Assembly: GCA_021201135.1 (NCBI GenBank)
Contig: JAJQGT010000028.1
Location: 1 to 62,555 of the forward strand
Direction: 5' to 3'
DNA length: 62,555 bases
Source: Oscillospiraceae bacterium
GTDB lineage: Bacteria > Bacillota > Clostridia > Oscillospirales > Ruminococcaceae
A model generated the notes under the pieces. The model worked only from the letters and a program-made list of their open reading frames with translations, was not told the DNA's origin and did not search any database. Positions 1 through 62,555 of this stretch are shown here, piece after piece. The translations under genes were made by a program, and so were the position numbers. Position 1 is the stretch's first letter, and the number at the start of each line of letters is the position of its first letter.

Positions 1-114
1 ATTCGCTACTCTTTTTTTCTCTTATCTGTTAAGCATCATTGTAACACCTACATTTCATTTTCGATTTTGCCATAAAATCACCTTCCAATTCCCCCAAAAG
101 GGTGCTATAATGGA

Positions 115-150
115 AGGGCAGTTGGAACTTCGCCAAGTAATAACTGCCCT
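115..150. repeat. Perfect inverted repeat, nested hairpin
   Basis: The arms AGGGCAGTT and AACTGCCCT form a 9-bp stem. The loop holds a second small stem, ACTT/AAGT around CGCC. It lies just left of a rightward terminator and downstream of the leftward gene at 204. It could be a cruciform, a protein-binding site or an RNA hairpin. No gene is supported in positions 1-203; the only leftward reading frame with a ribosome site there is 14 codons long. Confidence 0.6.
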
Positions 151-154
151 CGCT

Positions 155-196
155 TGACCTCTCTCGGTGCGCCAACACCGGGGGAGGTCTTTTTTT
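155..196 (+). terminator. Rho-independent terminator, rightward
   Basis: GACCTC plus CGGTG pairs with CACCG plus GAGGTC, followed by a run of seven T on the + strand. It would stop transcription entering from the left of the window. It has no T-run in the leftward direction, so it does not obviously serve the leftward gene ending at 204. Confidence 0.65.
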
Positions 197-203
197 GTTC
201 AAA

Positions 204-1928
204 TTACGCTGTTTCCCCTTCGTCCTCCTCCGCAATCTTAGAATAGAATTCTGCCCATCTTGCCTGTGCATCCGGGTCTGTTTTCATCCGGGCTTCAATC
301 GCCTGTGTTTCACGGTACTCTGCTGCCTCTGCGGTCATTGTCCATTTGGCTTCGAGACCATGCTTCTCTACAAGGGCACGAATATCGCTCAGTTCCACCC
401 GGAAGAACTCTTTTCTCGGATTGACTTTGTTTACCTGCATCAATGCCAATTCCTGATGCAAAGCGTGTTCCAGTGCGGGGGCATCATCGCTCTCAATAAT
501 TGCGTGAACGTCAAATGAGAATGGTACAGATGCATCTCCCAATTCTCTCACACGATCCATCGGCTCCAAACGGCGGGTCATGCCAACCTTGTATACGTTC
601 TCTCCGAAAGAGCCTACATTGGAAATGACATATACATTTCCGTGCCTCGTTTGCTGGGCCATAGAAAGCGCTTTCTGATTTCGCTCCTCGGCCTCGGTGA
701 GTTTCTGCTGAAGCTCGGCCAACTGCTCCTCATACTGCTTTCTCTTTTCTTCACTGGCCTTTTCCAGCATGGCAGAAGCACGCTCCATTGCCTTTTTGAG
801 CATGGCTTCTTCTTTTGCGGCCTCACGCTGCGCACGTTCATAATCACGCTGGGCCTTTGCTTCTTCTCGCATTTGCTCCCGAATTCTACGCTGTTCTTCA
901 ACCTCTTTTGCCCGAAGTTCGGTTGCAACAACACCCCAATGTAATTCCTGCAAACGTGCGTCCAGGTACTCCGGGGTAATCCGAGCATTACGGAACGCCT
1001 GTCCATTCATATTAACCAGCGTATACGCATCTCGAATCTGCTGTTCCAACTTACCGTAGTTGTCCTGCTTCGTTTTGGACAGAATAGAATCTACCTTGCC
1101 ATTAAAGGCATCAACTACAAAGCGAATGGCGGTAGTACGGCGGTTATTTTCCACATAATCGCAAGTAGCTGCTGTGCCTGTGGATACCATACGGGCCGAA
1201 TGTGCCCTGGCATCTTTCAGCCTCTTTCCGGCGTCCGTATAGCTGAATTCATCTGCCAATTCGTCCAGCAGAGAATATGTAGGCTTTAGCCATTCATCGC
1301 CGTATCCATTGACCGTGTTGTGTAGGGCCTTCTCCATCTGCCGCAAATCATCTACCGACTTCTTGATTTCATAAGCATCACCGGCGATCTCTTTTGCCTT
1401 TTCTTCTGCCGCTCCAATAATGCGTTTTGCTTCAATGCTGGCACTGTCCAGTTTGCGAGCGGCTTCTGTATCAGCATTGGCCAGTTTTTCTGCGGCCTTG
1501 TGGTTCTTCTCCGCTGCTTGAGTTTTTGCTGTATCCAAAGTGGCTTTTGCTTCGGCGGTCATTCTGTCCGCTGCGGCTTTCGCTTCGGCAGCAATCCGCT
1601 TGGCATCTTCACGGGCCGTCTCTTTCGTCTGAGAAGCACTCGCTTCGGCCTCACCCTTGATTCGTGCTGCTTCGGCTGCTGCATCAGCAATCCCCTGGTA
1701 TGGGGTAAGCTGGTCTATTTTGGCTTGCGCCTCTTTGAGCTCCTTTTTGGCTACACTGATACACCTATTGAGAACCACCAATGCGACGATGCAGACAATT
1801 CCGAACGGCGGGAAGTACAGCATCATAGCCGAAGCGACAGCTAGTACAATCGTAGCTACAATCTTCGCAATGCGCAACCAGGACTTCCCTTGCTTATTGT
1901 TTCCTTCCGATGGATTCTTTTGCTCCAC
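204..1928 (-). CDS. Membrane-anchored coiled-coil protein with DUF4041 and GIY-YIG (T5orf172/Mug113-type) nuclease domain, SNIPE-like
   Basis: About 574 residues. A basic N-terminus is followed by one or two hydrophobic segments (about residues 22-60), then a long Ala/Glu/Lys coiled coil (about 65-200). A DUF4041-like central region follows, with a second charged coiled coil (about 345-425). The C-terminal GIY-YIG domain starts near residue 430: GNVYVIS and YKVGMTRR supply the paired GIY/YIG strands and arginine, LEHALHQEL the glutamate and NPRKEFF the asparagine. Known family fact: SNIPE defence nucleases combine a membrane anchor, DUF4041 and GIY-YIG, and cut phage DNA as it enters. Inference: lysogenic-conversion or superinfection-exclusion factor. 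AGGAGG lies 9 nt before the GTG at 1928; a GTG at 1937 is possible but too close to it. Confidence 0.8.
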   Translation of the reverse strand: MEQKNPSEGNNKQGKSWLRIAKIVATIVLAVASAMMLYFPPFGIVCIVALVVLNRCISVAKKELKEAQAKIDQLTPYQGIADAAAEAARIKGEAEASASQTKETAREDAKRIAAEAKAAADRMTAEAKATLDTAKTQAAEKNHKAAEKLANADTEAARKLDSASIEAKRIIGAAEEKAKEIAGDAYEIKKSVDDLRQMEKALHNTVNGYGDEWLKPTYSLLDELADEFSYTDAGKRLKDARAHSARMVSTGTAATCDYVENNRRTTAIRFVVDAFNGKVDSILSKTKQDNYGKLEQQIRDAYTLVNMNGQAFRNARITPEYLDARLQELHWGVVATELRAKEVEEQRRIREQMREEAKAQRDYERAQREAAKEEAMLKKAMERASAMLEKASEEKRKQYEEQLAELQQKLTEAEERNQKALSMAQQTRHGNVYVISNVGSFGENVYKVGMTRRLEPMDRVRELGDASVPFSFDVHAIIESDDAPALEHALHQELALMQVNKVNPRKEFFRVELSDIRALVEKHGLEAKWTMTAEAAEYRETQAIEARMKTDPDAQARWAEFYSKIAEEDEGETA

Positions 1929-2043
1929 TGAAATCACCCTCCTATCTCATTATTTGTTATTTCCTACCAAATTCCTGACAGACACCCCTCCCTCTCGTTA
2001 CCATCTAACTGTACATCCACCATATCACGAAAGGAGCGCAGTT

Positions 2044-2196
2044 ATGGATGAGATCAATTCGGAGATTTTACGGCTGTCCCACTACTTAACTCCTGAGCAG
2101 AGAGAGGGCTTTCTTGGCCTTCTTCGACTAATGTGCGAAGGAGTGCCAGAACAAACCCTCGCTGATCTGGCCTCAGCTTCAGAAGGAGACGATTGA
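2044..2196 (+). CDS. Small ORF antisense to the repressor 3' end
   Basis: Fifty codons with a good ribosome site (AAGGAG, 8 nt before ATG) and a plausible promoter (CTGACA, 18-nt spacer, TACCAT around 1977-2006). It overlaps the last 48 codons of the leftward repressor. Its predicted helix (EINSEILRL, then TPEQREGFLGLLRL) resembles the tail of the repressor read from the other strand (EINRLLLKLRPDQRGFVLALLR). This could be a real small regulator, or a by-product of Leu/Glu codon complementarity in an amphipathic helix. Function unknown. Confidence 0.4.
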   Translation: MDEINSEILRLSHYLTPEQREGFLGLLRLMCEGVPEQTLADLASASEGDD

Positions 2197-2689
2197 TTTC
2201 GACATCTACGGCATCCCCTGACGCAGCATCGTCTGTGTCGGGGGATTTTTCTTTTTCTGCTTTGAGAATATCCATTCCCACTAATTGGTCTAAGGATCCT
2301 GTAATGGAATCAGCCAAGTCGCAAGCAGATTCAAGCGTAACGGGTACTTCACCATTAAGCATACGATCCAACTGCTCATAATCAACACCCACGGCCTCAC
2401 AGTCCGCTGAGTTCGCATTTGCACATTCTTCAATTAAGTTATCCAGGAACCGCTTAGTCCATGGCCCATTGCTTATCGTATTGATCTCATAATCTTCTGT
2501 TCCCAACAGATACCCAACAGTAACATTGAAAAATTGAGCTAACCGGATGGTTGTTTTGTAATTTGGTTCACGAGCCCCGGATTCCCATCCGGCAACAGTG
2601 GATTGGGCAACCCCAAATGCCTTTGCAAATGCCATTTGGGATGTATATCCCGCTCGTTCCCGTAATTCGTTAATTCTAATTTGAAACAT
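2054..2689 (-). CDS. CI-like repressor, XRE-family helix-turn-helix
   Basis: 211 residues. The N-terminal XRE domain (about 1-65) shows the typical helix-turn-helix sequence AKAFGVAQSTVAGWESG and the following PNYKTTIRLAQFF. The middle and C-terminal parts are acidic and helical, with no visible LexA/S24 Ser-Lys protease motif, so RecA-type autocleavage is not supported. The start has AAGGAGG 6 nt upstream. It is divergently transcribed from the Cro-like gene across an operator-bearing gap and would keep the early operon off in the lysogen. The transcript probably continues into the SNIPE-like gene. Confidence 0.88.
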   Translation of the reverse strand: MFQIRINELRERAGYTSQMAFAKAFGVAQSTVAGWESGAREPNYKTTIRLAQFFNVTVGYLLGTEDYEINTISNGPWTKRFLDNLIEECANANSADCEAVGVDYEQLDRMLNGEVPVTLESACDLADSITGSLDQLVGMDILKAEKEKSPDTDDAASGDAVDVEINRLLLKLRPDQRGFVLALLRTLVEEGQESPLSAQELSSGTAVKSPN

Positions 2690-2734
2690 AGCTACCTCCT
2701 TATTAGGTATTGACTTCGACTTTCTTGTGAATCA

Positions 2735-2763
2735 ATTATCGCAGATTGCACTTAAAAGCGCAA
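2735..2763 (-). promoter_or_regulatory. Leftward repressor promoter
   Basis: On the minus strand, TTGCGC (-35), a 17-nt spacer and GATAAT (-10) precede the repressor gene. Operator O1 (2740-2750) covers the edge of the -10 box and the spacer, so occupancy should block this promoter. Confidence 0.6.
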
Positions 2764-2846
2764 TACCAAATTGAAGATTCTAAAAAAATAATCGCAAAAT
2801 GAGTTGACAAGCGCATTCTGCGGTGGTAATATAATCGCAGAACGCA
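2740..2846. promoter_or_regulatory. Four operator sites of the lysis-lysogeny switch
   Basis: Imperfect palindromes of the form CGCA-N3-TGCG occur at 2740-2750 (O1), 2793-2803 (O2, weak), 2812-2822 (O3, perfect) and 2836-2846 (O4). O1 lies on the leftward promoter, O3 and O4 on the rightward one. This is the arrangement expected for shared binding by the CI-like and Cro-like proteins that flank the gap. Confidence 0.65.
2804..2832 (+). promoter_or_regulatory. Rightward early promoter
   Basis: TTGACA (2804-2809), a 17-nt spacer and TAATAT (2827-2832), with an overlapping TATAAT at 2830. It drives the Cro-like gene and probably the early operon. Operator O3 sits inside the spacer and O4 just downstream of the -10 box. 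Confidence 0.75.
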
Positions 2847-2864
2847 ATTATTGGAGGTGAAAAC

Positions 2865-3083
2865 ATGAGACATTGGCTGATTGACATTCGGAAAGAAGCA
2901 CACATGAGCCAACAGGCAGTAGCAGACAAGGCCGGAATCAGTCAATCCTACTACGCTGGCATTGAATCAGGGGCAAGGGGAAACCCGCTCGGTGTCCCCA
3001 TTGCAAAAGCAATTGCGGCGGCGCTGGGCTTTGAATGGACGAAGTTCTATGAAGACAGTGCTGAACCGGATGACCAGGAGTAA
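2865..3083 (+). CDS. Cro-like XRE-family regulator
   Basis: 72 residues, a single helix-turn-helix domain (SQQAVADKAGISQSYYAGIE) with no extra domain, as in Cro proteins. TTGGAGGTG lies 5-8 nt before the ATG. It is the first gene to the right of the operator region, opposite the repressor. Likely role: represses CI synthesis and tunes the early promoter after induction. Confidence 0.85.
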   Translation: MRHWLIDIRKEAHMSQQAVADKAGISQSYYAGIESGARGNPLGVPIAKAIAAALGFEWTKFYEDSAEPDDQE

Positions 3084-3103
3084 CCGACAAGGAGGTGAAC
3101 CCC

Positions 3104-3349
3104 ATGACACTGGAACTTAAAGACGGTCAGGTAACGCTGGACGGGAGACCCCTGAACCGGGTCTATTCCATTGATGTGCTTAACATTGGCCTAAACAGGC
3201 CGATGGAGGCAGTAATCCGCATGAACGCAGAAATACCCGACATTGACCCGGAAGATGGTACAGAAGTGGAAGTTCGTGTACCACTCAACAAGGTCAACGT
3301 CGAGTACGATGTGGATGCAATGACGAAAGTCTTCTACGGGATGAACTGA
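3104..3349 (+). CDS. Conserved small phage protein, unknown function
   Basis: 81 residues, predicted beta-rich (DGQVTLDGRPLNRVYSIDV, later EVEVRVPLNKVNVEYD). The start is the ATG preceded by AAGGAGGTG; an upstream in-frame GTG overlaps that ribosome site. It follows the Cro-like gene and ends 16 bp inside the 3' end of the convergent gene at 3334. No recognisable catalytic motif. Confidence 0.6.
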   Translation: MTLELKDGQVTLDGRPLNRVYSIDVLNIGLNRPMEAVIRMNAEIPDIDPEDGTEVEVRVPLNKVNVEYDVDAMTKVFYGMN

Positions 3350-3651
3350 GCGAGGAATGAGGCAGTATCCTTGATTCCATTCCTGAAACGATTTTCCATA
3401 TAAATTATGAGAGAATCGCTCAACTCGAAAGAACCATCAATGCTCATTCTGCATGAAAACGTTCTGGTTACTTCACGAAGCGTATCCGAAAAATCTGCTT
3501 GAGATTCGCCAGGGAAGTATTCCTGCTTAAGCGCTCGGCCTGAAAACATTTTCGCTACGTTTTTAGACTGACCGGCCTTCCGCTTTTCAAGGTAGGCATT
3601 GTAAATTGTCGCCGTCATTCGTTCGCCGTCTCTTGTAAGTTCCACATTCAC
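3334..3651 (-). CDS. Unknown leftward protein in the switch region
   Basis: 105 residues from a GTG preceded by GGAGG at 7-nt spacing; the longer frame reading in from 3732 has no ribosome site. The N-terminal part (TATIYNAYLEKRKAG) looks like the fold start of small Firmicutes prophage proteins with a winged-helix character, but I cannot name a family. It is oriented against the early operon and divergent from the gene at 3715. It could be a moron expressed in the lysogen. Confidence 0.6.
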   Translation of the reverse strand: MNVELTRDGERMTATIYNAYLEKRKAGQSKNVAKMFSGRALKQEYFPGESQADFSDTLREVTRTFSCRMSIDGSFELSDSLIIYMENRFRNGIKDTASFLAQFIP

Positions 3652-3714
3652 ATTATCACCTCCTTCCTGCTCTATTGTAGCACAGGAACGGAGGAATCGA
3701 CAAGGAGGTGCAAC

Positions 3715-3921
3715 ATGGCACGGGAAAAGCAAGACTACCGGGCCAATCTGGAATTGATTCAGCAGATGTTCCCTGGTCGGGTGGCCCTGACCATTACGGA
3801 GACCTGTGCTGTGACCGGCCTTGACCGCCGCACACTGTTGAAGGACAGGGAGTTCCCTGCCCGGCAGGTCGGGAACAAGTACAGCATCCCCGTGACCGCA
3901 TTGGCCCGATACCTGAGCTGA
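3715..3921 (+). CDS. Excisionase/MerR-type helix-turn-helix DNA-binding protein
   Basis: 68 residues. LTITETCAVTGLDRRTLLKDREFPARQVGNKYSIP (key pattern: TETCAVTGLDRRTLL, then R.VGNKY.IP) is the winged helix-turn-helix layout of excisionase-like HTH_17 proteins. AAGGAGGTG is 7 nt before the ATG. It could be an excisionase directing loss of the prophage or an early regulator; the integrase that would test this is not in the window. Confidence 0.65.
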   Translation: MAREKQDYRANLELIQQMFPGRVALTITETCAVTGLDRRTLLKDREFPARQVGNKYSIPVTALARYLS

Positions 3922-3935
3922 GAAAGGAGAACCCC

Positions 3936-4103
3936 ATGCAGCTTAAAAAGCTGACCCGCAGACAGAAAATCCTGCTGTCCGAAGCCGGGCTGAACCCGGA
4001 GGACTACAGGATTTCCTGGGAGGGTGTGTACAGCCTGATCGTCACCCATCGAAAGACCGGTGACACCCAGGTTATCGAAAAGGCAGACCCGAAAAGGAGG
4101 TGA
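3936..4103 (+). CDS. Small DUF6906-like phage protein
   Basis: 55 residues. The pattern LTRRQKILLSEAGLNPEDYRI, then LIVTHRKTGDTQVI matches a widespread short family of Clostridia phages of unknown role. AAAGGAG precedes the ATG. Its stop codon lies inside the ribosome site of the next gene, so translation is probably coupled. Confidence 0.65.
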   Translation: MQLKKLTRRQKILLSEAGLNPEDYRISWEGVYSLIVTHRKTGDTQVIEKADPKRR

Positions 4104-4108
4104 GAAAC

Positions 4109-4309
4109 ATGAATGCAAGTATGGTTTATGAATCGGCAGAACACATCGCATCGTTGGCCGCTATCCTCAGTGTCGTTTCTGACGGCGCCCAGGATTCCGA
4201 CATGAGCCGGGCACTGACCTTTATCTCTGATGGCTTAAAGGATGATGTCGATGCTCTTTACAGTGCAGCACATGAGGACACCGAAGCAGCCGACGCCGCA
4301 ACTAAGTAA
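4109..4309 (+). CDS. Small acidic phage protein, unknown function
   Basis: 66 residues, mostly alpha-helical and acidic (SAEHIASLAAILSVVSDGAQD...). The ATG follows AAGGAGGTGAGAAAC. No motif recognised. The gene ends in a short tandem-repeat tract. Confidence 0.55.
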   Translation: MNASMVYESAEHIASLAAILSVVSDGAQDSDMSRALTFISDGLKDDVDALYSAAHEDTEAADAATK

Positions 4310-4345
4310 GTCGCAAGTAAGCACAAGTAAGTCGTAAGTTAGTCG
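4304..4345 (+). repeat. Short tandem repeats built on AAGTAAGTCG
   Basis: Four imperfect 10-11 bp units starting at 4304, 4315, 4325 and 4335 (AAGTAAGTCGC, AAGTAAGCAC, AAGTAAGTCG, AAGTTAGTCGC). They begin at the stop codon of the preceding gene and end before the next ribosome site. Word length is a multiple of five, like the large pentamer array at 8.5 kb. Confidence 0.6.
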
Positions 4346-4367
4346 CAATCAAGCGAAGGAGGAACAC

Positions 4368-4658
4368 ATGACCGAGTACGAGGAAATGAAGCTCCAGGAA
4401 TGGGCGGCTACTCCCGCAAAGCGGAAGAGCCAAAGCGAACAGGCGGCAAGGTGGGCCTGGAACGCCTTGCGGAACATGACCGTTGGATTCTTCGGTGTCA
4501 ACGCTGTGTCCGGTATCGTCCTGGGCCTTGTGGCTCCGGAGCTGATCGCCGACTATCCGACCTACGCCGGAACCTGCGGGATGCTGGCTCTGCTGGCCTC
4601 TCAGGTACGGCGGGACGCCCCCCGGTGGTGGGTGAAGTTCTACAAGAGGTTCTGCTGA
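4368..4658 (+). CDS. Small membrane protein, unknown function
   Basis: 96 residues with a charged N-terminus and two hydrophobic stretches (about 38-58 GFFGVNAVSGIVLGLV and about 64-80 TYAGTCGMLALLA), then a basic, Trp-rich tail. AAGGAGG is 6 nt before the ATG. The stop overlaps the next start (TGATG). Confidence 0.55.
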   Translation: MTEYEEMKLQEWAATPAKRKSQSEQAARWAWNALRNMTVGFFGVNAVSGIVLGLVAPELIADYPTYAGTCGMLALLASQVRRDAPRWWVKFYKRFC

Positions 4659-5028
4659 TGGCGAACGAGCTGCGAAAGCTCCGACTGGACGGCAACATCC
4701 CCGTGCAGGACATGGTGGAGGTCGTAAGGGAGCATTACCCCAAATTCGACAAGCCGCTGCAAAGCAAGTGTGAGCGCACAAAATCCTACGGGGTCATGCT
4801 CGTACCTGACGCTATGGAGCTGTTGCATGACAGATTTGGGGCAACGCCGCCAGAGGCCGTCAAACCGTCCAGGCACGGCAAACATCGCGGATTACCTGTA
4901 GGCTCCCGGACGGCCTGTATTTCGAGTTGCAACAGGCAATCCGGGCCGATGGGTACGACACAACACAGGCATGGTTGACCGACATGGTCAAGGCATACCT
5001 GAAAAACAAGGAGGAAGGAAAATGTTAA
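4658..5028 (+). pseudogene. Frameshifted small phage protein
   Basis: The first frame (from ATG 4658) gives MANELRKLRLDGNIPVQDMV, continues to PSRHGKHR, then runs into unlikely sequence to a stop at 4978. The continuation ITCRLPDGLYFELQQAI...AYLKNKEEGK is found in another frame from about 4891 to the stop at 5026-5028. A surplus CG at 4886-4890 (CGCGG instead of CGG) would explain the shift; removing two bases restores one protein of about 123 residues. The family recurs in Clostridia phages; function unknown. A sequencing error is the alternative. Confidence 0.6.
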
Positions 5029-5213
5029 GCACAAAGACCCTGAGAGCGGCGATTGTGGCCCTTATCTTTGACACGGTTGATGTCGATTGCTGTGTGACAG
5101 ATGAGAAATTCACCACCCTTCGGGAGCTGTTCAACGAGTACGAGAACGTCCAGCTCCAAGAGGAATACAGAGCCAGACGCAATGCCAACTCCAATGACAA
5201 GCTGGACGTTTGA
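5022..5213 (+). CDS. Small acidic phage protein, unknown function
   Basis: 63 residues, helical (TDEKFTTLRELFNEYENVQLQEEYRARR). The ATG is preceded by GGAGGAAGG and overlaps the end of the frameshifted gene upstream, which supports the restored reading frame there. No known motif. Confidence 0.5.
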   Translation: MLSTKTLRAAIVALIFDTVDVDCCVTDEKFTTLRELFNEYENVQLQEEYRARRNANSNDKLDV

Positions 5214-5382
5214 CCAGGCGAGCGGGTGGCTCTACCCCGACAGACAACAGGAGACACCTGTTGCTCATTGTGAGGAGTGCGGCGGGGAGATTTACCCCGG
5301 TGAGAAGTGCTTCCACATCACATCCACTGACCGCTATTTCTGCTACGACTGCATTTCCGAAGTCGTAGCGGCGGAAGATTAA
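5182..5382 (+). CDS. Small zinc-ribbon-like protein
   Basis: 66 residues with CEECGGEI and YFCYDC, two Cys pairs about 25 residues apart, suggesting a treble-clef or ribbon metal site. The ATG at 5182 or 5194 lies inside the previous gene; only a weak ribosome site is visible, so coupling is likely. Unknown role. Confidence 0.5.
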   Translation: MPTPMTSWTFDQASGWLYPDRQQETPVAHCEECGGEIYPGEKCFHITSTDRYFCYDCISEVVAAED

Positions 5383-5407
5383 GCAAAACCGAAAGGAGCA
5401 AACAGAA

Positions 5408-6394
5408 ATGATCAGAAACCCAAGTGACCTCAATTCCAAGGTTGAGGAGAAGCGTATTCGGATGCTGATTGCCGGATTCCCCGGCATTGGTAAAAGCACC
5501 CTGGCGCTGTCCGCCCCCCGCCCCCTCCACATCGATGTCGATTTCGGCATTGACCGTATCGCCCCCCGCTACCGGGTGCCGTACATTCAGCCCAGAGACT
5601 ACCAGGAAATCCTGGACGATCTCAAGCCTGAGAACCTGACCGACTTCGATACCCTGGTGTTTGACACAGGTGGCAAGCTGATCTCCCTCATGTCCATCTG
5701 GGCTATCAAGCGGGAACCCAAGTACGGCAAGCGGGACGGTAGCCTTTCACTTCCTGGCTATGGCTTTATCGGTAAAGAGTTCGTCCGGTTGATGGACTAT
5801 TGCTTCTATGAGCTAAGGAAAAACATCATCATGGTTTTTCACGCCGTAGAGGAGAAGGACGGCGACAACACCAAGCTCCGCATCAAGGTCGAAGGCCAGA
5901 CAAAGAACAATGTCTGGGAGCCTATGGATCTGGGCGGTTTCATGGAGATGGTGGGCCAGAACCGGACAATCGGCTTTTCCAACTGCGAGCGGTACTTCGC
6001 AAAAGGCACCCGTGGCGTCTCCGGTGTAATGCGCATCCCGGAGCTGGATGCCAACAGCCCGAACGACTTCCTGACAAAGCTCTTTGCGACCTACAACAAG
6101 GCAAACGCCGATGAGGTGGCAAAGCTGGCAGCAGAGAAGGAACATTACAATTCCGTCATGGCCCAGGGCCGGGAGCTGATCGCCAACATCGAAGATGCTG
6201 CTACAGCCAACGCCGCTATGTCTTCCTTCAAGGCCCTGGATAGCATTCTCACCTCCAAGCGGGAGCTGAACGTTCTTTGGAATCAGCGCATCAAGAAGCT
6301 GGGCCTCCAGTTCGATGCACCCACAGGCGCTTATATGGACAAGGAAGATGCCATTCCGAATGAATTGCCCGCTCCGGCGCAAGAGGGGGCCTGA
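5408..6394 (+). CDS. Phage AAA_24 ATPase, Sak4-like single-strand annealing protein
   Basis: 328 residues. Walker A GFPGIGKST lies at about 23-31 and Walker B LVFD at 83-86, in the RecA-like order of the phage nucleotide-binding family PF13479. Sak4-type members act as single-strand annealing recombinases with a phage SSB. It is followed at once by a RecB/Cas4-like exonuclease and, further on, an SSB, which fits a recombination/replication module. AAAGGAG precedes the ATG. Confidence 0.8.
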   Translation: MIRNPSDLNSKVEEKRIRMLIAGFPGIGKSTLALSAPRPLHIDVDFGIDRIAPRYRVPYIQPRDYQEILDDLKPENLTDFDTLVFDTGGKLISLMSIWAIKREPKYGKRDGSLSLPGYGFIGKEFVRLMDYCFYELRKNIIMVFHAVEEKDGDNTKLRIKVEGQTKNNVWEPMDLGGFMEMVGQNRTIGFSNCERYFAKGTRGVSGVMRIPELDANSPNDFLTKLFATYNKANADEVAKLAAEKEHYNSVMAQGRELIANIEDAATANAAMSSFKALDSILTSKRELNVLWNQRIKKLGLQFDAPTGAYMDKEDAIPNELPAPAQEGA

Positions 6395-6397
6395 CCG

Positions 6398-7075
6398 ATG
6401 CCCCGTTACCTCTTGACCCACAGCCTCCTGTCCTCATGGCTTTACACCATGAAGAGCAACCCCCGTGAAACGGCTGACAGCGACAAGGACGCTATGGCAG
6501 ATTTTCTCCGGGTACTCCACCGGGAGCCTACGAAGACAACCGACGCCATGCAGAACGGCATCGACTTTGAGAACCTGGTGACGGCGATTTGTAGAGGAGA
6601 TGAGATGTTCGGCTACTATGAAATGTACGACATCGACTTGGACATCATGGGCGCTGTGGTTCCCGCTGAAACCAGGGAGCATCCCTGGTACAAAGCCGCC
6701 AAGCAGATTGCCGACCTTGTCCGTGGTGGTCAGATGCAGTACAAGGCCAAAAAGGAGATTCAGGTCGATGGGTATTCCATCCTGCTCTATGGCCGTCTGG
6801 ACTGGCTGAAAGCCGGCACGATCTATGACATCAAGTTCTCTAAGGGCTACGAGCGGGGCAAGTATGTGGACAGCACCCAGCACCCGGTATACATGGAGCT
6901 GATACCGGAAGCAAGCGAGTTTACCTATCTGGTAAGCAATGGGGCCAGCGTTTGGACGGAGACATACCGCCGAGATGAGACCCCCAGCATCTACCCCACC
7001 ATTTCCTATTTCTTGGCCTGGTTGGAGGGCAATGGCCTGTTGGCTGATTACCTGACCCATTGGGCCGCAAAATGA
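6398..7075 (+). CDS. PD-(D/E)XK exonuclease, Cas4/RecB-like
   Basis: 225 residues. GRLDWLKAGTIYDIKFSK provides the Asp and the D-x-K of the PD-(D/E)XK core, followed by the conserved QHPVYM segment. This is the usual partner of Sak4/RecT annealing proteins: it resects double-strand ends to give single strands. The start is 3 bp after the ATPase stop, and the stop overlaps the next ATG. Confidence 0.75.
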   Translation: MPRYLLTHSLLSSWLYTMKSNPRETADSDKDAMADFLRVLHREPTKTTDAMQNGIDFENLVTAICRGDEMFGYYEMYDIDLDIMGAVVPAETREHPWYKAAKQIADLVRGGQMQYKAKKEIQVDGYSILLYGRLDWLKAGTIYDIKFSKGYERGKYVDSTQHPVYMELIPEASEFTYLVSNGASVWTETYRRDETPSIYPTISYFLAWLEGNGLLADYLTHWAAK

Positions 7076-7746
7076 GCACGACCATCAAGGGCCGCATCGT
7101 GGGCTACGATGAGCGGCGTGGGGAGCTACTGATCCGTGCGCCCTACGCCGACATCCCCACTATGATACGGCAGAACCAGAAAGAGGTTCTCGTTCAGCCG
7201 CTCGACAGCAGGCCACTCTCAGACAAACAGCGCCGAAGCTGCTACGCCATGATAGGCGAGATAGCGGACTACATGGGAGACGATAAGATTTCAGCGAAGG
7301 AATATTTGAAACTGGAGTTCATGGTGAACAACGTGAACGACCTGAGCGAGAAAATCTTCTCCCTGTCCAATGCCCCTATGAGCCTTGTAGCGGAGTTCCA
7401 GCGATTCCTGGCCCAGTTCATCGTGCGGAACAACATCCCCACCAAACGGTCTATGTTGAGCTATGTGGACGATATTCGAGACTATGTGTATTCCTGCCTG
7501 ATAAACAAGCGGTGCTGCATCTGCGGGAAGAAAGCCGACATCCATCACGTCCAGCGCATCGGCATGGGACGTGACCGGGATGACATCGTCCACGAGGGCA
7601 TGGAAGCCTTGCCCCTGTGTCGTGAGCACCACACAGAGGCCCACACGATGCCGGATGCAGAGTTTTTCGATAAGTACCATCTGGACGGCGGGGTCGTGCT
7701 GGATAAGACGCTTTGCAGGATTTACGGCCTCAAGGCAAAAAAATGA
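7072..7746 (+). CDS. Putative HNH nuclease (HNHc_6 type) with NinB-like N-terminal part
   Basis: 224 residues. The N-terminal half (PLSDKQRRSCYAMIGEIADYM) resembles NinB/recombination-mediator proteins. The C-terminal half has CCICGKK, HHVQRIGMGRDRDD and LPLCREHHTEAH, an HNH zinc-finger nuclease arrangement. Family PF16784 members are common between exonuclease and SSB genes in Firmicutes phages. Probable role in recombination intermediate processing. Confidence 0.72.
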   Translation: MSTTIKGRIVGYDERRGELLIRAPYADIPTMIRQNQKEVLVQPLDSRPLSDKQRRSCYAMIGEIADYMGDDKISAKEYLKLEFMVNNVNDLSEKIFSLSNAPMSLVAEFQRFLAQFIVRNNIPTKRSMLSYVDDIRDYVYSCLINKRCCICGKKADIHHVQRIGMGRDRDDIVHEGMEALPLCREHHTEAHTMPDAEFFDKYHLDGGVVLDKTLCRIYGLKAKK

Positions 7747-7778
7747 CCTACCCCCGGAGTTGCAGCTCCGAGGGTAGG
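7747..7778 (+). other. Intergenic hairpin
   Basis: CCTACCC and GGGTAGG with an inner CGGAG/CTCCG stem. No T-run follows, so it looks more like an mRNA processing or stability element than a terminator. The gap to the next gene (7748-7846) contains nothing else recognisable. Confidence 0.45.
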
Positions 7779-7846
7779 ACGAAAGGAAATCAATACAGAC
7801 TACGTTAACACCTGCTATTGTAGCAGAAATAGGGAGGAAAATCAAT

Positions 7847-8518
7847 ATGGCAGCGAAAACAGAAGAACGAATTATCAACATTCAGCCCATCGTTCGGCAC
7901 AAGTTCTCCGTGCGGATTGTGGGGGATTCCCCGCTCATTACCCATCAGTGGAGCGAGAAGGCCAAGAAGCAGATTCGGGACACCAAGAGCGGCGCACCGA
8001 AGGTCAAGCGGCGTGAGCCGTGCAACCCCATCGAAGAGGGTATGCGAGCGGCTTACTGGCTTACCCCCATGCCGGAAGAGTTCACCGAGGAGGCCTTCGC
8101 AAAGGCCATTGCAGAAGGCGCCCGATTCGGCGTGAAGGCCATCAGCTTCAAGCTGGCCGGAAACTCCAGCGCATACCGTCAGGGCTGGGTTAAGAATCAG
8201 ATGGCTCTCCGGCAGGCCTACTCCATCGAAGCGGATGAAAACGATCTGGTCGAGATTCACGCCCAGGATGTCTCCATCCGGGAGGATAACGTCACTGTCG
8301 GCATGGGTAGCGCAGACCTGCGCTATCGGCCTATGTTCTCCGAATGGTATGTGGATTTGGTGGTCAGCTACAGCGAGAGCGGTCAGGTAACGCTGGACGA
8401 TATTCTGTCCGTGCTGGACGCTGGCGGAGATGTCGGCGTTGGCGAGTGGCGGCCCGAAAAAGACGGGGCGTACGGACGATTTCATATCGACCGGAGCAGC
8501 GTAACGTTGCTCGGATAA
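7847..8518 (+). CDS. Phage GxGEWR-family protein (RAMP-like), unknown function
   Basis: 223 residues. Recurring family marks are VGDSPLITHQWSEKAKK near the N-terminus, ADLRYRPMF in the middle and VGVGEWRPEKDGAYGRF near the end. The glycine-rich GVGEWR loop is reminiscent of RAMP/Cas7-type RNA-recognition folds, but that is only a resemblance. Relatives sit in recombination/replication clusters of many phages. It is the last gene before the pentamer array. Confidence 0.6.
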   Translation: MAAKTEERIINIQPIVRHKFSVRIVGDSPLITHQWSEKAKKQIRDTKSGAPKVKRREPCNPIEEGMRAAYWLTPMPEEFTEEAFAKAIAEGARFGVKAISFKLAGNSSAYRQGWVKNQMALRQAYSIEADENDLVEIHAQDVSIREDNVTVGMGSADLRYRPMFSEWYVDLVVSYSESGQVTLDDILSVLDAGGDVGVGEWRPEKDGAYGRFHIDRSSVTLLG

Positions 8519-8529
8519 ACGATTATGAC

Positions 8530-9595
8530 ATGGTGAGGCAGTCGAGGTGTGGCATAACTTGGCACGGCTAGGCGAGGCCCGGCTCGGTTTGGTTCGGCAA
8601 GGCCGTCCCGGTATGTTTTCGTGGGGTAAGTTATGGCGAGTTTAGGTATGGTTTGGCCCGTAGGGGGTAAGTCAGGGCCGTTGAGGTGTGTCAGGTTCGA
8701 GCAGGGTTGTGTCGGGTCTAGCCTGGTATGGCAGTGTATGGCCGTCAGGGCGAAGCAAGTCTCGGTGGGGCGTGTCATGGTAACGTTCGGTTCGGCAGTT
8801 GTGGTTTGTCGGGTTAAGGCGAGCAGTGGCAAGGTATGGCTGGGCAGATGTGGCTAGGACGGTTGCGGCAAGGTGAGGCAAGGCTCCGCCAGGTATGGCA
8901 GTTAAGGCACGGTGAGGTAAGTCGAGGCCGGGCATGGTACGGCATAGTATGGCCGTCAGGGTAAGGTGAGCTGTGGCAAGACCAGGCGTGTTTCCGCAAG
9001 GTTTGGCAGTCATGGTTAGGTTAGGCGTGGTCTAGTAAGGCCCGGCGAGGTACATCAAGGCAGCCGAGGCGAGGTGAGATGCGGTGCGGCACAGTGGGGC
9101 AAGACAAGGCAGACAGGGTTAGGAACGCATGGCTGGGCTCGGTGTGTTTGAGTACGGCAGTCAAGGTTAGTCATGACGGGGCTGGGTCCAGTGTGTTTTG
9201 GTAAGGCAGTTAAGGCGAGGTTAGGCCTGGAAAGGCTTGGCGAGGTGCATCAAGGCAGTCATGGCATGGCTCGGTTCGGTGTATCACGGCATGGTATGGC
9301 GGGGTGCAGCGGGGCAGTTAAGGTAGGGCTTGACATGGCAAGGCAAGCTCCGGAACGGCATGGTTAGTCAGTTTTGACGGGGCAAGGTGTAACAGGGCAA
9401 GGCTCGGTAGAGCATGGTACGGCAGTTTAGGCGGGGCAGGGTACGGGTTGGCTATGTAGGGTGTGGCCCGTTAAGGCAGTTACGGTAATGTAAGGCGGGT
9501 CGTGGCACTGCTTGTCAAGGTAAGACGTGGCCCGGTAAGCCAGTCAAGGCCAGTCGTGGCAAAGTAAGGTTCGCTGTGGCGAGGCCACGCAAAAT
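8530..9595 (+). repeat. 1.07-kb degenerate pentamer array (consensus GGYNN)
   Basis: Reading in steps of five gives runs such as GGTGA GGCAA, or GGCAT GGTAC GGCAT, for about 210 units. GG recurs at 5 or 10 nt with occasional phase slips. Position 3 is nearly always C or T and position 4 often A. Unit sequences vary, so this is not a simple microsatellite. The + strand is G-rich. There is no terminator at either edge, and a normal ribosome site and gene follow at 9616. Open frames inside it are side effects of the 5-nt periodicity. Possible roles include origin, structured RNA or recombination site. Confidence 0.85.
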
Positions 9596-9615
9596 CTTTA
9601 TTACAGGAGGTTCAT

Positions 9616-10083
9616 ATGAAGTACAAATTCGCAAACGCTTATGGCATCAAAATCTCCCCCCAGGCAGCGGGAGAGGAATGCGAGCGGTTAGCCGCAACGG
9701 GGCCACTGACCCCCAAGCGGCTGCTGGATGCCAACCGGGAGGAAGATACACCGCTCCACGATGCGTTCGAGTGGGACGATGCCACCGCAGCGGAGGCATA
9801 CCGAGAAAACCAGGCGGCAAGCATCATCCGGGCTTTGGTGGTGGACGCCGAGGAGGTCGCAGACGGTGACATTCGGGCAACCGGCACCATTCGGGCCTAT
9901 GTCCGGGTCACGGATGATAGCAAGGTGTACACGCCTATCAAGGTGGCGATCAACGACGCTGACATGAGCGCACAGATGGTAGCCAACGCACGGCAGGACA
10001 TGAGGGCTTTTGTCCGCAAGTACGAAAGCCTGTGTCAACTGTCGCACATCATTTCCGAAATGAAATTACTACTCGCAGGATAA
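9616..10083 (+). CDS. Conserved phage protein upstream of SSB, unknown function
   Basis: 155 residues. The pattern KVYTPIKVAINDADMSAQMVANARQDMRAFVRKYESL is typical of a phage family found just before ssb; mixed alpha/beta with no catalytic motif. CAGGAGG precedes the ATG directly after the pentamer array, so translation starts fresh here. Likely part of the recombination module. Confidence 0.6.
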   Translation: MKYKFANAYGIKISPQAAGEECERLAATGPLTPKRLLDANREEDTPLHDAFEWDDATAAEAYRENQAASIIRALVVDAEEVADGDIRATGTIRAYVRVTDDSKVYTPIKVAINDADMSAQMVANARQDMRAFVRKYESLCQLSHIISEMKLLLAG

Positions 10084-10097
10084 GGAGGTCAACAAAC

Positions 10098-10580
10098 GTG
10101 CTGAACAAAACCATCCTCCAGGGGCGATTGGTCGCCGACCCGGAGCTGAGGTACACCCAGAGCAATACGGCGGTGCTGTCCGCCCGTATCGCTTGCGACC
10201 GGGACTTCAAGAGCAAGGACGGCAATGGGCCGACTGCCGACTTCATCAACATCGTTGCCTGGCGGCAGACCGGAGAGTTTATCAACAAATACTTCGGCAA
10301 GGGCGACATGATTCTGCTGGAGGGCCGCATCCAGGTTCGGGACTACAACGACAAGAACGGGAACAAGCGGTATGCAACCGAGGTAGTTGTCGATCATGTC
10401 TGGTTCTGTGGGAGCAAACGAGACAAGAGCAACAGCGCATCACCCAGGAACACCCAGTATCAGGATTATGCCGATGCCTACGATCAGGATTATGCTAATG
10501 CCACCGGCACCACGCCGGACTACTCCGGCACCGCTGATTTCTCCGAGCTGACAGACGATGACGGCGAGCTGCCGTTCTGA
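10098..10580 (+). CDS. ssb: Single-stranded DNA-binding protein
   Basis: 160 residues, started at the GTG preceded by AAGGAGG. The OB-fold core (about 1-105) has LNKTILQGRLVADPELRYTQ, FINIVAWRQTGEFINKYF and GDMILLEGRIQVRDY. A low-complexity linker follows, ending in the acidic tip DDDGELPF used to dock partner enzymes. It coats single strands during phage replication and supports Sak4-type annealing. Confidence 0.93.
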   Translation: MLNKTILQGRLVADPELRYTQSNTAVLSARIACDRDFKSKDGNGPTADFINIVAWRQTGEFINKYFGKGDMILLEGRIQVRDYNDKNGNKRYATEVVVDHVWFCGSKRDKSNSASPRNTQYQDYADAYDQDYANATGTTPDYSGTADFSELTDDDGELPF

Positions 10581-10594
10581 GGGGGGAGATAAGC

Positions 10595-10849
10595 GTGTAT
10601 GACGATGTGACCCTGAAAAAGTGTCCGTTTTGCGGTGGAAACGCTGATATATGGCGAATGAGCGGCAGATACGGATACTTCATGCAGGTCAAATGCTCCG
10701 TATGTGATGCAAGCTCCCGAACCTTTTACGATGGCAAAGAGGACAAAGGCGAGGACGATTATACGAAGTGGGATACTGTCGCAGCCCAGAGAGCAATAGA
10801 AGCCTGGAACCGGAGAGTTGGTGACCACAGTGGGCAACCGGATTCTTAA
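10595..10849 (+). CDS. Lar-family restriction-alleviation-like zinc protein
   Basis: 84 residues. The pattern LKKCPFCGGNADIW, KCSVC and the closing AIEAWNRRV is the signature of Lar-like phage proteins (two Cys pairs plus the ARxxWNxR tail). Lar of Rac modulates type I restriction; that activity is not demonstrated for most relatives. GTG start after GGGGGGAG; the end overlaps the replication gene. Confidence 0.75.
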   Translation: MYDDVTLKKCPFCGGNADIWRMSGRYGYFMQVKCSVCDASSRTFYDGKEDKGEDDYTKWDTVAAQRAIEAWNRRVGDHSGQPDS

Positions 10850-11642
10850 AGAAAGTATCTGCACCAGTTATTCCATAGACGGGCTTTCGTGGTTTGAGGA
10901 GGTACTCTTTTACAGACTTATCGTTAATTGCGATGATTACGGGCGATTTGATGGACGCATAGCTATCATCAAAAACAGGTTGTTCCCTCTGAAGGACAAT
11001 TTGACGCAAAAGACTGTTCAGGCGGCGATCAATAAGCTGGCGAGTGTAGGCTTGGTTACTCTGTATACGTTTGAGGGTAAGCCGTACCTGTACCTACCAT
11101 CTTGGGACCACCATCAGAACGTCAGAAATAAGCGATCAAAGTATCCAGACCCGCCTCAGAACAGTTTGAATTCAATTGACAGCAATTGTAATCAATTGAA
11201 TTCAATTGACAGCAATTGCGCTCCTAATCCAATCCTATCCGAATCCGAATCCGAATCCGAATCCGAATCTGAATCCGAATCTGAATCCGAATCCAATACT
11301 CCCCCTGCTATCGCAGGAGGGAGTATAGGGGGCAAGCCCCCCGCACCTGTGCGCCACAAGTACGGCGAGTATGGCAATGTCCTGCTTTCGGACGGTGATT
11401 TGGGGAAGCTTCAGGCGGAATTTCCCGATGATTGGCGAGACCGGATAGAGCGTCTGTCTGAGTATATGGCCTCTACCGGGAAGTCATACAAGAGCCACCT
11501 GGCTACTATTCGGAACTGGGCAAGGCGAGATCAACAAGCACCTACACGTCCCCAGCTGTCTCAGCCGCCAAAGAAAAAGAGCTGGTCGGAGATCGCTACG
11601 GAAATGGAAGCACGAATGGGGGGTAATCATGACACTCGCTGA
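10818..11642 (+). CDS. Phage replication initiator / replisome organiser
   Basis: 274 residues. The N-terminal winged-helix-like region (about 1-100; SWFEEVLFYRLIVNCDDYGRF, NLTQKTVQAAINKLASVGLV) matches phage replication proteins of the O/DnaD-like type. The middle is an acidic Ser-Glu repeat linker encoded by tandem GAATCC. The C-terminal part (about 180-274) is helical. It is followed immediately by a helicase-loader gene. The coding sequence contains repeats that could be the origin. GTG start at 10818; GTG 10827 is an alternative. Confidence 0.72.
   Translation: MVTTVGNRILKESICTSYSIDGLSWFEEVLFYRLIVNCDDYGRFDGRIAIIKNRLFPLKDNLTQKTVQAAINKLASVGLVTLYTFEGKPYLYLPSWDHHQNVRNKRSKYPDPPQNSLNSIDSNCNQLNSIDSNCAPNPILSESESESESESESESESESNTPPAIAGGSIGGKPPAPVRHKYGEYGNVLLSDGDLGKLQAEFPDDWRDRIERLSEYMASTGKSYKSHLATIRNWARRDQQAPTRPQLSQPPKKKSWSEIATEMEARMGGNHDTR
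11166..11218 (+). repeat. Two 23-bp direct repeats at 30-bp spacing inside the replication gene
   Basis: The same 23-bp segment (starting TTGAATTCAATTGACAG, ending CAATTG) occurs at 11166-11188 and 11196-11218, exactly in frame (encoding LNSIDSNC twice). Each copy holds nested CAATTG and GAATTC palindromes. AT-rich repeats within an initiator gene are a classic phage origin layout. Confidence 0.7.
11241..11294 (+). repeat. Nine tandem GAATCC/GAATCT hexamers (Ser-Glu codons)
   Basis: Seven GAATCC and two GAATCT units in a row, read as alternating Ser and Glu. They lie directly downstream of the 23-bp repeats, within the initiator gene. They may be a flexible linker, an iteron-like binding array, or both. 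Confidence 0.85.
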
Positions 11643-12213
11643 AACCGGTCAGGTAATGGACTTGCTGGAAGCAACCTACCCCCGTTTTTATGCCAATGCC
11701 GATGCGAAAAGCAAAGACATCGTATTGCAAACATGGGCATCACTGTTTGAACCATATCCCCAAGATCTTGTTTTGGCCGCTATTACAGCGCATATCGCCG
11801 CAGATACCAAGGGCTTTCCCCCATCCATCGGTCAGATCATGGCGAAGGTTCGGAAAATCACTGAGCCGGAGGAAATGCCGGAACAAGAAGCCTGGTCGCT
11901 GGTGCGGAAAGCGATAAGTCGCAGCGGATACGACAGCCGGGAAGAATTTGACAAACTGCCGCCTGTCATCCAGCAGGTCATTCACGACCCGGCACAGCTC
12001 AAGGCCTGGGCGATTGACGAAGATTTCAACGAAAACGTAGTGTCCAGCAATTTCATGCGGTCATACCGGACGAAGATGCAGAGCATCCGGGAGTTCCGGG
12101 CAATGCCGAAGGACGTTCAGGCGTTGGCGGCAAAGCTGGGGAACGGGCTGGCACTACCGGGAGAGGAGGCGGGAAGCGATGAAAAAGCGTTGCCCCCAAA
12201 AGCCGCTGGATGA
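11629..12213 (+). CDS. Helicase loader/inhibitor (SPP1 gp39-like)
   Basis: 194 residues. The helical N-terminus with LLEATYPRFYANADAKSKDIVLQTWASLFEPYPQDLVLAAI, then ADTKGFPPSIGQIMAKV, is the signature of loader proteins of the G39P family (PF11417). These bring the replicative DnaB-type helicase to the origin. No helicase gene is seen in the window, so it likely recruits the host enzyme. The start overlaps the initiator gene by 14 bp. Confidence 0.78.
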   Translation: MTLAETGQVMDLLEATYPRFYANADAKSKDIVLQTWASLFEPYPQDLVLAAITAHIAADTKGFPPSIGQIMAKVRKITEPEEMPEQEAWSLVRKAISRSGYDSREEFDKLPPVIQQVIHDPAQLKAWAIDEDFNENVVSSNFMRSYRTKMQSIREFRAMPKDVQALAAKLGNGLALPGEEAGSDEKALPPKAAG

Positions 12214-12364
12214 GCTGGGGCTGCCGCCCTGTCCGTGTAAAGACTGCACATGGACAGGCTGCGGGAGCGGGAAGGACTGCCTGAAATACCTCTCCTGGTT
12301 GAAGCAGGTATGGCGTCCCCTCTGCAACCTGGTACGCAAGGGCATGGGGTTAGAGCCGCTATGA
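12179..12364 (+). CDS. Small Cys-rich protein
   Basis: 61 residues with CPCKDCTWTGCGSGKDC, five Cys within 16 residues, likely metal-binding. GGAGG precedes the ATG, which lies inside the loader gene. The TGA overlaps the next ATG. Unknown function. Confidence 0.55.
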   Translation: MKKRCPQKPLDELGLPPCPCKDCTWTGCGSGKDCLKYLSWLKQVWRPLCNLVRKGMGLEPL

Positions 12365-12849
12365 AGATACTGGCAATCGACCCCGGCAATATCAAATCGG
12401 CCTACTGCCTGATAGACGGCGAGACGCTTCGCCCTCTGGATTTTGACATCTTGGGGAATGAAGATCTCCGGCACTACCTCCGGCAGATGCCCTTCGAGGA
12501 GGGTGACTGGGCGGCAATCGAAATGATTGCCAGCTACGGTATGCCAGTCGGCCGGGAGGTGTTTGATACCTGTCGATGGATAGGCCGATTCGAGGAGACG
12601 CTGACACGGCGGCTGCTTGCCCCGCCTACCCTGGTTTATCGGATGGAGGAGAAACAACACATCTGCCACAACAGCCGGGCCAATGACAGCAACATACGCA
12701 GAGCGCTGATAGACCGCTTCGCTACCCATGACCTGAAAACAGGCCGGGGGACGAAGAAAAACCCGGATTGGTTCTATGGTTTCCGGGCCGACATCTGGGC
12801 GGCTTACGCCGTGGCAATCACTTGTGCAGAGTTGCAAAACAGCGAATAA
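12361..12849 (+). CDS. RuvC-like Holliday junction resolvase
   Basis: 162 residues. KILAIDPGNIKSAYCLID opens the RNase H-fold core with the first catalytic Asp. IEMIASYGMPVGREVFDT supplies the Glu, and FRADIWAAYAVA the late Asp pair typical of RuvC-type phage resolvases. It resolves branched DNA before packaging. Its position after replication genes is usual. The start is an ATGA overlap. Confidence 0.8.
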   Translation: MKILAIDPGNIKSAYCLIDGETLRPLDFDILGNEDLRHYLRQMPFEEGDWAAIEMIASYGMPVGREVFDTCRWIGRFEETLTRRLLAPPTLVYRMEEKQHICHNSRANDSNIRRALIDRFATHDLKTGRGTKKNPDWFYGFRADIWAAYAVAITCAELQNSE

Positions 12850-12869
12850 ACGAAAGGAGCAAAACGATT

Positions 12870-14213
12870 ATGTCAGAACTGACCTACATCCCCATTGACA
12901 AGCTGTGGCCGCACCCGGATAACCCCAGGAAAGACCTGGGGGATGTGTCCGAGCTGGCGGACAGCATCAAGGCCAACGGCGTCCTGCAAAACCTTACCGT
13001 AGTCAAGAAGTACGGGGAGCTTACGGGAGACTTTGACGGCCACTATACCGTCATCATCGGACACCGCCGCCTGGCGGCTGCGAAGCTGGCGGGGCTGAAA
13101 GAGCTGCCTTGTGTGGTGGCCGAAATGACCTCCGGGGAGCAGCTTCAGACAATGCTCATGGAGAATATGCAGCGTTCCGATCTGACGGTCTACGAGCAGG
13201 CCCAGGGCTTTCAGATGATGCTTGACCTGGGCGCATCTGTGGATGAGATCAGCGCAGAATCCGGGTTCTCCACCTCCACCGTCCGCCGCCGTGTGAAGCT
13301 GCTGGCGCTGGACAAGGACAAGTTCAAGGCATCTGAGAGCCGGGGTGCGACCCTTCAGGACTATATGGAGCTGGACAAGGTACATGACCCGGAGCTGAAA
13401 AACAAGGTGCTGGACGCTATTGGCACCGCCAATTTCAAAAACGAACTGCGCAAGGCCCAGGATGAGGAAAAGCGACGGGAGTTCGTAAAGGCCAGGGTTG
13501 CGGATGTCAGCCCGTGGGCGACCGACATGGGTGACAAGGATACTTCGGAGTTTGCCTTTGTCCGGAGCTATTCTTGGTGGGGCTGGACAAATATGTCTGT
13601 CGTGGAAAAGCCGGAGGATGCCGACACCGTGAGCTACTACTACCATGTGAGCAATGACGGGGTAAGCATCTATATTCCCAAAGCAGAGAAGCGGGAGACC
13701 GAGGAAAGTGTTAAGCGCCGTGAGGCCCAGGAAAAACTCGAGCAGACACAGAAAATGCTCGAAGAGATCACGGCACGACACAAGGCTATGCGCCTGGAGT
13801 TTATCAAAAACTTCGGGCAGGCTGAGAAGAACCGGGATAAAATCTGCAACTTCGCCTGTGCAGCCTTTTTCACCTGTTCCAGCGGGAGCAGCCCTGACAT
13901 CATCGCAGAAATGCTCGGCCTGGACATCACCGATGATACTACCGAGGAAGAAGACATTGCTATGCTCACTGCCTGTCCCCGGAATGTTTTCTACAAGCTC
14001 CTGGTCTGCATCTGCGCTGCCTATGAGGATGGCGGTTGCAACTACTATCGTAGGGCTTGGACTGGGAACCAGTGGGTGTATACCCACTATGACAACGAGG
14101 AGATGGATGCCTGGTATACGCTCCTGACCTCCATCGGCTACGAGATGTCGGACGAAGAAAAGGCCATGCAGGACGGGACACACGAGCTGTTCTACAACGG
14201 CGAGACCGTGTGA
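12870..14213 (+). CDS. ParB/Spo0J-like DNA-binding protein
   Basis: 447 residues. The ParB N-terminal nuclease/CTPase-like fold (about 1-110) has IPIDKLWPHPDNPRKDLGDVSELADSI, VIIGHRRLAAAKLAG and MLMENMQRSDLTVYEQAQGF. A helix-turn-helix follows (SVDEISAESGFSTSTVRRRVKLL). The C-terminal half has a coiled coil (about 275-320) and an unrecognised domain. No ParA is present, so partitioning is unproven; phage relatives may act in replication or transcription. AAAGGAG precedes the ATG. Confidence 0.75.
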   Translation: MSELTYIPIDKLWPHPDNPRKDLGDVSELADSIKANGVLQNLTVVKKYGELTGDFDGHYTVIIGHRRLAAAKLAGLKELPCVVAEMTSGEQLQTMLMENMQRSDLTVYEQAQGFQMMLDLGASVDEISAESGFSTSTVRRRVKLLALDKDKFKASESRGATLQDYMELDKVHDPELKNKVLDAIGTANFKNELRKAQDEEKRREFVKARVADVSPWATDMGDKDTSEFAFVRSYSWWGWTNMSVVEKPEDADTVSYYYHVSNDGVSIYIPKAEKRETEESVKRREAQEKLEQTQKMLEEITARHKAMRLEFIKNFGQAEKNRDKICNFACAAFFTCSSGSSPDIIAEMLGLDITDDTTEEEDIAMLTACPRNVFYKLLVCICAAYEDGGCNYYRRAWTGNQWVYTHYDNEEMDAWYTLLTSIGYEMSDEEKAMQDGTHELFYNGETV

Positions 14214-14216
14214 CCT

Positions 14217-15167
14217 ATGAGTAAAGTAGTCAGAACAAAGAACGACCACCAACAGGCAGTCGTGAAGATGATGAACCGGTTAAGCCAACGGCACAGCGCA
14301 TGGGAGGTCTGGAACGACTACATCGTAATGATGGCAGAGGCAATCGCAAACGCCCTGGGTGGGCCGTACCGGGATGACCGGGAAAAGGACTACCTGAACC
14401 GCATCGGGAGGTACAGCAAGGATGAACAGCCGTTGTTCGGTGATATGTTCGCTGAGCTGGTGGATGCCTTTGAAGATGACCCACGCCAAGACTTCCTGGG
14501 GGAACTGTTTATGGCCCTGAACCTGGGGAACAACTGGAAAGGCCAGTTCTTCACCCCATACGATGTATGTTACATGATGAGCGAAATCACCTATGCAGGT
14601 GAGGTGGAGCGCCGGATTGAGAAAAACGGCTGGTGTTCAGCATATGACCCGGCCTGTGGAGCGGGAGCGACACTGATTGCCTTTGCCAATGTGTGTATGA
14701 GCCACAAAATCAACTATCAGCCCTCAGTGCTGTTTGTGGCCCAGGACATTGACCAATTGGCTGGGCTGATGTGTTACGTTCAGATCTCCATCCTGGGGTG
14801 TGCAGGGTATGTGGTGATCGACGACACGATTATCCACCCCAGCACAAGCTACGATGGGCGGGGCCTGATACCCAAGGAAGGGCCTAACGTCTGGTATACG
14901 CCGATGTACTGCACACAGATATGGAGCGGGCGCAGAGCAATAGCACAAATGGGGTTGCTGTTCCCTGGCAGCGAAAAGGCAGAGGAAACGCCGAAACCGC
15001 TGCCGAAAAGCAGCGAGGCACCAAAGGCTGCGAAGCCAAAGAAAAGGCCCTCAACTGCAAGGAAGCCGACACCAAAGCCAAAAGCAGAACGAATTGTTGA
15101 GGCCAACAAAACGTCCGAGCCGGAGCCGTTGAAGGAGATCGACACGGGACAGCTTACGTTGTTCTGA
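14217..15167 (+). CDS. HsdM-like DNA adenine methyltransferase homologue with clamp-binding tail
   Basis: 316 residues. GNNWKGQFFTPYDVCYMMS and DPACGAGAT (motif I, 144-152) mark the type I HsdM/N6-adenine methyltransferase fold and the SAM site. The catalytic motif IV (N/D-PP-Y/F), expected after the IDDTIIHPSTS segment, is not visible, so activity is doubtful. The last 60 residues are a Lys/Pro linker ending in QLTLF, a canonical beta-clamp-binding motif. It may mark or follow replicating phage DNA. Confidence 0.7.
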   Translation: MSKVVRTKNDHQQAVVKMMNRLSQRHSAWEVWNDYIVMMAEAIANALGGPYRDDREKDYLNRIGRYSKDEQPLFGDMFAELVDAFEDDPRQDFLGELFMALNLGNNWKGQFFTPYDVCYMMSEITYAGEVERRIEKNGWCSAYDPACGAGATLIAFANVCMSHKINYQPSVLFVAQDIDQLAGLMCYVQISILGCAGYVVIDDTIIHPSTSYDGRGLIPKEGPNVWYTPMYCTQIWSGRRAIAQMGLLFPGSEKAEETPKPLPKSSEAPKAAKPKKRPSTARKPTPKPKAERIVEANKTSEPEPLKEIDTGQLTLF

Positions 15168-15181
15168 AACGGGGTGACGCA

Positions 15182-15616
15182 ATGGCCAGATGGAAATGCG
15201 ACATGAACTGCTTCGAGTGCAAATTCCCTGACTGCCGGAACGGGAAGATTGACCCGGCCACAATTAGAGCGGAGAAAGAGATGCTCTATCGGGTCAACGG
15301 GCGAGAACCGCCCCCAGTTGAAGACAGGAGAAGGCCAAAGGCGGAAAAGGAAATTCGGGCAAACAAGCGGCGTCGGGCCAGAATGGAGAAATGGGGCCCA
15401 GCGTGTTACCGAATCAGAGAGCGTAGGAAGGAATCCGGGCTGACGATAACCCAATGTGCGAATCGTTACGGATGCAGTTTTGCGCACTTCAACGAAATGG
15501 AGCTGGGTGCAACCGCCCACCCTCCAGACCTGGACAAACTCGAAGACCTATTCCCAGGAATCAAAGAGGAACTACAACCACTATTCGACAAAATCAAGGA
15601 GGAAGAAAAATCATGA
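15182..15616 (+). CDS. Cys-rich plus helix-turn-helix phage protein
   Basis: 144 residues. The N-terminal Cys cluster (KCDMNCFECKFPDC) is followed by a basic stretch. A C-terminal XRE-like region contains YRIRERRKESGLTITQCANRYGC. It could be a DNA-binding regulator. The stop overlaps the next ATG. Confidence 0.5.
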   Translation: MARWKCDMNCFECKFPDCRNGKIDPATIRAEKEMLYRVNGREPPPVEDRRRPKAEKEIRANKRRRARMEKWGPACYRIRERRKESGLTITQCANRYGCSFAHFNEMELGATAHPPDLDKLEDLFPGIKEELQPLFDKIKEEEKS

Positions 15617-16044
15617 TGACCGAAGAAAAGTATGACAAGGTTTCCTATGCCCAGGCTGACGCTGAGCTGTTTGCTCTGATGGAAAAATGGGAAAAGGAGA
15701 ACGCAGAGGCCAGAGCCAAACGGCAGGCAGAGTATGAAGCGGAGGAGCTGGAAAAGGCGAAGGTGGCGGAAAGCATCAGGGAGATGGAGCTTCGCAAGGC
15801 CATCCGGGACAAGCGGTGGAAGTGCTTCTGGGGCATCCTGGCCAATCTGCTCTACATCGGTGCCCTTTTCGTCCTGATCTGGGCCGTGGGCTTTGCCGTC
15901 GATGCCGGTCTGATTGCAGAGGTCGTTTGCACCGGTGTTCGGCTCGTGATGTTTGCTGTCGTTGTGGTCTGCGCCGTCAAACTGGCCGGACACATCTGGG
16001 GCTACACCGCCGCCAACGAGCAGGAACACGCAGCATCAAAGTAA
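15613..16044 (+). CDS. Coiled-coil membrane protein, unknown function
   Basis: 143 residues. A charged coiled coil (about 15-60) is followed by two transmembrane segments (about 72-95 FWGILANLLYIGALFVLIWAV and about 105-128 VRLVMFAVVVVCAVKLAG). ATG overlaps the previous stop. No family recognised. Confidence 0.55.
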   Translation: MMTEEKYDKVSYAQADAELFALMEKWEKENAEARAKRQAEYEAEELEKAKVAESIREMELRKAIRDKRWKCFWGILANLLYIGALFVLIWAVGFAVDAGLIAEVVCTGVRLVMFAVVVVCAVKLAGHIWGYTAANEQEHAASK

Positions 16045-16052
16045 TCGTCAAC

Positions 16053-16083
16053 GCTCCACCTCCGCCCCTTGCGGGGGTGGAGC
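16053..16083 (+). other. Intergenic hairpin
   Basis: GCTCCACC pairs with GGTGGAGC around an inner CCCC/GGGG stem. There is no T-run, so it is more likely an mRNA structure between two early genes than a terminator. Confidence 0.4.
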
Positions 16084-16103
16084 AGCAAAAGGAGGCACAG
16101 GAT

Positions 16104-16301
16104 ATGAAAGAAGCAAGTGACAAAGAGATGATTCAGAGCGTTTTGGCCTTGATAGGCGCTCCTTGTTGCTGGATCTGTGTTTTTTCGTGTGGCAACTGTG
16201 GAGACTGCGCAATTACCGGGTATCCGCCGAAGCCGGAGAAATGCAGAGATGAGAGCTGGATAAGGGCAGCGCTCCACCTTGAAACGGAGGCATCACAATG
16301 A
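16104..16301 (+). CDS. Small Cys-rich protein
   Basis: 65 residues with a hydrophobic, Cys-rich middle (APCCWICVFSCGNCGDC) that could bind metal. AAAGGAGG is upstream of the ATG. Unknown function. Confidence 0.5.
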   Translation: MKEASDKEMIQSVLALIGAPCCWICVFSCGNCGDCAITGYPPKPEKCRDESWIRAALHLETEASQ

Positions 16302-16341
16302 CGGGCCGGTTGGCCCTACCCGGAGGGAGGTTTGATTTACC

Positions 16342-16572
16342 GTGGAAGATCTTCAACGTGTTTGCACCGTCCTCTGTGCGGCACTGCAAGAGACGGACGC
16401 TTATCATTACGGTCTCTTGTACCTGGACGTTCGGATGAACGGAGCCGGTCAGGAAATCGTGACCGCATTCATGGGCAATGGTACACACAAGGAAATCAAC
16501 GTCACCGGTGACAGCGGGATTGCGCTGATGCGGGACGTGGTAGAGGCATTGTGGAGGGACACAAGATGGTAG
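16342..16572 (+). CDS. Small phage protein, unknown function
   Basis: 76 residues, GTG start with GGAGG 11 nt upstream. Mixed alpha/beta (YHYGLLYLDVRMNGAGQEIVTAFM). The stop overlaps the next gene's start region. Confidence 0.5.
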   Translation: MEDLQRVCTVLCAALQETDAYHYGLLYLDVRMNGAGQEIVTAFMGNGTHKEINVTGDSGIALMRDVVEALWRDTRW

Positions 16573-16718
16573 TTGGAATTATCCTTGCCGTCATCGCCGT
16601 GTGGCTGATGTGGTACAGCAATAACAAGCTGCTGAACCATATCTGTATCGTCCTTGCCACAATGGAGGCTATGATGGCAACACAGCTCAAGAAGCAGGAG
16701 AAGGAGGGGAAACAATGA
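16566..16718 (+). CDS. Small single-span membrane peptide
   Basis: 50 residues with an N-terminal hydrophobic segment (VVGIILAVIAVWLMWY) and a charged tail ending QLKKQEKEGKQ. It is linked by overlaps on both sides (7 bp upstream, ATGA downstream), which supports it as a real coupled gene. Confidence 0.55.
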   Translation: MVVGIILAVIAVWLMWYSNNKLLNHICIVLATMEAMMATQLKKQEKEGKQ

Positions 16719-17047
16719 CGGACTACAACACACTGATTGCCCTGCTGCAAAAAATGGCAGCAGACCAGCTCGGAAAATATCAATGCTATGGCTGCGGCCA
16801 TGAGCACAACTGCGGGACGGAGGGCTGCGCCATCCTGCGGGATGCTATTGCCACTATAGAGCAGCTCTATAAAGACGTGGCCGGGAGCTGCGAGGTATGT
16901 GTCTACGGGGACGTGCCGTACAACCAGGAGCCTTGTAAATCATGCACAGATGAGCGAATCGGGATGAATTGCAACTGGCAATGGCAGGGCGTGCGGAAGG
17001 GGGCTGAAACAGATGGAGCCATCCCCGGCAATGCCAAAAGGGTATAG
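16715..17047 (+). CDS. Cys-rich zinc-finger-like protein
   Basis: 110 residues, with CYGCGHEHNCGTEGC and later CEVCVYGD...CKSC. Several Cys/His pairs suggest two small metal sites. Preceded by AAGGAGGGG. Unknown role. Confidence 0.5.
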   Translation: MTDYNTLIALLQKMAADQLGKYQCYGCGHEHNCGTEGCAILRDAIATIEQLYKDVAGSCEVCVYGDVPYNQEPCKSCTDERIGMNCNWQWQGVRKGAETDGAIPGNAKRV

Positions 17048-17258
17048 ATCGGCTTGCACCCTGGCAGACCTGACGGAAAAGAAGAACGTCGAGTGCTGTG
17101 AAAACTGCGATCATTTTAGCTACAGCCCGTATTCTTCCCCTGCTGGATGGTGCCGAAAAGCCCCCTCTCAGCGAGTAAACTGTATGGTCAACGATGTCTG
17201 TGACGAATTTGAGCCATATGTAGACCCCAGGGAAAAGCGGAAAAGGAAACGGAGGTGA
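17013..17258 (+). CDS. Cys-rich small protein
   Basis: 81 residues, with CCENCDHFSYSPYSSPAGWC and NDVCDEFEP, then a basic tail. The shape (CxxC...WC...C.EFE) recurs in Clostridia phage ORFs of unknown function. The start lies inside the previous gene; ATG 17031 is an alternative. Confidence 0.5.
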   Translation: MEPSPAMPKGYRSACTLADLTEKKNVECCENCDHFSYSPYSSPAGWCRKAPSQRVNCMVNDVCDEFEPYVDPREKRKRKRR

Positions 17259-17264
17259 TGCGGC

Positions 17265-18079
<815 letters not shown>

Positions 18080-18088
18080 GAGGTAAAG

Positions 18089-18337
18089 ATGAAAAAGGGC
18101 GTTGAGGTCTGGCCGGACTACGACAAGGAGGGCCGATGGGTTCTCCACCTGCGGAAAGAACGAGGCAAGTTCACCGTACAGGAGGTTCAGGAAATCTTGA
18201 CCGAGTATGACGAGGGCTTTTATCTGCTGGTTCTGGATTGCATCGATCACGGCGAACCGCAATTCGGCGAGGATGCCCAGGGTGAACATCTGATTGCCTA
18301 CACGATGGAAAGCATTAGAAAGGGGGAACAGGTATGA
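18089..18337 (+). CDS. Small acidic phage protein, unknown function
   Basis: 82 residues, AGGAGG before the ATG. FTVQEVQEILTEYDEGFYLLVLD is predicted alpha/beta. Overlaps the next gene by 4 bp. Confidence 0.5.
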   Translation: MKKGVEVWPDYDKEGRWVLHLRKERGKFTVQEVQEILTEYDEGFYLLVLDCIDHGEPQFGEDAQGEHLIAYTMESIRKGEQV

Positions 18338-18819
18338 CCAAAGAAGAACTGTACGGCGGCAAAAAGGAGAAGCCCCGCATTTGCGAAGTGCTGGGGGTGG
18401 AAGTCGGAGAAGTATGGGCTATCCGTGATTGGCTTGACCATGAGCTATTCCGATTCAAAGATTCAGAAACTCTTCAACGCAAGTATGAAGATGGCGACTG
18501 GAAAGATACCTCATTCATGGGAGCTACGTTGGTTCGCCTTATCAACAACCCAGAAGATATTATTCACATCTCCCGCTGGACAGCAGGGGACATAGAGGAC
18601 GCAAAGGCAGTAAAGAGGCTGTTCCCCAATGCAGAAACAGTGCGTAGAATTGGTGGCGAAAGTGTACGAATTCGTAACATCGTTCACCAAGAAATCAACG
18701 GTAACAGTTTGAGGATCGAAGCCTATATCAACGCAAGCCCAGAGACGTTCCAATCGTTGGAGCCGGGCAAAACTGTCTCCCTGGATGAAATTTTGGAGGC
18801 TGAGAACAATGACCGCTGA
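18334..18819 (+). CDS. Phage protein, unknown function
   Basis: 161 residues from ATG after AGGGGG. No domain recognised; the first part (EVLGVEVGEVWAIRDW) resembles short phage proteins that read out page-like numeric settings. The base composition is slightly more AT-rich than the neighbours. Overlaps the next ATG. Confidence 0.45.
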   Translation: MTKEELYGGKKEKPRICEVLGVEVGEVWAIRDWLDHELFRFKDSETLQRKYEDGDWKDTSFMGATLVRLINNPEDIIHISRWTAGDIEDAKAVKRLFPNAETVRRIGGESVRIRNIVHQEINGNSLRIEAYINASPETFQSLEPGKTVSLDEILEAENNDR

Positions 18820-19258
18820 TGAAGTAACTACTATTATTGACCAGCTTTGCGACAAGCTGGGGCTGGCCGTAGATTCTATGGTGGAGCTGGTGCCGGAGCT
18901 GGCACAAATGAAGGTTGCACAATATACCTATGCGATGTGCGCATTGGGGCTTACAGTGATTGTTATGATTGCAATTATTGTAATAGCGTGGCAGTACGGT
19001 AAGAGATGGGCAAAGCGAGCGAACGAGAAGGCCATAGCAAGCTGGGAGGAAGATAAGAAACGCTGGCCTGAATTGACGAGGGACAAGTGCAAACAGTACA
19101 GCGTGACAGATAATGATGCCGTAGGGGTGACAATTGTTGTGTCGGTTGTATGCCTTATCTTTGCCGTTGCCGCCATCGCCGCAGAGGGATGGAACCTTGT
19201 CAAATGGCTATCGTCCCCCACGGCGGCAGCGATTGAGTATATTCTATCTTTACTGTGA
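18809..19258 (+). CDS. Two-span membrane protein, unknown function
   Basis: 149 residues. A helical N-terminus is followed by TM1 (about 41-63, YAMCALGLTVIVMIAIIVIA), a charged middle and TM2 (about 109-130, VGVTIVVSVVCLIFAVAAIA). Likely an inner-membrane phage accessory protein. Confidence 0.5.
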   Translation: MTADEVTTIIDQLCDKLGLAVDSMVELVPELAQMKVAQYTYAMCALGLTVIVMIAIIVIAWQYGKRWAKRANEKAIASWEEDKKRWPELTRDKCKQYSVTDNDAVGVTIVVSVVCLIFAVAAIAAEGWNLVKWLSSPTAAAIEYILSLL

Positions 19259-19268
19259 GGTGAGAACG

Positions 19269-19499
19269 ATGATTAGTTTAAGTGACTTCCGTGTGGTCTA
19301 CGAGGGGAAAGTGCTTAACGCTGTTGGCATTGACGGCTATGATATGGCCCCCGAATCCTATGATGAAAATGGCGATGCAGTAAACGGTATGTATCGCCTG
19401 GAAAAGATAAACATCCTTGTTTTGGACACAGACGGGACGATAAAGGCAGTGTATGACAAGGGAAACAAGTTCCAATTCTTACCGAAAGTGAGGGGATGA
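19269..19499 (+). CDS. Small phage protein, YopX-like appearance
   Basis: 76 residues. SLSDFRVVYEGKVLNAVGIDGYDM and ILVLDTDGTIKAVYDKGNKFQFLP suggest a beta-rich protein with some YopX-like character; unproven. GAGGTGAG precedes the ATG. Confidence 0.45.
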   Translation: MISLSDFRVVYEGKVLNAVGIDGYDMAPESYDENGDAVNGMYRLEKINILVLDTDGTIKAVYDKGNKFQFLPKVRG

Positions 19500-19894
19500 T
19501 GAGCAAGTACATTGATGCGGATATGGCCAAATCGTGCGTTGAAAACGTGCTTAGAAAAGAAAAACCGGGTTCCATCACGAGAATGTTGCTAGAAAACACT
19601 GTAGAATTTATAGATTTGATTCCCGCCGCCGATGTTGTCCCGGTGCGGCATGGGAAGTGGCTGAATGCACATCACACCTCAATCGTGCAATGCTCCCTGT
19701 GCGGCGGTACAGTGGCCACACTCTGGAAAGGGTACTTTTGCCAGAACTGTGGGGCCAAGATGGATGTAGAGAATGATGGAACAAGTAAAAATGCAGACCC
19801 CCTCATCGCAAAAGGATATGCGTACACGGAGCGTTTTCCTTTCGATGGGCAACCTCCGAAAGTGATGGACGTATTGAGGAGGAGGAAAGAATGA
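19499..19894 (+). CDS. Zinc-ribbon phage protein
   Basis: 131 residues. The opening YIDADMAKS... and IPAADVVPVRHGKW is the common Clostridia phage pattern, followed by a zinc ribbon (CSLCGGTVATLWKGYFCQNCG). Two ATGs in tandem; the second has the better spacing from GAGGGG. Function unknown. Confidence 0.6.
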   Translation: MSKYIDADMAKSCVENVLRKEKPGSITRMLLENTVEFIDLIPAADVVPVRHGKWLNAHHTSIVQCSLCGGTVATLWKGYFCQNCGAKMDVENDGTSKNADPLIAKGYAYTERFPFDGQPPKVMDVLRRRKE

Positions 19895-20544
19895 AGCCGA
19901 TTTTGTTCAATACTGAGATGACCCGACTGATACTGGACGGCAAAAAGACTGTAACCCGAAGGGTGATTAAAAATATCCCAGAGGACGTCTACAGAATTGA
20001 AACTGATGGACTTATCTGGTACGCACATTGGGGTGGCGGTGGCGATGGGTATTTGTTTGAGTACTGCAAAGGCATTAAGCCGCCCTGTTACCCAGATGAC
20101 ATTCTGTATGTGCGGGAAGCCTGGGCGCACTTGAGCGATTGGATAGACACAGATCCAGAGCTCGGCATACTGGACAGGTACATCTATAAAGCTGACTGGT
20201 TTGGCGTGGAACACCCCAGATGGCGTCCCTCTATCCATATGCCGAAGGAGGCCGCACGGATTTTCCTGCGGGTGACGGAGGTAAGCGTGGAGCGGCTGCG
20301 GGATATTTCCCGGGCGGACGTTTTCCGGGAGGGTTCCGGGTGCGGGATGCGCCTAGGGCCGGAGGATTCAGCGACGTGTGGAAATGGCGGCCTGTGCGAT
20401 TGCGAGGACTACCAGACGGAGTTTTCCGAGCTGTGGGACAGCACCATAAAGCCCAAAGACCGAGACATCTATGGATGGGATGCTAACCCATGGGTGTGGG
20501 TCATTGCGTTTGAGCGGTGCGAGAAGCCGGAGGTGGAAGCATGA
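19891..20544 (+). CDS. ASCH/PUA-like domain phage protein
   Basis: 217 residues. ILFNTEMTRLILDGKKTVTRRVI, DILYVREAW, RPSIHMPKEAARIFLRVTEVSVERL and WVWVIAFERC are the hallmark blocks of phage ASCH-domain proteins. The fold is related to PUA and binds RNA or modified nucleotides in characterised relatives; the phage role is not established. Overlaps both neighbours. Confidence 0.75.
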   Translation: MKPILFNTEMTRLILDGKKTVTRRVIKNIPEDVYRIETDGLIWYAHWGGGGDGYLFEYCKGIKPPCYPDDILYVREAWAHLSDWIDTDPELGILDRYIYKADWFGVEHPRWRPSIHMPKEAARIFLRVTEVSVERLRDISRADVFREGSGCGMRLGPEDSATCGNGGLCDCEDYQTEFSELWDSTIKPKDRDIYGWDANPWVWVIAFERCEKPEVEA

Positions 20545-21482
20545 ACCCAGAGCAACCCCAGGCCCCCGGCTTTAAGGCAAAAGAGTTCGCAGAGACTTAT
20601 GGGCCAGAAGTGGTACAAGGATACCTGGATGGACTGAACGCAGGAAACAGCGTGGCCGAAAAGGTGGTAGAAAGTATCTATAAAGAGATGGGAATCAAGT
20701 CCCCGTCTGAGGTCGTGCCGAAACTACATAGTGAGGAACCAACTGTTTCCAATTTGGAAACGGATGAAAAGGAGGTATGGATACCAGTGGAGCAAAAAAT
20801 GGAAGTGGATTTGAGCGGTATTCCTTTGGAACAACTGATGGCAGTAGGTGCGCAGACGGTGGCATGCAGCAACTACAGTTGCAAACAGTGCCCGTTGTCC
20901 AGATGCAGAGATGAGCGGGGCTGTATATCTTACGCAATAGTGCATCCGGAGGACACACTCCGCCTACTTGGGGTAGATATTGATTCATACCCCACCCAGG
21001 CAGAGCAGGACGTGTTGAAAGCCGAAAATGCAGAGCTGCTGGAAAAACAGCAGCAGTTGATGCGTGACATTGCCGCTATGGAAAAAGAACGTGATACAAC
21101 ACTGTATTTTGAAACAAAGAAGCCTGATGCTCCCCAAGTGAAGAATACCATGATGACCCGTGCTGAATGCCTGGACAGAGCGAAAGCCTGTGTCTGCGGA
21201 AAGCGGAAGCAGGACTACGGCAGCCCCGAAAACAATTTTGCGGCAATTGCTACCTATTGGGAGGACTATCTGACGATGTCCCATTGTGTCACCCTGGAGC
21301 CGGAGACGGATAGCAGGCGGGTTGCACTGTACCCGGCAGACGTGGCAAACATGATGTGCCTTTTCAAGCTGGCCCGCCTAACCTCTGGCACCGCTACGGC
21401 GGACAGCTATGTAGACCTGGCCGGTTATGCGGCCTGTGGGTGCGAGATCGCCACAAAGGGGGATGCAGCGTGTTCATCATGA
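20541..21482 (+). CDS. DUF6378-domain phage protein with Cys-rich and coiled-coil parts
   Basis: 313 residues. The middle holds CSNYSCKQCPLSRCRDERGC and a short coiled coil (about 158-185). The C-terminal domain (about 205-313: AECLDRAKACVCGKRKQDYGSPENNFA, DVANMMCLFKLARLTS and SYVDLAGYAACG) is the DUF6378 pattern, helical and similar in layout to MazG/dNTPase-like phage proteins. Probable nucleotide-related role, unproven. Confidence 0.6.
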   Translation: MNPEQPQAPGFKAKEFAETYGPEVVQGYLDGLNAGNSVAEKVVESIYKEMGIKSPSEVVPKLHSEEPTVSNLETDEKEVWIPVEQKMEVDLSGIPLEQLMAVGAQTVACSNYSCKQCPLSRCRDERGCISYAIVHPEDTLRLLGVDIDSYPTQAEQDVLKAENAELLEKQQQLMRDIAAMEKERDTTLYFETKKPDAPQVKNTMMTRAECLDRAKACVCGKRKQDYGSPENNFAAIATYWEDYLTMSHCVTLEPETDSRRVALYPADVANMMCLFKLARLTSGTATADSYVDLAGYAACGCEIATKGDAACSS

Positions 21483-21760
21483 ATGAGCGGGACACTGAGA
21501 TCGTCAACAGCGATTATGTCGAACGGTTCACCATCACCGACAAGGGGGACGCTGTTCTGGTCAGTGCCAGTTTTGGCTACAATCGCCCAGCGGCGACAAT
21601 GGGTCGGTACAAGGGCATGAAGGAGGCCAGGGATGCACTGGCCGGTCTGATGTCTGCTCTGGTCGCCAAACAGCCCGATTTCCATATGCCGATGAGCAGA
21701 TACTACGATGAGGAGCAGACCGTCAAAGACGCACGGACGAAGCGCAGAGGGGGTAGCTGA
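21470..21760 (+). CDS. Small phage protein, unknown function
   Basis: 96 residues from GTG (AAGGGGG 7 nt upstream); ATG 21479 is an alternative. VLVSASFGYNRPAATMGRYKGMKEARDALAGLM looks alpha/beta. No family recognised. Confidence 0.45.
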   Translation: MFIMNERDTEIVNSDYVERFTITDKGDAVLVSASFGYNRPAATMGRYKGMKEARDALAGLMSALVAKQPDFHMPMSRYYDEEQTVKDARTKRRGGS

Positions 21761-21761
21761 C

Positions 21762-22016
21762 ATGACACTGGAAAAGTGGGACTACAAAGACCACAGATAC
21801 CACCCACATAAGATACCGGACAATTGGAAGGTCGCAATCATAGCCAATGACATGAATGAGATCATCAACTGTGCCAACTGTGGGACGGTAATGACATATG
21901 GTGCATCTTATGTGTCTCATGAGATACATACCGCTTACGGGATGGGGTTCTGTGTCTGCGCCAAGTGCTATAGCGAAGAAGTAGCGCGGAAACTGGAAAG
22001 CGAGTGTGCCGAATGA
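21762..22016 (+). CDS. Small zinc-binding phage protein
   Basis: 84 residues, with CANCGTVMTYG and FCVCAKC, a two-pair Cys ribbon. Linked by a 4-bp overlap to the next gene. Confidence 0.5.
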   Translation: MTLEKWDYKDHRYHPHKIPDNWKVAIIANDMNEIINCANCGTVMTYGASYVSHEIHTAYGMGFCVCAKCYSEEVARKLESECAE

Positions 22017-22396
22017 AAGAGACAATGCTTGACCGGCACATGAACGAGCTGCGGAAAGAATCCTATGTCTACAACCAAAAACTGGGGCAATGCATGATGC
22101 AGCTTTGCTTCGATGCGTCCTTAATTGTCCTGCATGACACCTTTGGTTTTGGCCGGGAGCGATGCCTCCGATTCCAGGATGAGTTGATGAAGCAAATTGA
22201 AGAGATTTCCGAAGCCGTCCTGAGCGATACCGACCCGGATGCGGTATACATCAAGGAAAAGGTAGACCGGAAACTGGCGGCGATCATGGGAGATGAGGTC
22301 GTTCCCTGGGAGGAACGATATGCGGTGTCTCTCGGCCCCGCTCGGAACCGAGAACAGCGCAGAGCGGAGAAAAAGCGGAAGAAGGGCCGGAGATGA
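22013..22396 (+). CDS. Conserved helical phage protein
   Basis: 127 residues. FDASLIVLHDTFGFGRERCLRFQDELMKQIEEI is a recurrent pattern of phage proteins placed just before the late regulator. The C-terminus is strongly basic (REQRRAEKKRKKGRR). Unknown role. Confidence 0.55.
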   Translation: MKETMLDRHMNELRKESYVYNQKLGQCMMQLCFDASLIVLHDTFGFGRERCLRFQDELMKQIEEISEAVLSDTDPDAVYIKEKVDRKLAAIMGDEVVPWEERYAVSLGPARNREQRRAEKKRKKGRR

Positions 22397-22563
22397 ACCA
22401 GGAAACGGTCATTATCACCCTCCAGATCGACACCAACATCCCCCTCTCGGAAATCAAGGAAGGAATGGCAATGTACCTGGAACGTTATGGAATCGTCCGA
22501 AACATTGACATTCAAAAAAGAAAAAAGCCGACTATGGAACAAACCCGCCTTGGAGGTGTATAA
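22393..22563 (+). CDS. Small phage protein
   Basis: 56 residues (TVIITLQIDTNIPLSEIKEGMAMYLERYG), beta-alpha. ATG overlaps the previous stop by 4 bp. Confidence 0.45.
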   Translation: MNQETVIITLQIDTNIPLSEIKEGMAMYLERYGIVRNIDIQKRKKPTMEQTRLGGV

Positions 22564-22564
22564 T

Positions 22565-22822
22565 ATGAAGCGTGGGATATGCAGAGGGTGCGGCGCACCT
22601 ATCTACTGGGTCAAGACCAAGGCCGGAAAGTCAATGCCTGTCAATACAACCCCCGTCCCCTTTTGGGCGGAAGCTGGGGCCAGGGGCAAGGTCGTGACCG
22701 CAGATGGCGCCGTAGTCAGCTGCAACCTTACCGGCTCCCGTGAGACGATCTCTGGGTTCGGATACACGTCACACTTTTCGACCTGTCCGAAAGCCGGTAC
22801 ATTTCGGAAAAACAAACACTGA
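22565..22822 (+). CDS. Small zinc-ribbon phage protein
   Basis: 85 residues. GICRGCGAPIYWVKTKAGKSMPVNTTPVPF and the late FSTCPKAGTFRK give a zinc-ribbon family common in phages (CxxCxxxIxW.KT..GK..PVn). GGAGGTG precedes the ATG. Function unknown. Confidence 0.6.
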   Translation: MKRGICRGCGAPIYWVKTKAGKSMPVNTTPVPFWAEAGARGKVVTADGAVVSCNLTGSRETISGFGYTSHFSTCPKAGTFRKNKH

Positions 22823-23247
22823 TGACAAGGGAGGCGGATGCAGCCGGGATGACAATACAGGATTTGTCCAGGTATAGCGACCTGAGAGCCAAGCTTCAGC
22901 AAGACCAGGAGATTTTAGATTCCCTCCGGGCCAAAGCTGCCCCCGCCTCCCCTGCTTTAACCGGAATGCCCCATGCAACCGGGACATCTGATAAGGTGGG
23001 CTATCTGGCGACAGAGATTGCTTACCTGGAGGGCCAGACGGAAAAGCTGAAAAGTGAGATGGCCCAGGAACGGCGATGCCTGGAGGCGTACATCAAGACG
23101 ATAAAGGATGACCGGGTCTATGTGATATGCAGTCTCCGCTTCCTACGCTGCCTGTCCTGGGATGAAGTAGCCGACACCCTGGGGATGTATTACACTGGAA
23201 TCGGGGCCAGGAAAATCGTCTCAGCCTATTTGAGAGACCACCCATAA
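22822..23247 (+). CDS. ArpU/RinA-type late transcription regulator (sigma-like)
   Basis: 141 residues. The coiled-coil middle is followed by a C-terminal sigma-70 region 4-like helix-turn-helix (DRVYVICSLRFLRCLSWDEVADTLGMYYTG). Proteins of this type sit at the end of early operons, just before the packaging genes, and activate late transcription. A strong terminator follows within 10 bp of the stop. Confidence 0.75.
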   Translation: MTREADAAGMTIQDLSRYSDLRAKLQQDQEILDSLRAKAAPASPALTGMPHATGTSDKVGYLATEIAYLEGQTEKLKSEMAQERRCLEAYIKTIKDDRVYVICSLRFLRCLSWDEVADTLGMYYTGIGARKIVSAYLRDHP

Positions 23248-23252
23248 CACAG

Positions 23253-23293
23253 AAAAGCCACGGCAGACACCAACAGTCCGCCGTGGCTTTTTT
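23253..23293 (+). terminator. Early-operon terminator
   Basis: Perfect 12-bp stem AAAAGCCACGGC / GCCGTGGCTTTT with a T-run. It closes the early operon right after the late regulator. The symmetric A/T ends allow bidirectional use. Confidence 0.85.
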
Positions 23294-23295
23294 CC

Positions 23296-23400
23296 TTGTC
23301 TTTTCCCATCAATTCCCTTCGCTGCCGCTAAGGACTTTCACTTCCCATTGCTTCCCATTGCTTCCCATTGCTTCCCATCAATGCCTATCGATTCCCTTGC
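23296..23400 (+). repeat. 10-bp tandem repeats (CTTCCCATTG)
   Basis: Four units at 23341-23380 (three exact CTTCCCATTG, the fourth CTTCCCATCA), flanked by degenerate copies of CCCATCAAT and ATTCCCTT. Unit length is twice five. It occupies most of the gap between early and late blocks. No CRISPR-like spacer structure. Confidence 0.8.
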
Positions 23401-23451
23401 GGACAGGCAAAAAGCGTGTTATGGTAAGCTTGCAAAATTCCAATCAAGCCA

Positions 23452-23556
23452 GGCGGCACTCCGAAAGGGGTGCCGTCATTCTTTTGGGAAAGGAGGGTCT
23501 AAGCGTCGTGTTGCTCCTTTGCACGACTGCTGCATCCTGGGCCGGTGTCGGGTCGC
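23452..23556 (+). promoter_or_regulatory. Hairpin and duplicated gene fragment in the leader of the membrane-protein gene
   Basis: A hairpin CGGCACTCC-GAAA-GGGGTGCCG (about 23453-23474) is followed by a ribosome-site-like AAAGGAGG and a 28-bp segment (23529-23556) identical to 23666-23693 inside the next gene, in the same phase (AASWAGVGS). The stretch between 23248 and 23602 holds no other convincing gene. This may be a remnant of a duplicated gene start or a leader ORF. Confidence 0.5.
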
Positions 23557-23602
23557 CAACTGACAGCGGGGCGGGAAAAACTGCAAAGGAGGAAAACAGC
23601 AT

Positions 23603-24601
23603 ATGTTTTCAAGCATTAAGGCAAAATTCAAGGAAAACCCGCAATCCTACTATGCGTTCAGTATCGCTGCATCCTGGGCCGGTGTCGGGTCGCTGATGAA
23701 CAGCGTCACCCTCACACAGCAGTACGGCCTTGTGCCGTCTATGATCTGGGGCTTTTGTAACTCGCTGGCCTGTGTCCTGTTTGGCTTGGTAGCCTGTCAT
23801 CTGCCTACGCTTCGTAGCCTGATGCGGACGAAGGTTATGCAGTACATTATTGGTATCATGTCTGTGTTCCAGCTCTGGATTAACATGAACGGCATCCGGG
23901 AGATCTTCGAGGACACCGTGATCGGCACCACAGGCGGCACGGTCATTGTCTATGCCGTCTGCATCATCTTCATTGTCCTGCTGCTTCGGTTCGGGATGAT
24001 TCGCAATGTACTGACCGATACGGGTTCATGGCTCACTGTTTATGGGCTGGTATTCCTGCTTACAATTGTCTCTATGCTCTACACGGGCGGGGTGAATAAA
24101 GCTTCCCTGGGCCTGGAGTGGGATAACCTCTCCGTTGGCATCCAAAAGGGACTGCTGTTGCTCCCTGGGCCCTTCACTTATCCCTATTTCTACAAGCTAC
24201 TGGACTACAACGACCAGAATGAAGACAGCACACACAAGACGGACATCAGGAAATCTTTTGCCCTGGGCGGCATGATGTTCGGCTTTTATATGCTGTTTAC
24301 CTACGTTCTGGCAATGGTGGAGTTCTCCCCGGCGCTGAATCTGCTCAAGGCGATTCTGGTTTCCATTGTCGGTATCTCTACCATTTCAACCTTTATCTAC
24401 TCCGAATACATTGTTTTTGGCAAAAAGCTGGGGCTTGCGATTGATGCAGCCGCAGTTATTTTTTGGCCTCTCCTTATCACCCTAGGTGTCATGGGTGTCT
24501 GGACGCTTATGGCAGAGATCCGCATCTACCTCATCATTGCTCTACTCATCATCGCCCTTGTAAAGCGTGCAGTATCCGCCCGGAAGGGGGTGCGGTCATG
24601 A
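23603..24601 (+). CDS. Multi-pass membrane protein, transporter-like
   Basis: 332 residues with about nine or ten hydrophobic helices spread over the whole length. The first (FSIAASWAGVGSLMNSVTL) resembles the broken first helix of LeuT/APC-fold transporters, but the protein is shorter than those families (usually over 400) and I cannot name a substrate. AAGGAGG precedes the ATG. The stop overlaps the ParB-like gene by 4 bp, so it is part of the same operon as the IbrA/B-like genes. Unusual cargo just before the terminase. Confidence 0.6.
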   Translation: MFSSIKAKFKENPQSYYAFSIAASWAGVGSLMNSVTLTQQYGLVPSMIWGFCNSLACVLFGLVACHLPTLRSLMRTKVMQYIIGIMSVFQLWINMNGIREIFEDTVIGTTGGTVIVYAVCIIFIVLLLRFGMIRNVLTDTGSWLTVYGLVFLLTIVSMLYTGGVNKASLGLEWDNLSVGIQKGLLLLPGPFTYPYFYKLLDYNDQNEDSTHKTDIRKSFALGGMMFGFYMLFTYVLAMVEFSPALNLLKAILVSIVGISTISTFIYSEYIVFGKKLGLAIDAAAVIFWPLLITLGVMGVWTLMAEIRIYLIIALLIIALVKRAVSARKGVRS

Positions 24602-25278
24602 CGATTGTGACCAAGCCCCTGTCTGATCTGCGGCTGGCAGAGAAGAATGTGCGCCGACATACGGACAAGCAGATGAGAGAGTACGTCCGGTCTATCAGGA
24701 TGTTCGGCCAGATCAAGCCCATCCTGATTGACGAAACCGGTGAGATCATCGCCGGGAACGGTCTGTATGAAGCCCTCCGGCAGATGGACGCAACCGAATG
24801 TGAATGCTGTGTCGTGCCTGGTCTGACCGAGGCCCAGAAGAAAAAGCTCATGCTGGCGGATAACCGTGTGTATGAGCTGGGCATCACCGACACCAACGCA
24901 TTTGAGGACATCCTGCGTGACCTGGAGGGAGACATCGACATCCCTGGCTGGGATGCTGACCTTCTGGAAGTCATGACCGCCTCTGTCCCCGATGTGGACG
25001 AGATGATAAGCGATTATGGCATCTTCGACCAGGAGCAGACAACCGCTCTCAACGCACGGCAGCGGGAAAACCCCGTCTCGGCCACGAGAGGGCCGTTGCA
25101 ACAGGCCACAGCACCGGTTACACAACCGGGACAGGTTCCAGCACCTCCCGCCGCAACTCCTCCCACAGAGGCCGTCAGCGGCGCTCAGGCAACCCAAGCG
25201 CCTGTCGTAGAAACGGCAAGCGCAGAAACGCACAGATATATCATCTGCCCGAAGTGTGGTGAGCGGATATGCCTGTGA
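24598..25278 (+). CDS. ParB-like nuclease-domain protein with C-terminal zinc motif
   Basis: 226 residues. The ParB/Srx-fold region (about 1-140) has KPLSDLRLAEKNVRRHTDKQMREYVRSI, ETGEIIAGNGLYEALRQM and KLMLADNRVYELG. A Pro/Ala-rich linker (about 160-205) leads to the terminal CPKCGERIC. No Spo0J-type HTH is visible. It lies immediately before the PP-loop enzyme with a 10-bp overlap, implying one complex or pathway. Confidence 0.7.
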   Translation: MTIVTKPLSDLRLAEKNVRRHTDKQMREYVRSIRMFGQIKPILIDETGEIIAGNGLYEALRQMDATECECCVVPGLTEAQKKKLMLADNRVYELGITDTNAFEDILRDLEGDIDIPGWDADLLEVMTASVPDVDEMISDYGIFDQEQTTALNARQRENPVSATRGPLQQATAPVTQPGQVPAPPAATPPTEAVSGAQATQAPVVETASAETHRYIICPKCGERICL

Positions 25279-26402
25279 AGAAGCTGGAAAGCACTTTGAA
25301 TGTGCTGGATGCCGCAAGGCAGCGGATACGGAACGTATTTGCCAACGGCACTAAAGTCTATCTCAGCTTTTCGTCCGGGAAGGATTCGCTCTGTATGGCG
25401 TCTCTGACCTATGACCTGATCCGGGCCGGGGAGATCGACCCGAAGCAGCTCACCGTCACCTTTATTGATGAGGAGGGACTATACCCCTCTATGGTGGAGG
25501 CGGCGGAACGCTGGCGCAGGAATTTCAATTCTGTCGGTGTCCCCTTCCTCTGGTTCTGCCTACCCTTTAAGCAGGTATCCGTGATAGACCACCTCTCCGC
25601 ATCGGAGAGCTGGATTACATGGGAACCGGGGAAAGAGGATGTCTGGATGCGTGACCCTCCAGAGGGCGCAATCATGTCCAGTCCCTACCTGGAATATCCC
25701 GGCCAGATGAATTACCAGACGTTTTGCTCCAGGGCATTTTCAGACGGTATTCAGATGGTGGGGTTGCGGACAGTGGAATCACTGACCCGGCTCCAGGCAG
25801 TCGCCACGACAGACAAGCACAACATCTTCGGTACATTCTATCCGATCTATGACTGGAAGGATGCCGATGTATGGCTCTATATCAAGCAGAGGGGCTTAGA
25901 GTTCCCCGACATCTACCTCCGGCTCTATGAGGCTGGGGTGCAGAAGAACAATCTCCGGCTCTGTGCATTTTTCGGGGACTGTGGGACACAGGGGCTACGC
26001 TGGATAGCGGAGACTGACCCACAGCTCTGGGAGCGCATAGAGCGTAGGGAGCCAAACGCTTATTTGGTGCTGCTCTACTGGGACAGTGAGATGTTCCGGC
26101 GCAGCTCCAGGAAGCGCAAGGAGCTGGAAGCCGACACGGAGGACAGGAAGGATTATCGTGCGCTGTGCAAGGACATCCTGTTTCTCCACCCGGAGCGGTA
26201 CAACATAGCAAAGGACACCAAGGCCAAGATTGGCAGTTGGCGGTCTATGTTCATCAAGACCTATGGCATCGCTACGGACAAGCACTACAAGAAGATGTAT
26301 GAGGGGCTGCTGTACGGCGACCCCAAACAACGAGTGCTGCGCATCCTCTGGACGGACATATACGGCACATATAACACCTCCACAAAGGAGGTGAGCAAAT
26401 GA
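25269..26402 (+). CDS. PAPS-reductase-like PP-loop enzyme (IbrA-like, DUF3440)
   Basis: 377 residues. The PP-loop SFSSGKDS at 33-40 binds ATP. The following PAPS-reductase-like fold (LTVTFIDEEGLYP, FLWFCLPF, GLRTVESLTR, FYPIYDWKDADVWLYI) and the C-terminal region match phage and E. coli IbrA-type proteins. IbrA and IbrB are encoded together and act as regulators in E. coli; in phages the chemistry is unknown. The adjacent downstream ParB-fold gene is IbrB-like. A nucleic-acid or nucleotide modification role is inference. Confidence 0.75.
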   Translation: MPVKKLESTLNVLDAARQRIRNVFANGTKVYLSFSSGKDSLCMASLTYDLIRAGEIDPKQLTVTFIDEEGLYPSMVEAAERWRRNFNSVGVPFLWFCLPFKQVSVIDHLSASESWITWEPGKEDVWMRDPPEGAIMSSPYLEYPGQMNYQTFCSRAFSDGIQMVGLRTVESLTRLQAVATTDKHNIFGTFYPIYDWKDADVWLYIKQRGLEFPDIYLRLYEAGVQKNNLRLCAFFGDCGTQGLRWIAETDPQLWERIERREPNAYLVLLYWDSEMFRRSSRKRKELEADTEDRKDYRALCKDILFLHPERYNIAKDTKAKIGSWRSMFIKTYGIATDKHYKKMYEGLLYGDPKQRVLRILWTDIYGTYNTSTKEVSK

Positions 26403-26926
26403 GCGAGATGGACTTGTTTGCGCCGCTGTCCTCCCTCCAGTGGGTTGACCGTGACCGACTTACGGCGAATAGCTATAACCCTAATAAGGTCAGCGAGGAT
26501 AACCTGAAGCTGCTGACCCAATCTATACTGACAAACGGCTGGACGTTGCCTATTGTGGTGCGGCCAGACATGACGATCATAGACGGTTTCCATCGGTGGA
26601 CGGTAGCAGGGCGTGAGCCGCTCAAGACCAAGCTGGGCGGCAAAGTCCCTGTTGTTATCGTAGACCACGGAGACGATGAGAGTGCCGATGTATACGGCAC
26701 AATCACACATAACCGGGCAAGAGGTACGCATCTGTTGGAGCCGATGAAGGCAATCGTGAAGAAATTGCTGGATGAGGGTAAGACGATTGCGGAAATCGGG
26801 AAGCAGTTGGGGATGAAGCCGGAGGAAGTATTCCGGCTCTCTGGGTTTACCCGTGAGGAGTTCCTTGACATGATGACGCAAGGACACGATTCCTACAGCA
26901 ACGCCGTGATTTACACCCGGTTATGA
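26399..26926 (+). CDS. IbrB-like ParB-fold protein
   Basis: 175 residues. LQWVDRDRLTANSYNPNKVSEDNLKLLTQSI, MTIIDGFHRWTVA and GTITHNRARGTHLLEPM form a ParB/Srx fold with the HNRARG block seen in IbrB-like proteins. A short helix-turn-helix tail follows (TIAEIGKQLGMKPEEVFRLSG). It overlaps the IbrA-like gene by 4 bp. Probable partner of the PP-loop enzyme. Confidence 0.72.
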   Translation: MSEMDLFAPLSSLQWVDRDRLTANSYNPNKVSEDNLKLLTQSILTNGWTLPIVVRPDMTIIDGFHRWTVAGREPLKTKLGGKVPVVIVDHGDDESADVYGTITHNRARGTHLLEPMKAIVKKLLDEGKTIAEIGKQLGMKPEEVFRLSGFTREEFLDMMTQGHDSYSNAVIYTRL

Positions 26927-26957
26927 CAATTTGGGTAATTGCCCTTCGGGGCTTACC

Positions 26958-27011
26958 AACGGACAGTTGGCGCTTTTGCTCCTTTTCAGCCAACTGTCCG
27001 TTTTCCTTTTT
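26958..27011 (+). terminator. Strong terminator before the terminase operon
   Basis: 14-bp perfect stem AACGGACAGTTGGC / GCCAACTGTCCGTT with an 17-nt loop and a T-rich tail. It separates the IbrA/B-like operon from the packaging genes. Confidence 0.9.
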
Positions 27012-27055
27012 GCTTTTTTTGCGAAATAATTCAAAGGTGGGTGGTGACGGTATAG

Positions 27056-27928
27056 GTGGAGGCCAGAGACAAGGGATTAACGCTCTATCGAAAGGGCCTG
27101 AAAAATGCTGAAATTGCTGAAAGATTAGGCGTATCCGTCAACACCGTCAAAACCTGGCAGCGGCGATATTGGAAAGATGAAACACGGGGTTCAAAATGCA
27201 CCCAAAAAGAGGGTTCAAAAAGTGAACCCGGTGAACCCGCTGCACCCAAGAAAAAACAGGGTGCGCCCAAAGGGAATGTCAATGCTGTCGGAAAGATAGG
27301 CGGCCCCCCGCTCGGTAGCACCAACGCATTGAAGCACGGCGGCTATTCTGCTGTTATGTTCGGCACCTTTGCCGCCGAGCAACGGCAGCAGATGGAGGAG
27401 GCCGGAACGCCTACCGAGGAAGAACTGCTATTGCAGGAGATTGACCTGCTGACCCTTCGGGAGCGGTATCTGCTGGATAGGATGCAGAAGGTTATGAAGC
27501 AAAAGACTTGTCTGCGTCAAGTCAACACAAGCCAGCACCAGCAGTCTTTTAAGCGGCTGGATGGGGACGATATGCAGGAGGAATTTGATAAAGAAGAATA
27601 CATCCGAAGACAGGATACGGCGGTTCAGGCCGGAGAAAGGATGCCGGGAAACTCCACACAGGTGACAACGGTATCTGAATCGGCTGATTTGCGACTGGAA
27701 CGGCTGGAAACGCTGCTTACCAATGTGCAAAAGCAAAAGGCCAAGGTGATAGCGCAGCTGGGCTTGCTGCATAAGGAACAGTCTGGCAGCACCAGGGATA
27801 TTGAGGACTTGTCCAGCATCAGAAAGGCGGTATTCGGAGACGATGATTACAGCGACCAAGACGCTGGATTATCAGTTCAGCCAGAAGCACTTGGATTACA
27901 TGAGGAATTGCCGGACGAACCAGATTAA
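27056..27928 (+). CDS. Terminase small subunit
   Basis: 290 residues, GTG start. The N-terminal helix-turn-helix (GLKNAEIAERLGVSVNTVKTWQRRYW) binds the packaging site. The linker PKGNVNAVGKIGGPPLGSTNALKHGGYSA is the classic small terminase GNxNAxxH-like block. The C-terminal part is helical (about 120-260). It overlaps the large subunit gene by 86 bp. Confidence 0.88.
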   Translation: MEARDKGLTLYRKGLKNAEIAERLGVSVNTVKTWQRRYWKDETRGSKCTQKEGSKSEPGEPAAPKKKQGAPKGNVNAVGKIGGPPLGSTNALKHGGYSAVMFGTFAAEQRQQMEEAGTPTEEELLLQEIDLLTLRERYLLDRMQKVMKQKTCLRQVNTSQHQQSFKRLDGDDMQEEFDKEEYIRRQDTAVQAGERMPGNSTQVTTVSESADLRLERLETLLTNVQKQKAKVIAQLGLLHKEQSGSTRDIEDLSSIRKAVFGDDDYSDQDAGLSVQPEALGLHEELPDEPD

Positions 27929-29222
27929 CGTGGCAGAAGGAGCAGTCAGAGCGGGAAAGACCGTAGACAACATTTTTGCGTTTGCTTACGAGCTGGAAAC
28001 CACGCCCGACAAGCTCCACCTTGCATCTGGCTCAACGATAGGCAATGCCAAACTGAATATCGGAGCCTGCAACGGATACGGCCTGGAGGGTATCTTTCGG
28101 GGCCGCTGTCGCTGGGGCAAGTACAAGGGCAACGAGGCGTTGATAATCTACACTGCCACTGGGGAAAAGGTTGTTATCTTCGCCGGTGGTGAGCTGGCAA
28201 GCTCATTCAAGAAAATCCGAGGCAACGCATACGGGATGTGGATAGCCACAGAGATAAACCTTCACCATGACACGTTCATCCAGGAGGCATTTAACCGTCA
28301 GCTTGCGGCAAAGCGAATCAAGGTATTTTGGGACTTGAACCCATCTCACCCAAAACATGAGATCTACACCAAGTACATTGACAACTATGCCGCCAAGCAG
28401 AAAAAGGGTGAACTGCCCGGAGGATACAACTACGAGCATTTCACCATCTTCGACAATGCCACGCTCCCGGAGGGGCGTATCAAGGAGATTGTCAGCCGCT
28501 ACGATGAGGGGAGCATTTGGTATAACCGGGACATCCTGGGGATACGGAGCGTGTCTGAGGGGCTTATCTATCCTGTGTTTGCATCCGTCACCACAGGTAA
28601 GCTCAAGGACAACTATTTCTTCATCACCACCAAACAGGCGAAAGAGCTTGCGGACAGGCGGCAGTTCAACGAGATCGTTATAGGCGTGGACTTCGGCGGG
28701 AATGGCTCTGGTCATGCTTTCGTGTGTACCACTCACACGAAGGGGTATAAGCAGCTCGTAGCGTTATCCTCTGAGCTACACGAGGAGATTGTAGAGGGCA
28801 ATCGGCACAGGGAGATTGACCCCGACATCCTGAGCAACCTGTTCGTGTCCTTTGTCAAGCGGATGCGTCAGACATGGGGCTATGTGACCAAATGCTACTG
28901 CGATTCTGCGGAGCCTGTCCTTATCCGGGGGTTGAAGCGTGCTTTGGCAAGGGCAGGCATGGGAAACATCCTGGTCTATGACGCCAGAAAGAGCCGGGTC
29001 AATGACCGGATAGACTGCACTGCTACGCTGCTGGCACAAAAGCGGTTTCTGTATACCGAGGACTGTGCCACACTGGAAACTGCAATGCAGATGACGGTCT
29101 GGCAGTCTGGCAAGATAGAGCGGATACGGCTGGATGACGGGACAACCGACATTGACAGCTTGGACGCCTTCGAGTATTCCTTCGAGGGCGATATTAACAA
29201 ATATGTGCCAAAGAGGGGATAA
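27843..29222 (+). CDS. Terminase large subunit
   Basis: 459 residues, a DNA-packaging ATPase and nuclease. Walker A EGAVRAGKT lies at 32-40 and a Walker B-like WIATEIN at about 120. The nuclease domain (about 280-459) opens with VIGVDFGGNGSGHAF and contains YCDSAEP and DARKSRVNDRIDC. Size and motifs fit the PBSX/SPP1-type Terminase_3/6 group. It packs the phage genome into the prohead. Confidence 0.92.
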   Translation: MITATKTLDYQFSQKHLDYMRNCRTNQINVAEGAVRAGKTVDNIFAFAYELETTPDKLHLASGSTIGNAKLNIGACNGYGLEGIFRGRCRWGKYKGNEALIIYTATGEKVVIFAGGELASSFKKIRGNAYGMWIATEINLHHDTFIQEAFNRQLAAKRIKVFWDLNPSHPKHEIYTKYIDNYAAKQKKGELPGGYNYEHFTIFDNATLPEGRIKEIVSRYDEGSIWYNRDILGIRSVSEGLIYPVFASVTTGKLKDNYFFITTKQAKELADRRQFNEIVIGVDFGGNGSGHAFVCTTHTKGYKQLVALSSELHEEIVEGNRHREIDPDILSNLFVSFVKRMRQTWGYVTKCYCDSAEPVLIRGLKRALARAGMGNILVYDARKSRVNDRIDCTATLLAQKRFLYTEDCATLETAMQMTVWQSGKIERIRLDDGTTDIDSLDAFEYSFEGDINKYVPKRG

Positions 29223-29225
29223 ACG

Positions 29226-30728
29226 ATGTACGAGCTTAAATCGGAAGTGGAGGCCGCTTTTGACATTACCATACCTGTCTCCGGCGATATGCAAAACGCT
29301 ATGGAGCTTTGGATGGATATGTATCAAGGCAATCCTGAGTGGAAGCCCAAAGAGGACAAAGAGGGCTATAAAGGCTACACTTTGCAGCTCCCGGCAGCAG
29401 TAGCGTCCGAGCTGGCCAGGTTGGTCACGCTGGAGATGAAGGTATCCGTCAACGGTTCCTCTCACTTGGCGAAATACCTGGACAAGCAGATCCAGAGTAC
29501 CGTATGGCAGGCCCGGAACTTTACCGAGATTGCCTGTGCCCTGGGGGGCGTGGTGCTCAAGCCCTACATCATCGGTGATACCATCGGCACAGCCGTTGTC
29601 ACACCGGACAGCTTTATGCCTGTGGAGTTTGACAATGACGGTGATATTACTGCCGCTGTGTTCCCCCATGTCCGACAGGTTGGCGAGTATCGTTATACCC
29701 GCCTGGAATACCACAAGCTGACTGCAACGGACAAGCCAGGCATCTACGACTGCATCATCGAAAATAAGTGCTTCAAGCAGAAAGTTGTGGAGATTGGCGG
29801 GCCAAGCAGGGAGACATTGGGAACAGAGTGCAGCATGACAGAAGTACCTGACTGGAGCAACCTGACGCCGATTGCCGTTATACGAGACGTGAAGCACTGC
29901 CTGTTCGCCTATTTCAAAATGCCATTCACAAACACTGTAGAGCTGCGTTCCCCGCTCGGTGTGTCTGTCTATGCAAAGGCAGTAGACGTGATTCGGGCTG
30001 CCGATCTCCAATTCAACCGTATCCTCTGGGAGTATGAATCGAAGGAGACAGCTATCTATGCGTCTCAGGACATCTTCCCCCAAGACGATGAAGGCAAGGT
30101 TCTCCCTCTCCCGCATGGGCAGGAGCGGCTTTACCGCAAGGTGAGTGGATTAGAAGTACACAGTGACGACACTGTGGAGAAAATCATCGAACCGTACAGC
30201 CCGGAGATTCGCTACGAGCCTATGTTCAAGGCGCTCAACAACTACAAGCGAGAGGTTGAGTTCACCTGTGGCCTGGCCTATGGCACCCTCTCCGAGATGG
30301 ACAGCACAGAAAAAACGGCCACTGAGATTATGGCGTCCAAGCAGCGCAGCGGGTCTACTGTGACCGACATCCAAAAGCGGCTGGAAAAGGCCCTGAATGA
30401 CCTGGTCGTTGCTATGTACAGCTATGCAAAGCTGTATCTCACCCCGGAGACGCCGGATGAACCGGAGGACACCAAGGATGAGGGCAACGAACAGGAGCCG
30501 ACCCCGGAGGATGAGCTGGAAGTGTCCTGCGATTGGGATGATTCCATCGTATCTGACCGCTCTCAGCAGTACACCGAACTCTATAGCCTTGTCTCTGCCG
30601 GAATCATCCGCAAGGAGGTATTTATCTCCTGGTACTTCGGGTGCAGCGAGGAGGAGGCAACGGAGTATATGCCGCCCGAGGATGATTCAGAGGAGGAGGA
30701 AGAGGTCTTTGGCAAACTGGAGGAATAA
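29226..30728 (+). CDS. Portal protein (SPP1 gp6-like)
   Basis: 500 residues, starting 3 bp after the terminase stop. The stem/wing layout is typical: ARNFTEIACALGGVVLKPYIIG, SPLGVSVYAKAVDVIRAADLQFNRILWEYE and EFTCGLAYGTLSEMDSTEKTATEIMASKQR. The C-terminus is acidic. It forms the dodecameric DNA gate at the head vertex and docks the terminase. Confidence 0.9.
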   Translation: MYELKSEVEAAFDITIPVSGDMQNAMELWMDMYQGNPEWKPKEDKEGYKGYTLQLPAAVASELARLVTLEMKVSVNGSSHLAKYLDKQIQSTVWQARNFTEIACALGGVVLKPYIIGDTIGTAVVTPDSFMPVEFDNDGDITAAVFPHVRQVGEYRYTRLEYHKLTATDKPGIYDCIIENKCFKQKVVEIGGPSRETLGTECSMTEVPDWSNLTPIAVIRDVKHCLFAYFKMPFTNTVELRSPLGVSVYAKAVDVIRAADLQFNRILWEYESKETAIYASQDIFPQDDEGKVLPLPHGQERLYRKVSGLEVHSDDTVEKIIEPYSPEIRYEPMFKALNNYKREVEFTCGLAYGTLSEMDSTEKTATEIMASKQRSGSTVTDIQKRLEKALNDLVVAMYSYAKLYLTPETPDEPEDTKDEGNEQEPTPEDELEVSCDWDDSIVSDRSQQYTELYSLVSAGIIRKEVFISWYFGCSEEEATEYMPPEDDSEEEEEVFGKLEE

Positions 30729-30731
30729 GGG

Positions 30732-31952
30732 ATGTTCACACCTGAGTACCTTCGGGATTTCCCCGATTACCTTGTCACCCTGGTCGAACAGTATGACGCC
30801 TTCGTTATCCAGGACTTCTCCCGCCGTGTGGCCAAAGCCGCCTCCGTAACCGAGACGGCAGCATGGCAAGCGGAACGGGCAAAGGAGTTTGGCCTGTCGA
30901 TGGAGGAGCTCACGAAGAAAAGCTCGGAGCTGACCAAAATAAGCCAATCGGCGCTGAAACAGATGCTTGAAGAAGCGTCTGATACTTACCTGGCATCGGA
31001 GAATGAACGGTTGGGCGCATCCGGCCTGAATTTTGAGCGGGTCATGAACAGCCCCGTACTGCGGAACTATCTGTCGGCGGTCTATCAGCAGACCAGCGGC
31101 CAGATGCGGAACATTACCGGGACAACGGCAACAGGGCTTATAATCGGCGGCAAGTACCGTTCGATGCGGGACAGCTACCTGATGGCCCTTGACCTGGCAC
31201 AGATGCAGGTATCCTCCGGCGTGTTGGACTACAACACGGCAGTCCGTAACGCTATCCGTAGTATCTCCAGCACAGGTGTAAGCACCATGACCAATGATGC
31301 CGTCCAGTATGATTCCGGCTACCATCTGTCCGTCAGATCGGCAGCCAGGATGTGTGTACGCACCGGGGCAAACCAGATCGCCGGAAAGTACAACGAGTTT
31401 ATCGCCGACTATTTTGAGCTTGACCTGGTAGAGACAACCGCCCACCTGGGCGCACGCCCTTCCCACCAGGATTGGCAGGGGCAGATATTTTCCCGGAGCG
31501 GGAACAGCAAGAAATATCCACCCCTCTCTGACACCGGATATGGCCAGGTGGACGGCCTCATGGGCGCTAACTGCCGACATAATTTTTATGCTTATGCAGA
31601 GGGCACCCCAAGAGCCTACACGGACAAGCAGCTTTACAAGATGTCCGATGCAGGCGCAGGAACAACCACATATGACGGCAAGACCTACACCTACTATGAG
31701 GCCACGCAGAAGCAACGGCAGATAGAGCGGCAGATCATCAAGACCAAGCGTGAGCTGATTGGCTATTCTGCTGCCGGAGACACCGAGGCATTTACCACGG
31801 CAAGCATTAAGCTATCCACCCAGCGGGACAAGTACCGCAATTTCTCCAAAGCTGCCGGGCTACGGCAACGCTGGGAGAGGTCACAGCAGGACGGCTATGA
31901 CCGCAGTCTGTCCGGAAAATCTGTCTGGGCAGTACGCAAGGCCACCAAGTAA
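30732..31952 (+). CDS. Minor capsid / head morphogenesis protein (SPP1 gp7-like)
   Basis: 406 residues. The helical N-terminal half is followed by LDLVETTAHLGARPSHQDWQGQIFSRSG and GLMGANCRHNFYAYAEG, the conserved minor capsid protein 2/Mu F-like block. It is next to the portal as usual and probably acts on the portal side of head assembly or DNA ejection. Confidence 0.85.
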   Translation: MFTPEYLRDFPDYLVTLVEQYDAFVIQDFSRRVAKAASVTETAAWQAERAKEFGLSMEELTKKSSELTKISQSALKQMLEEASDTYLASENERLGASGLNFERVMNSPVLRNYLSAVYQQTSGQMRNITGTTATGLIIGGKYRSMRDSYLMALDLAQMQVSSGVLDYNTAVRNAIRSISSTGVSTMTNDAVQYDSGYHLSVRSAARMCVRTGANQIAGKYNEFIADYFELDLVETTAHLGARPSHQDWQGQIFSRSGNSKKYPPLSDTGYGQVDGLMGANCRHNFYAYAEGTPRAYTDKQLYKMSDAGAGTTTYDGKTYTYYEATQKQRQIERQIIKTKRELIGYSAAGDTEAFTTASIKLSTQRDKYRNFSKAAGLRQRWERSQQDGYDRSLSGKSVWAVRKATK

Positions 31953-31963
31953 AGGAGCAGCAC

Positions 31964-32173
31964 ATGATTTGTCCGTATAACGTTGCGACCAAGCAGACCA
32001 CCTTATCATGGGTGCAGGTCACGCAGGAAGACGACACAGGCACACCTACCACCAATCTCCAGCAGTTCGACACCGACAATTACACCATGATGGAATGTCC
32101 CAAGGAGGGCTGCGCCGTCTGGTATGATGGCCGGTGTCATTTTTCTGGGGACATCATAAGGGATATGTCATAA
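31964..32173 (+). CDS. Small structural-region protein with Cys pairs
   Basis: 69 residues (MICPYNVATKQTTLSWVQVTQ, then MMECPKEGCAVWYDGRC). This short family commonly lies between the minor capsid and scaffold genes of Clostridia phages; unknown role. AAAGGAG precedes the ATG. The stop is inside a 14-bp direct repeat (CATAAGGGATAT twice, 32155-32180). Confidence 0.6.
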   Translation: MICPYNVATKQTTLSWVQVTQEDDTGTPTTNLQQFDTDNYTMMECPKEGCAVWYDGRCHFSGDIIRDMS

Positions 32174-32207
32174 GGGATATTTGAATATCTCAATATCATG
32201 TTGATTC

Positions 32208-32230
32208 AAGCACCTGGTACGGGTGCTTTT
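32208..32230 (+). terminator. Terminator-like hairpin before the scaffold gene
   Basis: AAGCACC / GGTGCTT with a 6-7 nt loop and short T-run. It may attenuate transcription between the packaging genes and the highly expressed capsid genes. The following 32231-32363 stretch shows no gene or clear promoter. Confidence 0.6.
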
Positions 32231-32363
32231 ATCATTGCCCTGGAGCGGCGTTTAAAGGCTCTCCCGGTCTCTGCTGGGTCAATGCAGGGATGAGCAGTTG
32301 CCGGACAGAACCGGCGTTTAAACCAAATACGCTACAACCTACACACAGAAAGGAACATTCAAG

Positions 32364-33008
32364 ATGGCATACGAATACCTGAAATCTCTCTTTGAGAAAG
32401 GCCCTCTGAGCTTCGAGGACTTTACCGCTGCCGTAGATGCAGCGGAAAACATCAGCCTGGTCAACCTGAAAGATGGCGGCTACGTCTCCCGGGACAAGTA
32501 TGATCGGGAGCTTGGCGCCGCAAAGACCAAGGCTGACGGTCTGGAGCAGCAGCTCACCGATGCGAACACCACCATCCAGTCCTATAAGGACATGGAGCCG
32601 GACAAGCTGAAAGAGTCCGTTGCGGAATGGGAAACCAGGTACAACACGGACACCCAGGCACTCCAGGCGAAGCTGGACAAGCAGGAGACGGAGTTCTCCG
32701 CTCGGGAATACCTGTCCGGCTATCAGTTCACCTCTGAGCTGGCGAAAAATGCCGCTCTGCAAATGTTCCTGGACAAAGGATTCAAGCGAGAGAACGGCAA
32801 ATTCCTGGGCGCAGATGACTTTATGGCGGAGCTCAAAAAGAGCAACGCCGGGGCATTTGTCCAGGACACGCCCCCCGCTCCTCCTACGCCCCATTTCGAC
32901 ACCCCGCCTGCGCCCACGCCCGACCCTGAGCCTATGCCCAAGACTGCCGGAGCAAGGATGAAGTGGGCCAACGAACATCCCGGAGAGACGCCTCCCTGGA
33001 TGAAATAA
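32364..33008 (+). CDS. Capsid scaffold protein (Gp20-like)
   Basis: 214 residues, with a long coiled coil (about 50-120) containing AAKTKADGLEQQLTDANTTIQSYK, then FTSELAKNAALQMFLDKGFKRENGKFLG and a Pro-rich tail. The order (scaffold just before major capsid) and composition match the phage GP20 scaffold family. It directs prohead assembly and then leaves or is digested. Confidence 0.82.
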   Translation: MAYEYLKSLFEKGPLSFEDFTAAVDAAENISLVNLKDGGYVSRDKYDRELGAAKTKADGLEQQLTDANTTIQSYKDMEPDKLKESVAEWETRYNTDTQALQAKLDKQETEFSAREYLSGYQFTSELAKNAALQMFLDKGFKRENGKFLGADDFMAELKKSNAGAFVQDTPPAPPTPHFDTPPAPTPDPEPMPKTAGARMKWANEHPGETPPWMK

Positions 33009-33029
33009 TGTGAAAGGATGTAATTCCAA

Positions 33030-34229
33030 ATGAGCAGCATTTTCGGTAAAGACTTCAACGTGGAAGTGTTCAAGTACGATGTGGGCCACATCGAGAACAC
33101 CGCCCGTAACGAGCTCATCAAGAGCCGTGCAATCGTTTCCCGCCCTGAGCTGGCCTCCACTATGGCCCAGCAGAACGGCGGCAACATCATCACCACCGTC
33201 CTGAAGGGCCTGATCGGTGGCAAGGCCAAGAACTATGACGGATCTTCCAACGCCGACCCCACCACCACCAGCACCTATCGGCATACCCGTGTCGTGATCG
33301 GCCGCTGGGAGCAGTGGGAGGAGAAGGACTTCGCTACTGACCTGACCGGTGGCGAGGACTTCATGGGCAACATTGAGCAGCAGGTGGCTGACTACTGGTG
33401 GGAGAACCAGCAGGGCATCCTGGTCTCTATCCTCAAGGGCATTTTCAACATGACCTCCGAGGCTGGCCAGAGCTTCGCCACCAAGCACACCTTCGATGTG
33501 ACCCAGCGCACCAACAGCGAGGGCGACCTGGGCATGATGGACATGACCACCCTCAACACCTGCATGCAGCGTGCTTGCGGTGACAACAAGGGCAAGTTCT
33601 CCATGATGTTCTGCCACTCCGCTGTGGCGACCAACCTGGAGAACATGAAGCTCCTGTCCTACCTCAAGTACACCGACAAGGACGGCACCCAGCGTGACCT
33701 CGCCCTGGGCCAGGTCAATGGCCGCCTGGTTCTGGTCGATGATTCCATGCCCTACGAGGATGTGTATGAGGTTACTTATACGCTGACCGAGGACACCGTG
33801 CTCGACGAGAGCAAGACCTACTACACCGAGGCTGACGGCGTTTACACCGCTGTCGATTCCCCTGTTGTGGACAACATCGGCTCCTACTACGAGGCCACCG
33901 AGGGCGAGTATCTGTACACCCAGTACACCAGCTTCGTCCTGGGTGACGGCGCCTTCGAGTTCACCGATGTTGGTGCGGAGGTCCCCTACGAGACTGACCG
34001 TGACCCCAATCTGAACGGTGGCACCGACTTCCTGTACAGCCGTCAGCGCTGGTGCTATGCCCCCTACGGCATCTCCTTCACCCAGGCTGAGATGGAGAGC
34101 GAATCCCCCACCGATGAGGAGCTGGAGAGCGGCGCCAACTGGGATCTGGTCTCCACTACCAAGGATGGCGTGACCTCCTACCTCAACGACAAGGTGATCC
34201 ATATCGCCCGTATCCTGTCCCGGGGCTGA
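33030..34229 (+). CDS. Major capsid protein
   Basis: 399 residues, HK97-fold type by position and pattern (ATDLTGGEDFMGNIEQQVADYWWENQQ, FSMMFCHSAVATNLENMKLLSYLKY, VLVDDSMP and FVLGDGAFEF). A stretch of about 55 residues (about 242-298) with paired Tyr (SKTYYTEADGVYT, SYYEATEGE) interrupts the fold between VLVDDSMP and FVLGDGAFEF and looks like an added surface insertion domain. Codon usage is the most biased in the window, fitting high expression. Confidence 0.88.
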   Translation: MSSIFGKDFNVEVFKYDVGHIENTARNELIKSRAIVSRPELASTMAQQNGGNIITTVLKGLIGGKAKNYDGSSNADPTTTSTYRHTRVVIGRWEQWEEKDFATDLTGGEDFMGNIEQQVADYWWENQQGILVSILKGIFNMTSEAGQSFATKHTFDVTQRTNSEGDLGMMDMTTLNTCMQRACGDNKGKFSMMFCHSAVATNLENMKLLSYLKYTDKDGTQRDLALGQVNGRLVLVDDSMPYEDVYEVTYTLTEDTVLDESKTYYTEADGVYTAVDSPVVDNIGSYYEATEGEYLYTQYTSFVLGDGAFEFTDVGAEVPYETDRDPNLNGGTDFLYSRQRWCYAPYGISFTQAEMESESPTDEELESGANWDLVSTTKDGVTSYLNDKVIHIARILSRG

Positions 34230-34262
34230 TGCCCTGGGGCCGGGAACTAAGGCGGAAGGGAG

Positions 34263-34676
34263 ATGATTTCCGTGCAGTATTGCACCTATGCTTTTTACAC
34301 CGACACCTACGGCGGGACGGCCATTACCAGCGAGAAAGCGTTTACCCGCTATGAGCTGTTGGCACGGGCCGTCATCGACCGGTTGACCTATGGCCGGTTA
34401 AAGCACATCACCAATGCCGCCGACATCCCGGAGGAAGTAATGTTTGCTGTCTGCGTTGCGGGTGACTATGCCTGCAACGCAGACGCTTACGGCGGTCACA
34501 CGGTTGCCAGCGAGACAGTCTCCAAACACAGCGTCAGCTACGGCGATACGGATTCCTCCGTTGAGGCTGGCATGGCCCGATGTGCTATGCAGTTCCTTGC
34601 AACCAGCTCTTGTAGCTGGATGCTCTATAAGGGGGTGTATCCGTTTGAGAGGCACAGACACCATCACCCTTTATAA
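34263..34676 (+). CDS. Head-tail connector (adaptor) protein
   Basis: 137 residues. FTRYELLARAVIDRLTYGRL, then VMFAVCVAGDYA and SYGDTDSS is the usual gp6/gp15-like adaptor arrangement: a helical bundle that binds under the portal. ATG at 34263; a GTG at 34272 has better spacing from GGGAG and may be the true start. Confidence 0.7.
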   Translation: MISVQYCTYAFYTDTYGGTAITSEKAFTRYELLARAVIDRLTYGRLKHITNAADIPEEVMFAVCVAGDYACNADAYGGHTVASETVSKHSVSYGDTDSSVEAGMARCAMQFLATSSCSWMLYKGVYPFERHRHHHPL

Positions 34677-35079
34677 CGCCATCAAGGGCGCTCACGGCGA
34701 CATTACCGCATGGCATAGGGTAGTAATCGCCAATGTCCATTTGGAGCCCGTGAAGGGCGCTGCAACGGCCTTCACGAACCGCTCAGAGCAGAGGAACTCC
34801 CTTGTCATGATCTGGGCCGAAGCCATTGCCAACCAGGGATTACAGTGCGTCACCAAGGATGTCCTGAGTGCCTTGGAGGACTATACCGGCTATTTTGCCC
34901 TGTGCAACGGTGACTACATCGTGCCGGGAATCTGTGACGGGATGCCGTCTGCCGGGCAGTCCATCAAGGCCTTTTTGCAGACCTATGACGTGCTACAGAT
35001 CACTGCTGTGGAGCGCTGTCTGTATGGCAGCCCCTACTTACAGCATTGGGAGGTGACGGTGGCATGGGCGCAGGCGTAA
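34645..35079 (+). CDS. Head closure / minor capsid protein
   Basis: 144 residues, TTG start with AAGGGGG 9 nt upstream. DTITLYNAIKGAHGDITAWHRVVIANVHLEPVKGA is beta-rich, like head-closure proteins that stack below the adaptor. Overlaps the adaptor and the next gene. Confidence 0.65.
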   Translation: MRGTDTITLYNAIKGAHGDITAWHRVVIANVHLEPVKGAATAFTNRSEQRNSLVMIWAEAIANQGLQCVTKDVLSALEDYTGYFALCNGDYIVPGICDGMPSAGQSIKAFLQTYDVLQITAVERCLYGSPYLQHWEVTVAWAQA

Positions 35080-35408
35080 AGGTCAAGGTGGATCTGGATG
35101 CGATTGATAAGATCAAGCTCCGGCATCTGCTGAATGAGAACGGCAAGGGCCAGGCGTTCCTTACCCATGAGGTACGGCGATTCAGTGACCCCTATGTGCC
35201 TATGCATATCGGCACATTGAAAGACAGCGCTCGTGAGGAGACGAACTGCATCGTCTATGTGCAGCCATACGCCGCAAGACAGTATTACTACAACGCTGGT
35301 GGCAATGGCCTCCGGGGAAAGTTGTGGGACAAGCGGATGATGGCCGACCACAAGAAGGACGTTGTTGATTCCGTGGCCGCTTATGTCGGCGGAAAGGGTA
35401 AGACGTAA
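35064..35408 (+). CDS. Minor capsid protein 2-like / HK97 gp10-like tail completion protein
   Basis: 114 residues. FLTHEVRRFSDPYVPMHIGTLKDSA and QPYAARQYYYNAGGNG is the signature of the minor capsid family (PF11114) that joins head and tail. GGGAGGTG precedes the ATG; the stop overlaps the next start. Confidence 0.75.
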   Translation: MGAGVKVKVDLDAIDKIKLRHLLNENGKGQAFLTHEVRRFSDPYVPMHIGTLKDSAREETNCIVYVQPYAARQYYYNAGGNGLRGKLWDKRMMADHKKDVVDSVAAYVGGKGKT

Positions 35409-35842
35409 TGAGCGACAGCCCCATCATTCAGAGCGTTCGGGATTTTATCGCCGGATGCCCCTATTTGTCCGAGTACAAGAGCCTGTTGGTTGACCGCCTG
35501 GAACCGGGGATTGAATCCTATTCCATTGATGCGATTCCCGCCTCCCCCATAATCAAGTATTACGCCAACGGGGACAGCGTCCGACAGTTCCAGTTCTATT
35601 TCTCCAGCACCGAGGCATACAGCCAGGAAATCCTGGATGAGATTGAGAACTCTGCTTTCTACGAGCATTTGGCCGCATGGATGGAGCAGAACACCAGGGC
35701 CAGAACCTTGCCGACCCTGTCCGGGGACAGGCTGGCGACTAAGCTCGAAGCTCTGACACACGGCTATGTAGCTACGACCGACCAAACCACTGCACGGTAT
35801 GTTATCCAGTGCAGACTGACCTATATTCAGAGAGGAGTATAA
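35408..35842 (+). CDS. Tail completion / tail terminator protein
   Basis: 144 residues. YLSEYKSLLVDRLEPGIESYSIDAIPASPIIKYYANGDSVRQFQFYFSSTEAYSQ (key blocks: DRL.PG..SYSID, QFQF.FSS.E.YSQ) fits the minor capsid C-terminal/tail terminator family that ends the tail tube. Confidence 0.72.
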   Translation: MSDSPIIQSVRDFIAGCPYLSEYKSLLVDRLEPGIESYSIDAIPASPIIKYYANGDSVRQFQFYFSSTEAYSQEILDEIENSAFYEHLAAWMEQNTRARTLPTLSGDRLATKLEALTHGYVATTDQTTARYVIQCRLTYIQRGV

Positions 35843-35845
35843 ACC

Positions 35846-36430
35846 ATGGCAGTAGATAGCACCCAGGTAGCCATCTCCGCACCGTCCTATCGGTTTGAGG
35901 AGCCTGACTACCTCAAGGTAAAGGGTACCTATTACCTCATGGGCACCGGTTTCACCCAGCTGGACGAGACCCACGGCGCCCAGGAGACCACCAAGACCTA
36001 TATCAACGACAAGACCTCCACGTCCTTCATCAAGGGCTATCAGCGGAAGTTCCCCTACAACTACGACTATATTCGGGAGCAGGTGGCCGTCAACGCTCTG
36101 CGGCAGGTGGGCCGCAAGTGTCTGACTGGCACTGACGCCATGTTTGAATATGTCCGGGTTGACCTCAAGGAGCCCAAGTCCTCCGATGCGAGCAATACCG
36201 CCTACTATGCCCGTCATTTCATCGTCTCTGCCATCCCCGACAGCGACACCGGTGAGGGTGCGTCCGAGATCATCGGCAGCGGCACCCTCAAGGCCGTAGG
36301 CGATATGACCGTGGGCTGGTTCGACATCTCCACCAAGGAGTTCACCGAGGATGAGAATGCCGATGTGGAGGACGTGACCGAGACCGCCACTGAGGATAGT
36401 ACCGAGGATGAGACTACCGAGGAGACCTAA
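35846..36430 (+). CDS. Major tail (tube) protein
   Basis: 194 residues. GTYYLMGTGFTQLDETHGAQETTKTYINDKTST, then GYQRKFPYNYDYI is the tube-protein pattern of Clostridia siphophages. The C-terminus is a Thr/Glu/Asp-rich tail. GAGAGGAG before ATG. It is followed by a terminator, consistent with a high-level transcript ending here. Confidence 0.82.
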   Translation: MAVDSTQVAISAPSYRFEEPDYLKVKGTYYLMGTGFTQLDETHGAQETTKTYINDKTSTSFIKGYQRKFPYNYDYIREQVAVNALRQVGRKCLTGTDAMFEYVRVDLKEPKSSDASNTAYYARHFIVSAIPDSDTGEGASEIIGSGTLKAVGDMTVGWFDISTKEFTEDENADVEDVTETATEDSTEDETTEET

Positions 36431-36454
36431 CCTCAGCACAGCATCATAATTCAC

Positions 36455-36499
36455 GGGAACCGTATTCAGGGTAAGGGCTGGCGGTTCCCCTTTTATTTT
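36455..36499 (+). terminator. Terminator after the major tail gene
   Basis: GGGAACCG / CGGTTCCC stem with a 19-nt loop and TTTTATTTT tail. Confidence 0.75.
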
Positions 36500-36516
36500 G
36501 AAAGGAGCAAAAGACA

Positions 36517-36963
36517 ATGGCTACTATTACGATTCTCAACCAGGAGTTCCCCAATGTGGATTTCAATGATTATGAGGTTTCCAAGGCTTATGAGCAGGCG
36601 ATGTCCATGTTGAAAGCATGGGAGAGCCCCGCCAACGGCAGCCGGACAGAGGAAATCAAGGCTTACTGTGAGCTGATTAACCGGTGTCTCAATGTGGTGC
36701 TGGGCGAAGATGCCGCCGAGCGCCTTTTCGGAGGCAAGCTCAACCTTAAACTGGCTACCGAGGCTATGATCCAGTTGGTCAAGGCTCAGAGGGCGTCTGA
36801 TGCTGAGGTGAACACCATGATTAACGAAATCAACAGAGAGGCCCAGGGCAACAAGAACCGTGAGCAGCGTCGGGCAGAGGCCCAGGGAAAGCACAAGGGC
36901 AAGAAGGGCAAGAAGCAGCGCTACCAGCAACCCGTCCTGAATCTCCCGATGGATGAGGGATGA
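36517..36963 (+). CDS. Tail assembly chaperone (gpG-like)
   Basis: 148 residues, small helical acidic protein with a basic C-terminus (EQRRAEAQGKHKGKKGKKQR). It lies between tube and Gp15 genes and before the tape measure, the standard place for tail chaperones. I see no clear slippery site for a programmed frameshift; instead it overlaps the next gene by 4 bp. Confidence 0.7.
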   Translation: MATITILNQEFPNVDFNDYEVSKAYEQAMSMLKAWESPANGSRTEEIKAYCELINRCLNVVLGEDAAERLFGGKLNLKLATEAMIQLVKAQRASDAEVNTMINEINREAQGNKNREQRRAEAQGKHKGKKGKKQRYQQPVLNLPMDEG

Positions 36964-37652
36964 GCACCTTTCAGGGTGCGCTCCCCACGTCCCTTACAAT
37001 TCGGGGGAAGGACTACCCCATCCACACCGATTATCGCACCTGGACGCAGTTCGAGCAGATCATGCTCGGAACCGGCCAGAGCGACCAGGAAAAGCTAAAG
37101 CAAGTCCTCTTGCTCGTGTTCATCGACCCTATGCTCCTGCCTGATAACTCCGGGCAGGAGCTTTTGGATGCCCTGATCTGGTTCTACCAGGGGGGCGACA
37201 AAAAGCTGAATCGCTACCAGCAGGCCCGGATTTCCCGGATGCAGAGCGAGAACGACGAGCGCAGAGAAAAGGGCCTCCCTCCTAAGAGAGAAGCCCAGTA
37301 TTACGACTATGACTATGACGCTGACCTGATCGTGAGCGCATTTCTCCAGCAGTACAACATTGAGCTGGGGGCCGACAGTGACCTGCATTGGTGGCGATTC
37401 CACGCACTGTTTTCCGGGCTGATGGAGGACACGCTGTTTGCAAAGGTGCTGGGGTATAGGGCGATAAAAATCTCGAAGGACATGACCGATTCGCAGAAGA
37501 AATTCTACAAGAAGATGAAGGAAGTCTATGCCTTGCCTGTTGCAGATGAAGAAGCCAAGCGTGCGTCTGCATTGGAAGAAGCTCTGATTAAGGGCGATGC
37601 AAAGGCACTGGCCGAATTGCTCCGGGGGAGCGGCAGCAATTCCAACACATGA
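36960..37652 (+). CDS. Gp15-family tail assembly protein
   Basis: 230 residues. TSLTIRGKDYPIHTDYRTWTQFEQIM opens the phage Gp15 family, with YDYDYDADLIVSAFLQQYNIEL and LHWWRFHALFSGLMEDTLFAKVLGYRAI following. Second tail chaperone, coating the tape measure during tail polymerisation. Confidence 0.85.
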   Translation: MSTFQGALPTSLTIRGKDYPIHTDYRTWTQFEQIMLGTGQSDQEKLKQVLLLVFIDPMLLPDNSGQELLDALIWFYQGGDKKLNRYQQARISRMQSENDERREKGLPPKREAQYYDYDYDADLIVSAFLQQYNIELGADSDLHWWRFHALFSGLMEDTLFAKVLGYRAIKISKDMTDSQKKFYKKMKEVYALPVADEEAKRASALEEALIKGDAKALAELLRGSGSNSNT

Positions 37653-37681
37653 TACTCCCATAGAGAAAGGTGGTGAGCCCA

Positions 37682-40600
37682 TTGTCTGACGGAACCGTAA
37701 CGATAAGCACCGACCTTGATTCTTCGGGGTTTGAAGCAGGACTAAATAGCCTATCCAGTCTGAGTGTCGCTGCCGGGAATCTGATTGCCCAGGCGGTAAC
37801 GAAATTGGTCGACGGGATTGTGTCTTTTGGCACGTCTGCTATTCAAGCCGGCATGGATTTTGACAGCGCCATGTCTCAGCTTGCCGCCACGATGGGCACA
37901 ACGACAGACCAGATTTCCGAACTGGAGGAAAAGGCAAAGGAGCTAGGTGCTTCCACCTCTTTCTCCGCTACGGAAGCTGCCGAAGGCCTGAACATTCTGG
38001 CCCAGGCAGGCTATAACGCCACCGAGCAAGTTGGGATGATTGATTCCGTCCTTGACCTGGCTGCGGCTGGCGCAACGACAATGGACAACGCCGCTACATA
38101 TCTAACGACCACGCTGAAAGGCTACTGCGTGGCATCGGAAGATGTCGGCGACATGACCACCTACTATTCCAACCTGATTGCCAAGGGCGCAACACTGGTC
38201 AATACCAGCGTGGATGAACTTGGTACGGCTATGGCTGATTCGGCGGCAAACGCCAATGCATACAGCCAGAGCGTGGAAACGACTACCACTGCTTTGCTGG
38301 CACTGGCAGACGGCGGTTACACCGGCTCCGAGGCCGCAACTGGCCTGAACCGTGTTATGCAGTCTCTCTATGCGCCTACTGATTTGGCGGCAACAGCTCT
38401 AAAATCTCTGGGCGTGTCCTGCTATGATGAGGCTGGCAATGCACGGGATTTGCTGGATGTCATTGAGGATCTGGAAAGTGCTACTGCCGATTTGACCGAG
38501 GAAGAAACCAACTCTTACCTCCAGACCATCCTTGGCACCTACGGTCTAAAGGCATACAACGCCATCACAACCAAGAGTGCAGAGGATATCGACGAACTGA
38601 CCGCAAGCCTGATTGACTGCGAGAATGCAGCATCGAGCATGGCTGCCACACAGCTGGACAACCTGGAAGGGCAGATTACGATTTGCAAGTCTGCCTTAGA
38701 GGGCTTGGAGATTGCCATTTCTGACGAGCTTTCGCCTACCCTTAGTGAGTTCGTCCAGTTTGGTACAGACCAGCTTGGCGTGCTGACAGACGCCATTGGA
38801 GAGGGTGGATTACAGGGTGGCATAGAGGCCATCGGGACGGTGCTTGCCAATCTGCTGACCTATATCGGAGAGCTGGCCCCGTCGATCATCGACACGGCAA
38901 CCAACCTGATTCACAACTTCTGCGAGGGCCTGAAAGACACCGCCACAACCAACTCAGCAGCTACCAGCGTTGTGGGGAATCTAATCTCTGCCATTATCAG
39001 TTGTGCAGGAGATATTTGGTCTACCGCTCTTGTGCTGTTGACCAGCTTTGTCCAGGGCATAGCTGATTCCGTACCAGATATTATGGCGTCTGGGGTAGAT
39101 ATGATAACTGCCCTCTTAGACACCATAGAGGAATATGCGCCCCAGCTGATAACATCAGCAGCGAGTATTATCTCAACGTTTGTGACGGGATTGGGCAGTG
39201 GCTTGCCAGATTTGGTGTCTAAGGGCGCCGAACTTTTGGGGACTGTTGTCCAGGCAATCTTGGACGAACTGCCGGGCGTTGTTTCTGCTGCGGCAGAGGC
39301 GGTTGAAAGCTTTGCGACAGGGCTTATCGACAATCTACCGAATGTTGTTTCCGCAGCGCAAGAGATTCTTCCGCAGTTTGTCTCCACCATTACGGGATCT
39401 CTGTCTACCCTGTCTACAGCAGCAGTAAACATTATGACCAGCTTGGGGTCGTATCTGCAAGAGAATCTCCCGACGATCCTGGAAACCGGGTTAACGGCTT
39501 TGATGGAGCTGACCGCTTCGCTGCGGGAAAATGCGGGGGTGCTGGTAGACGGCGCTCTGGCAATGATCGAATCCATCGCCACCGGCCTTATTGACAGTCT
39601 GCCGACCCTGATTGAGACGGTGCCAACGATTGTCAGCAACATTGCGAATATCATCAATGATAACGCTCCGAAGCTGCTGGAGACCGCATTTAACCTGATT
39701 GTGCAACTGGGGCAAGGGCTGATTGAAGCCATTCCAACACTGATTGAAAATATCCCGCAAATCATCCAGGCAATCGTGGACGTGTTCACGGCGTTCAACT
39801 GGCTCGACCTGGGCAGCAAGGTTATGACCCTCTTCAAGAACGGCATAACCAGCATGATCTCAGCCCTAAAGGGCGCAGGCAAAGATGTCCTGAATTCGAT
39901 ATACGATGCAATTAAATCATTGCCGTCGAAATTGATGTCTCTGGGCAAGAATGCAGGTACGTTTCTGAAAAATGGACTGTCTGCGATGATTGGAGCAATC
40001 AAATCAGTAAGCAGTAATATCCTCAGCACCATCGTATCAGCAATCAGTAGTTTGCCCTCTAAGCTGCTGACGCTGGGAAAAAATGCTATGACATTCCTAA
40101 AGAATGGCATTTCCAGCATGATTTCCAGCATTGCCAGCACTGTCGGCACGATTGCAGACACGATAGTAAACTATTTCATGAACCTCCCATCAGAGATGGT
40201 GTCAATCGGCAAGAACATCATAAATGGTCTTATTAGTGGCATCACCTCTATGGTATCAAGTTTGTACAGCAGTATCAAAAATGCTTTGTCCGGGTTGGTA
40301 GACAAGGCAAAGAGCGCCCTTGGCATCAACTCCCCGTCCAAGGTCATGGAGGAAGAAGTTGGCGTCTATATCCCCTCCGGCGTTGCCGTTGGCGTTGAGA
40401 AAAACGCCGCTGTCGCTGAAGAAGCTGTGGAGGATATGGCAGACGGCATGGTTGCCGCTGCCGCCGATACCAGCGCCTACGAGGAAGCCGGAGAAGCCGC
40501 TGCCGCTGCTATGGCGGACGGCGTAGAAGCTGCTACTGCGGATACGTCCGGCATGACCCTTGACATCGACGCCAAAACGGACGCCTTGCAAGAGAAGCTG

Positions 40601-40873
40601 GACAGCCTGACGGCAAAGGTGTCTGTGGCCCTGCCTGACATCTCCACATTCCTCTCCCGTCTGGAGGCCGTTGTCGCTCTCCGGGTGGAGGAAGTCACCG
40701 CCACGATCACCGCAAAGACCAATAACGGCGTGGATGTTGTGGACACCCAGGACAGTGACCGGTTCGACTATGAGGCCCTGGCAAAAGCCATTATCCAGGC
40801 GTTTATCGCTGCGGGTGTCGCCGTCAAGGTCAACGAGCGGGAGCTTGGCCGTCTGATCGCCAAGTACGCATAA
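37682..40873 (+). CDS. Tail tape measure protein
   Basis: 1063 residues, TTG start after AAAGGTGGTGAG. The N-terminal TP901-type block (DSAMSQLAATMGTTTDQISELEEKAKELGASTSFSATEAAEG...) is followed by a long hydrophobic helical middle and repeated motifs ending SLGKNAGTFLKNGLSAMI (three to four copies around 735-860). The acidic C-terminus has GINSPSKVMEEEVGVYIPSGVAVG. It sets tail length and probably forms the DNA channel during ejection. At about 1 kb of protein it predicts a tail near 150 nm by the usual ratio (inference). Confidence 0.92.
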   Translation: MSDGTVTISTDLDSSGFEAGLNSLSSLSVAAGNLIAQAVTKLVDGIVSFGTSAIQAGMDFDSAMSQLAATMGTTTDQISELEEKAKELGASTSFSATEAAEGLNILAQAGYNATEQVGMIDSVLDLAAAGATTMDNAATYLTTTLKGYCVASEDVGDMTTYYSNLIAKGATLVNTSVDELGTAMADSAANANAYSQSVETTTTALLALADGGYTGSEAATGLNRVMQSLYAPTDLAATALKSLGVSCYDEAGNARDLLDVIEDLESATADLTEEETNSYLQTILGTYGLKAYNAITTKSAEDIDELTASLIDCENAASSMAATQLDNLEGQITICKSALEGLEIAISDELSPTLSEFVQFGTDQLGVLTDAIGEGGLQGGIEAIGTVLANLLTYIGELAPSIIDTATNLIHNFCEGLKDTATTNSAATSVVGNLISAIISCAGDIWSTALVLLTSFVQGIADSVPDIMASGVDMITALLDTIEEYAPQLITSAASIISTFVTGLGSGLPDLVSKGAELLGTVVQAILDELPGVVSAAAEAVESFATGLIDNLPNVVSAAQEILPQFVSTITGSLSTLSTAAVNIMTSLGSYLQENLPTILETGLTALMELTASLRENAGVLVDGALAMIESIATGLIDSLPTLIETVPTIVSNIANIINDNAPKLLETAFNLIVQLGQGLIEAIPTLIENIPQIIQAIVDVFTAFNWLDLGSKVMTLFKNGITSMISALKGAGKDVLNSIYDAIKSLPSKLMSLGKNAGTFLKNGLSAMIGAIKSVSSNILSTIVSAISSLPSKLLTLGKNAMTFLKNGISSMISSIASTVGTIADTIVNYFMNLPSEMVSIGKNIINGLISGITSMVSSLYSSIKNALSGLVDKAKSALGINSPSKVMEEEVGVYIPSGVAVGVEKNAAVAEEAVEDMADGMVAAAADTSAYEEAGEAAAAAMADGVEAATADTSGMTLDIDAKTDALQEKLDSLTAKVSVALPDISTFLSRLEAVVALRVEEVTATITAKTNNGVDVVDTQDSDRFDYEALAKAIIQAFIAAGVAVKVNERELGRLIAKYA

Positions 40874-40885
40874 GGGGGGATTGGT

Positions 40886-41788
40886 TTGAAGCATACAGTT
40901 AAGTACGTCAACGGCAAGGGCGATGTGATAGATTTTACCGCTGGCCTGATGAACGCTGACGGCTCTATCAATCCCTACCATCTTGTGTCCGGCACCTTCA
41001 TGGACTATGAGCTGGACTACAACAGCTCGGACGATTACCGGCTGCGAGGCTCCAAAATAACCGCATTCAAGCGCAGCGCAACGGACTTCACTCTGGAGCT
41101 GGATGTGCTGGCGGCGACAGAGGCGGTCTACATCTCCGCTATCAATGCCCTGCATGATATTGTGGACTACGATGTGGATGCGCAGGTTCCCGGAACGCTC
41201 TATGTGGACGGGAGCTACATCAAGTGCTATATCCGGGCAAGCAGCAAAGAGGACTGGGAAAGCCCGGTTCTCTTTTTGTCTGTCACTCTGACCGCCGTTG
41301 CGGAGTTTCCCGCATGGTGGACGGAGAAAGCCTATTCCTTTGCGGCTATAGAAGCCACGGAGGAAGCGGAGGAAGATGATTTTGTCGTGGCCGTAGGAGA
41401 CAGCGAGGAGGCAGACTTCCCGTATGAGTTCCTGAACGGCACCACGACCCGAATCATCAACAACGCCTCTGCCTACAAGACATCCTACTACATCCTGCGC
41501 ATCTACGGGCCGTGTACCAATCCGACAGTTACCATCGGGAGCCTGACGGTGGAGGTGAATGTGACCTTGGGCGTAAATGACGTGCTGGAGATCAACAGCT
41601 ACGAGCGCACCATTACCGTCACCAATACCAAGAGCGGCGTCGTGACAAACGCCTTTGGCAGTCGCAGTCGGGAGGTGGACATCTTCACCCGCATTGATAC
41701 GGGCTATGTGTCCGTCTACACCAGCAGCGACTTCGCCTTTGACCTGGTTCTGCTGGACAAGAGGAGTGAGCCGCTATGGACATCATAA
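40886..41788 (+). CDS. Distal tail protein (Dit)
   Basis: 300 residues, TTG start with AAGGGGGG upstream. The N-terminal ring domain with SGTFMDYELDYNSSDDYRLRG and the beta-rich C-terminal part fit Dit proteins that join tube and baseplate. Overlaps the next gene by 13 bp. Confidence 0.78.
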   Translation: MKHTVKYVNGKGDVIDFTAGLMNADGSINPYHLVSGTFMDYELDYNSSDDYRLRGSKITAFKRSATDFTLELDVLAATEAVYISAINALHDIVDYDVDAQVPGTLYVDGSYIKCYIRASSKEDWESPVLFLSVTLTAVAEFPAWWTEKAYSFAAIEATEEAEEDDFVVAVGDSEEADFPYEFLNGTTTRIINNASAYKTSYYILRIYGPCTNPTVTIGSLTVEVNVTLGVNDVLEINSYERTITVTNTKSGVVTNAFGSRSREVDIFTRIDTGYVSVYTSSDFAFDLVLLDKRSEPLWTS

Positions 41789-42752
41789 TCGCCAATGCAG
41801 ACGGCTACGAGCTTGGCTACCTGACCGGCATCCAGCAGTTTGATTTGGACACCACAAACTCCTACGACTTTGAAATCCAGATGGATTTGACGGCCTTTGC
41901 CGCCTCCGGCTACACCTACGGCTACCGGGTCTATTGCCCGGAGACGGAGTTCGGCGGGACGATCTCCGACATTGAGATTGTATCGTCTGAATCTATGGCT
42001 TACATTCGGGGCGACACCTGGCGAGGGATGCTGCGGAAAAAGATCATCTGCCCTCCCGATGGAGAGGACTACATGATTGAGACCGGCGAGGCCCACGCCA
42101 TAATGCGTGACCTGGTCGGCACCGCCTTTGGCGACCTAATCGCAGTCGATTCCAGCACCAGCGCCTACACCATCAACAAGTATCAGTTCAACCGATACTG
42201 CACGATGGAGGAGGGCTTTACCGCCATGCTGGAGAGCGTAGGGGCGAAGCTGGTCATTATCTATGACCAGGACGCAGGCCAGGCCATCCTCAGCGCAGCA
42301 GCGATTGAGACCCACGGCGAGGAGTACACGGACGACCAAATACACCTGGCCGTCCGTGACTATCGCCGGGGCATCAATCACCTTATCTGTCTGGGCAGGG
42401 CGATTTGGCCGAGCGGGAGCGCATCGACCTGTATGTGGACGCTGACGGCAACATCAGCACCACACAGTATTATACCGGCCTGGATGAGCGGGTGGATGTC
42501 TATGACTACAGCAGTGCGGAATCCACAGAGGAGCTACAGACAGGCGGCGAAAAGAAACTGCAAGAGCTGATGGATTACACTACGGCAAGCTTGGACGTGG
42601 AGAACGTGACAGACCTGCTCGTGGGTGACTATGTATCGGCTACAGAAACCATGACAGATATGACCGTCTCCGAACAGGTCACAGGGCTCACCCTGAAAAT
42701 CACCAACGGAGAGCCGACTATCACATACAAACTGGGAGATGATGACGCATGA
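41776..42752 (+). pseudogene. Tail/baseplate protein (Gp37-like, Tal region) broken by a -1 frameshift
   Basis: Frame one runs from ATG 41776 (IIIANADGYELGYLTGIQQFDLD) to HLICLGRA, then out-of-character residues up to 42570. The natural continuation GDLAERERIDLYVDADG...YKLGDDDA is in the next frame and ends at 42750-42752. Loss of one C near 42394 (GGGCAGG for GGGCCAGG) restores a 325-residue protein of the siphovirus Gp37-like family. No classical slippery heptamer is visible, so a mutation or a base-call error is preferred over programmed shifting. Confidence 0.7.
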
Positions 42753-43933
42753 ATCTTGTGACAGGCTATCGGGGGACGAAACACGTCACCTCTGCTGACA
42801 TGGCCGCCTTTAACCGGGTCATATTCGGTGACGGCGATTATGTCATACAAACCGGAGACTGCCTTGCAGCCTCCTACAGTGACACCAACATTCTCCGCAT
42901 CTCGGACGGCGAAATGCTCATCCAGGGGCATCACGCCCGTATCGAGGTCGGGGATTATGTGGAGGTCACGCTGACAGACGGCACTTCCGGGACGTACCGG
43001 AAGGACTACATCGTGGCAGAATACGTCAAAGCATCGGACGGCACGGAGAGCGTCACCATCAAGGACATCGTGGGCGAGGAAGCGTCCTCTGCAAGCGCAG
43101 CCACACTCCCCACGCTGACGATGGAGGACTTGACGCAGTACGGGGATACCCGACAGGTGGCCCTTTACACCGTCACCTTTTCCGGTTTGTCTGCCGGAGA
43201 CCCGGTGCAGGTGTTCAGCACGGTCAAGGATCTGCAAACCCAGATCGGCGATGTAAACGACACCCTGACCACCAAAATCAACAGCGTCAATACGTCCCTG
43301 ACCACGCTTATCAATGCGAAGCAGGCAACCATCACCGGGGCCGCTACTACGGTAACGACTTCCAACCTGACCGCATCCAGGGCGCTTGTCTCTAATAGCT
43401 CCGGAAAAATCGCTGTCAGCTCCGCCACATTGACGGAGCTTTCTTATTTGTCCGGCCTGACCGGTAAGGTGCAGACACAGTTAGACAAGTTTACCACCTG
43501 GGCAAACAAAATCGGGCGGTATTACGATACTGCATCTGCGGTGTCGCTTGCCTCCAGCTGGTCTTATTCCTATCTGAAACTGGTAAATGGAACACTGTCC
43601 GCAAGCGGTGGTAATACGTCCTCTACCGTTTCCGGTGGCTATTGGATAGCACCATTCAGCTGCTTCGTTGTAGCTGTTGCTCTTGTGACTTTCTCCGCAT
43701 CCTCAAGCGGGTCAAGGGCAGTGAGGCTTGCAAGACTGGATTCCAGCGATAATGCTACTGGAACATTGGGAGAGGTAAAGATTCCTGGCATCAACCATGA
43801 GCAGCAGATTTCTGTCTCCGGAGCTGAATCAATGTCTTCCGGGGATAAACTGGCAATCCGGGTTGCCCAGGACAGCGGCAAGTCCCTGACCGTATCCGGC
43901 ACTATCCGCATCCTAATCATTCCGAATCTGTAA
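42749..43933 (+). CDS. Baseplate/tail fibre protein
   Basis: 394 residues. The N-terminal domain (TSADMAAFNRVIFGDGDYVIQTGD, ILRISDGEMLIQGHHARIEVG) is a common baseplate attachment part of Clostridia phages. The middle has coiled-coil and collagen-free Thr/Ser repeats (TKINSVNTSLTTLINAKQATITG), and the end is a beta-sandwich-like head. ATGA overlap with the previous gene. Confidence 0.72.
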   Translation: MNLVTGYRGTKHVTSADMAAFNRVIFGDGDYVIQTGDCLAASYSDTNILRISDGEMLIQGHHARIEVGDYVEVTLTDGTSGTYRKDYIVAEYVKASDGTESVTIKDIVGEEASSASAATLPTLTMEDLTQYGDTRQVALYTVTFSGLSAGDPVQVFSTVKDLQTQIGDVNDTLTTKINSVNTSLTTLINAKQATITGAATTVTTSNLTASRALVSNSSGKIAVSSATLTELSYLSGLTGKVQTQLDKFTTWANKIGRYYDTASAVSLASSWSYSYLKLVNGTLSASGGNTSSTVSGGYWIAPFSCFVVAVALVTFSASSSGSRAVRLARLDSSDNATGTLGEVKIPGINHEQQISVSGAESMSSGDKLAIRVAQDSGKSLTVSGTIRILIIPNL

Positions 43934-43945
43934 GGGGGGATAATC

Positions 43946-44512
43946 GTGGCATATGTAAGCGGGCTGAACTACAGCTCGGATGAAATACAGGCAATCTACA
44001 CGGGCGAAAGCTCGGAGCCGATTATCCTGATCGATGCAGTCAACCGGACGATGGAGGTCGCAGCAGATCATAAAATCCTGGGCGTTGTGGGTGACCACAA
44101 CAGTAACCCCGTCCGGTTCCGCTGCCCCCGCTATATCGACGGCGGCGACCTGGCGACCTGCACCAACCTGTCTATCACCTGGCAGAACGAGGATGCAGGC
44201 ACAAAGGGGACGGCAGATATTGGGGACTTCTCCACCGACCCGGATGACCCTGACAACTATATCGTCGGCACATGGCTGGTTGACTATGCCACCTGCGCCA
44301 ATGCCGGACAGGTAGGCATTTTCTTCACGGCCATTCAGTTGGACGCTGACGGCGAGACCGTCTATGAGTGGCAGACGGTAGAGAATGCCTATATGGAGGT
44401 CAAGCCGGGGCCGAACGGAATGTATTCCGATGTATATGACACCAGCGGTTCCGGCAGCTTCTACATCGACGAAGATGAGCTGGTCGCCATGCTGGAGGAG
44501 GTGTTGGCATAA
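43946..44512 (+). CDS. BppU-like upper baseplate protein
   Basis: 188 residues, GTG start after AAGGGGGG. VRFRCPRYIDGGDLATCTNLSITWQN and GTWLVDYATCANAGQVGIFFTAIQL resemble the N-terminal domain of upper baseplate proteins that carry receptor-binding fibres. It directly precedes and overlaps (1 bp) the DGR target gene, suggesting it anchors that fibre. Confidence 0.68.
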   Translation: MAYVSGLNYSSDEIQAIYTGESSEPIILIDAVNRTMEVAADHKILGVVGDHNSNPVRFRCPRYIDGGDLATCTNLSITWQNEDAGTKGTADIGDFSTDPDDPDNYIVGTWLVDYATCANAGQVGIFFTAIQLDADGETVYEWQTVENAYMEVKPGPNGMYSDVYDTSGSGSFYIDEDELVAMLEEVLA

Positions 44513-47500
44513 TGGCAAGTTTGAGCGCACTGGAAGCCCTGAGAGTGCTGACGGTGTACATTAAAACGTACTATACAAAGGCTCTGGAATCCGGGCTGCA
44601 AGACATCCAGGAGGACGTTGACCTGGTAGTTGCAGACTACGAAACCCTGAAAAGCGAGATTGCTGCTATTGTCTCCTCTGCCGGAGATGACAATACGGAA
44701 ATCGTTGACGCCCGTGTTGCACAGGGTGGAACCATCTATGATTCCCTGGGCGCACACATCCGGGCCATCGCTACCGGCGATGCCCTGGTGGAAAACTGTA
44801 TCAAGACCGCCTATATCCAGGACGGGTCTATCACTGTGGCGAAGCTGTCCGAGGAGTTTTCGGAGACCTTCTACACCGCCACCCAGGTGGATGAGGTTGC
44901 CGAAAATGCGGCGGCAGCAGCCGTTGCAACGGTCGAGGAGACCGCAAACAACGCTCTGACTACTGCAAGCACGGCAAATGAAACAGCCGACACAGCGGCC
45001 GCTACAGCCGCTGCTGCGTCCACTACGGCGGCAAATGCACAGACCACAGCCAACACCGCACTGACTACGGCCAACAACGCCTATACCAATTCGACGGCAG
45101 CGGTATCCGATGCTACGGCAGCAATCGAACTGGCAAACTCTCTGGCTGAGGAAGTAGACGACCTGTCCGCCCAGGTAGAGAACGGCACGGGCAGCAGCGG
45201 CACCCTGTCCGACATCAACTCCATCGGCCTGACAGAAGAAGATGGAAAGGTGTATATCATCGACACGGCCACCGGAGAGCACGGCACCGAGGGCTGGGAG
45301 ATTCCCACCGGAACCGGCTCTGGTTCCAGCAGCTCCGCCAAGCTGAAGCTCACCTCCGGCACTACGGCGACGATTGCAGAGGGAACGGACTACACCGTGG
45401 CCTGGACGTTTTCCTCCACCGATTCGGATGGAGACGAAACCGGAGACGGCACGGGCGTCCTGACCCTGAACGGCACCGTTATCTACCAGGCCAGCATCGC
45501 CCAGGGTTCCGGCAGCTATGTCATTTCCTCTGACCTGCTGGAGCTGGGGAGCAACAGCCTGTCCTTCTCCGTGACGGACGCAGACGGTAATACCCTGAAC
45601 CGTTCGGCAACGGTCAAGGTGGTGGCGCTGTCTATCAGCTCCACCTTCGATGATTCCACTGTCTATTCCGGGGATGTGACCTATCGTTATACCCCCGTTG
45701 GCTCCGGTATCACCAAGACGATTCACTTCGTCCTGGACGGCGTGGAGATCGACACCGTTGACGTGCCCACTACGGGGCGGCAGCAGAGCTACACCATCCC
45801 GGAGCAGACCCACGGGTCACATACCTGGCTGGTGTATGCCACCGCCACCATTGACGGCGCCACGGCCACGTCCAACGAGCTGTATTATGAGATCGGCTGG
45901 GTGGATGAGAGCGCATCCGACATTATCATTGCATCCTCTTTCCGGGGCGGAGAAGTCACCGAGGGTGATAGCGTTTCGCTGTCCTATTTGGTCTATGACC
46001 CGTCCAGCTCCACCGCATCGGTCACTCGTAAGATTCTGGATTCCACCGGGGCCGTATACTACTCCGCCACCGCTACGGTTGACCGGACACAGCAGACCTG
46101 GACGATCAACGACTACCCCACCGGGGAGATCACACTGCAACTGATTTGCGGCAGCACCGTCAAGGAGTTCACTCTAACTGTGGACGCCTCTGACATCGAC
46201 ATCACCCCGACTGTCAGCAGCCAGGTATACTATCTGTCTGCCACCTCCCGGACGAACAGCGACAATGACCGGGAGACTGCCGATTACGGTAGCATTTCCG
46301 GTACACTGTCCAATTTCAACTATGCGTCTGACGGCTGGATGGGTACGACCCTCCGGTTCCAGGGTGACGATATTCTGGAGCTGGATTATAAGCCCCTGTC
46401 CACCGACATCCGCAGCTCCGGTATGACGCTGGAGTTTGAGTTTACGCCTATTGCCGTGCGGGACAAGGATGCCGTCATCATCTCCTGCATGAGCGGCGGC
46501 GTGGGCTTTGAGATCACCCCCCAGAGCGCAACCCTGACCTCCGAGCAGAGCACCAAGACCATCAATTTCTCCGAGGACTACCGCACCCGTATCACGATTG
46601 CGGTGGAAAGCACCTCTGAGGACCGCATGGTGCGTCTGTGTGTGGACGGCGTCCCCTACGGTACGTTCCAATATCCGGCAGCGGACAACTTCCAGCAGAC
46701 AAACCCTGTCGGTATCACTATCGGCAACGAGGACTGCTCCTTCGACCTGCACACGATCCGGTTGCATACCTCCGGCCTGACCGACCAGGAGCGGATTAAC
46801 AACTGGATCTATGACCGGGATACCTACAGTGAAAAGGCCGAGCTTGCCGCCATGAACGATGTTTATGACGATTACGGCCAGTTGTCCCGGACGAAGGTAC
46901 AGGACTTGCTCCCCTGTATGTATGTGACCGGCACGGAGAGCACCGGGAAGAAGGACTACCAGGACGTAGCCATTGACTTTGTCCATTCGTCCGATACCGC
47001 CCGGAACTTCACCGACAGCCTGGCCTACTGGTATGTGCAGGGCACGTCCTCTGTGGGATTCCCCGTCAAGAACTGGCGTATCCAGTTGTCCGGGGAATAT
47101 CTGCTGTTCCAGGACGGCGAGGGCCAGACCCTTTACTGCTTGAAGGCCAACTTTATGGATTCGTCCGGTGCGTGTAACACCGGCACGGCCAATATGTTCA
47201 ACTACATCTATCGGCAGATGGGCTATCTCACCCCGCCGATGGAGGCGGACGAAAATGTGCTCATGTGCATCAAGGGCTATCCCATCATCCTCTGGCACCG
47301 AGATACCGAGGACGAAGAGTATGAGTTCGCCGGTATCTACACGTTCAACTACGATAAGGGCAGTGGCTCTGAGGTGTTGTACGGCGCAGATGAGGATTCC
47401 TGGCCCGGTGTACAGTGGTGGGAGTTTGGCAACAATACCTCCGCACACTGCCTGTTCCAGTCTGCCGACATCGACGATGACATCAGCACCGACCTGGAGG

Positions 47501-50244
47501 TGCGGTACGGAGCAGAGGACTGGACGATCATCTCCAACGCCATTCAGTTCGTCATCGACTGCGCCGGGGACACGGCGAAGTTTGCGGCGGGGGTGGAGGA
47601 CTACTTCAACCTGAACTACCTCCTGCTGTACTATGTCCTGTCTGAGACCCTGGGCTGCTCCGACAGCCGTGCGAAGAACATGGTCATGGGCGTGTGGCCG
47701 AGCGTATCGAATCAGCTCTATGCACTGTGGTACGACATCGACACCCAGGCAGGCCGGAACAATGAGGGCTTGCCGCAGTTCCCCTATGACATGGAGGCGC
47801 ACAGCCAATATGGTACGGCCATGGCGTTCAACGGCGAGGCCAGCTCCCTCTGGACGCTGGTGCAGGACACCTACGAGGACAACGAGATCAAGACCCTGTA
47901 CCAGACCCTGCGAAGCAAGGGCTACCTGTCTCTAGACACCATCAAGACCTATATGATTGAGCCTTTCTATGGCTCCATCCCCGCAAGCCTCTATGTGGAG
48001 GACGGCGTGTATAAGTACGAGCGTCCCACCCTGGAGGATGGAGACGACCAGCTTGTGTTGGAGCAAGGCGACTGGGCCAGATACTACCTGCGCTGGGTGA
48101 TGTACTCCCTGGCCTATCGTGACAGCAAGTACAGCGCCACGCAGTACACCAGCGACACACTTTCCCTCCGTATCTACTCGCCGACCACGGACAATATCAC
48201 CGATGAGACCACTAAGGCCCTGGTGGAAGCGTCCCTGGCCGCCGTCCCGCCTGACCAGGATTTCGACATCTCCTGCGACATCCACTATTACGCCGGTGTG
48301 CTTTACGGTGCAAATGGCTACCAGGTTCAGGCGGAGTGCGAGGAGGGCGGTTCGGTGCATATCACGGCTCCGAGCCTGTCCAACTACAACGACCTGGAAA
48401 CCTACGTCCAGGGCATCGCCTGGGTGACGGACGTGGGCGACCTGTCCACGAAGTATCCCGGATCCATCAACTGTTCGGCGGCTAAACTGCTGCGGTATGC
48501 CTATTTCGGCAACCGGACGAAGGGATTCTACAACACCAACCTGACCAGCGCCGTGTTCGGCAACAACGTCATGATGGAAATCGTGGTGCTGTCCAACAGC
48601 CCGAACCTGACCGGCAACATCGACCTGTCCAACTGCCCCGCTGTGGAGGAGTTCTACGCAGAGGGGACTTCGATTACCAGCGTGACCTTCTCCAACGGAG
48701 GCCGGCTGAAAATCTGCTACCTCCCCGGCACCATTACCAACTTTACGCTGCTCAATCAGCCCAAGGTAGATGAGCTGGTCTTTGAGGACTACAGCAGCAT
48801 CGTCGCCATCCGCATTGAGAACTGCCCCACTGTGGACACGCTGGGGCTGATCGAGGCAGCGGAGAACCTGGCCCGTGTCCGGTTGACGGATGTGGACTGG
48901 ACGATGAACGACAGCACTGTCCTGGTACGGCTGGCCAAGCTGGGAGGTCTGGATGCCAACGGCACCAATACCGATGTGGCAGTCGTGACCGGCAAGGCGT
49001 ATATTGACCTAATCTCCCCGACCAACCTGGCCAACGTTCAGGCAGCGTTCCCCGACCTGGAGCTGACCTATGGCTCCCTCCAGGCGGAATACACGCTGAC
49101 CTTTGAGAACTACGATGGTAGCTTTCTTACGTCAATTGTTGTGGAATATGGTCAAGACGGTTATGACCCGGTAGCGTCGGGAGACATCCCTGCCCCCACC
49201 AAGGACAGCGACGTGGGATATGACTACACCTTTGTCGGGTGGAGCGGCTCCTACACCTCTGTCACTGAGGATAGAATACTGACTGCGGTATACCAGTCTT
49301 CGGTGCGCACCTACACCGTCATCTGGAAGAACGGCGCAACTGTGGCCCAGACCAACACGGTAGAGGCTTATGGCTCCTGTTCTTACACAGGGATGGATCT
49401 GGTCAAGACGGGCTATATCTGGACAGGCTGGGACGGTACGGCAGATGAGGTCGTGTCCGACATGGCCATCAATGCGACCTATATCGCGCCCAGTTTGCCG
49501 TCCGGTGTACTCGATACCAGCGAGTATGACTATGCCTATTCGGATGATGAGGACGACAGCAGCGCCTACACCTTCGGCGAGCTGATTGCCATTATCAACG
49601 CTGGCCTGGCAAGCACCTATCTCCAGGAGTACGACCAAATCAAGCTGGTGCCGGACAACAGCGTCATCAAAGATACATCCATCGTGTTTGAGTGGGTATC
49701 CACTGGACACTATGAGCTGGCGGACGGCAGCGGCGGAACCATGACCGACCGGTACATGGTGGGCCTGCTGACTGCATCCCGGCAGATGAACAGCTCCAAT
49801 ACCAACGTTGGCGGCTGGGATTCCTCCGCTATGCGTTCCTGGTTGAATGACGCCCTGTTCCCCTCTCTGCCTCCCAAGTGGCGGAATGTGATTAAGCAGG
49901 TCAACGTGCTTGCCAACGCAGGCGACCAGTCCAGTGACATCACAACGTCTGTGGATTATCTGCACCTGCTGTCTACCTCTGAGGTCGGCTTCGATACCGG
50001 TTCCGTACCGTACTGCAACGAGGTTTGGGACGGAGCGAACGAAATTGCTTTCTCCAAGTACACCAGCAACTCTGCCCGTATCAAGTACACCTACAATGGA
50101 ACTGGCACAGCTACTACCTATTGGACGAGGTCTGCTGAGTCTTCGGGCTCGGTCTCGTTCCGCAATGTCAACACCGGCGGCGGCAGCAACAGCTACTACG
50201 CCGCCAGCAACTCCTATGGGGTGTGCGTCGGCTTCTCAATTTAA
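44512..50244 (+). CDS. Giant tail-tip adhesin, DGR variable protein with CotH-like, InlB-repeat and DUF6273/C-lectin-like domains
   Basis: 1910 residues. Order: helical base and Ala/Thr coiled coil (about 120-225); beta-sandwich Ig-like repeats (about 250-590); LamG/concanavalin-like domain (about 595-760). Then a CotH-like domain (about 800-1200; LYCLKANFMDSSG, LSETLGCSDSRAKNMVMGVW, LWYDIDTQAGRNNEG); leucine-rich-like repeats (about 1310-1465); InlB/Listeria-Bacteroides repeats (about 1528-1660; YTFVGWSGSYTSVTEDRILTAVY). The last domain (about 1680-1910; DUF6273-type) has MRSWLND, YWTRSAE and GVCVGFSI. Residues T1888-A1897 are the hypervariable loop written by the retroelement. It probably selects the receptor on the host surface. 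Confidence 0.88.
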   Translation: MASLSALEALRVLTVYIKTYYTKALESGLQDIQEDVDLVVADYETLKSEIAAIVSSAGDDNTEIVDARVAQGGTIYDSLGAHIRAIATGDALVENCIKTAYIQDGSITVAKLSEEFSETFYTATQVDEVAENAAAAAVATVEETANNALTTASTANETADTAAATAAAASTTAANAQTTANTALTTANNAYTNSTAAVSDATAAIELANSLAEEVDDLSAQVENGTGSSGTLSDINSIGLTEEDGKVYIIDTATGEHGTEGWEIPTGTGSGSSSSAKLKLTSGTTATIAEGTDYTVAWTFSSTDSDGDETGDGTGVLTLNGTVIYQASIAQGSGSYVISSDLLELGSNSLSFSVTDADGNTLNRSATVKVVALSISSTFDDSTVYSGDVTYRYTPVGSGITKTIHFVLDGVEIDTVDVPTTGRQQSYTIPEQTHGSHTWLVYATATIDGATATSNELYYEIGWVDESASDIIIASSFRGGEVTEGDSVSLSYLVYDPSSSTASVTRKILDSTGAVYYSATATVDRTQQTWTINDYPTGEITLQLICGSTVKEFTLTVDASDIDITPTVSSQVYYLSATSRTNSDNDRETADYGSISGTLSNFNYASDGWMGTTLRFQGDDILELDYKPLSTDIRSSGMTLEFEFTPIAVRDKDAVIISCMSGGVGFEITPQSATLTSEQSTKTINFSEDYRTRITIAVESTSEDRMVRLCVDGVPYGTFQYPAADNFQQTNPVGITIGNEDCSFDLHTIRLHTSGLTDQERINNWIYDRDTYSEKAELAAMNDVYDDYGQLSRTKVQDLLPCMYVTGTESTGKKDYQDVAIDFVHSSDTARNFTDSLAYWYVQGTSSVGFPVKNWRIQLSGEYLLFQDGEGQTLYCLKANFMDSSGACNTGTANMFNYIYRQMGYLTPPMEADENVLMCIKGYPIILWHRDTEDEEYEFAGIYTFNYDKGSGSEVLYGADEDSWPGVQWWEFGNNTSAHCLFQSADIDDDISTDLEVRYGAEDWTIISNAIQFVIDCAGDTAKFAAGVEDYFNLNYLLLYYVLSETLGCSDSRAKNMVMGVWPSVSNQLYALWYDIDTQAGRNNEGLPQFPYDMEAHSQYGTAMAFNGEASSLWTLVQDTYEDNEIKTLYQTLRSKGYLSLDTIKTYMIEPFYGSIPASLYVEDGVYKYERPTLEDGDDQLVLEQGDWARYYLRWVMYSLAYRDSKYSATQYTSDTLSLRIYSPTTDNITDETTKALVEASLAAVPPDQDFDISCDIHYYAGVLYGANGYQVQAECEEGGSVHITAPSLSNYNDLETYVQGIAWVTDVGDLSTKYPGSINCSAAKLLRYAYFGNRTKGFYNTNLTSAVFGNNVMMEIVVLSNSPNLTGNIDLSNCPAVEEFYAEGTSITSVTFSNGGRLKICYLPGTITNFTLLNQPKVDELVFEDYSSIVAIRIENCPTVDTLGLIEAAENLARVRLTDVDWTMNDSTVLVRLAKLGGLDANGTNTDVAVVTGKAYIDLISPTNLANVQAAFPDLELTYGSLQAEYTLTFENYDGSFLTSIVVEYGQDGYDPVASGDIPAPTKDSDVGYDYTFVGWSGSYTSVTEDRILTAVYQSSVRTYTVIWKNGATVAQTNTVEAYGSCSYTGMDLVKTGYIWTGWDGTADEVVSDMAINATYIAPSLPSGVLDTSEYDYAYSDDEDDSSAYTFGELIAIINAGLASTYLQEYDQIKLVPDNSVIKDTSIVFEWVSTGHYELADGSGGTMTDRYMVGLLTASRQMNSSNTNVGGWDSSAMRSWLNDALFPSLPPKWRNVIKQVNVLANAGDQSSDITTSVDYLHLLSTSEVGFDTGSVPYCNEVWDGANEIAFSKYTSNSARIKYTYNGTGTATTYWTRSAESSGSVSFRNVNTGGGSNSYYAASNSYGVCVGFSI
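50139..50233 (+). repeat. DGR variable region (VR)
   Basis: 95 bp at the 3' end of the adhesin gene, matching the 92-bp TR at 50897-50988. The flanks are identical. The core codons ACC GGC GGC GGC AGC AAC AGC TAC TAC GCC stand where TR has AAC/GGC/AGC codons. All base differences (10) fall at TR adenines; in addition VR has one extra codon. Confidence 0.93.
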
Positions 50245-50271
50245 TCTAAGTATCTTAACCAGTCGAGGTAT

Positions 50272-50297
50272 GAGCTGCCGCCTTTGTGCGGCAGCTC
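50272..50297. promoter_or_regulatory. Homing-type hairpin downstream of VR
   Basis: 10-bp perfect stem GAGCTGCCGC / GCGGCAGCTC with a CTTTGT loop, 38 bp after the VR end. In the Bordetella phage DGR a hairpin/cruciform placed just past the IMH raises target use; position and symmetry here match that role (inference). Confidence 0.7.
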
Positions 50298-50338
50298 TGC
50301 CAAAGGGTAAGCAGAGATTGATGGGGAGCGCAAAACAA

Positions 50339-50366
50339 CGCCGCCGTAGGCGGCGAAAATTTATTT
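50339..50366 (+). terminator. Hairpin with A/T tail, possible terminator
   Basis: CGCCGCC-GTA-GGCGGCG followed by AAAATTTATTTT. It could end the adhesin transcript before avd. The rest of 50245-50418 holds only this and the homing hairpin. Confidence 0.5.
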
Positions 50367-50418
50367 TGAAAAATCGACCTCTGTGTGATATGCTATCCAC
50401 GAAAAGAGGCGAAAACCA

Positions 50419-50823
50419 TTGTCCGTCATTAAGAGCAAGCGTGGGGAATCCGGGATGGAGTTTTTGGCGACAGCCAGGAAGCTCCGTCTCTATACGGTTC
50501 GCAAAACCAAGGATTTTCCTAAGCGGCTTATCAGCACCTTCACGAGCCGCATGATTAACACGGCCTACCAAATCAGTGATGAGGTCAAGCTGGGTAACAG
50601 CATCTACCCGTTGAATCAGGAAGAAGCGCAAGTCCGGCGAAATCATCTGATGAAAGCGGTGGGCCTGTGCTATGTGTTCTCGGACTATCTGGACGATGCA
50701 CAAGAGCTTTTTGGCATCGACATGAAGGTGATGGAGGAATGGGCCGGTCTGGTATCGGATGAAATCAGGCTGGTAAACGCACTTATCAAAAAGGACAGGG
50801 AGAGGTACAAAAACCTCCCCTGA
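50419..50823 (+). CDS. avd: DGR accessory variability determinant (Avd), four-helix bundle
   Basis: 134 residues, TTG start in a weak ribosome site (GAGGCG). The pattern IKSKRGESGMEFLATARKLRLYTVRKTKDFPKR and YLDDAQELFGIDMKVMEEWAGLVSDEIRLVNALIKKD gives a basic, helical protein of Avd size (about 125). Avd proteins form a positively charged pentamer that binds the RT and the TR-RNA and is required for adenine mutagenesis. Its place between VR and TR is the Bordetella phage order. Confidence 0.85.
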   Translation: MSVIKSKRGESGMEFLATARKLRLYTVRKTKDFPKRLISTFTSRMINTAYQISDEVKLGNSIYPLNQEEAQVRRNHLMKAVGLCYVFSDYLDDAQELFGIDMKVMEEWAGLVSDEIRLVNALIKKDRERYKNLP

Positions 50824-50896
50824 CCTGCATTGGTTCTGTTCTATACAATCGTCCGTGTGTTGGTAGGGCGTGGTGATGTCGGTAGTCTGGCGTGTG

Positions 50897-50988
50897 GTCT
50901 TCGGGCTCGGTCTCGTTCCGCAATGTCAACAACAACGGCAACAGCAACAACAACAACGCCAGCAACTCCTATGGGGTGTGCGTCGGCT
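50897..50988 (+). repeat. DGR template repeat (TR)
   Basis: 92 bp between avd and the RT gene. It is identical to VR at both ends (GTCTTCGGGCTCGG... and ...GTGTGCGTCGGCT). Its core is AAC AAC GGC AAC AGC AAC AAC AAC AAC, i.e. adenines at the first two positions of seven AAC codons, which is what adenine mutagenesis needs. The 230 bp from 50989 to the RT start have no gene and are likely the functional spacer of the TR-RNA. Confidence 0.93.
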
Positions 50989-51217
50989 CCTCTCTGGGCA
51001 GTTAAAGTAACCGCAAGGCGAAATCAGACCTGGGTGGAGAGAAGGAGAGCAGAACCATCCCGGTGTATCAATGCCGGGTAAATGAATATCCTGACGGGTC
51101 GGGGCGGACGCTGCTTGCATGGCGGTGCTTGATGGCGATGCGCCGTTTCATGCCTCTTGACCCTATTCGGCTATATGTAACCATCCGTCAGCCGGGCAGG
51201 ATAAGGGAGTTCTCATC

Positions 51218-52342
51218 ATGACCAGCGAGGAACGGCGGGAGCTGCGCTACCAGCGCAGGAAAGCCGAGCGAGAGCGGAAAAAGCAAAAGGCCTGCGCAGG
51301 GTGTGACACATTCGAGCAGGTCTTCAGCTATGCCCATCTCTATCACTCCTACCGGATGTGCCGCCGCACCGTGGGCTGGAAGGCCAGCACACAGAAATAC
51401 GTTGCACAGGCACCCTTGCTGGTCTACGACACCCGGAAACAGCTCTTGTCGGGCCGGTTCCGGTCTCCGGGCTTTTACGAATTTGATGTAAGGGAACGGG
51501 GAAAGCAGAGACATATCAAAAGCGTCACCATGAAAGAACGGGTGGTGCAGCGGTGCCTTTGCGGCTATGCGCTTGTCCCCGTGCTGGGCCGTACATTCGT
51601 CTACGATAACGGAGCCAGTATGCAGAACAAGGGCTATAGCTTCGCCGTGCGCCGGATGCGCTGCCATTTACAGCGGCATTTCCGCAAGCATGGGACAGAC
51701 GGCTATATCCTGCTGTTTGACTTTCGACATTTCTTCGACAACGTCTCCCATCGGGTATGCAAAGACATCCTGAGAACACAGTTCACAGACCAGCGGATTA
51801 TCCGGCTGACGGAGCGGTTTATAGACGCTTTCGGGGATGTGGGCCTGGGCCTGGGAAGTCAGATCAGCCAGGTCTTTGCCCTGGCAAGTGCAAACAGGCT
51901 CGACCACGTCCTGTCCTCTTCGCCGGGGATAGAATCCTATGGGCGGTACATGGACGATGGCTATTTGATTGCCAACCGCAAGGAAGATTTGCAGAGGGCA
52001 TTGGAAGTCATGCGCCAGACCTGCGCAGAGCTGGAGATTACGCTGAATGAGCGAAAGACCCGGATACAGAGGGTGGACAGCTTTACATGGCTGAAAGTCC
52101 GCTGGCACCTGACCGACACCGGATATGTAGTCAAGCGTATCTATAAGCGGTCTGTGACCGTCATGCGCCGCAAGCTGAAATCGTTCCGGCGTCTGGTGGA
52201 TGAGGGTAAAATGACCCTGGAGGATGTCTACATATCCTTCCAGGCCTGGCAAGCATACGCCCTACAGTTTGACGCTTACTGGACGCTGAAATCTCTACGA
52301 AAACTGTATACAGAGCTGTTTGTCTTTCCGACAGCAGCATAA
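51218..52342 (+). CDS. DGR reverse transcriptase
   Basis: 374 residues. The RT domain has the catalytic Asp in LLFDFRHFFDN (D168), the DGR-specific GLGSQISQ (211-218) in place of the retroviral QGxxxSP, and YMDDGY (244-249) with D246/D247. EITLNERKTRIQ and FTWLKVRWHLTDTGYV are thumb-side motifs. No endonuclease or maturase domain. It copies TR-RNA with random bases opposite A and, with Avd, makes the cDNA that replaces VR. AAGGGAG precedes the ATG; a terminator follows. Confidence 0.95.
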   Translation: MTSEERRELRYQRRKAERERKKQKACAGCDTFEQVFSYAHLYHSYRMCRRTVGWKASTQKYVAQAPLLVYDTRKQLLSGRFRSPGFYEFDVRERGKQRHIKSVTMKERVVQRCLCGYALVPVLGRTFVYDNGASMQNKGYSFAVRRMRCHLQRHFRKHGTDGYILLFDFRHFFDNVSHRVCKDILRTQFTDQRIIRLTERFIDAFGDVGLGLGSQISQVFALASANRLDHVLSSSPGIESYGRYMDDGYLIANRKEDLQRALEVMRQTCAELEITLNERKTRIQRVDSFTWLKVRWHLTDTGYVVKRIYKRSVTVMRRKLKSFRRLVDEGKMTLEDVYISFQAWQAYALQFDAYWTLKSLRKLYTELFVFPTAA

Positions 52343-52355
52343 ACAAACATCTAAG

Positions 52356-52383
52356 GCCGTTGCCCCAATCGGGCAGCGGCTTT
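52356..52383 (+). terminator. Terminator after the RT gene
   Basis: GCCGTTGCCC / GGGCAGCGGC, 10-bp stem with CAATC loop and a short T-run; it closes the DGR cassette. Confidence 0.65.
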
Positions 52384-52410
52384 GCTATTGCATGGAAGGA
52401 GTACGAGCCT

Positions 52411-53202
52411 ATGAACTACTACAAAGTCCTTCTGCCCGTGACGGCGGAGGACGGCACCGTGAGCAACTATGTGGTGGATGCACAGGGCGGCCCTAACTGC
52501 GTCCGCTACAACGAGAAGAAAAAGCTGATGCTCTACTGCGCTATTGAGGTGGCACAGGGTATCGTGGATTCCTTCGGCAACGGCACCGTCTGGCACGTTG
52601 ACGGCTGGCCGGACTTCCCGGACGCCGCAGGGGTAACGGAAACCGTCACCCTGGAGCTGATTGATGAGGAGACCTACACCATCCTCCACGATGCGCTGGC
52701 AGAGGGTCAGACCGTCACCGACCCGGACGAAGATGACAGCGGCGACACCGGGGAGACGGATGATTCCCTGGAGGTAGTTCAGGCTGGCAAGATTTCCGCC
52801 ATGTCTACCGCCTGTAACACCGCTATTACCTCCGGCATGGATGTAGTGCTGGAGGACGGGGAATCACACCATTTCTCCCTGACGGAGCAAGACCAGCTCA
52901 ATCTTACCTCTCTCCAGGCGTTGATTTTGGCGGGGCAAACCTCCGTCCCCTATCATGCGGACGGGGAGCTGTGCCGGTACTTCTCCGCCGCAGAGTTCAG
53001 TGCTGTCACTACCGCCGCAACCACCTGGACGCTGTATCATCAGAGCTATTTCAATTCTCTGCGGGCCTACATCCTGGCCCTGACGGACATCAAGACGATT
53101 GCCGCCATTGAGTACGGCGACGCCATACCGGAGGAATATCAGTCTGAGGTACTGGCAGACCTGCTCGCCACTTTGACGACACTGGGGGCGACTGTGGGAT
53201 GA
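52411..53202 (+). CDS. DUF4376-like tail-associated protein
   Basis: 263 residues. The beta-rich N-terminal half (YYKVLLPVTAEDGTVSNYVV, WHVDGWPDFPDAAG) and C-terminal helical part (GESHHFSLTEQDQLNLTSLQALILAGQTSVPYHADG...) follow the DUF4376 pattern often attached to phage tail fibres or fibre chaperones. GGAAGGAG precedes the ATG. It may be a chaperone or decoration of the adhesin. Confidence 0.65.
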   Translation: MNYYKVLLPVTAEDGTVSNYVVDAQGGPNCVRYNEKKKLMLYCAIEVAQGIVDSFGNGTVWHVDGWPDFPDAAGVTETVTLELIDEETYTILHDALAEGQTVTDPDEDDSGDTGETDDSLEVVQAGKISAMSTACNTAITSGMDVVLEDGESHHFSLTEQDQLNLTSLQALILAGQTSVPYHADGELCRYFSAAEFSAVTTAATTWTLYHQSYFNSLRAYILALTDIKTIAAIEYGDAIPEEYQSEVLADLLATLTTLGATVG

Positions 53203-53636
53203 ACAAGCGTAAGCGCAGATGCAGGCGGTTTCTCCACGAGTTCATCCTGTTCCTGATTGGCGGGACGATCTATGTCGGGATGGAGCTTGCGTTCCGGGGA
53301 CACACCCACTGGACAATGTTCCTGCTGGGCGGTCTACTGTTCCTGGTCATCGGGGGGCTGAACGAGCATAACCCCTATGACCTGTCCATACTGGCCCAGG
53401 GGGTCATCGGCTCGGTCATCATCACGGCGACAGAGCTGATTGCGGGGTTCGTTCTCAACATCTGGCTGGGGCTGGGTATCTGGGACTACTCCGATATGCC
53501 ATTCAATGTGATGGGTCAAATCTGCCTCCCGTTCTCTTTGCTCTGGATCGCCGTTGCTATCCTGGCCGTTGTGGTGGATGATTTCTGCCGTTGGAAGCTG
53601 TTCGGTGCGCCGAAACCCCATTACCATATCCTGTGA
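53199..53636 (+). CDS. Four-span membrane protein, CmpB/ABC-transporter-type-IV-like
   Basis: 145 residues with about four transmembrane segments (FILFLIGGTIYVGMEL, FLLGGLLFLVIGGL, GVIGSVIITATELIAGFVL, LLWIAVAILAVVV). The sequence resembles the PF06541 CmpB-like group, seen beside lysis genes in Clostridia phages. Possible holin-like role. 4-bp overlap upstream. Confidence 0.6.
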   Translation: MNKRKRRCRRFLHEFILFLIGGTIYVGMELAFRGHTHWTMFLLGGLLFLVIGGLNEHNPYDLSILAQGVIGSVIITATELIAGFVLNIWLGLGIWDYSDMPFNVMGQICLPFSLLWIAVAILAVVVDDFCRWKLFGAPKPHYHIL

Positions 53637-53646
53637 GGTGTTGACG

Positions 53647-53751
53647 ATGGAACTGAAGCATCAGGTAGTGCGTAAGCCTTGCCGCCGCTCTGGGGAGACC
53701 TGGGGTGGCGGCGCTCTATTACTGGCAAGAGTTGATAGAGAAGGGTGGTGA
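53647..53751 (+). CDS. Short ORF between membrane protein and XhlA-like gene
   Basis: 34 codons with a weak GAGGTG upstream of the ATG; basic first half, Gly/Leu second half. Overlaps the ribosome site of the next gene. No family; may be non-functional. Confidence 0.3.
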   Translation: MELKHQVVRKPCRRSGETWGGGALLLARVDREGW

Positions 53752-53756
53752 GCAAT

Positions 53757-54077
53757 ATGGAAATTGCAGTTGCGATTATCGGCAGCGGGGCGTTGTCTGC
53801 CCTTATCAGCGGCATCTTCAATCTGGTGCAGACCAAGAGGGCAAAGAAAAGCGGCCTCTCTGCCGGGGTGCAAATCCTCTTGTATGACCGCATCAAATAC
53901 CTCTGCAAGTCCCATCTGGAACGGGGGTATATCGCTACCAACGACCTGGACGATCTGGAGCGTATGCACAAGATTTACCATGACGATCTGGACGGCAACG
54001 GGTTTCTGGACGATCTGATGTCCAGCGTTCGGCGGCTTCCTCTGCATCCCGTGTTGCCGGACAAGAAAAAGGATTGA
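53757..54077 (+). CDS. Small membrane-anchored lysis-region protein
   Basis: 106 residues with one N-terminal transmembrane helix (EIAVAIIGSGALSALISGIFNLV) and a conserved soluble part (AGVQILLYDRIKYLCKSHLERGYIATNDLDDLERMHKIYH). This family is frequent in Firmicutes phage lysis modules and looks like a holin accessory; activity unproven. GGTGGTGAG precedes the ATG. Confidence 0.65.
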   Translation: MEIAVAIIGSGALSALISGIFNLVQTKRAKKSGLSAGVQILLYDRIKYLCKSHLERGYIATNDLDDLERMHKIYHDDLDGNGFLDDLMSSVRRLPLHPVLPDKKKD

Positions 54078-54082
54078 GTGAA

Positions 54083-54215
54083 ATCCTTGCGTAACCTTAA
54101 GTAAGCATTGCGTAAATTCAGTCGAAATTTTGTTGAATGAGTTGAATGATTTTATTAAATTCAGTCATGATTTCACTGAAATTTCGCTCATTCCATCGAC
54201 CGAGTTAAAAATTTT
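54083..54215 (+). repeat. AT-rich low-complexity tract of short repeated words
   Basis: AAATTCAGTC appears twice (54114-54123, 54157-54166), GTTGAATGA twice in tandem (54132-54149), and CACTGAAATTT is inverted to the first word. Steps are 5 or 10 nt. It fills the gap between two lysis-region genes (54078-54289). No ORF or terminator. Confidence 0.55.
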
Positions 54216-54289
54216 GAACAAGGTTTCATCAAAAAATGGAACAAGAGTGTAAAGTGTACTTTGCATTTTGGAAAGGAAAAGTGATAAGT

Positions 54290-54613
54290 ATGGAAGCTAT
54301 TCTGAAGAAGCTGTCCAGTCGTAAGCTCTGGGCTGCTATCATCGGCGTGGTCGTGGGTATCGCCCTGGCCTTCGGCGTGGACGGCGATTCCGCAACCAGC
54401 GTAGCGGGCGCTGTGACCTCCCTCATCAGCGTTGTGACCTACATCGTCTCCGAGGCCAAGGTAGACGCTGCGGCGGTCACTGCGGACGTTGCAACGGCCA
54501 CAAAGGACGCCCTGGACACGCTTTATAATTATACTGTCCTTACCGACACCGCCACAGAGGATACGGAGACCGAGACAACCTCGGCCAGCTCTGAGGACGT
54601 GACGGTAGAATGA
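54290..54613 (+). CDS. Phage holin
   Basis: 107 residues. One or two close transmembrane segments (LWAAIIGVVVGIALAFGV, VAGAVTSLISVVTYIVS) and an acidic Thr-rich C-terminus fit a small phage holin just upstream of the endolysin. The start is the ATG after AAGGAAAAG; a longer frame from 54236 has no ribosome site. The stop overlaps the next start. Confidence 0.75.
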   Translation: MEAILKKLSSRKLWAAIIGVVVGIALAFGVDGDSATSVAGAVTSLISVVTYIVSEAKVDAAAVTADVATATKDALDTLYNYTVLTDTATEDTETETTSASSEDVTVE

Positions 54614-54714
54614 TGGACGCTCTCCTGGCAATCGTGCTGGGGTGCTATGCAGTGGGGGAAATCATCCTCCTGGTGCTGGTACTCCTGCTGATTGCATCCG
54701 GGAGGAATAGCTGA
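54610..54714 (+). CDS. 34-residue single-span membrane peptide
   Basis: LLAIVLGCYAVGEIILLVLVLLLIASGR is almost wholly hydrophobic. It is linked by ATGA-type overlaps to the holin upstream and the membrane protein downstream, so it is translated as part of the lysis cluster. Possible second holin or antiholin. Confidence 0.55.
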   Translation: MMDALLAIVLGCYAVGEIILLVLVLLLIASGRNS

Positions 54715-55073
54715 TGGGGCGGCGGGAGAGCAAGGCCGTGCAAGCCTTGAACAAGTCCCCCATCAACTACTTCTCCGACCTGTTTGTCATCGTCATGGTC
54801 TGCGGGTGGATCGTGGTGCTCATCGTGGAGGTGATCTTCGCCATCTACGGCACCGTTGTTCTGGCAGACCTGTCCGGCTGGGCGTATGTGGATAATACCG
54901 TCACCATCCCCCTGACGGCTGGTGGTGCGATCTGGATGATAAAGAACTCCGTCCAGCACGCCATAGCGAACAACAAGGGCGAACAGGCAGTTATGGACTT
55001 CCCGGCAGTGCCGGATACAGATATAACGCAAGAAACACCAATGACAGGCAGCTCCGACAATGCCGTGGGCTGA
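54714..55073 (+). CDS. Two-span membrane protein in lysis cluster
   Basis: 119 residues, with TM1 (about 22-52, LFVIVMVCGWIVVLIVEVIFAIYG) and a second, weaker segment (about 62-80). The C-terminus is acidic. 1-bp overlap with the preceding peptide. Candidate holin or holin regulator. Confidence 0.55.
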   Translation: MGRRESKAVQALNKSPINYFSDLFVIVMVCGWIVVLIVEVIFAIYGTVVLADLSGWAYVDNTVTIPLTAGGAIWMIKNSVQHAIANNKGEQAVMDFPAVPDTDITQETPMTGSSDNAVG

Positions 55074-55089
55074 GATACGGAGGGATAAC

Positions 55090-55893
55090 ATGGCAAAGAC
55101 AAATTCTGGCCTCCTGGCCTACGCAAAGGCTCAGGTAGGCCTACCCTACTGGTACGGCTGCTATGGCCAGACGGCAAGCGCCGGACTGTATGATACCAAA
55201 TCCAAACAGTACCCGTCTTACTACACTGCAACTGATTTTAAGTCGCAGTACGGGAAGCGGGTGCATGACTGTGTGGGGCTGATTAAGGGCTATCTCTGGT
55301 CTTCCAGCACCACCGCAACGCCGGTGTACAAGTCCACCCAGGACAAGAGCGCAGCCGGGATGTATAAGGCCGCAAGCACCAAGGGCAAGATCGCCACTCT
55401 GCCGAAGACGGCGGGGCTGCTGGTCTTTAAGGGTAGCACCACCACGGCCATCCATCATGTCGGGGTGTATGACGGCGGCAGCTACGTCTATGAGGCCAAG
55501 GGCCACGCCTACGGCGTGACCAAGACCAAGTTCAAGGCCTCCGACTGGAACTACTGGGCGCAGTGTCCCTACACCACCGATGACACCAGCGAGACGGAGA
55601 CGGTCACAACCACCACGACCACTACCACGGTTGCGGTCAAGACGGCCACCGATAACGCACGTTCCTACCTCAAGACGCTGGCCGGGACCTATAAGGCCGC
55701 AGGCAACCTCAACGTCCGCAACGGCGCCGGAACTGGCAAGAGTATCATGGTGACAATCCCCAGCGGAACCAAGGTGGAGTGCTACGGCTACTACACCACC
55801 GTCTCCAGCGTGAAGTGGCTCTATGTCCAGTTCACCTACAAGAACACCCAGTATACCGGTTTCTGCTCCAGCAATTGGCTGACCAAGCTGTAA
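55090..55893 (+). CDS. Endolysin: NlpC/P60 peptidase with C-terminal SH3 domain
   Basis: 267 residues. The catalytic Cys61 lies in HDCVGLIKGYLW and the His at 122/123 in IHHVGVYDGG. EAKGHAYG follows where the third polar residue is expected. A Thr linker (about 180-190) joins an SH3b cell-wall-binding domain (about 200-267; GNLNVRNGAGTGKSIMVTIPSG, WLYVQF). No signal peptide, so release depends on a holin. It cuts peptide links of peptidoglycan at lysis. Confidence 0.9.
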   Translation: MAKTNSGLLAYAKAQVGLPYWYGCYGQTASAGLYDTKSKQYPSYYTATDFKSQYGKRVHDCVGLIKGYLWSSSTTATPVYKSTQDKSAAGMYKAASTKGKIATLPKTAGLLVFKGSTTTAIHHVGVYDGGSYVYEAKGHAYGVTKTKFKASDWNYWAQCPYTTDDTSETETVTTTTTTTTVAVKTATDNARSYLKTLAGTYKAAGNLNVRNGAGTGKSIMVTIPSGTKVECYGYYTTVSSVKWLYVQFTYKNTQYTGFCSSNWLTKL

Positions 55894-55906
55894 AGCAGAA
55901 AGATGA

Positions 55907-55946
55907 AAATAGGCTCACCCGTTATTGGGTGGGCCTATTTTTTTAT
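55907..55946 (+). terminator. Terminator of the lysis operon
   Basis: AAATAGGCTCACCC / GGGTGGGCCTATTT stem with GTTATT loop and a long T-run; strong. Confidence 0.9.
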
Positions 55947-55973
55947 TTTCTTGAAACTTTTTCTAAAAAACTA

Positions 55974-56002
55974 TTGACGATGACACGAAACCGTGTTATA
56001 AT
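55974..56002 (+). promoter_or_regulatory. Promoter of the small cargo genes
   Basis: TTGACG (55974-55979), 17-nt spacer, TATAAT (55997-56002): near-consensus sigma-A promoter right after the lysis terminator, so this block is expressed independently of the late operon. Confidence 0.8.
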
Positions 56003-56034
56003 ATATACATCCTAAAGGAAAGGAGATGAACCCG

Positions 56035-56157
56035 ATGGGCAAGAAAAAGAAGAAGTCTAAAGCGGCCAAAGTTGAGTGGAAGCAACTTTTAGTCCAAGCC
56101 GCAATAGACTTCTTAGTCGGTTTCCTGTTACTGATAGCTGAACGGCTCCTCAAGTAG
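56035..56157 (+). CDS. 40-residue basic membrane peptide
   Basis: GKKKKKSKAAKVEWKQLLVQ followed by a hydrophobic helix AAIDFLVGFLLLIAERLL. AAAGGAG before the ATG and its own strong promoter 33 bp upstream. A GC hairpin (about 56165-56191) follows. The size and shape recall type I toxins or small Clostridia membrane peptides; no antitoxin RNA can be shown by eye. Confidence 0.6.
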   Translation: MGKKKKKSKAAKVEWKQLLVQAAIDFLVGFLLLIAERLLK

Positions 56158-56234
56158 CGGAAACAGGGGGCGGGGTTCCCGCCTCGCCCCCATTGTATCA
56201 CCCCAAATGGGAAAACGCAAGGAGGTAGAACCAA

Positions 56235-56342
56235 ATGAGTGAAATTTTACGTTGGCTGGGTGTGTTCTTCATCGCCATTGCGGTAGCAAAAGCGGTGTGG
56301 GCTTTGGCCCTGTATCTGAAGGAGAGACGGAACAATGAGTAA
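56235..56342 (+). CDS. 35-residue membrane peptide
   Basis: SEILRWLGVFFIAIAVAKAVWALALYL then a charged tail. AAGGAGG is 10 nt before the ATG. Overlaps the next gene by 8 bp. Confidence 0.5.
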   Translation: MSEILRWLGVFFIAIAVAKAVWALALYLKERRNNE

Positions 56343-56535
56343 TCTTCTGTCTGTTACTGAATGGTGCGCACTCCACGGGAAAGACCCCGGCAATGTTCGC
56401 CGTATGATTGCACAGGGACGCATCCCAGCTGTCAAGGTGGGAAAGCAGTGGGTCATTGATGCGGACACAGAGCCGCCAGCAGATCTGCGGGTCAAGTCTG
56501 GAAAGTACCGCAAAAAGGACGAAATGGACGAATAA
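56335..56535 (+). CDS. Excisionase-like helix-turn-helix protein
   Basis: 66 residues. LLSVTEWCALHGKDPGNVRRMIAQGRIPAVKVGKQWVID is an HTH_17/excisionase-type winged helix. AAGGAGAG precedes the ATG. It could regulate the cargo block or act in excision near the right end. Confidence 0.62.
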   Translation: MSNLLSVTEWCALHGKDPGNVRRMIAQGRIPAVKVGKQWVIDADTEPPADLRVKSGKYRKKDEMDE

Positions 56536-56550
56536 CCGCCATCTGAATCT

Positions 56551-56586
56551 AGGGCCTGTCCCAAAAGGGCAGGCTCTATTTTTTTA
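56551..56586 (+). terminator. Terminator
   Basis: AGGGCCTGTCCC / GGGCAGGCTCT with AAAA loop and a T-run of seven. Confidence 0.8.
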
Positions 56587-56679
56587 TTATTCGCTCTGGT
56601 ATTCGCAAAAATTATATGCTACCATACTATTGTGGATTGAGTCATTCTGACGATCTTCATTTCTAACCTCCTTCGGTGA

Positions 56680-56709
56680 AGCCCCCAGGTGCTATGCCAG
56701 GGGGCTTTG
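56680..56709 (+). terminator. Terminator-like hairpin in intergenic region
   Basis: AGCCCCC / GGGGGCT with a 13-nt loop and TTTG. No gene lies between it and the previous terminator; it may be a small-RNA end or a remnant. The 56587-56837 stretch otherwise shows nothing firm. Confidence 0.5.
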
Positions 56710-56837
56710 CTGGTTGTAAACACAACACAACAGAACAGAAGTCATATCTTCGCCAGTGTCCTTTTGAAAATTCGTGATATATCTTGATTTCCCACATATA
56801 AAATGTCGGATCAAGTCCGCTTGTGTCGATTTTACTG

Positions 56838-56866
56838 TTTACGAATTCTTTTCCTTGATGTATAAT
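56838..56866 (+). promoter_or_regulatory. Promoter of the abi gene
   Basis: TTTACG (56838-56843), 17-nt spacer, TATAAT (56861-56866), 31 bp before the start codon. Stand-alone expression from the prophage. Confidence 0.7.
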
Positions 56867-56897
56867 TCATACAAATAGGAAATGGAGCGGACGCAAA

Positions 56898-57833
56898 ATG
56901 AAGCAATTGCTTACATCTCAACAGCTTATCGGCCACATGAAGGCCAAGGGCATCTCTTTTGATATAGTCTCCGAGGAAGATGCAAAAGATTTTCTGGAAA
57001 AGCATAATTACTACATGAAGCTTGCGTCTTACCGAGAGAATTATCGGAAGCATAACTCCGGAAAGCACGCTGGACAATACATCAATCTGGATTTTGCCTA
57101 CCTTCAAGAACTATCTACCATTGATATGCATCTGCGTTACCAGATTTTGCAAATGTGCCTTGACATAGAGCACTTTTTGAAGGTGTCTCTTCTGAATGCC
57201 ATAGAGAACAATCCGCAAGAAGACGGTTATACCATCATTCGAAAATTTATTGCAAAAGATTCTAATGTTAAGGTTCTTTTAACGATACGATCTCATAAAA
57301 GTGCTTATTGCAAGGAACTTATTGAGAAATATTACCCCGATTTCCCAGCATGGGCCTTCGTAGAGCTTATTTCATTTGGTGATTTAACTCATCTGTGCAG
57401 CTTCTACACAGAGCTGTATGGTACGAAGATTGCAGATCGCATTCTATTGAACTCAGTGCGTGATATTCGAAATGCATGTGCACACAGCAATTGCTTAATC
57501 AATAAACTGATGCCCAACGGCAACAAGCCTCACAATAGCGTTGTTAAGCGAGTGAAGTCGATCCCGGGAATATCTGAATCATCGCGTGATAAAAAACTAA
57601 AAAACAGCTGCATTTGCGATTATGTATGCCTACTTTTTGCGTATAATGAAATCGTCACAAGTCAGGAGGCTAAGAAGAAAACCTATTGCGAGGTCAAGTG
57701 CTTATTTGACGAAAGAATGATGCGGCATTCTGAGTGGTTTTCTAAGAATGATATCATCAAGAGCTCCTATGAGTTTGTTAAAAAAATTGTTGACAGTCTA
57801 TATGAATCTGTGGTACAATCTAAGCACGATTGA
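56898..57833 (+). CDS. Abi_2 (AbiD/AbiF-like) abortive infection protein, HEPN fold
   Basis: 311 residues. The N-terminus LLTSQQLIGHMKAKGISFDI, then FLEKHNYYMKLASYRENYR is the opening block of the Abi_2 family (PF07751). The Rx4H motif RNACAH (R191-H196) is the HEPN ribonuclease signature. Members stop phage growth in lactococci. It is more AT-rich than the phage genes around it, with its own promoter and terminator, so probably acquired cargo guarding the lysogen. Confidence 0.88.
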   Translation: MKQLLTSQQLIGHMKAKGISFDIVSEEDAKDFLEKHNYYMKLASYRENYRKHNSGKHAGQYINLDFAYLQELSTIDMHLRYQILQMCLDIEHFLKVSLLNAIENNPQEDGYTIIRKFIAKDSNVKVLLTIRSHKSAYCKELIEKYYPDFPAWAFVELISFGDLTHLCSFYTELYGTKIADRILLNSVRDIRNACAHSNCLINKLMPNGNKPHNSVVKRVKSIPGISESSRDKKLKNSCICDYVCLLFAYNEIVTSQEAKKKTYCEVKCLFDERMMRHSEWFSKNDIIKSSYEFVKKIVDSLYESVVQSKHD

Positions 57834-57852
57834 AAGAACGTTTGTTCTTAAA

Positions 57853-57897
57853 GGGGACGTACAACTTATGTTGTTTACGTTCCCGATTTCTTTTTGC
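57853..57897 (+). terminator. Terminator of the abi gene
   Basis: GGGGACGTACAAC pairs with GTTG-TT-TACGTTCCC (two-base bulge), followed by GATTTCTTTTT. Confidence 0.7.
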
Positions 57898-57898
57898 A

Positions 57899-57936
57899 GG
57901 AAAAGAGGGCCGGGACTATCCTGACCCTCTTTTCCT
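57899..57936 (-). terminator. Terminator between convergent blocks
   Basis: Perfect 11-bp inverted repeat GGAAAAGAGGG / CCCTCTTTTCC. It is directly downstream of the leftward gene ending at 57939 and also downstream of abi, so it can work both ways. Confidence 0.65.
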
Positions 57937-57938
57937 AT

Positions 57939-58136
57939 CTATCGTCCTTGCACCACGCTATCCCCCATTGGCACCACTCGCCAGTCCTCTGGGCGGGTTT
58001 CCTGCGCCCTAATCTTTTCCAGTGGCTCCCGTTCTTCACATATCGCCATCTGCTTCCAGCGATAGGTCTGACAAGTGCGGTTTTTGGTCAGCTCGGTCGG
58101 TACGATGTAGATCTGTTTGTATTCAAGTACGAACAT
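57939..58136 (-). CDS. Small leftward protein, unknown function
   Basis: 65 residues (MFVLEYKQIYIVPTELTKNR). GAGAAGGTGAG lies before the ATG, overlapping the end of the upstream gene at 58140. Last gene of the leftward cargo operon. Confidence 0.5.
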   Translation of the reverse strand: MFVLEYKQIYIVPTELTKNRTCQTYRWKQMAICEEREPLEKIRAQETRPEDWRVVPMGDSVVQGR

Positions 58137-58139
58137 TGC

Positions 58140-58319
58140 CTATCTCACCTTCTCCCAATCCTGCGGAGAAAACTCTGTAGCGGGATAAATACTGTGCTCA
58201 TCCGCAAAACACATGGTAACTTTTCCTCTCAGGAAATAATCAAATATCATGACTTCCATCAGCGTCCCATCTTGGGCGATGATGTGATCTCCTGGCTGCA
58301 ATCCTTCAAAAGTAGTCAT
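58140..58319 (-). CDS. Small leftward protein, unknown function
   Basis: 59 residues: TTFEGLQPGDHIIAQDGTLM, then SIYPATEFSPQDWEKVR. Strong GAAGGAG 5 nt before the ATG. Small beta-barrel-like appearance (GLQPGDHI...DGT). Its stop lies 3 bp before the next start. Confidence 0.55.
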   Translation of the reverse strand: MTTFEGLQPGDHIIAQDGTLMEVMIFDYFLRGKVTMCFADEHSIYPATEFSPQDWEKVR

Positions 58320-58350
58320 TGTATCTCCTTCCTGCCTTTTTGAGCCTCAT

Positions 58351-58854
58351 TTATCCGATGCAAACGTCCAATTCTTCCTGCGCCATCTTCGCCTGCCTGG
58401 TGTAATAGGTAATATCGTCTGCATCGTTATCGTCATCAAGAAGCCAATCCTGGGCGTTCTCAAGCCGCCGCTGTGCATCCGCTGTATAGCGGTCAAGCAG
58501 TGGGCTGTCTTTCGCCCGGAGCTTGCGCAGCCGCTCCAGCTTGCGGTCATGCTGCCGATCTTCCTCGGCCTGTGCCGCCTCTGCTGTTTCCTCAGAGGTC
58601 AGGCCAAAGGAGAGGAAGGTGTACCGGCCTCGCTTCTGGAGGAAGACCGTGCGGCCTCTCCAACTGTATTCCATGCCTACCACGCAGGACTTGCCGTGAA
58701 ATTCGGAGAAAGAGGTTTTCTGCTCCATCCGACTGCTGCACTGCTGGGCCTGGGCCTCGGTCAAGATGATCTGCGAATACTGCTTATCCCTGTTCTGCCA
58801 CTTCTCAAACAGGGAGGGGAGAAGCGTATCGTCAAACCAATTTGTCTGTTTCAT
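58351..58854 (-). CDS. Conserved mobile-element protein, unknown function
   Basis: 167 residues. NWFDDTLLPSLFEKWQNRDKQYSQIILTEAQAQQC and EYSWRGRTVFLQKRGRYTFLSFGLTSEE is a pattern I associate with accessory genes of Clostridia plasmids and integrative elements. The C-terminal half is a charged coiled coil (about 85-125) with acidic end. No catalytic motif. Ribosome site weak. Confidence 0.5.
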   Translation of the reverse strand: MKQTNWFDDTLLPSLFEKWQNRDKQYSQIILTEAQAQQCSSRMEQKTSFSEFHGKSCVVGMEYSWRGRTVFLQKRGRYTFLSFGLTSEETAEAAQAEEDRQHDRKLERLRKLRAKDSPLLDRYTADAQRRLENAQDWLLDDDNDADDITYYTRQAKMAQEELDVCIG

Positions 58855-58898
58855 TGGGTTGCCTTTCTGCCCTCGTAACCTCCGGGGCGGGATTCAAA

Positions 58899-59099
58899 TT
58901 ACAGGCTGGCGAACAGAGCCTCGGCCTTGTCGATGCACTTCTGCAAATCGTGGTGGCACCACACCATCTTATAGCCGCAGCCCGTCTCATCCAGCCGTTC
59001 CACGCTATAATCGCCATGCAGGATGTCACGGGCATCCATGATGACCACCTCCGGGTAAACACTACCGGGCTTTTTATACTCCTTGACTTCACGCACCAT
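58899..59099 (-). CDS. Small leftward protein, unknown function
   Basis: 66 residues (VREVKEYKKPGSVYPEVVIMDARDILHGDY, then MVWCHHDLQKCIDKAEALFAS). Preceded by GGAGAAAGGACAAAATC. Unknown cargo gene. Confidence 0.5.
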   Translation of the reverse strand: MVREVKEYKKPGSVYPEVVIMDARDILHGDYSVERLDETGCGYKMVWCHHDLQKCIDKAEALFASL

Positions 59100-59146
59100 G
59101 ATTTTGTCCTTTCTCCCCGTCTCGCCGGTAGGTCAGCGGTCTTAGT

Positions 59147-59437
59147 TTAGAGATCCAGTTTGTTACCGAACGCTGCCCAGAAAGCGTTTTGCCACTCTCC
59201 GTTATCCAGGAGTATCACCCCATTAAGGTTCAGGTAGAGGATTTTAACGCATCCGTTTTCATCGAAGGTTTCGGCATTGTAGTCAACCACATGGCCCATC
59301 ATATGAAGAACGTCGCAGTAGGTGGAGAATGCTGTGCAGTTGGTTAAGGCCCTTTCTTTGTCGTTGGTGCTGAAGGAGTAGTGGTTCCAGCGAACTGCGT
59401 TATAGATTCTATTGATGATGTCGTAATACATTTTCAT
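59147..59437 (-). CDS. Leftward protein, unknown function
   Basis: 96 residues, helical with several aromatic residues. AAAGGAG precedes ATG 59437. 13 bp downstream of the next gene upstream in the operon. No family recognised. Confidence 0.5.
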   Translation of the reverse strand: MKMYYDIINRIYNAVRWNHYSFSTNDKERALTNCTAFSTYCDVLHMMGHVVDYNAETFDENGCVKILYLNLNGVILLDNGEWQNAFWAAFGNKLDL

Positions 59438-59450
59438 GTTCTCCTTTCTC

Positions 59451-60029
59451 TTACGCCAGGAAGAATGACCGATTCCCGTAAATCACCTTGTAGCGGTTGC
59501 CACATTTCTTGACCTGGATGTTCTGCTTGTTTACCCGCTTGGCACACAGCCGGCGCTTGATTACCGGGGTCACAAGCTTGCGGGTCTTGTCGCTGGTGAT
59601 GTCGATCTGCTCATTGCGGGTCCGCTTTCTGCGCCACCGGGCCATTTGCTTCATGTGGATCGCCGCCGCTTCTACTAGCGTCCCGTAAACCCTCTCGCAT
59701 CTCGTACAATACAGCTCGTAGAAGTTCTCTCGCTCGACTTCCACCAGGCGGTTGTTCCAGACGGTGTGCCAATCGGAGGAGCTGTTTGCGGGGATGTCCT
59801 CATCATCGACCCGACCAACCACCAGGGAGAGACGATTGTAGGAAACACAGCCTACAGTTTCGTAGTCTCTTACGAGAACGACCCGGATGATCTCTGTTCC
59901 ATTCGTCAGGTCAACGTGGCTGACCTCGCCCTGGCTGCCGTTCATCGTGGCGGTGTTGATGATGTAACCGTTGGCCAGGTACTTGGCGACCTTCTCGGTG
60001 AACTTCTTGTTGATTTCGATGTACTTCAT
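59451..60029 (-). CDS. Leftward protein with basic C-terminus, unknown function
   Basis: 192 residues. The N-terminal half (INKKFTEKVAKYLANGYIINTATMNGSQGEVSHVDLTNG) is alpha/beta, as in small anti-restriction-like or DUF mobile-element proteins. A Cys pair (YCTRCERV) and a strongly basic C-terminal third follow. AAGGAGG 8 nt before the ATG. It is the largest gene of the leftward cargo operon. Confidence 0.5.
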   Translation of the reverse strand: MKYIEINKKFTEKVAKYLANGYIINTATMNGSQGEVSHVDLTNGTEIIRVVLVRDYETVGCVSYNRLSLVVGRVDDEDIPANSSSDWHTVWNNRLVEVERENFYELYCTRCERVYGTLVEAAAIHMKQMARWRRKRTRNEQIDITSDKTRKLVTPVIKRRLCAKRVNKQNIQVKKCGNRYKVIYGNRSFFLA

Positions 60030-60071
60030 TTTGTGTTCCTCCTTGACGATTGCCTTACTTTTTGTTATCAT

Positions 60072-60149
60072 GGAGGTGGCCGGGGTAAGGCTCCCGGCTC
60101 GCCTCCTTTCGGGGGATTAGTAGCGGTGTGCTTGGTCGGCGGCCGCTAC
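60072..60149 (-). ncRNA. Candidate structured RNA or leader: two stacked hairpins
   Basis: Hairpin A (60072-60106) nests GGAGG/CCTCC and GCCGGG/CCCGGC. Hairpin B (60120-60149) is GTAGCGG/CCGCTAC. They lie between two leftward genes (60153 and 60029). The GGAGG in hairpin A could be a sequestered ribosome site. Neither hairpin has a T-run. Function unproven. Confidence 0.4.
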
Positions 60150-60152
60150 TTT

Positions 60153-60272
60153 TTATTTGTCATCCTTCATGATACGCTTGACGCTGGCTCTGAGTTCTTC
60201 GAGCGTCTCGCATTTAGCAATCAGCTCCAGGATTGCTCTCAGTAGAGCCTCCGTAACGTTCACTTCGTTCAT
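60153..60272 (-). CDS. 39-residue leftward protein
   Basis: NEVNVTEALLRAILELIAKCE, then TLEELRASVKRIMKDDK: a single amphipathic helical unit. GGGAGTGAGG precedes the ATG. First gene after a divergent promoter with operator repeats, possibly a small regulator. Confidence 0.5.
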   Translation of the reverse strand: MNEVNVTEALLRAILELIAKCETLEELRASVKRIMKDDK

Positions 60273-60304
60273 TCACCTCACTCCCTTCCTTGCCTTACAA
60301 TGAT

Positions 60305-60411
60305 AGTATAGCACATTGTTCAATGTTCTGCAATAGGCACATTGTACAAAAGCCAACGAATCTTTTTGTATAATTTGCACATTGTACAATATCCCCAAAG
60401 TGGTGTATACT
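60305..60411. promoter_or_regulatory. Divergent promoters with three operator copies
   Basis: Leftward: TTGCAG (60333-60328), 17-nt spacer, TATACT (60310-60305). Rightward: TTGTAC (60382-60387), 18-nt spacer, TATACT (60406-60411). The word GCACATTGT(A/T)CAA occurs at 60311, 60337 and 60377, each built round an ATTGTACAAT-like palindrome. One sits in the leftward spacer, one on the rightward -35. A ribbon-helix-helix or XRE protein encoded alongside is the likely binder. Confidence 0.6.
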
Positions 60412-60433
60412 ATCTTCAAGGGGAGGTGTTGAC

Positions 60434-60637
60434 ATGGCATACAAAGACCAGGCTACCATGATTAAGTACAACAATGAGTTCAGCAAAAAAGCATATGACC
60501 ATATCCACCTGACAGTCCCGAAGGGGCAGAAAGAAGCCATCCAGGCAGCTGCACAGGCACGAGGAGAAAGCGTTAATGCGTTTATCTATCAGGCCATTCT
60601 GGACGCAATGGCAGAAACGAAAAGCCCGGACGCATGA
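60434..60637 (+). CDS. Arc-type ribbon-helix-helix protein
   Basis: 67 residues. FSKKAYDHIHLTVPKGQKEAIQAAAQARGESVNAFIYQAI is the Arc/MetJ-like strand-helix-helix fold. GGGGAGGTG before the ATG. Probably represses its own divergent promoter. No adjacent toxin is evident. Confidence 0.75.
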   Translation: MAYKDQATMIKYNNEFSKKAYDHIHLTVPKGQKEAIQAAAQARGESVNAFIYQAILDAMAETKSPDA

Positions 60638-60653
60638 GTGCCCGGGCTTTCTT
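60621..60653 (+). terminator. Terminator
   Basis: AAAGCCCGG / CCGGGCTTT stem overlapping the stop codon of the RHH gene; T-run TTTCTT. Confidence 0.7.
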
Positions 60654-60659
60654 CAAGGG

Positions 60660-60932
60660 TTATGCGCTTGTCTTCATGACAAGCCTCCGTTTCCTCCTGC
60701 GGTCCTCTTTGTACTGTGCGATATGATTCGGGGTAGGCTCCCGGACAATCAGATCGGACAGTTCACAGCCCAGGGCATCACATATGATGTCAAGCTGTTC
60801 CAGGCTTACACGGTCAGCCATCTCATGATAGAGTTCGTTGATTGTGGAGGGGCGGATGCCGGTCAGGTTGGCAAGGTGTTTCTGTGTCCACCGTCGTTCG
60901 CCAAGTCGGGTGGAGAGCAAAATTCTAATCAT
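60660..60932 (-). CDS. XRE-family regulator
   Basis: 90 residues from the second ATG (AAGGAG at 8-nt spacing). RLGERRWTQKHLANLTGIRPSTINELYHEMADRVSLEQLDIICDALGCELSDLI (key: TQKHLANLTGI, STINELYH) is a compact Cro/CI helix-turn-helix domain, then a basic tail. Convergent with the RHH gene. Confidence 0.78.
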   Translation of the reverse strand: MIRILLSTRLGERRWTQKHLANLTGIRPSTINELYHEMADRVSLEQLDIICDALGCELSDLIVREPTPNHIAQYKEDRRRKRRLVMKTSA

Positions 60933-61021
60933 GGCCATAACTCCTTTGCGAAGATGATAGCATGATTGTAAAATTTCTGTATGGTTTTGTTATAATATAT
61001 CGTTTTGCGTTATAAAATAAC

Positions 61022-61046
61022 AAAAAGGGCTGGTCAGCCCTTAAAA
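61022..61046 (-). terminator. Leftward terminator at the phage right end
   Basis: AAGGGCTG / CAGCCCTT; on the minus strand it is followed by TTTTTG. It insulates the prophage from transcription entering from the host side. Confidence 0.6.
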
Positions 61047-61132
61047 GTTTCCTTTTTACATCTTCTGAATTACACCCATGATGTACAAATGGTGTACATA
61101 ACCGAAGAATCCTTATGACAGCAGGATTTATA

Positions 61133-61182
61133 TTTGAATGGCATTCAAGAGGTCAGCGGTTCGATCCCGCTTATCTCCACCA
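61133..61182 (+). tRNA. 3' fragment of tRNA-Ala(GGC): prophage attachment site (attR side)
   Basis: Anticodon loop with TGGCAT (anticodon GGC at 61140-61142), stem end TCAAG, variable loop AGGTC, T-arm AGCGG-TTCGATC-CCGCT, acceptor strand TATCTCC, discriminator A and CCA (61180-61182). The D-arm and 5' acceptor half are absent; phage-like sequence lies to the left. It ends with a normal tRNA terminator, so the right side is host. This is what a tRNA-integrating prophage leaves at the end away from the intact tRNA. Confidence 0.8.
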
Positions 61183-61204
61183 AATTTTAGGCTATGATGT
61201 ATAT

Positions 61205-61233
61205 AAACCGTCTTCTTCGGAGGGCGGTTTTTG
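61205..61233 (+). terminator. Host terminator after the tRNA fragment
   Basis: AAACCGTC / GGGCGGTTT with loop TTCTTCGGA and a T-run. 61234-61370 shows no gene. Confidence 0.7.
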
Positions 61234-61370
61234 TTGTATCTGCATAAAAATTAGTCCGTTTTTCCGGGGGTGCCATTCAAGCGTCTGCAAGTCGTTTTTA
61301 TGCGGTCAGTTGCCCGTATGAGCGATTTTCTCGCTTCACCCCAAGCAAGCCATACCCCCAACGCCAGAAA

Positions 61371-62228
61371 TCAAGCAATTTCTTTCTTCGATTCGCTCAG
61401 CACTTCAAAGAATTCCCTGAAATCCTGTCGGAAGGTCAGTTCGATGTGATAACCTCGGCCTACATCCACCCGCTCGATCATCTGGCTTACGATCATTTTC
61501 TTCGCCTCCAGGGAGGCGGCATTGTACATTTCTGCCATGGATACGATCTTGCTGTACTGCTGCTCCAGCTGCCTCCGGGTCTCCTGGGACTGTTCAAGGG
61601 CTTGTTGGAGAGACTGCCAGCGCTGACGAAGCTGGTTGTTTCTGGCTTTCTCCTGCTCGACCAGTTCAGAGAGTATCTCCGGCGTAAAAGAGCTTTCGCC
61701 CCGGATAAACTTCACGATCTCGGCTTTCAGGGTGGCGAGGTCTTTTCGCTTTCGCCGTCTGCCTGCCAAAACAGGATATAGTTCATCAGCTTGTCAACAT
61801 GATGATTAAGCCTCCGCTCACCTTCCTGGGTGCTCCAGACCTCGATGCCGTTATTGATAAACCACTCCACCACAAAGGTCGTTTCATCTGCGATGCGACC
61901 GAGTCTGTCAAACATAAATACCAGGAGAATGTCAAACTCGCCGCGGGTGGCTGCTTCCTTGATGAGCTGAAGCTTATCTCTATTTGCGGCCCGCACCTTG
62001 TGTCCGGAGACACCTTCTTCCTGTTCTTCCATGACGATTGTCCAGCCCTTTTCGGCGGCAAACTTCCGGCATTCCTTTTCCTGTGTCTGGAAGCAGTGGC
62101 TTCCAGGAAGATAGGAGGATGGAGCGGATCTGCTCCATCCCGGTTCGCGGCGGTTTATCACTGAATTTAATGTGAACAGTGGTTCCGTTGATGGTTTGGT
62201 CTAAGGGAATGCGGTTATTTTGATCCAT
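61371..62228 (-). pseudogene. Degenerate Tn4451-type module: truncated TnpW plus large serine recombinase remnant
   Basis: From ATG 62228 the frame gives DQNNRIPLDQTINGTTVHIK, then FSDKPPRTGMEQI: the transposon TnpW-like opening. It runs into another frame holding part of a serine recombinase catalytic domain (GWTIVMEEQEEGVSGHKV, FDILLVFMFDRLGRIADETTF, WSTQEGE, FWQADGESEK). It then jumps frame again to the C-terminal coiled coil (LVEQEKARNNQLRQRWQSLQ, MIVSQMIERVDVGRGYHIELTF). The start of the catalytic domain with its Ser, the central recombinase domain and the zinc ribbon are missing. Inactive remnant in host DNA, not the phage integrase. Confidence 0.75.
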
Positions 62229-62325
62229 AGGCACTTCTCCTTTCATTAAAGTTCTATGTCCTGCCCACGGCGACGGACAGGCTGTGTGTGTTCTTTGGTT
62301 TCCTTTGGTCTGGTCATAATGGCAT

Positions 62326-62555
62326 TCAAAAAGCCCGCACTCTCTCTGGTGCGAGCTTGATAGCATCTAAATATGGCTGAACCTGGTCGAGTAGTTTTTC
62401 ATACCGCCGTTTCCAGATACCGGCGTCCTTCTGGGCACGAGCAACCTTTTCCTCCAGATCTGAAACCCTACGATCAGCGGTCACGCCCTTTTTGGCAAGC
62501 TCCTTGAGTTCCCTGGCCTCATCGGGGGCTAGAGCAATGTTGCCGGTAATCGTTT
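62326..62555 (-). CDS. C-terminus of a MobV/Pre-type relaxase (partial)
   Basis: At least 75 residues, cut by the window edge. ALAPDEARELKELAKKGVTADRRVSDLEEKVARAQKD is the coiled-coil tail common to plasmid recombination/mobilisation proteins beside Tn4451-type recombinases. Together with the TnpW/recombinase remnant it marks an old mobilisable element. Confidence 0.6.
   Translation of the reverse strand, partial: TITGNIALAPDEARELKELAKKGVTADRRVSDLEEKVARAQKDAGIWKRRYEKLLDQVQPYLDAIKLAPERVRAF

Follow-up and report, generated by a model that had tools for sequence, protein, structure and literature searches.

Does the run of repeats and open reading frames at positions 44512-52342 of the window, which is the whole 62,555-base contig C21, form a complete diversity-generating retroelement (DGR), does that element still work, and how closely does it follow the systems in which DGRs have been dissected? 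We find a full DGR at this position. It begins with the gene of a 1910-aa tail adhesin, which ends in the variable repeat (VR), and continues with a hairpin, Avd, the template repeat (TR), a spacer RNA and the reverse transcriptase (RT). It is a complete element of a known, published kind, a well-formed and ordinary example, and this phage element almost certainly diversifies the tip of the tail adhesin through mutagenic retrohoming. Its features are as follows.

44512-50244, forward strand: open reading frame of the DGR target gene, a 1910-aa tail adhesin.
47041-47907, forward strand: CotH kinase-like domain, adhesin residues 844-1132 (Pfam PF08757).
49780-50238, forward strand: DUF6273 domain bearing the VR, adhesin residues 1757-1909, with a C-type-lectin-like fold (Pfam and model).
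50139-50237, forward strand: VR, which exceeds the TR by 3 nt (repeat alignment).
50222-50237, forward strand: IMH-like 3' boundary of the VR, of putative extent, with one base that differs from the TR (T at 50234, C at 50989 in the TR).
50272-50297, forward strand: DNA hairpin/cruciform with a 10-bp stem and the 6-nt loop CTTTGT; relatives show hairpins of the same loop class at this position.
50419-50823, forward strand: Avd, 134 aa, TTG start (PHROG 3206, "Avd protein of DGR", E 8.3e-12).
50897-50992, forward strand: TR (repeat alignment).
50946-50957, forward strand: (AAC)4 run in the TR, with a VR counterpart of five NNC codons at 50188-50202.
50993-51224, forward strand: spacer RNA between TR and RT (Rfam RF03077, RT-2 RNA, 126.3 bits).
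51218-52342, forward strand: RT, 374 aa (Pfam RVT_1; PHROG 1423, E 5e-76).

An earlier note on this DNA had claimed that every DGR part is present and in Bordetella-phage order, and this is borne out: each part it named was found and passed a separate test, and the order VR-Avd-TR-RT matches the annotation of BPP-1, where a hairpin likewise follows the VR. The VR lies inside the adhesin reading frame, as that note had it; the Avd it proposed has its PHROG match, and both RT motifs it listed, GLGSQISQ and YMDD, are in the 374-aa frame.

The two repeats are 88% identical and form the only such pair found in the genome, where no further copies turned up beyond the TR and one VR (E 3e-29). In a plain alignment 8 of 9 mismatches fall at TR adenines (P 7.7e-5, with 23 adenines among 96 sites). 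Adding one AAC to the (AAC)4 run of the TR brings this to 10 of 11 differences: every one of the 10 changes within the repeat falls on an adenine, and none at another base precedes 50234. The eleventh is the C at 50989 of the TR, whose VR counterpart at 50234 is a T and lies right beyond the VR range of the earlier note (50139-50233). This one base supplies the IMH/IMH* difference at the 3' boundary. Many relatives, though not all, show a similar boundary, with GGATTC or GGCTCC in the TR versus GGCTTC in the VR.

The protein components are equally recognizable. The Avd model is a four-helix fold (pLDDT 88) that superposes on the Avd chains of 4dwl and 8ub7 with TM scores of 0.63-0.84 at E values of 0.16 or worse; the PHROG match and the 4dwl-like fold together identify the accessory protein. 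Where VR, Avd and TR are all known, in 136 loci, the Avd match lies between the two repeats in 129. The best PDB match of the RT profile is 8ub7 (E 5e-36), whose title names a DGR RT complex, and the SQ motif and YMDD place the enzyme in the DGR clade.

The structured RNA that follows the TR matches the full RF03077 model (1-222) far above the gathering threshold of 40. RT-2 RNA also lies between TR and RT in Shimadzu and in Pioen, the latter 1 of 12 named phages scanned. Directly upstream of the RT, it is present in 7/7 relatives, there between TR and RT, and in 16/20 short loci, several of them without a located TR/VR pair. Single cases involve other families: RT-3 RNA between TR and RT in Bacteroides phage jmh42_hp (L296, 3788-3937), and RT-15 RNA immediately ahead of the TR in Burkholderia phage Magia (L297, 3754-3936). 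Judged by its placement between TR and RT, RT-2 is a DGR RNA, and other "RT-n" families are perhaps DGR RNAs too. Rfam gives RT-2 no such label, the available part of the Rfam 15 paper names it only in a table, and we found no link between RT-2 and DGRs in the literature searched.

The target gene sits after the tape measure, Dit and minor tail genes. Its PHROG tail fiber match is weak (E 5.9e-6), and its stronger matches are to PHROGs of unknown function. The CotH domain scores 32.1 bits against a cut-off of 23.8; among five relatives scanned, two matched PF08757, both under the cut-off. The model of the VR domain resembles 4eps and lectins with modest Z scores, and with Foldseek alone 9qa6 is the sole match with E below 0.001. 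DUF6273 and the model put the VR in a ligand-binding fold that is C-type-lectin-like. DGR targets with these domains are already published, for CotH (PMC4159848, in the part available) and for DUF6273 in gut phages (PMC11792537, in the part available), and DUF6273 is described as a lectin-like DGR target domain in the accessible part of PMC10743442. Because its target is an adhesin of the tail whose tip is modelled as lectin-like, the element may serve in tropism switching. The gene after the RT (52360-53202) has DUF4376 and tail fiber PHROG matches.

What goes beyond a first reading of this locus is the extra VR codon, the odd hairpin loop and the RT-2 spacer RNA. The first two were examined in a survey built from RT searches, in which 80 of 105 viral relatives were kept, together with 49 genome loci and more. 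The resulting pool of 286 sequences includes a number of contigs retrieved more than once and a number of non-DGR loci; 211 sequences contain a TR/VR pair, giving 176 distinct pairs with that of the window included. Across the 175 pairs of at least 70 nt, 2895 changes fall at template adenines versus 70 elsewhere, a ratio that is partly built in because the pair finder demanded 70% of mismatches at A. Some loci yield two VRs; one contig with two (L030) also carries a group I intron at 1583-1910.

In the AAC-added alignment the VR reads AAC AGC TAC TAC GCC opposite the AAC run, and its extra codon is compatible, by sequence, with slippage there; a duplication of GCC fits the window equally well. 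Gapped alignments occur in 23 of the 175 pairs, of which 10, with gaps at alignment ends, were judged by eye and dropped. The remaining 13 internal, in-frame length changes comprise 11 VR gains and 2 losses (two-sided P 0.022), and Pioen, outside the survey, adds one more gain. The first 81 loci held gains alone, a reading that we rejected when the larger survey gave the 2 losses; the bias is therefore 11 to 2. All 13 fit gain or loss of AAC/AAT units, leaving no non-A change in 10 and one in 3.

The extra codon could instead have come from contraction of the TR or from ordinary duplication of GCC rather than from slippage in mutagenic copying. We consider this unlikely, though it carries real weight: besides the equal fit in the window, which has no partner with the same TR, some non-AAC triplet duplication does as well in 5 of the 9 single-codon gains. 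Against it, an AAC/AAT unit fits better in the other 4, and 3 of the 13 cases have a partner with the same TR (L035/L037, 132/132; L090/L033, 131/131) or nearly the same (L097/L040, 95.7%), which shows that there the length of the VR moved and that of the TR did not. Slippage by codons is not itself a new proposal, since insertions and deletions in threes in AAC repeats were put forward earlier according to the available part of PMC12875486, which cites Wu et al. 2018. In that part, where Wu et al. is reported second-hand, we found neither a direction of slippage nor polarized cases, and the available part of PMC8144416 holds nothing bearing on length changes.

We found no near-identical copy of the window's phage in phage records, which gave one 71-base match, at the TR, nor among 147 other genomes of the family, 8 of which had weak 23-42-base matches, nearly all at the AAC-rich stretch of the TR. 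The comparison of near-identical carriers was therefore run on relatives, in 14 sets. Each is a pair of phages from different records that share an identical TR, chosen for ungapped VRs and for 600-nt flanks with 0-2 differences. Of 276 differences between the paired VRs, 272 fall at TR adenines, while the flanks differ at 3 of 8400 sites; put per site, this is 272 differences over 503 adenines versus 4 over 1329 other positions. Variation in these VRs is thus confined to template adenines, in a test that we regard as less built-in; every VR in it had passed the 70%-at-A filter. In the set closest to the window (L007/L008, RT 60% identical) 17/17 differences are at TR adenines. The whole comparison list before selection, which includes repeat contigs and second VRs, gives 1162/1200 at A.

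It is improbable that the window holds a decayed or silent DGR, whose parts look intact although homing has stopped. Decay does appear at another locus, L049, where two in-frame stops interrupt the RT range (9001-10110) beside two VRs that are still A-biased (19/20 and 21/22); either this DGR broke recently or the sequence contains an error. In the window, by contrast, the RT and Avd frames are open, the spacer RNA, hairpin and 3' boundary are all in place, and the AAC-added VR has no non-A change before 50234; differences at adenines only have been argued to mean little time since activity (PMC3521204, in the part available). The element is intact and probably active in the window's phage.

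The hairpin that follows the VR is unusual. In the available part of PMC3240598, homing hairpins are GC-rich with stems of 7-10 bp lying 4-34 bp past the VR, BPP-1 and like phage DGRs have a GRNA tetraloop, and a CTTT loop or two added bases lowers BPP-1 homing to near background. The earlier note's description of a homing-type hairpin holds for position and stem (10 bp, 8 G-C pairs, 34 nt past the aligned VR end) and fails for the loop, which is the 6-nt CTTTGT in place of a 4-nt GRNA. A second short hairpin (50339-50355; 7 bp, 3-nt loop) lies between this one and Avd.

Among 157 VRs, 118 are followed by a stem of at least 7 bp; the corresponding counts are 9 for the 157 TRs and 40 for 1570 shuffles. 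Among the 118 loops, 80 fit the pattern Y-N(2-4)-RT, 3 are GRNA and 35 are neither; 864 shuffled hairpins, counted from stems of at least 6 bp where the real loops come from stems of at least 7, gave 20 and 7 for the two patterns. The 36 VR flanks whose RT is at least 55% identical to the window's, its own included, divide into 26 with the new loop class (N 1-4), 3 with another loop and 7 with no long stem, and none has a GNNA loop. The same detector returns GAAA for BPP-1. In 13 named phages (14 pairs), 6 stems reach at least 7 bp, with loops GATA (Aeromonas), GGTA (Vibrio), GATA (Pseudoalteromonas), CTCGT (Shimadzu), CTTGC (Fontainebleau) and CCACCAA (Lagaffe); GRNA loops on 6 bp occur in YPCBV-1 (GGCA) and Pioen (GGAA), and the remaining 6 of 14 pairs have no stem over 5 bp. 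We rejected the idea that loop type is tied to RNA family, because Pioen carries RT-2 RNA with a GGAA loop; the two are not locked together. That the hairpin is merely a transcription terminator of the adhesin gene is suggested by its GC-rich stem just past the stop codon, and is quite doubtful given that a T run follows only 5 of 117 such hairpins, that these have 98 different 5' arms, and that the Y-N(2-4)-RT pattern is so much commoner in real loops than in shuffles.

Taken as a homing signal, the hairpin allows a broader reading, which we offer tentatively, at somewhat less than even odds: a broad, mostly clostridial clade of phage DGRs may use its own target code, a Y-N(2-4)-RT cruciform loop, together with slippage by AAC units in which gain exceeds loss. 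If so, a loop of 5-6 nt would be read by a complex of RT, Avd and RT-2 RNA, in contrast to the GRNA tetraloop required by the one system tested, and AAC slippage would vary the length of the binding loop as well as its letters. Two features deserve a closer look by specialists, namely the loop class and the biased codon slippage.

By analogy with work on BPP-1, RT and Avd would bind an RNA transcribed across the TR and the RT-2 spacer, and the RT would copy the TR into cDNA with misincorporation at template adenines. In copying, the RT may sometimes slip by one AAC unit. The cDNA would then, again as in BPP-1, replace the VR upstream of the hairpin, which would mark the VR as recipient, while the one-base difference at the 3' boundary would shield the TR from overwriting. 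New adhesin tips could thereby alter what the phage binds. The clade is useful for studying this mechanism, since it offers near-identical phages in which only the VRs have diverged; it also provides natural tests, in a hairpin loop unlike the tested one and in codon-sized length changes, some of which reveal their direction, and it allows the Rfam family RT-2 to be placed in DGRs.

As to the phage itself, a repressor-like HTH gene (2054-2689) argues for a temperate lifestyle. The phage is at most a putative prophage: the window is a whole contig, on which neither a match to a tyrosine integrase (PF00589) nor a host flank was found. Serine recombinase-like stretches lie at 17498-17932 and 61739-62089, the latter incomplete and close to the end of the contig. 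The phage also has a phosphoadenosine phosphosulfate reductase-like gene (25269-26402) and, near its right end, a gene of the Abi_2 abortive-infection family (56898-57833).

Compared with the BPP-1 DGR (mtd-avd-TR-brt), the element shares part order, Avd fold, RT family, TR/VR differences confined to adenines, a hairpin after the VR and a spacer RNA between TR and RT. It differs in its target (a 1910-aa CotH/DUF6273 adhesin versus Mtd), its spacer (RT-2, 222 positions, versus Rfam Phage_DGR, 127 positions), its loop (CTTTGT versus GAAA) and its 3' boundary (one base versus a cluster). Faecalibacterium phages Roos, Pioen and Lelie likewise have the VR at the C-terminal end of DUF6273 (PMC11792537, in the part available), and Pioen shares both the RT-2 RNA and a VR that exceeds its TR by 3 nt; however, their RTs are 31-32% identical to the window's, the GGAA loop of Pioen sits on a 6-bp stem, and Lelie has no stem over 5 bp. 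The tentaclins of nd4 and nd12, as described in the accessible part of PMC10743442, share the C-type-lectin fold of DUF6273, the VR on a surface beta-hairpin and the likeness to 4EPS, but carry DUF6273 N-terminally, before Ig domains, whereas here it is the tip, at the C-terminal end, of a long adhesin with a CotH domain. Roseburia phage Shimadzu resembles the window's phage in its RT (44% identical), annotated Avd, RT-2 RNA and CTCGT loop, and differs in its target, a 1296-bp annotated tail fibre gene.
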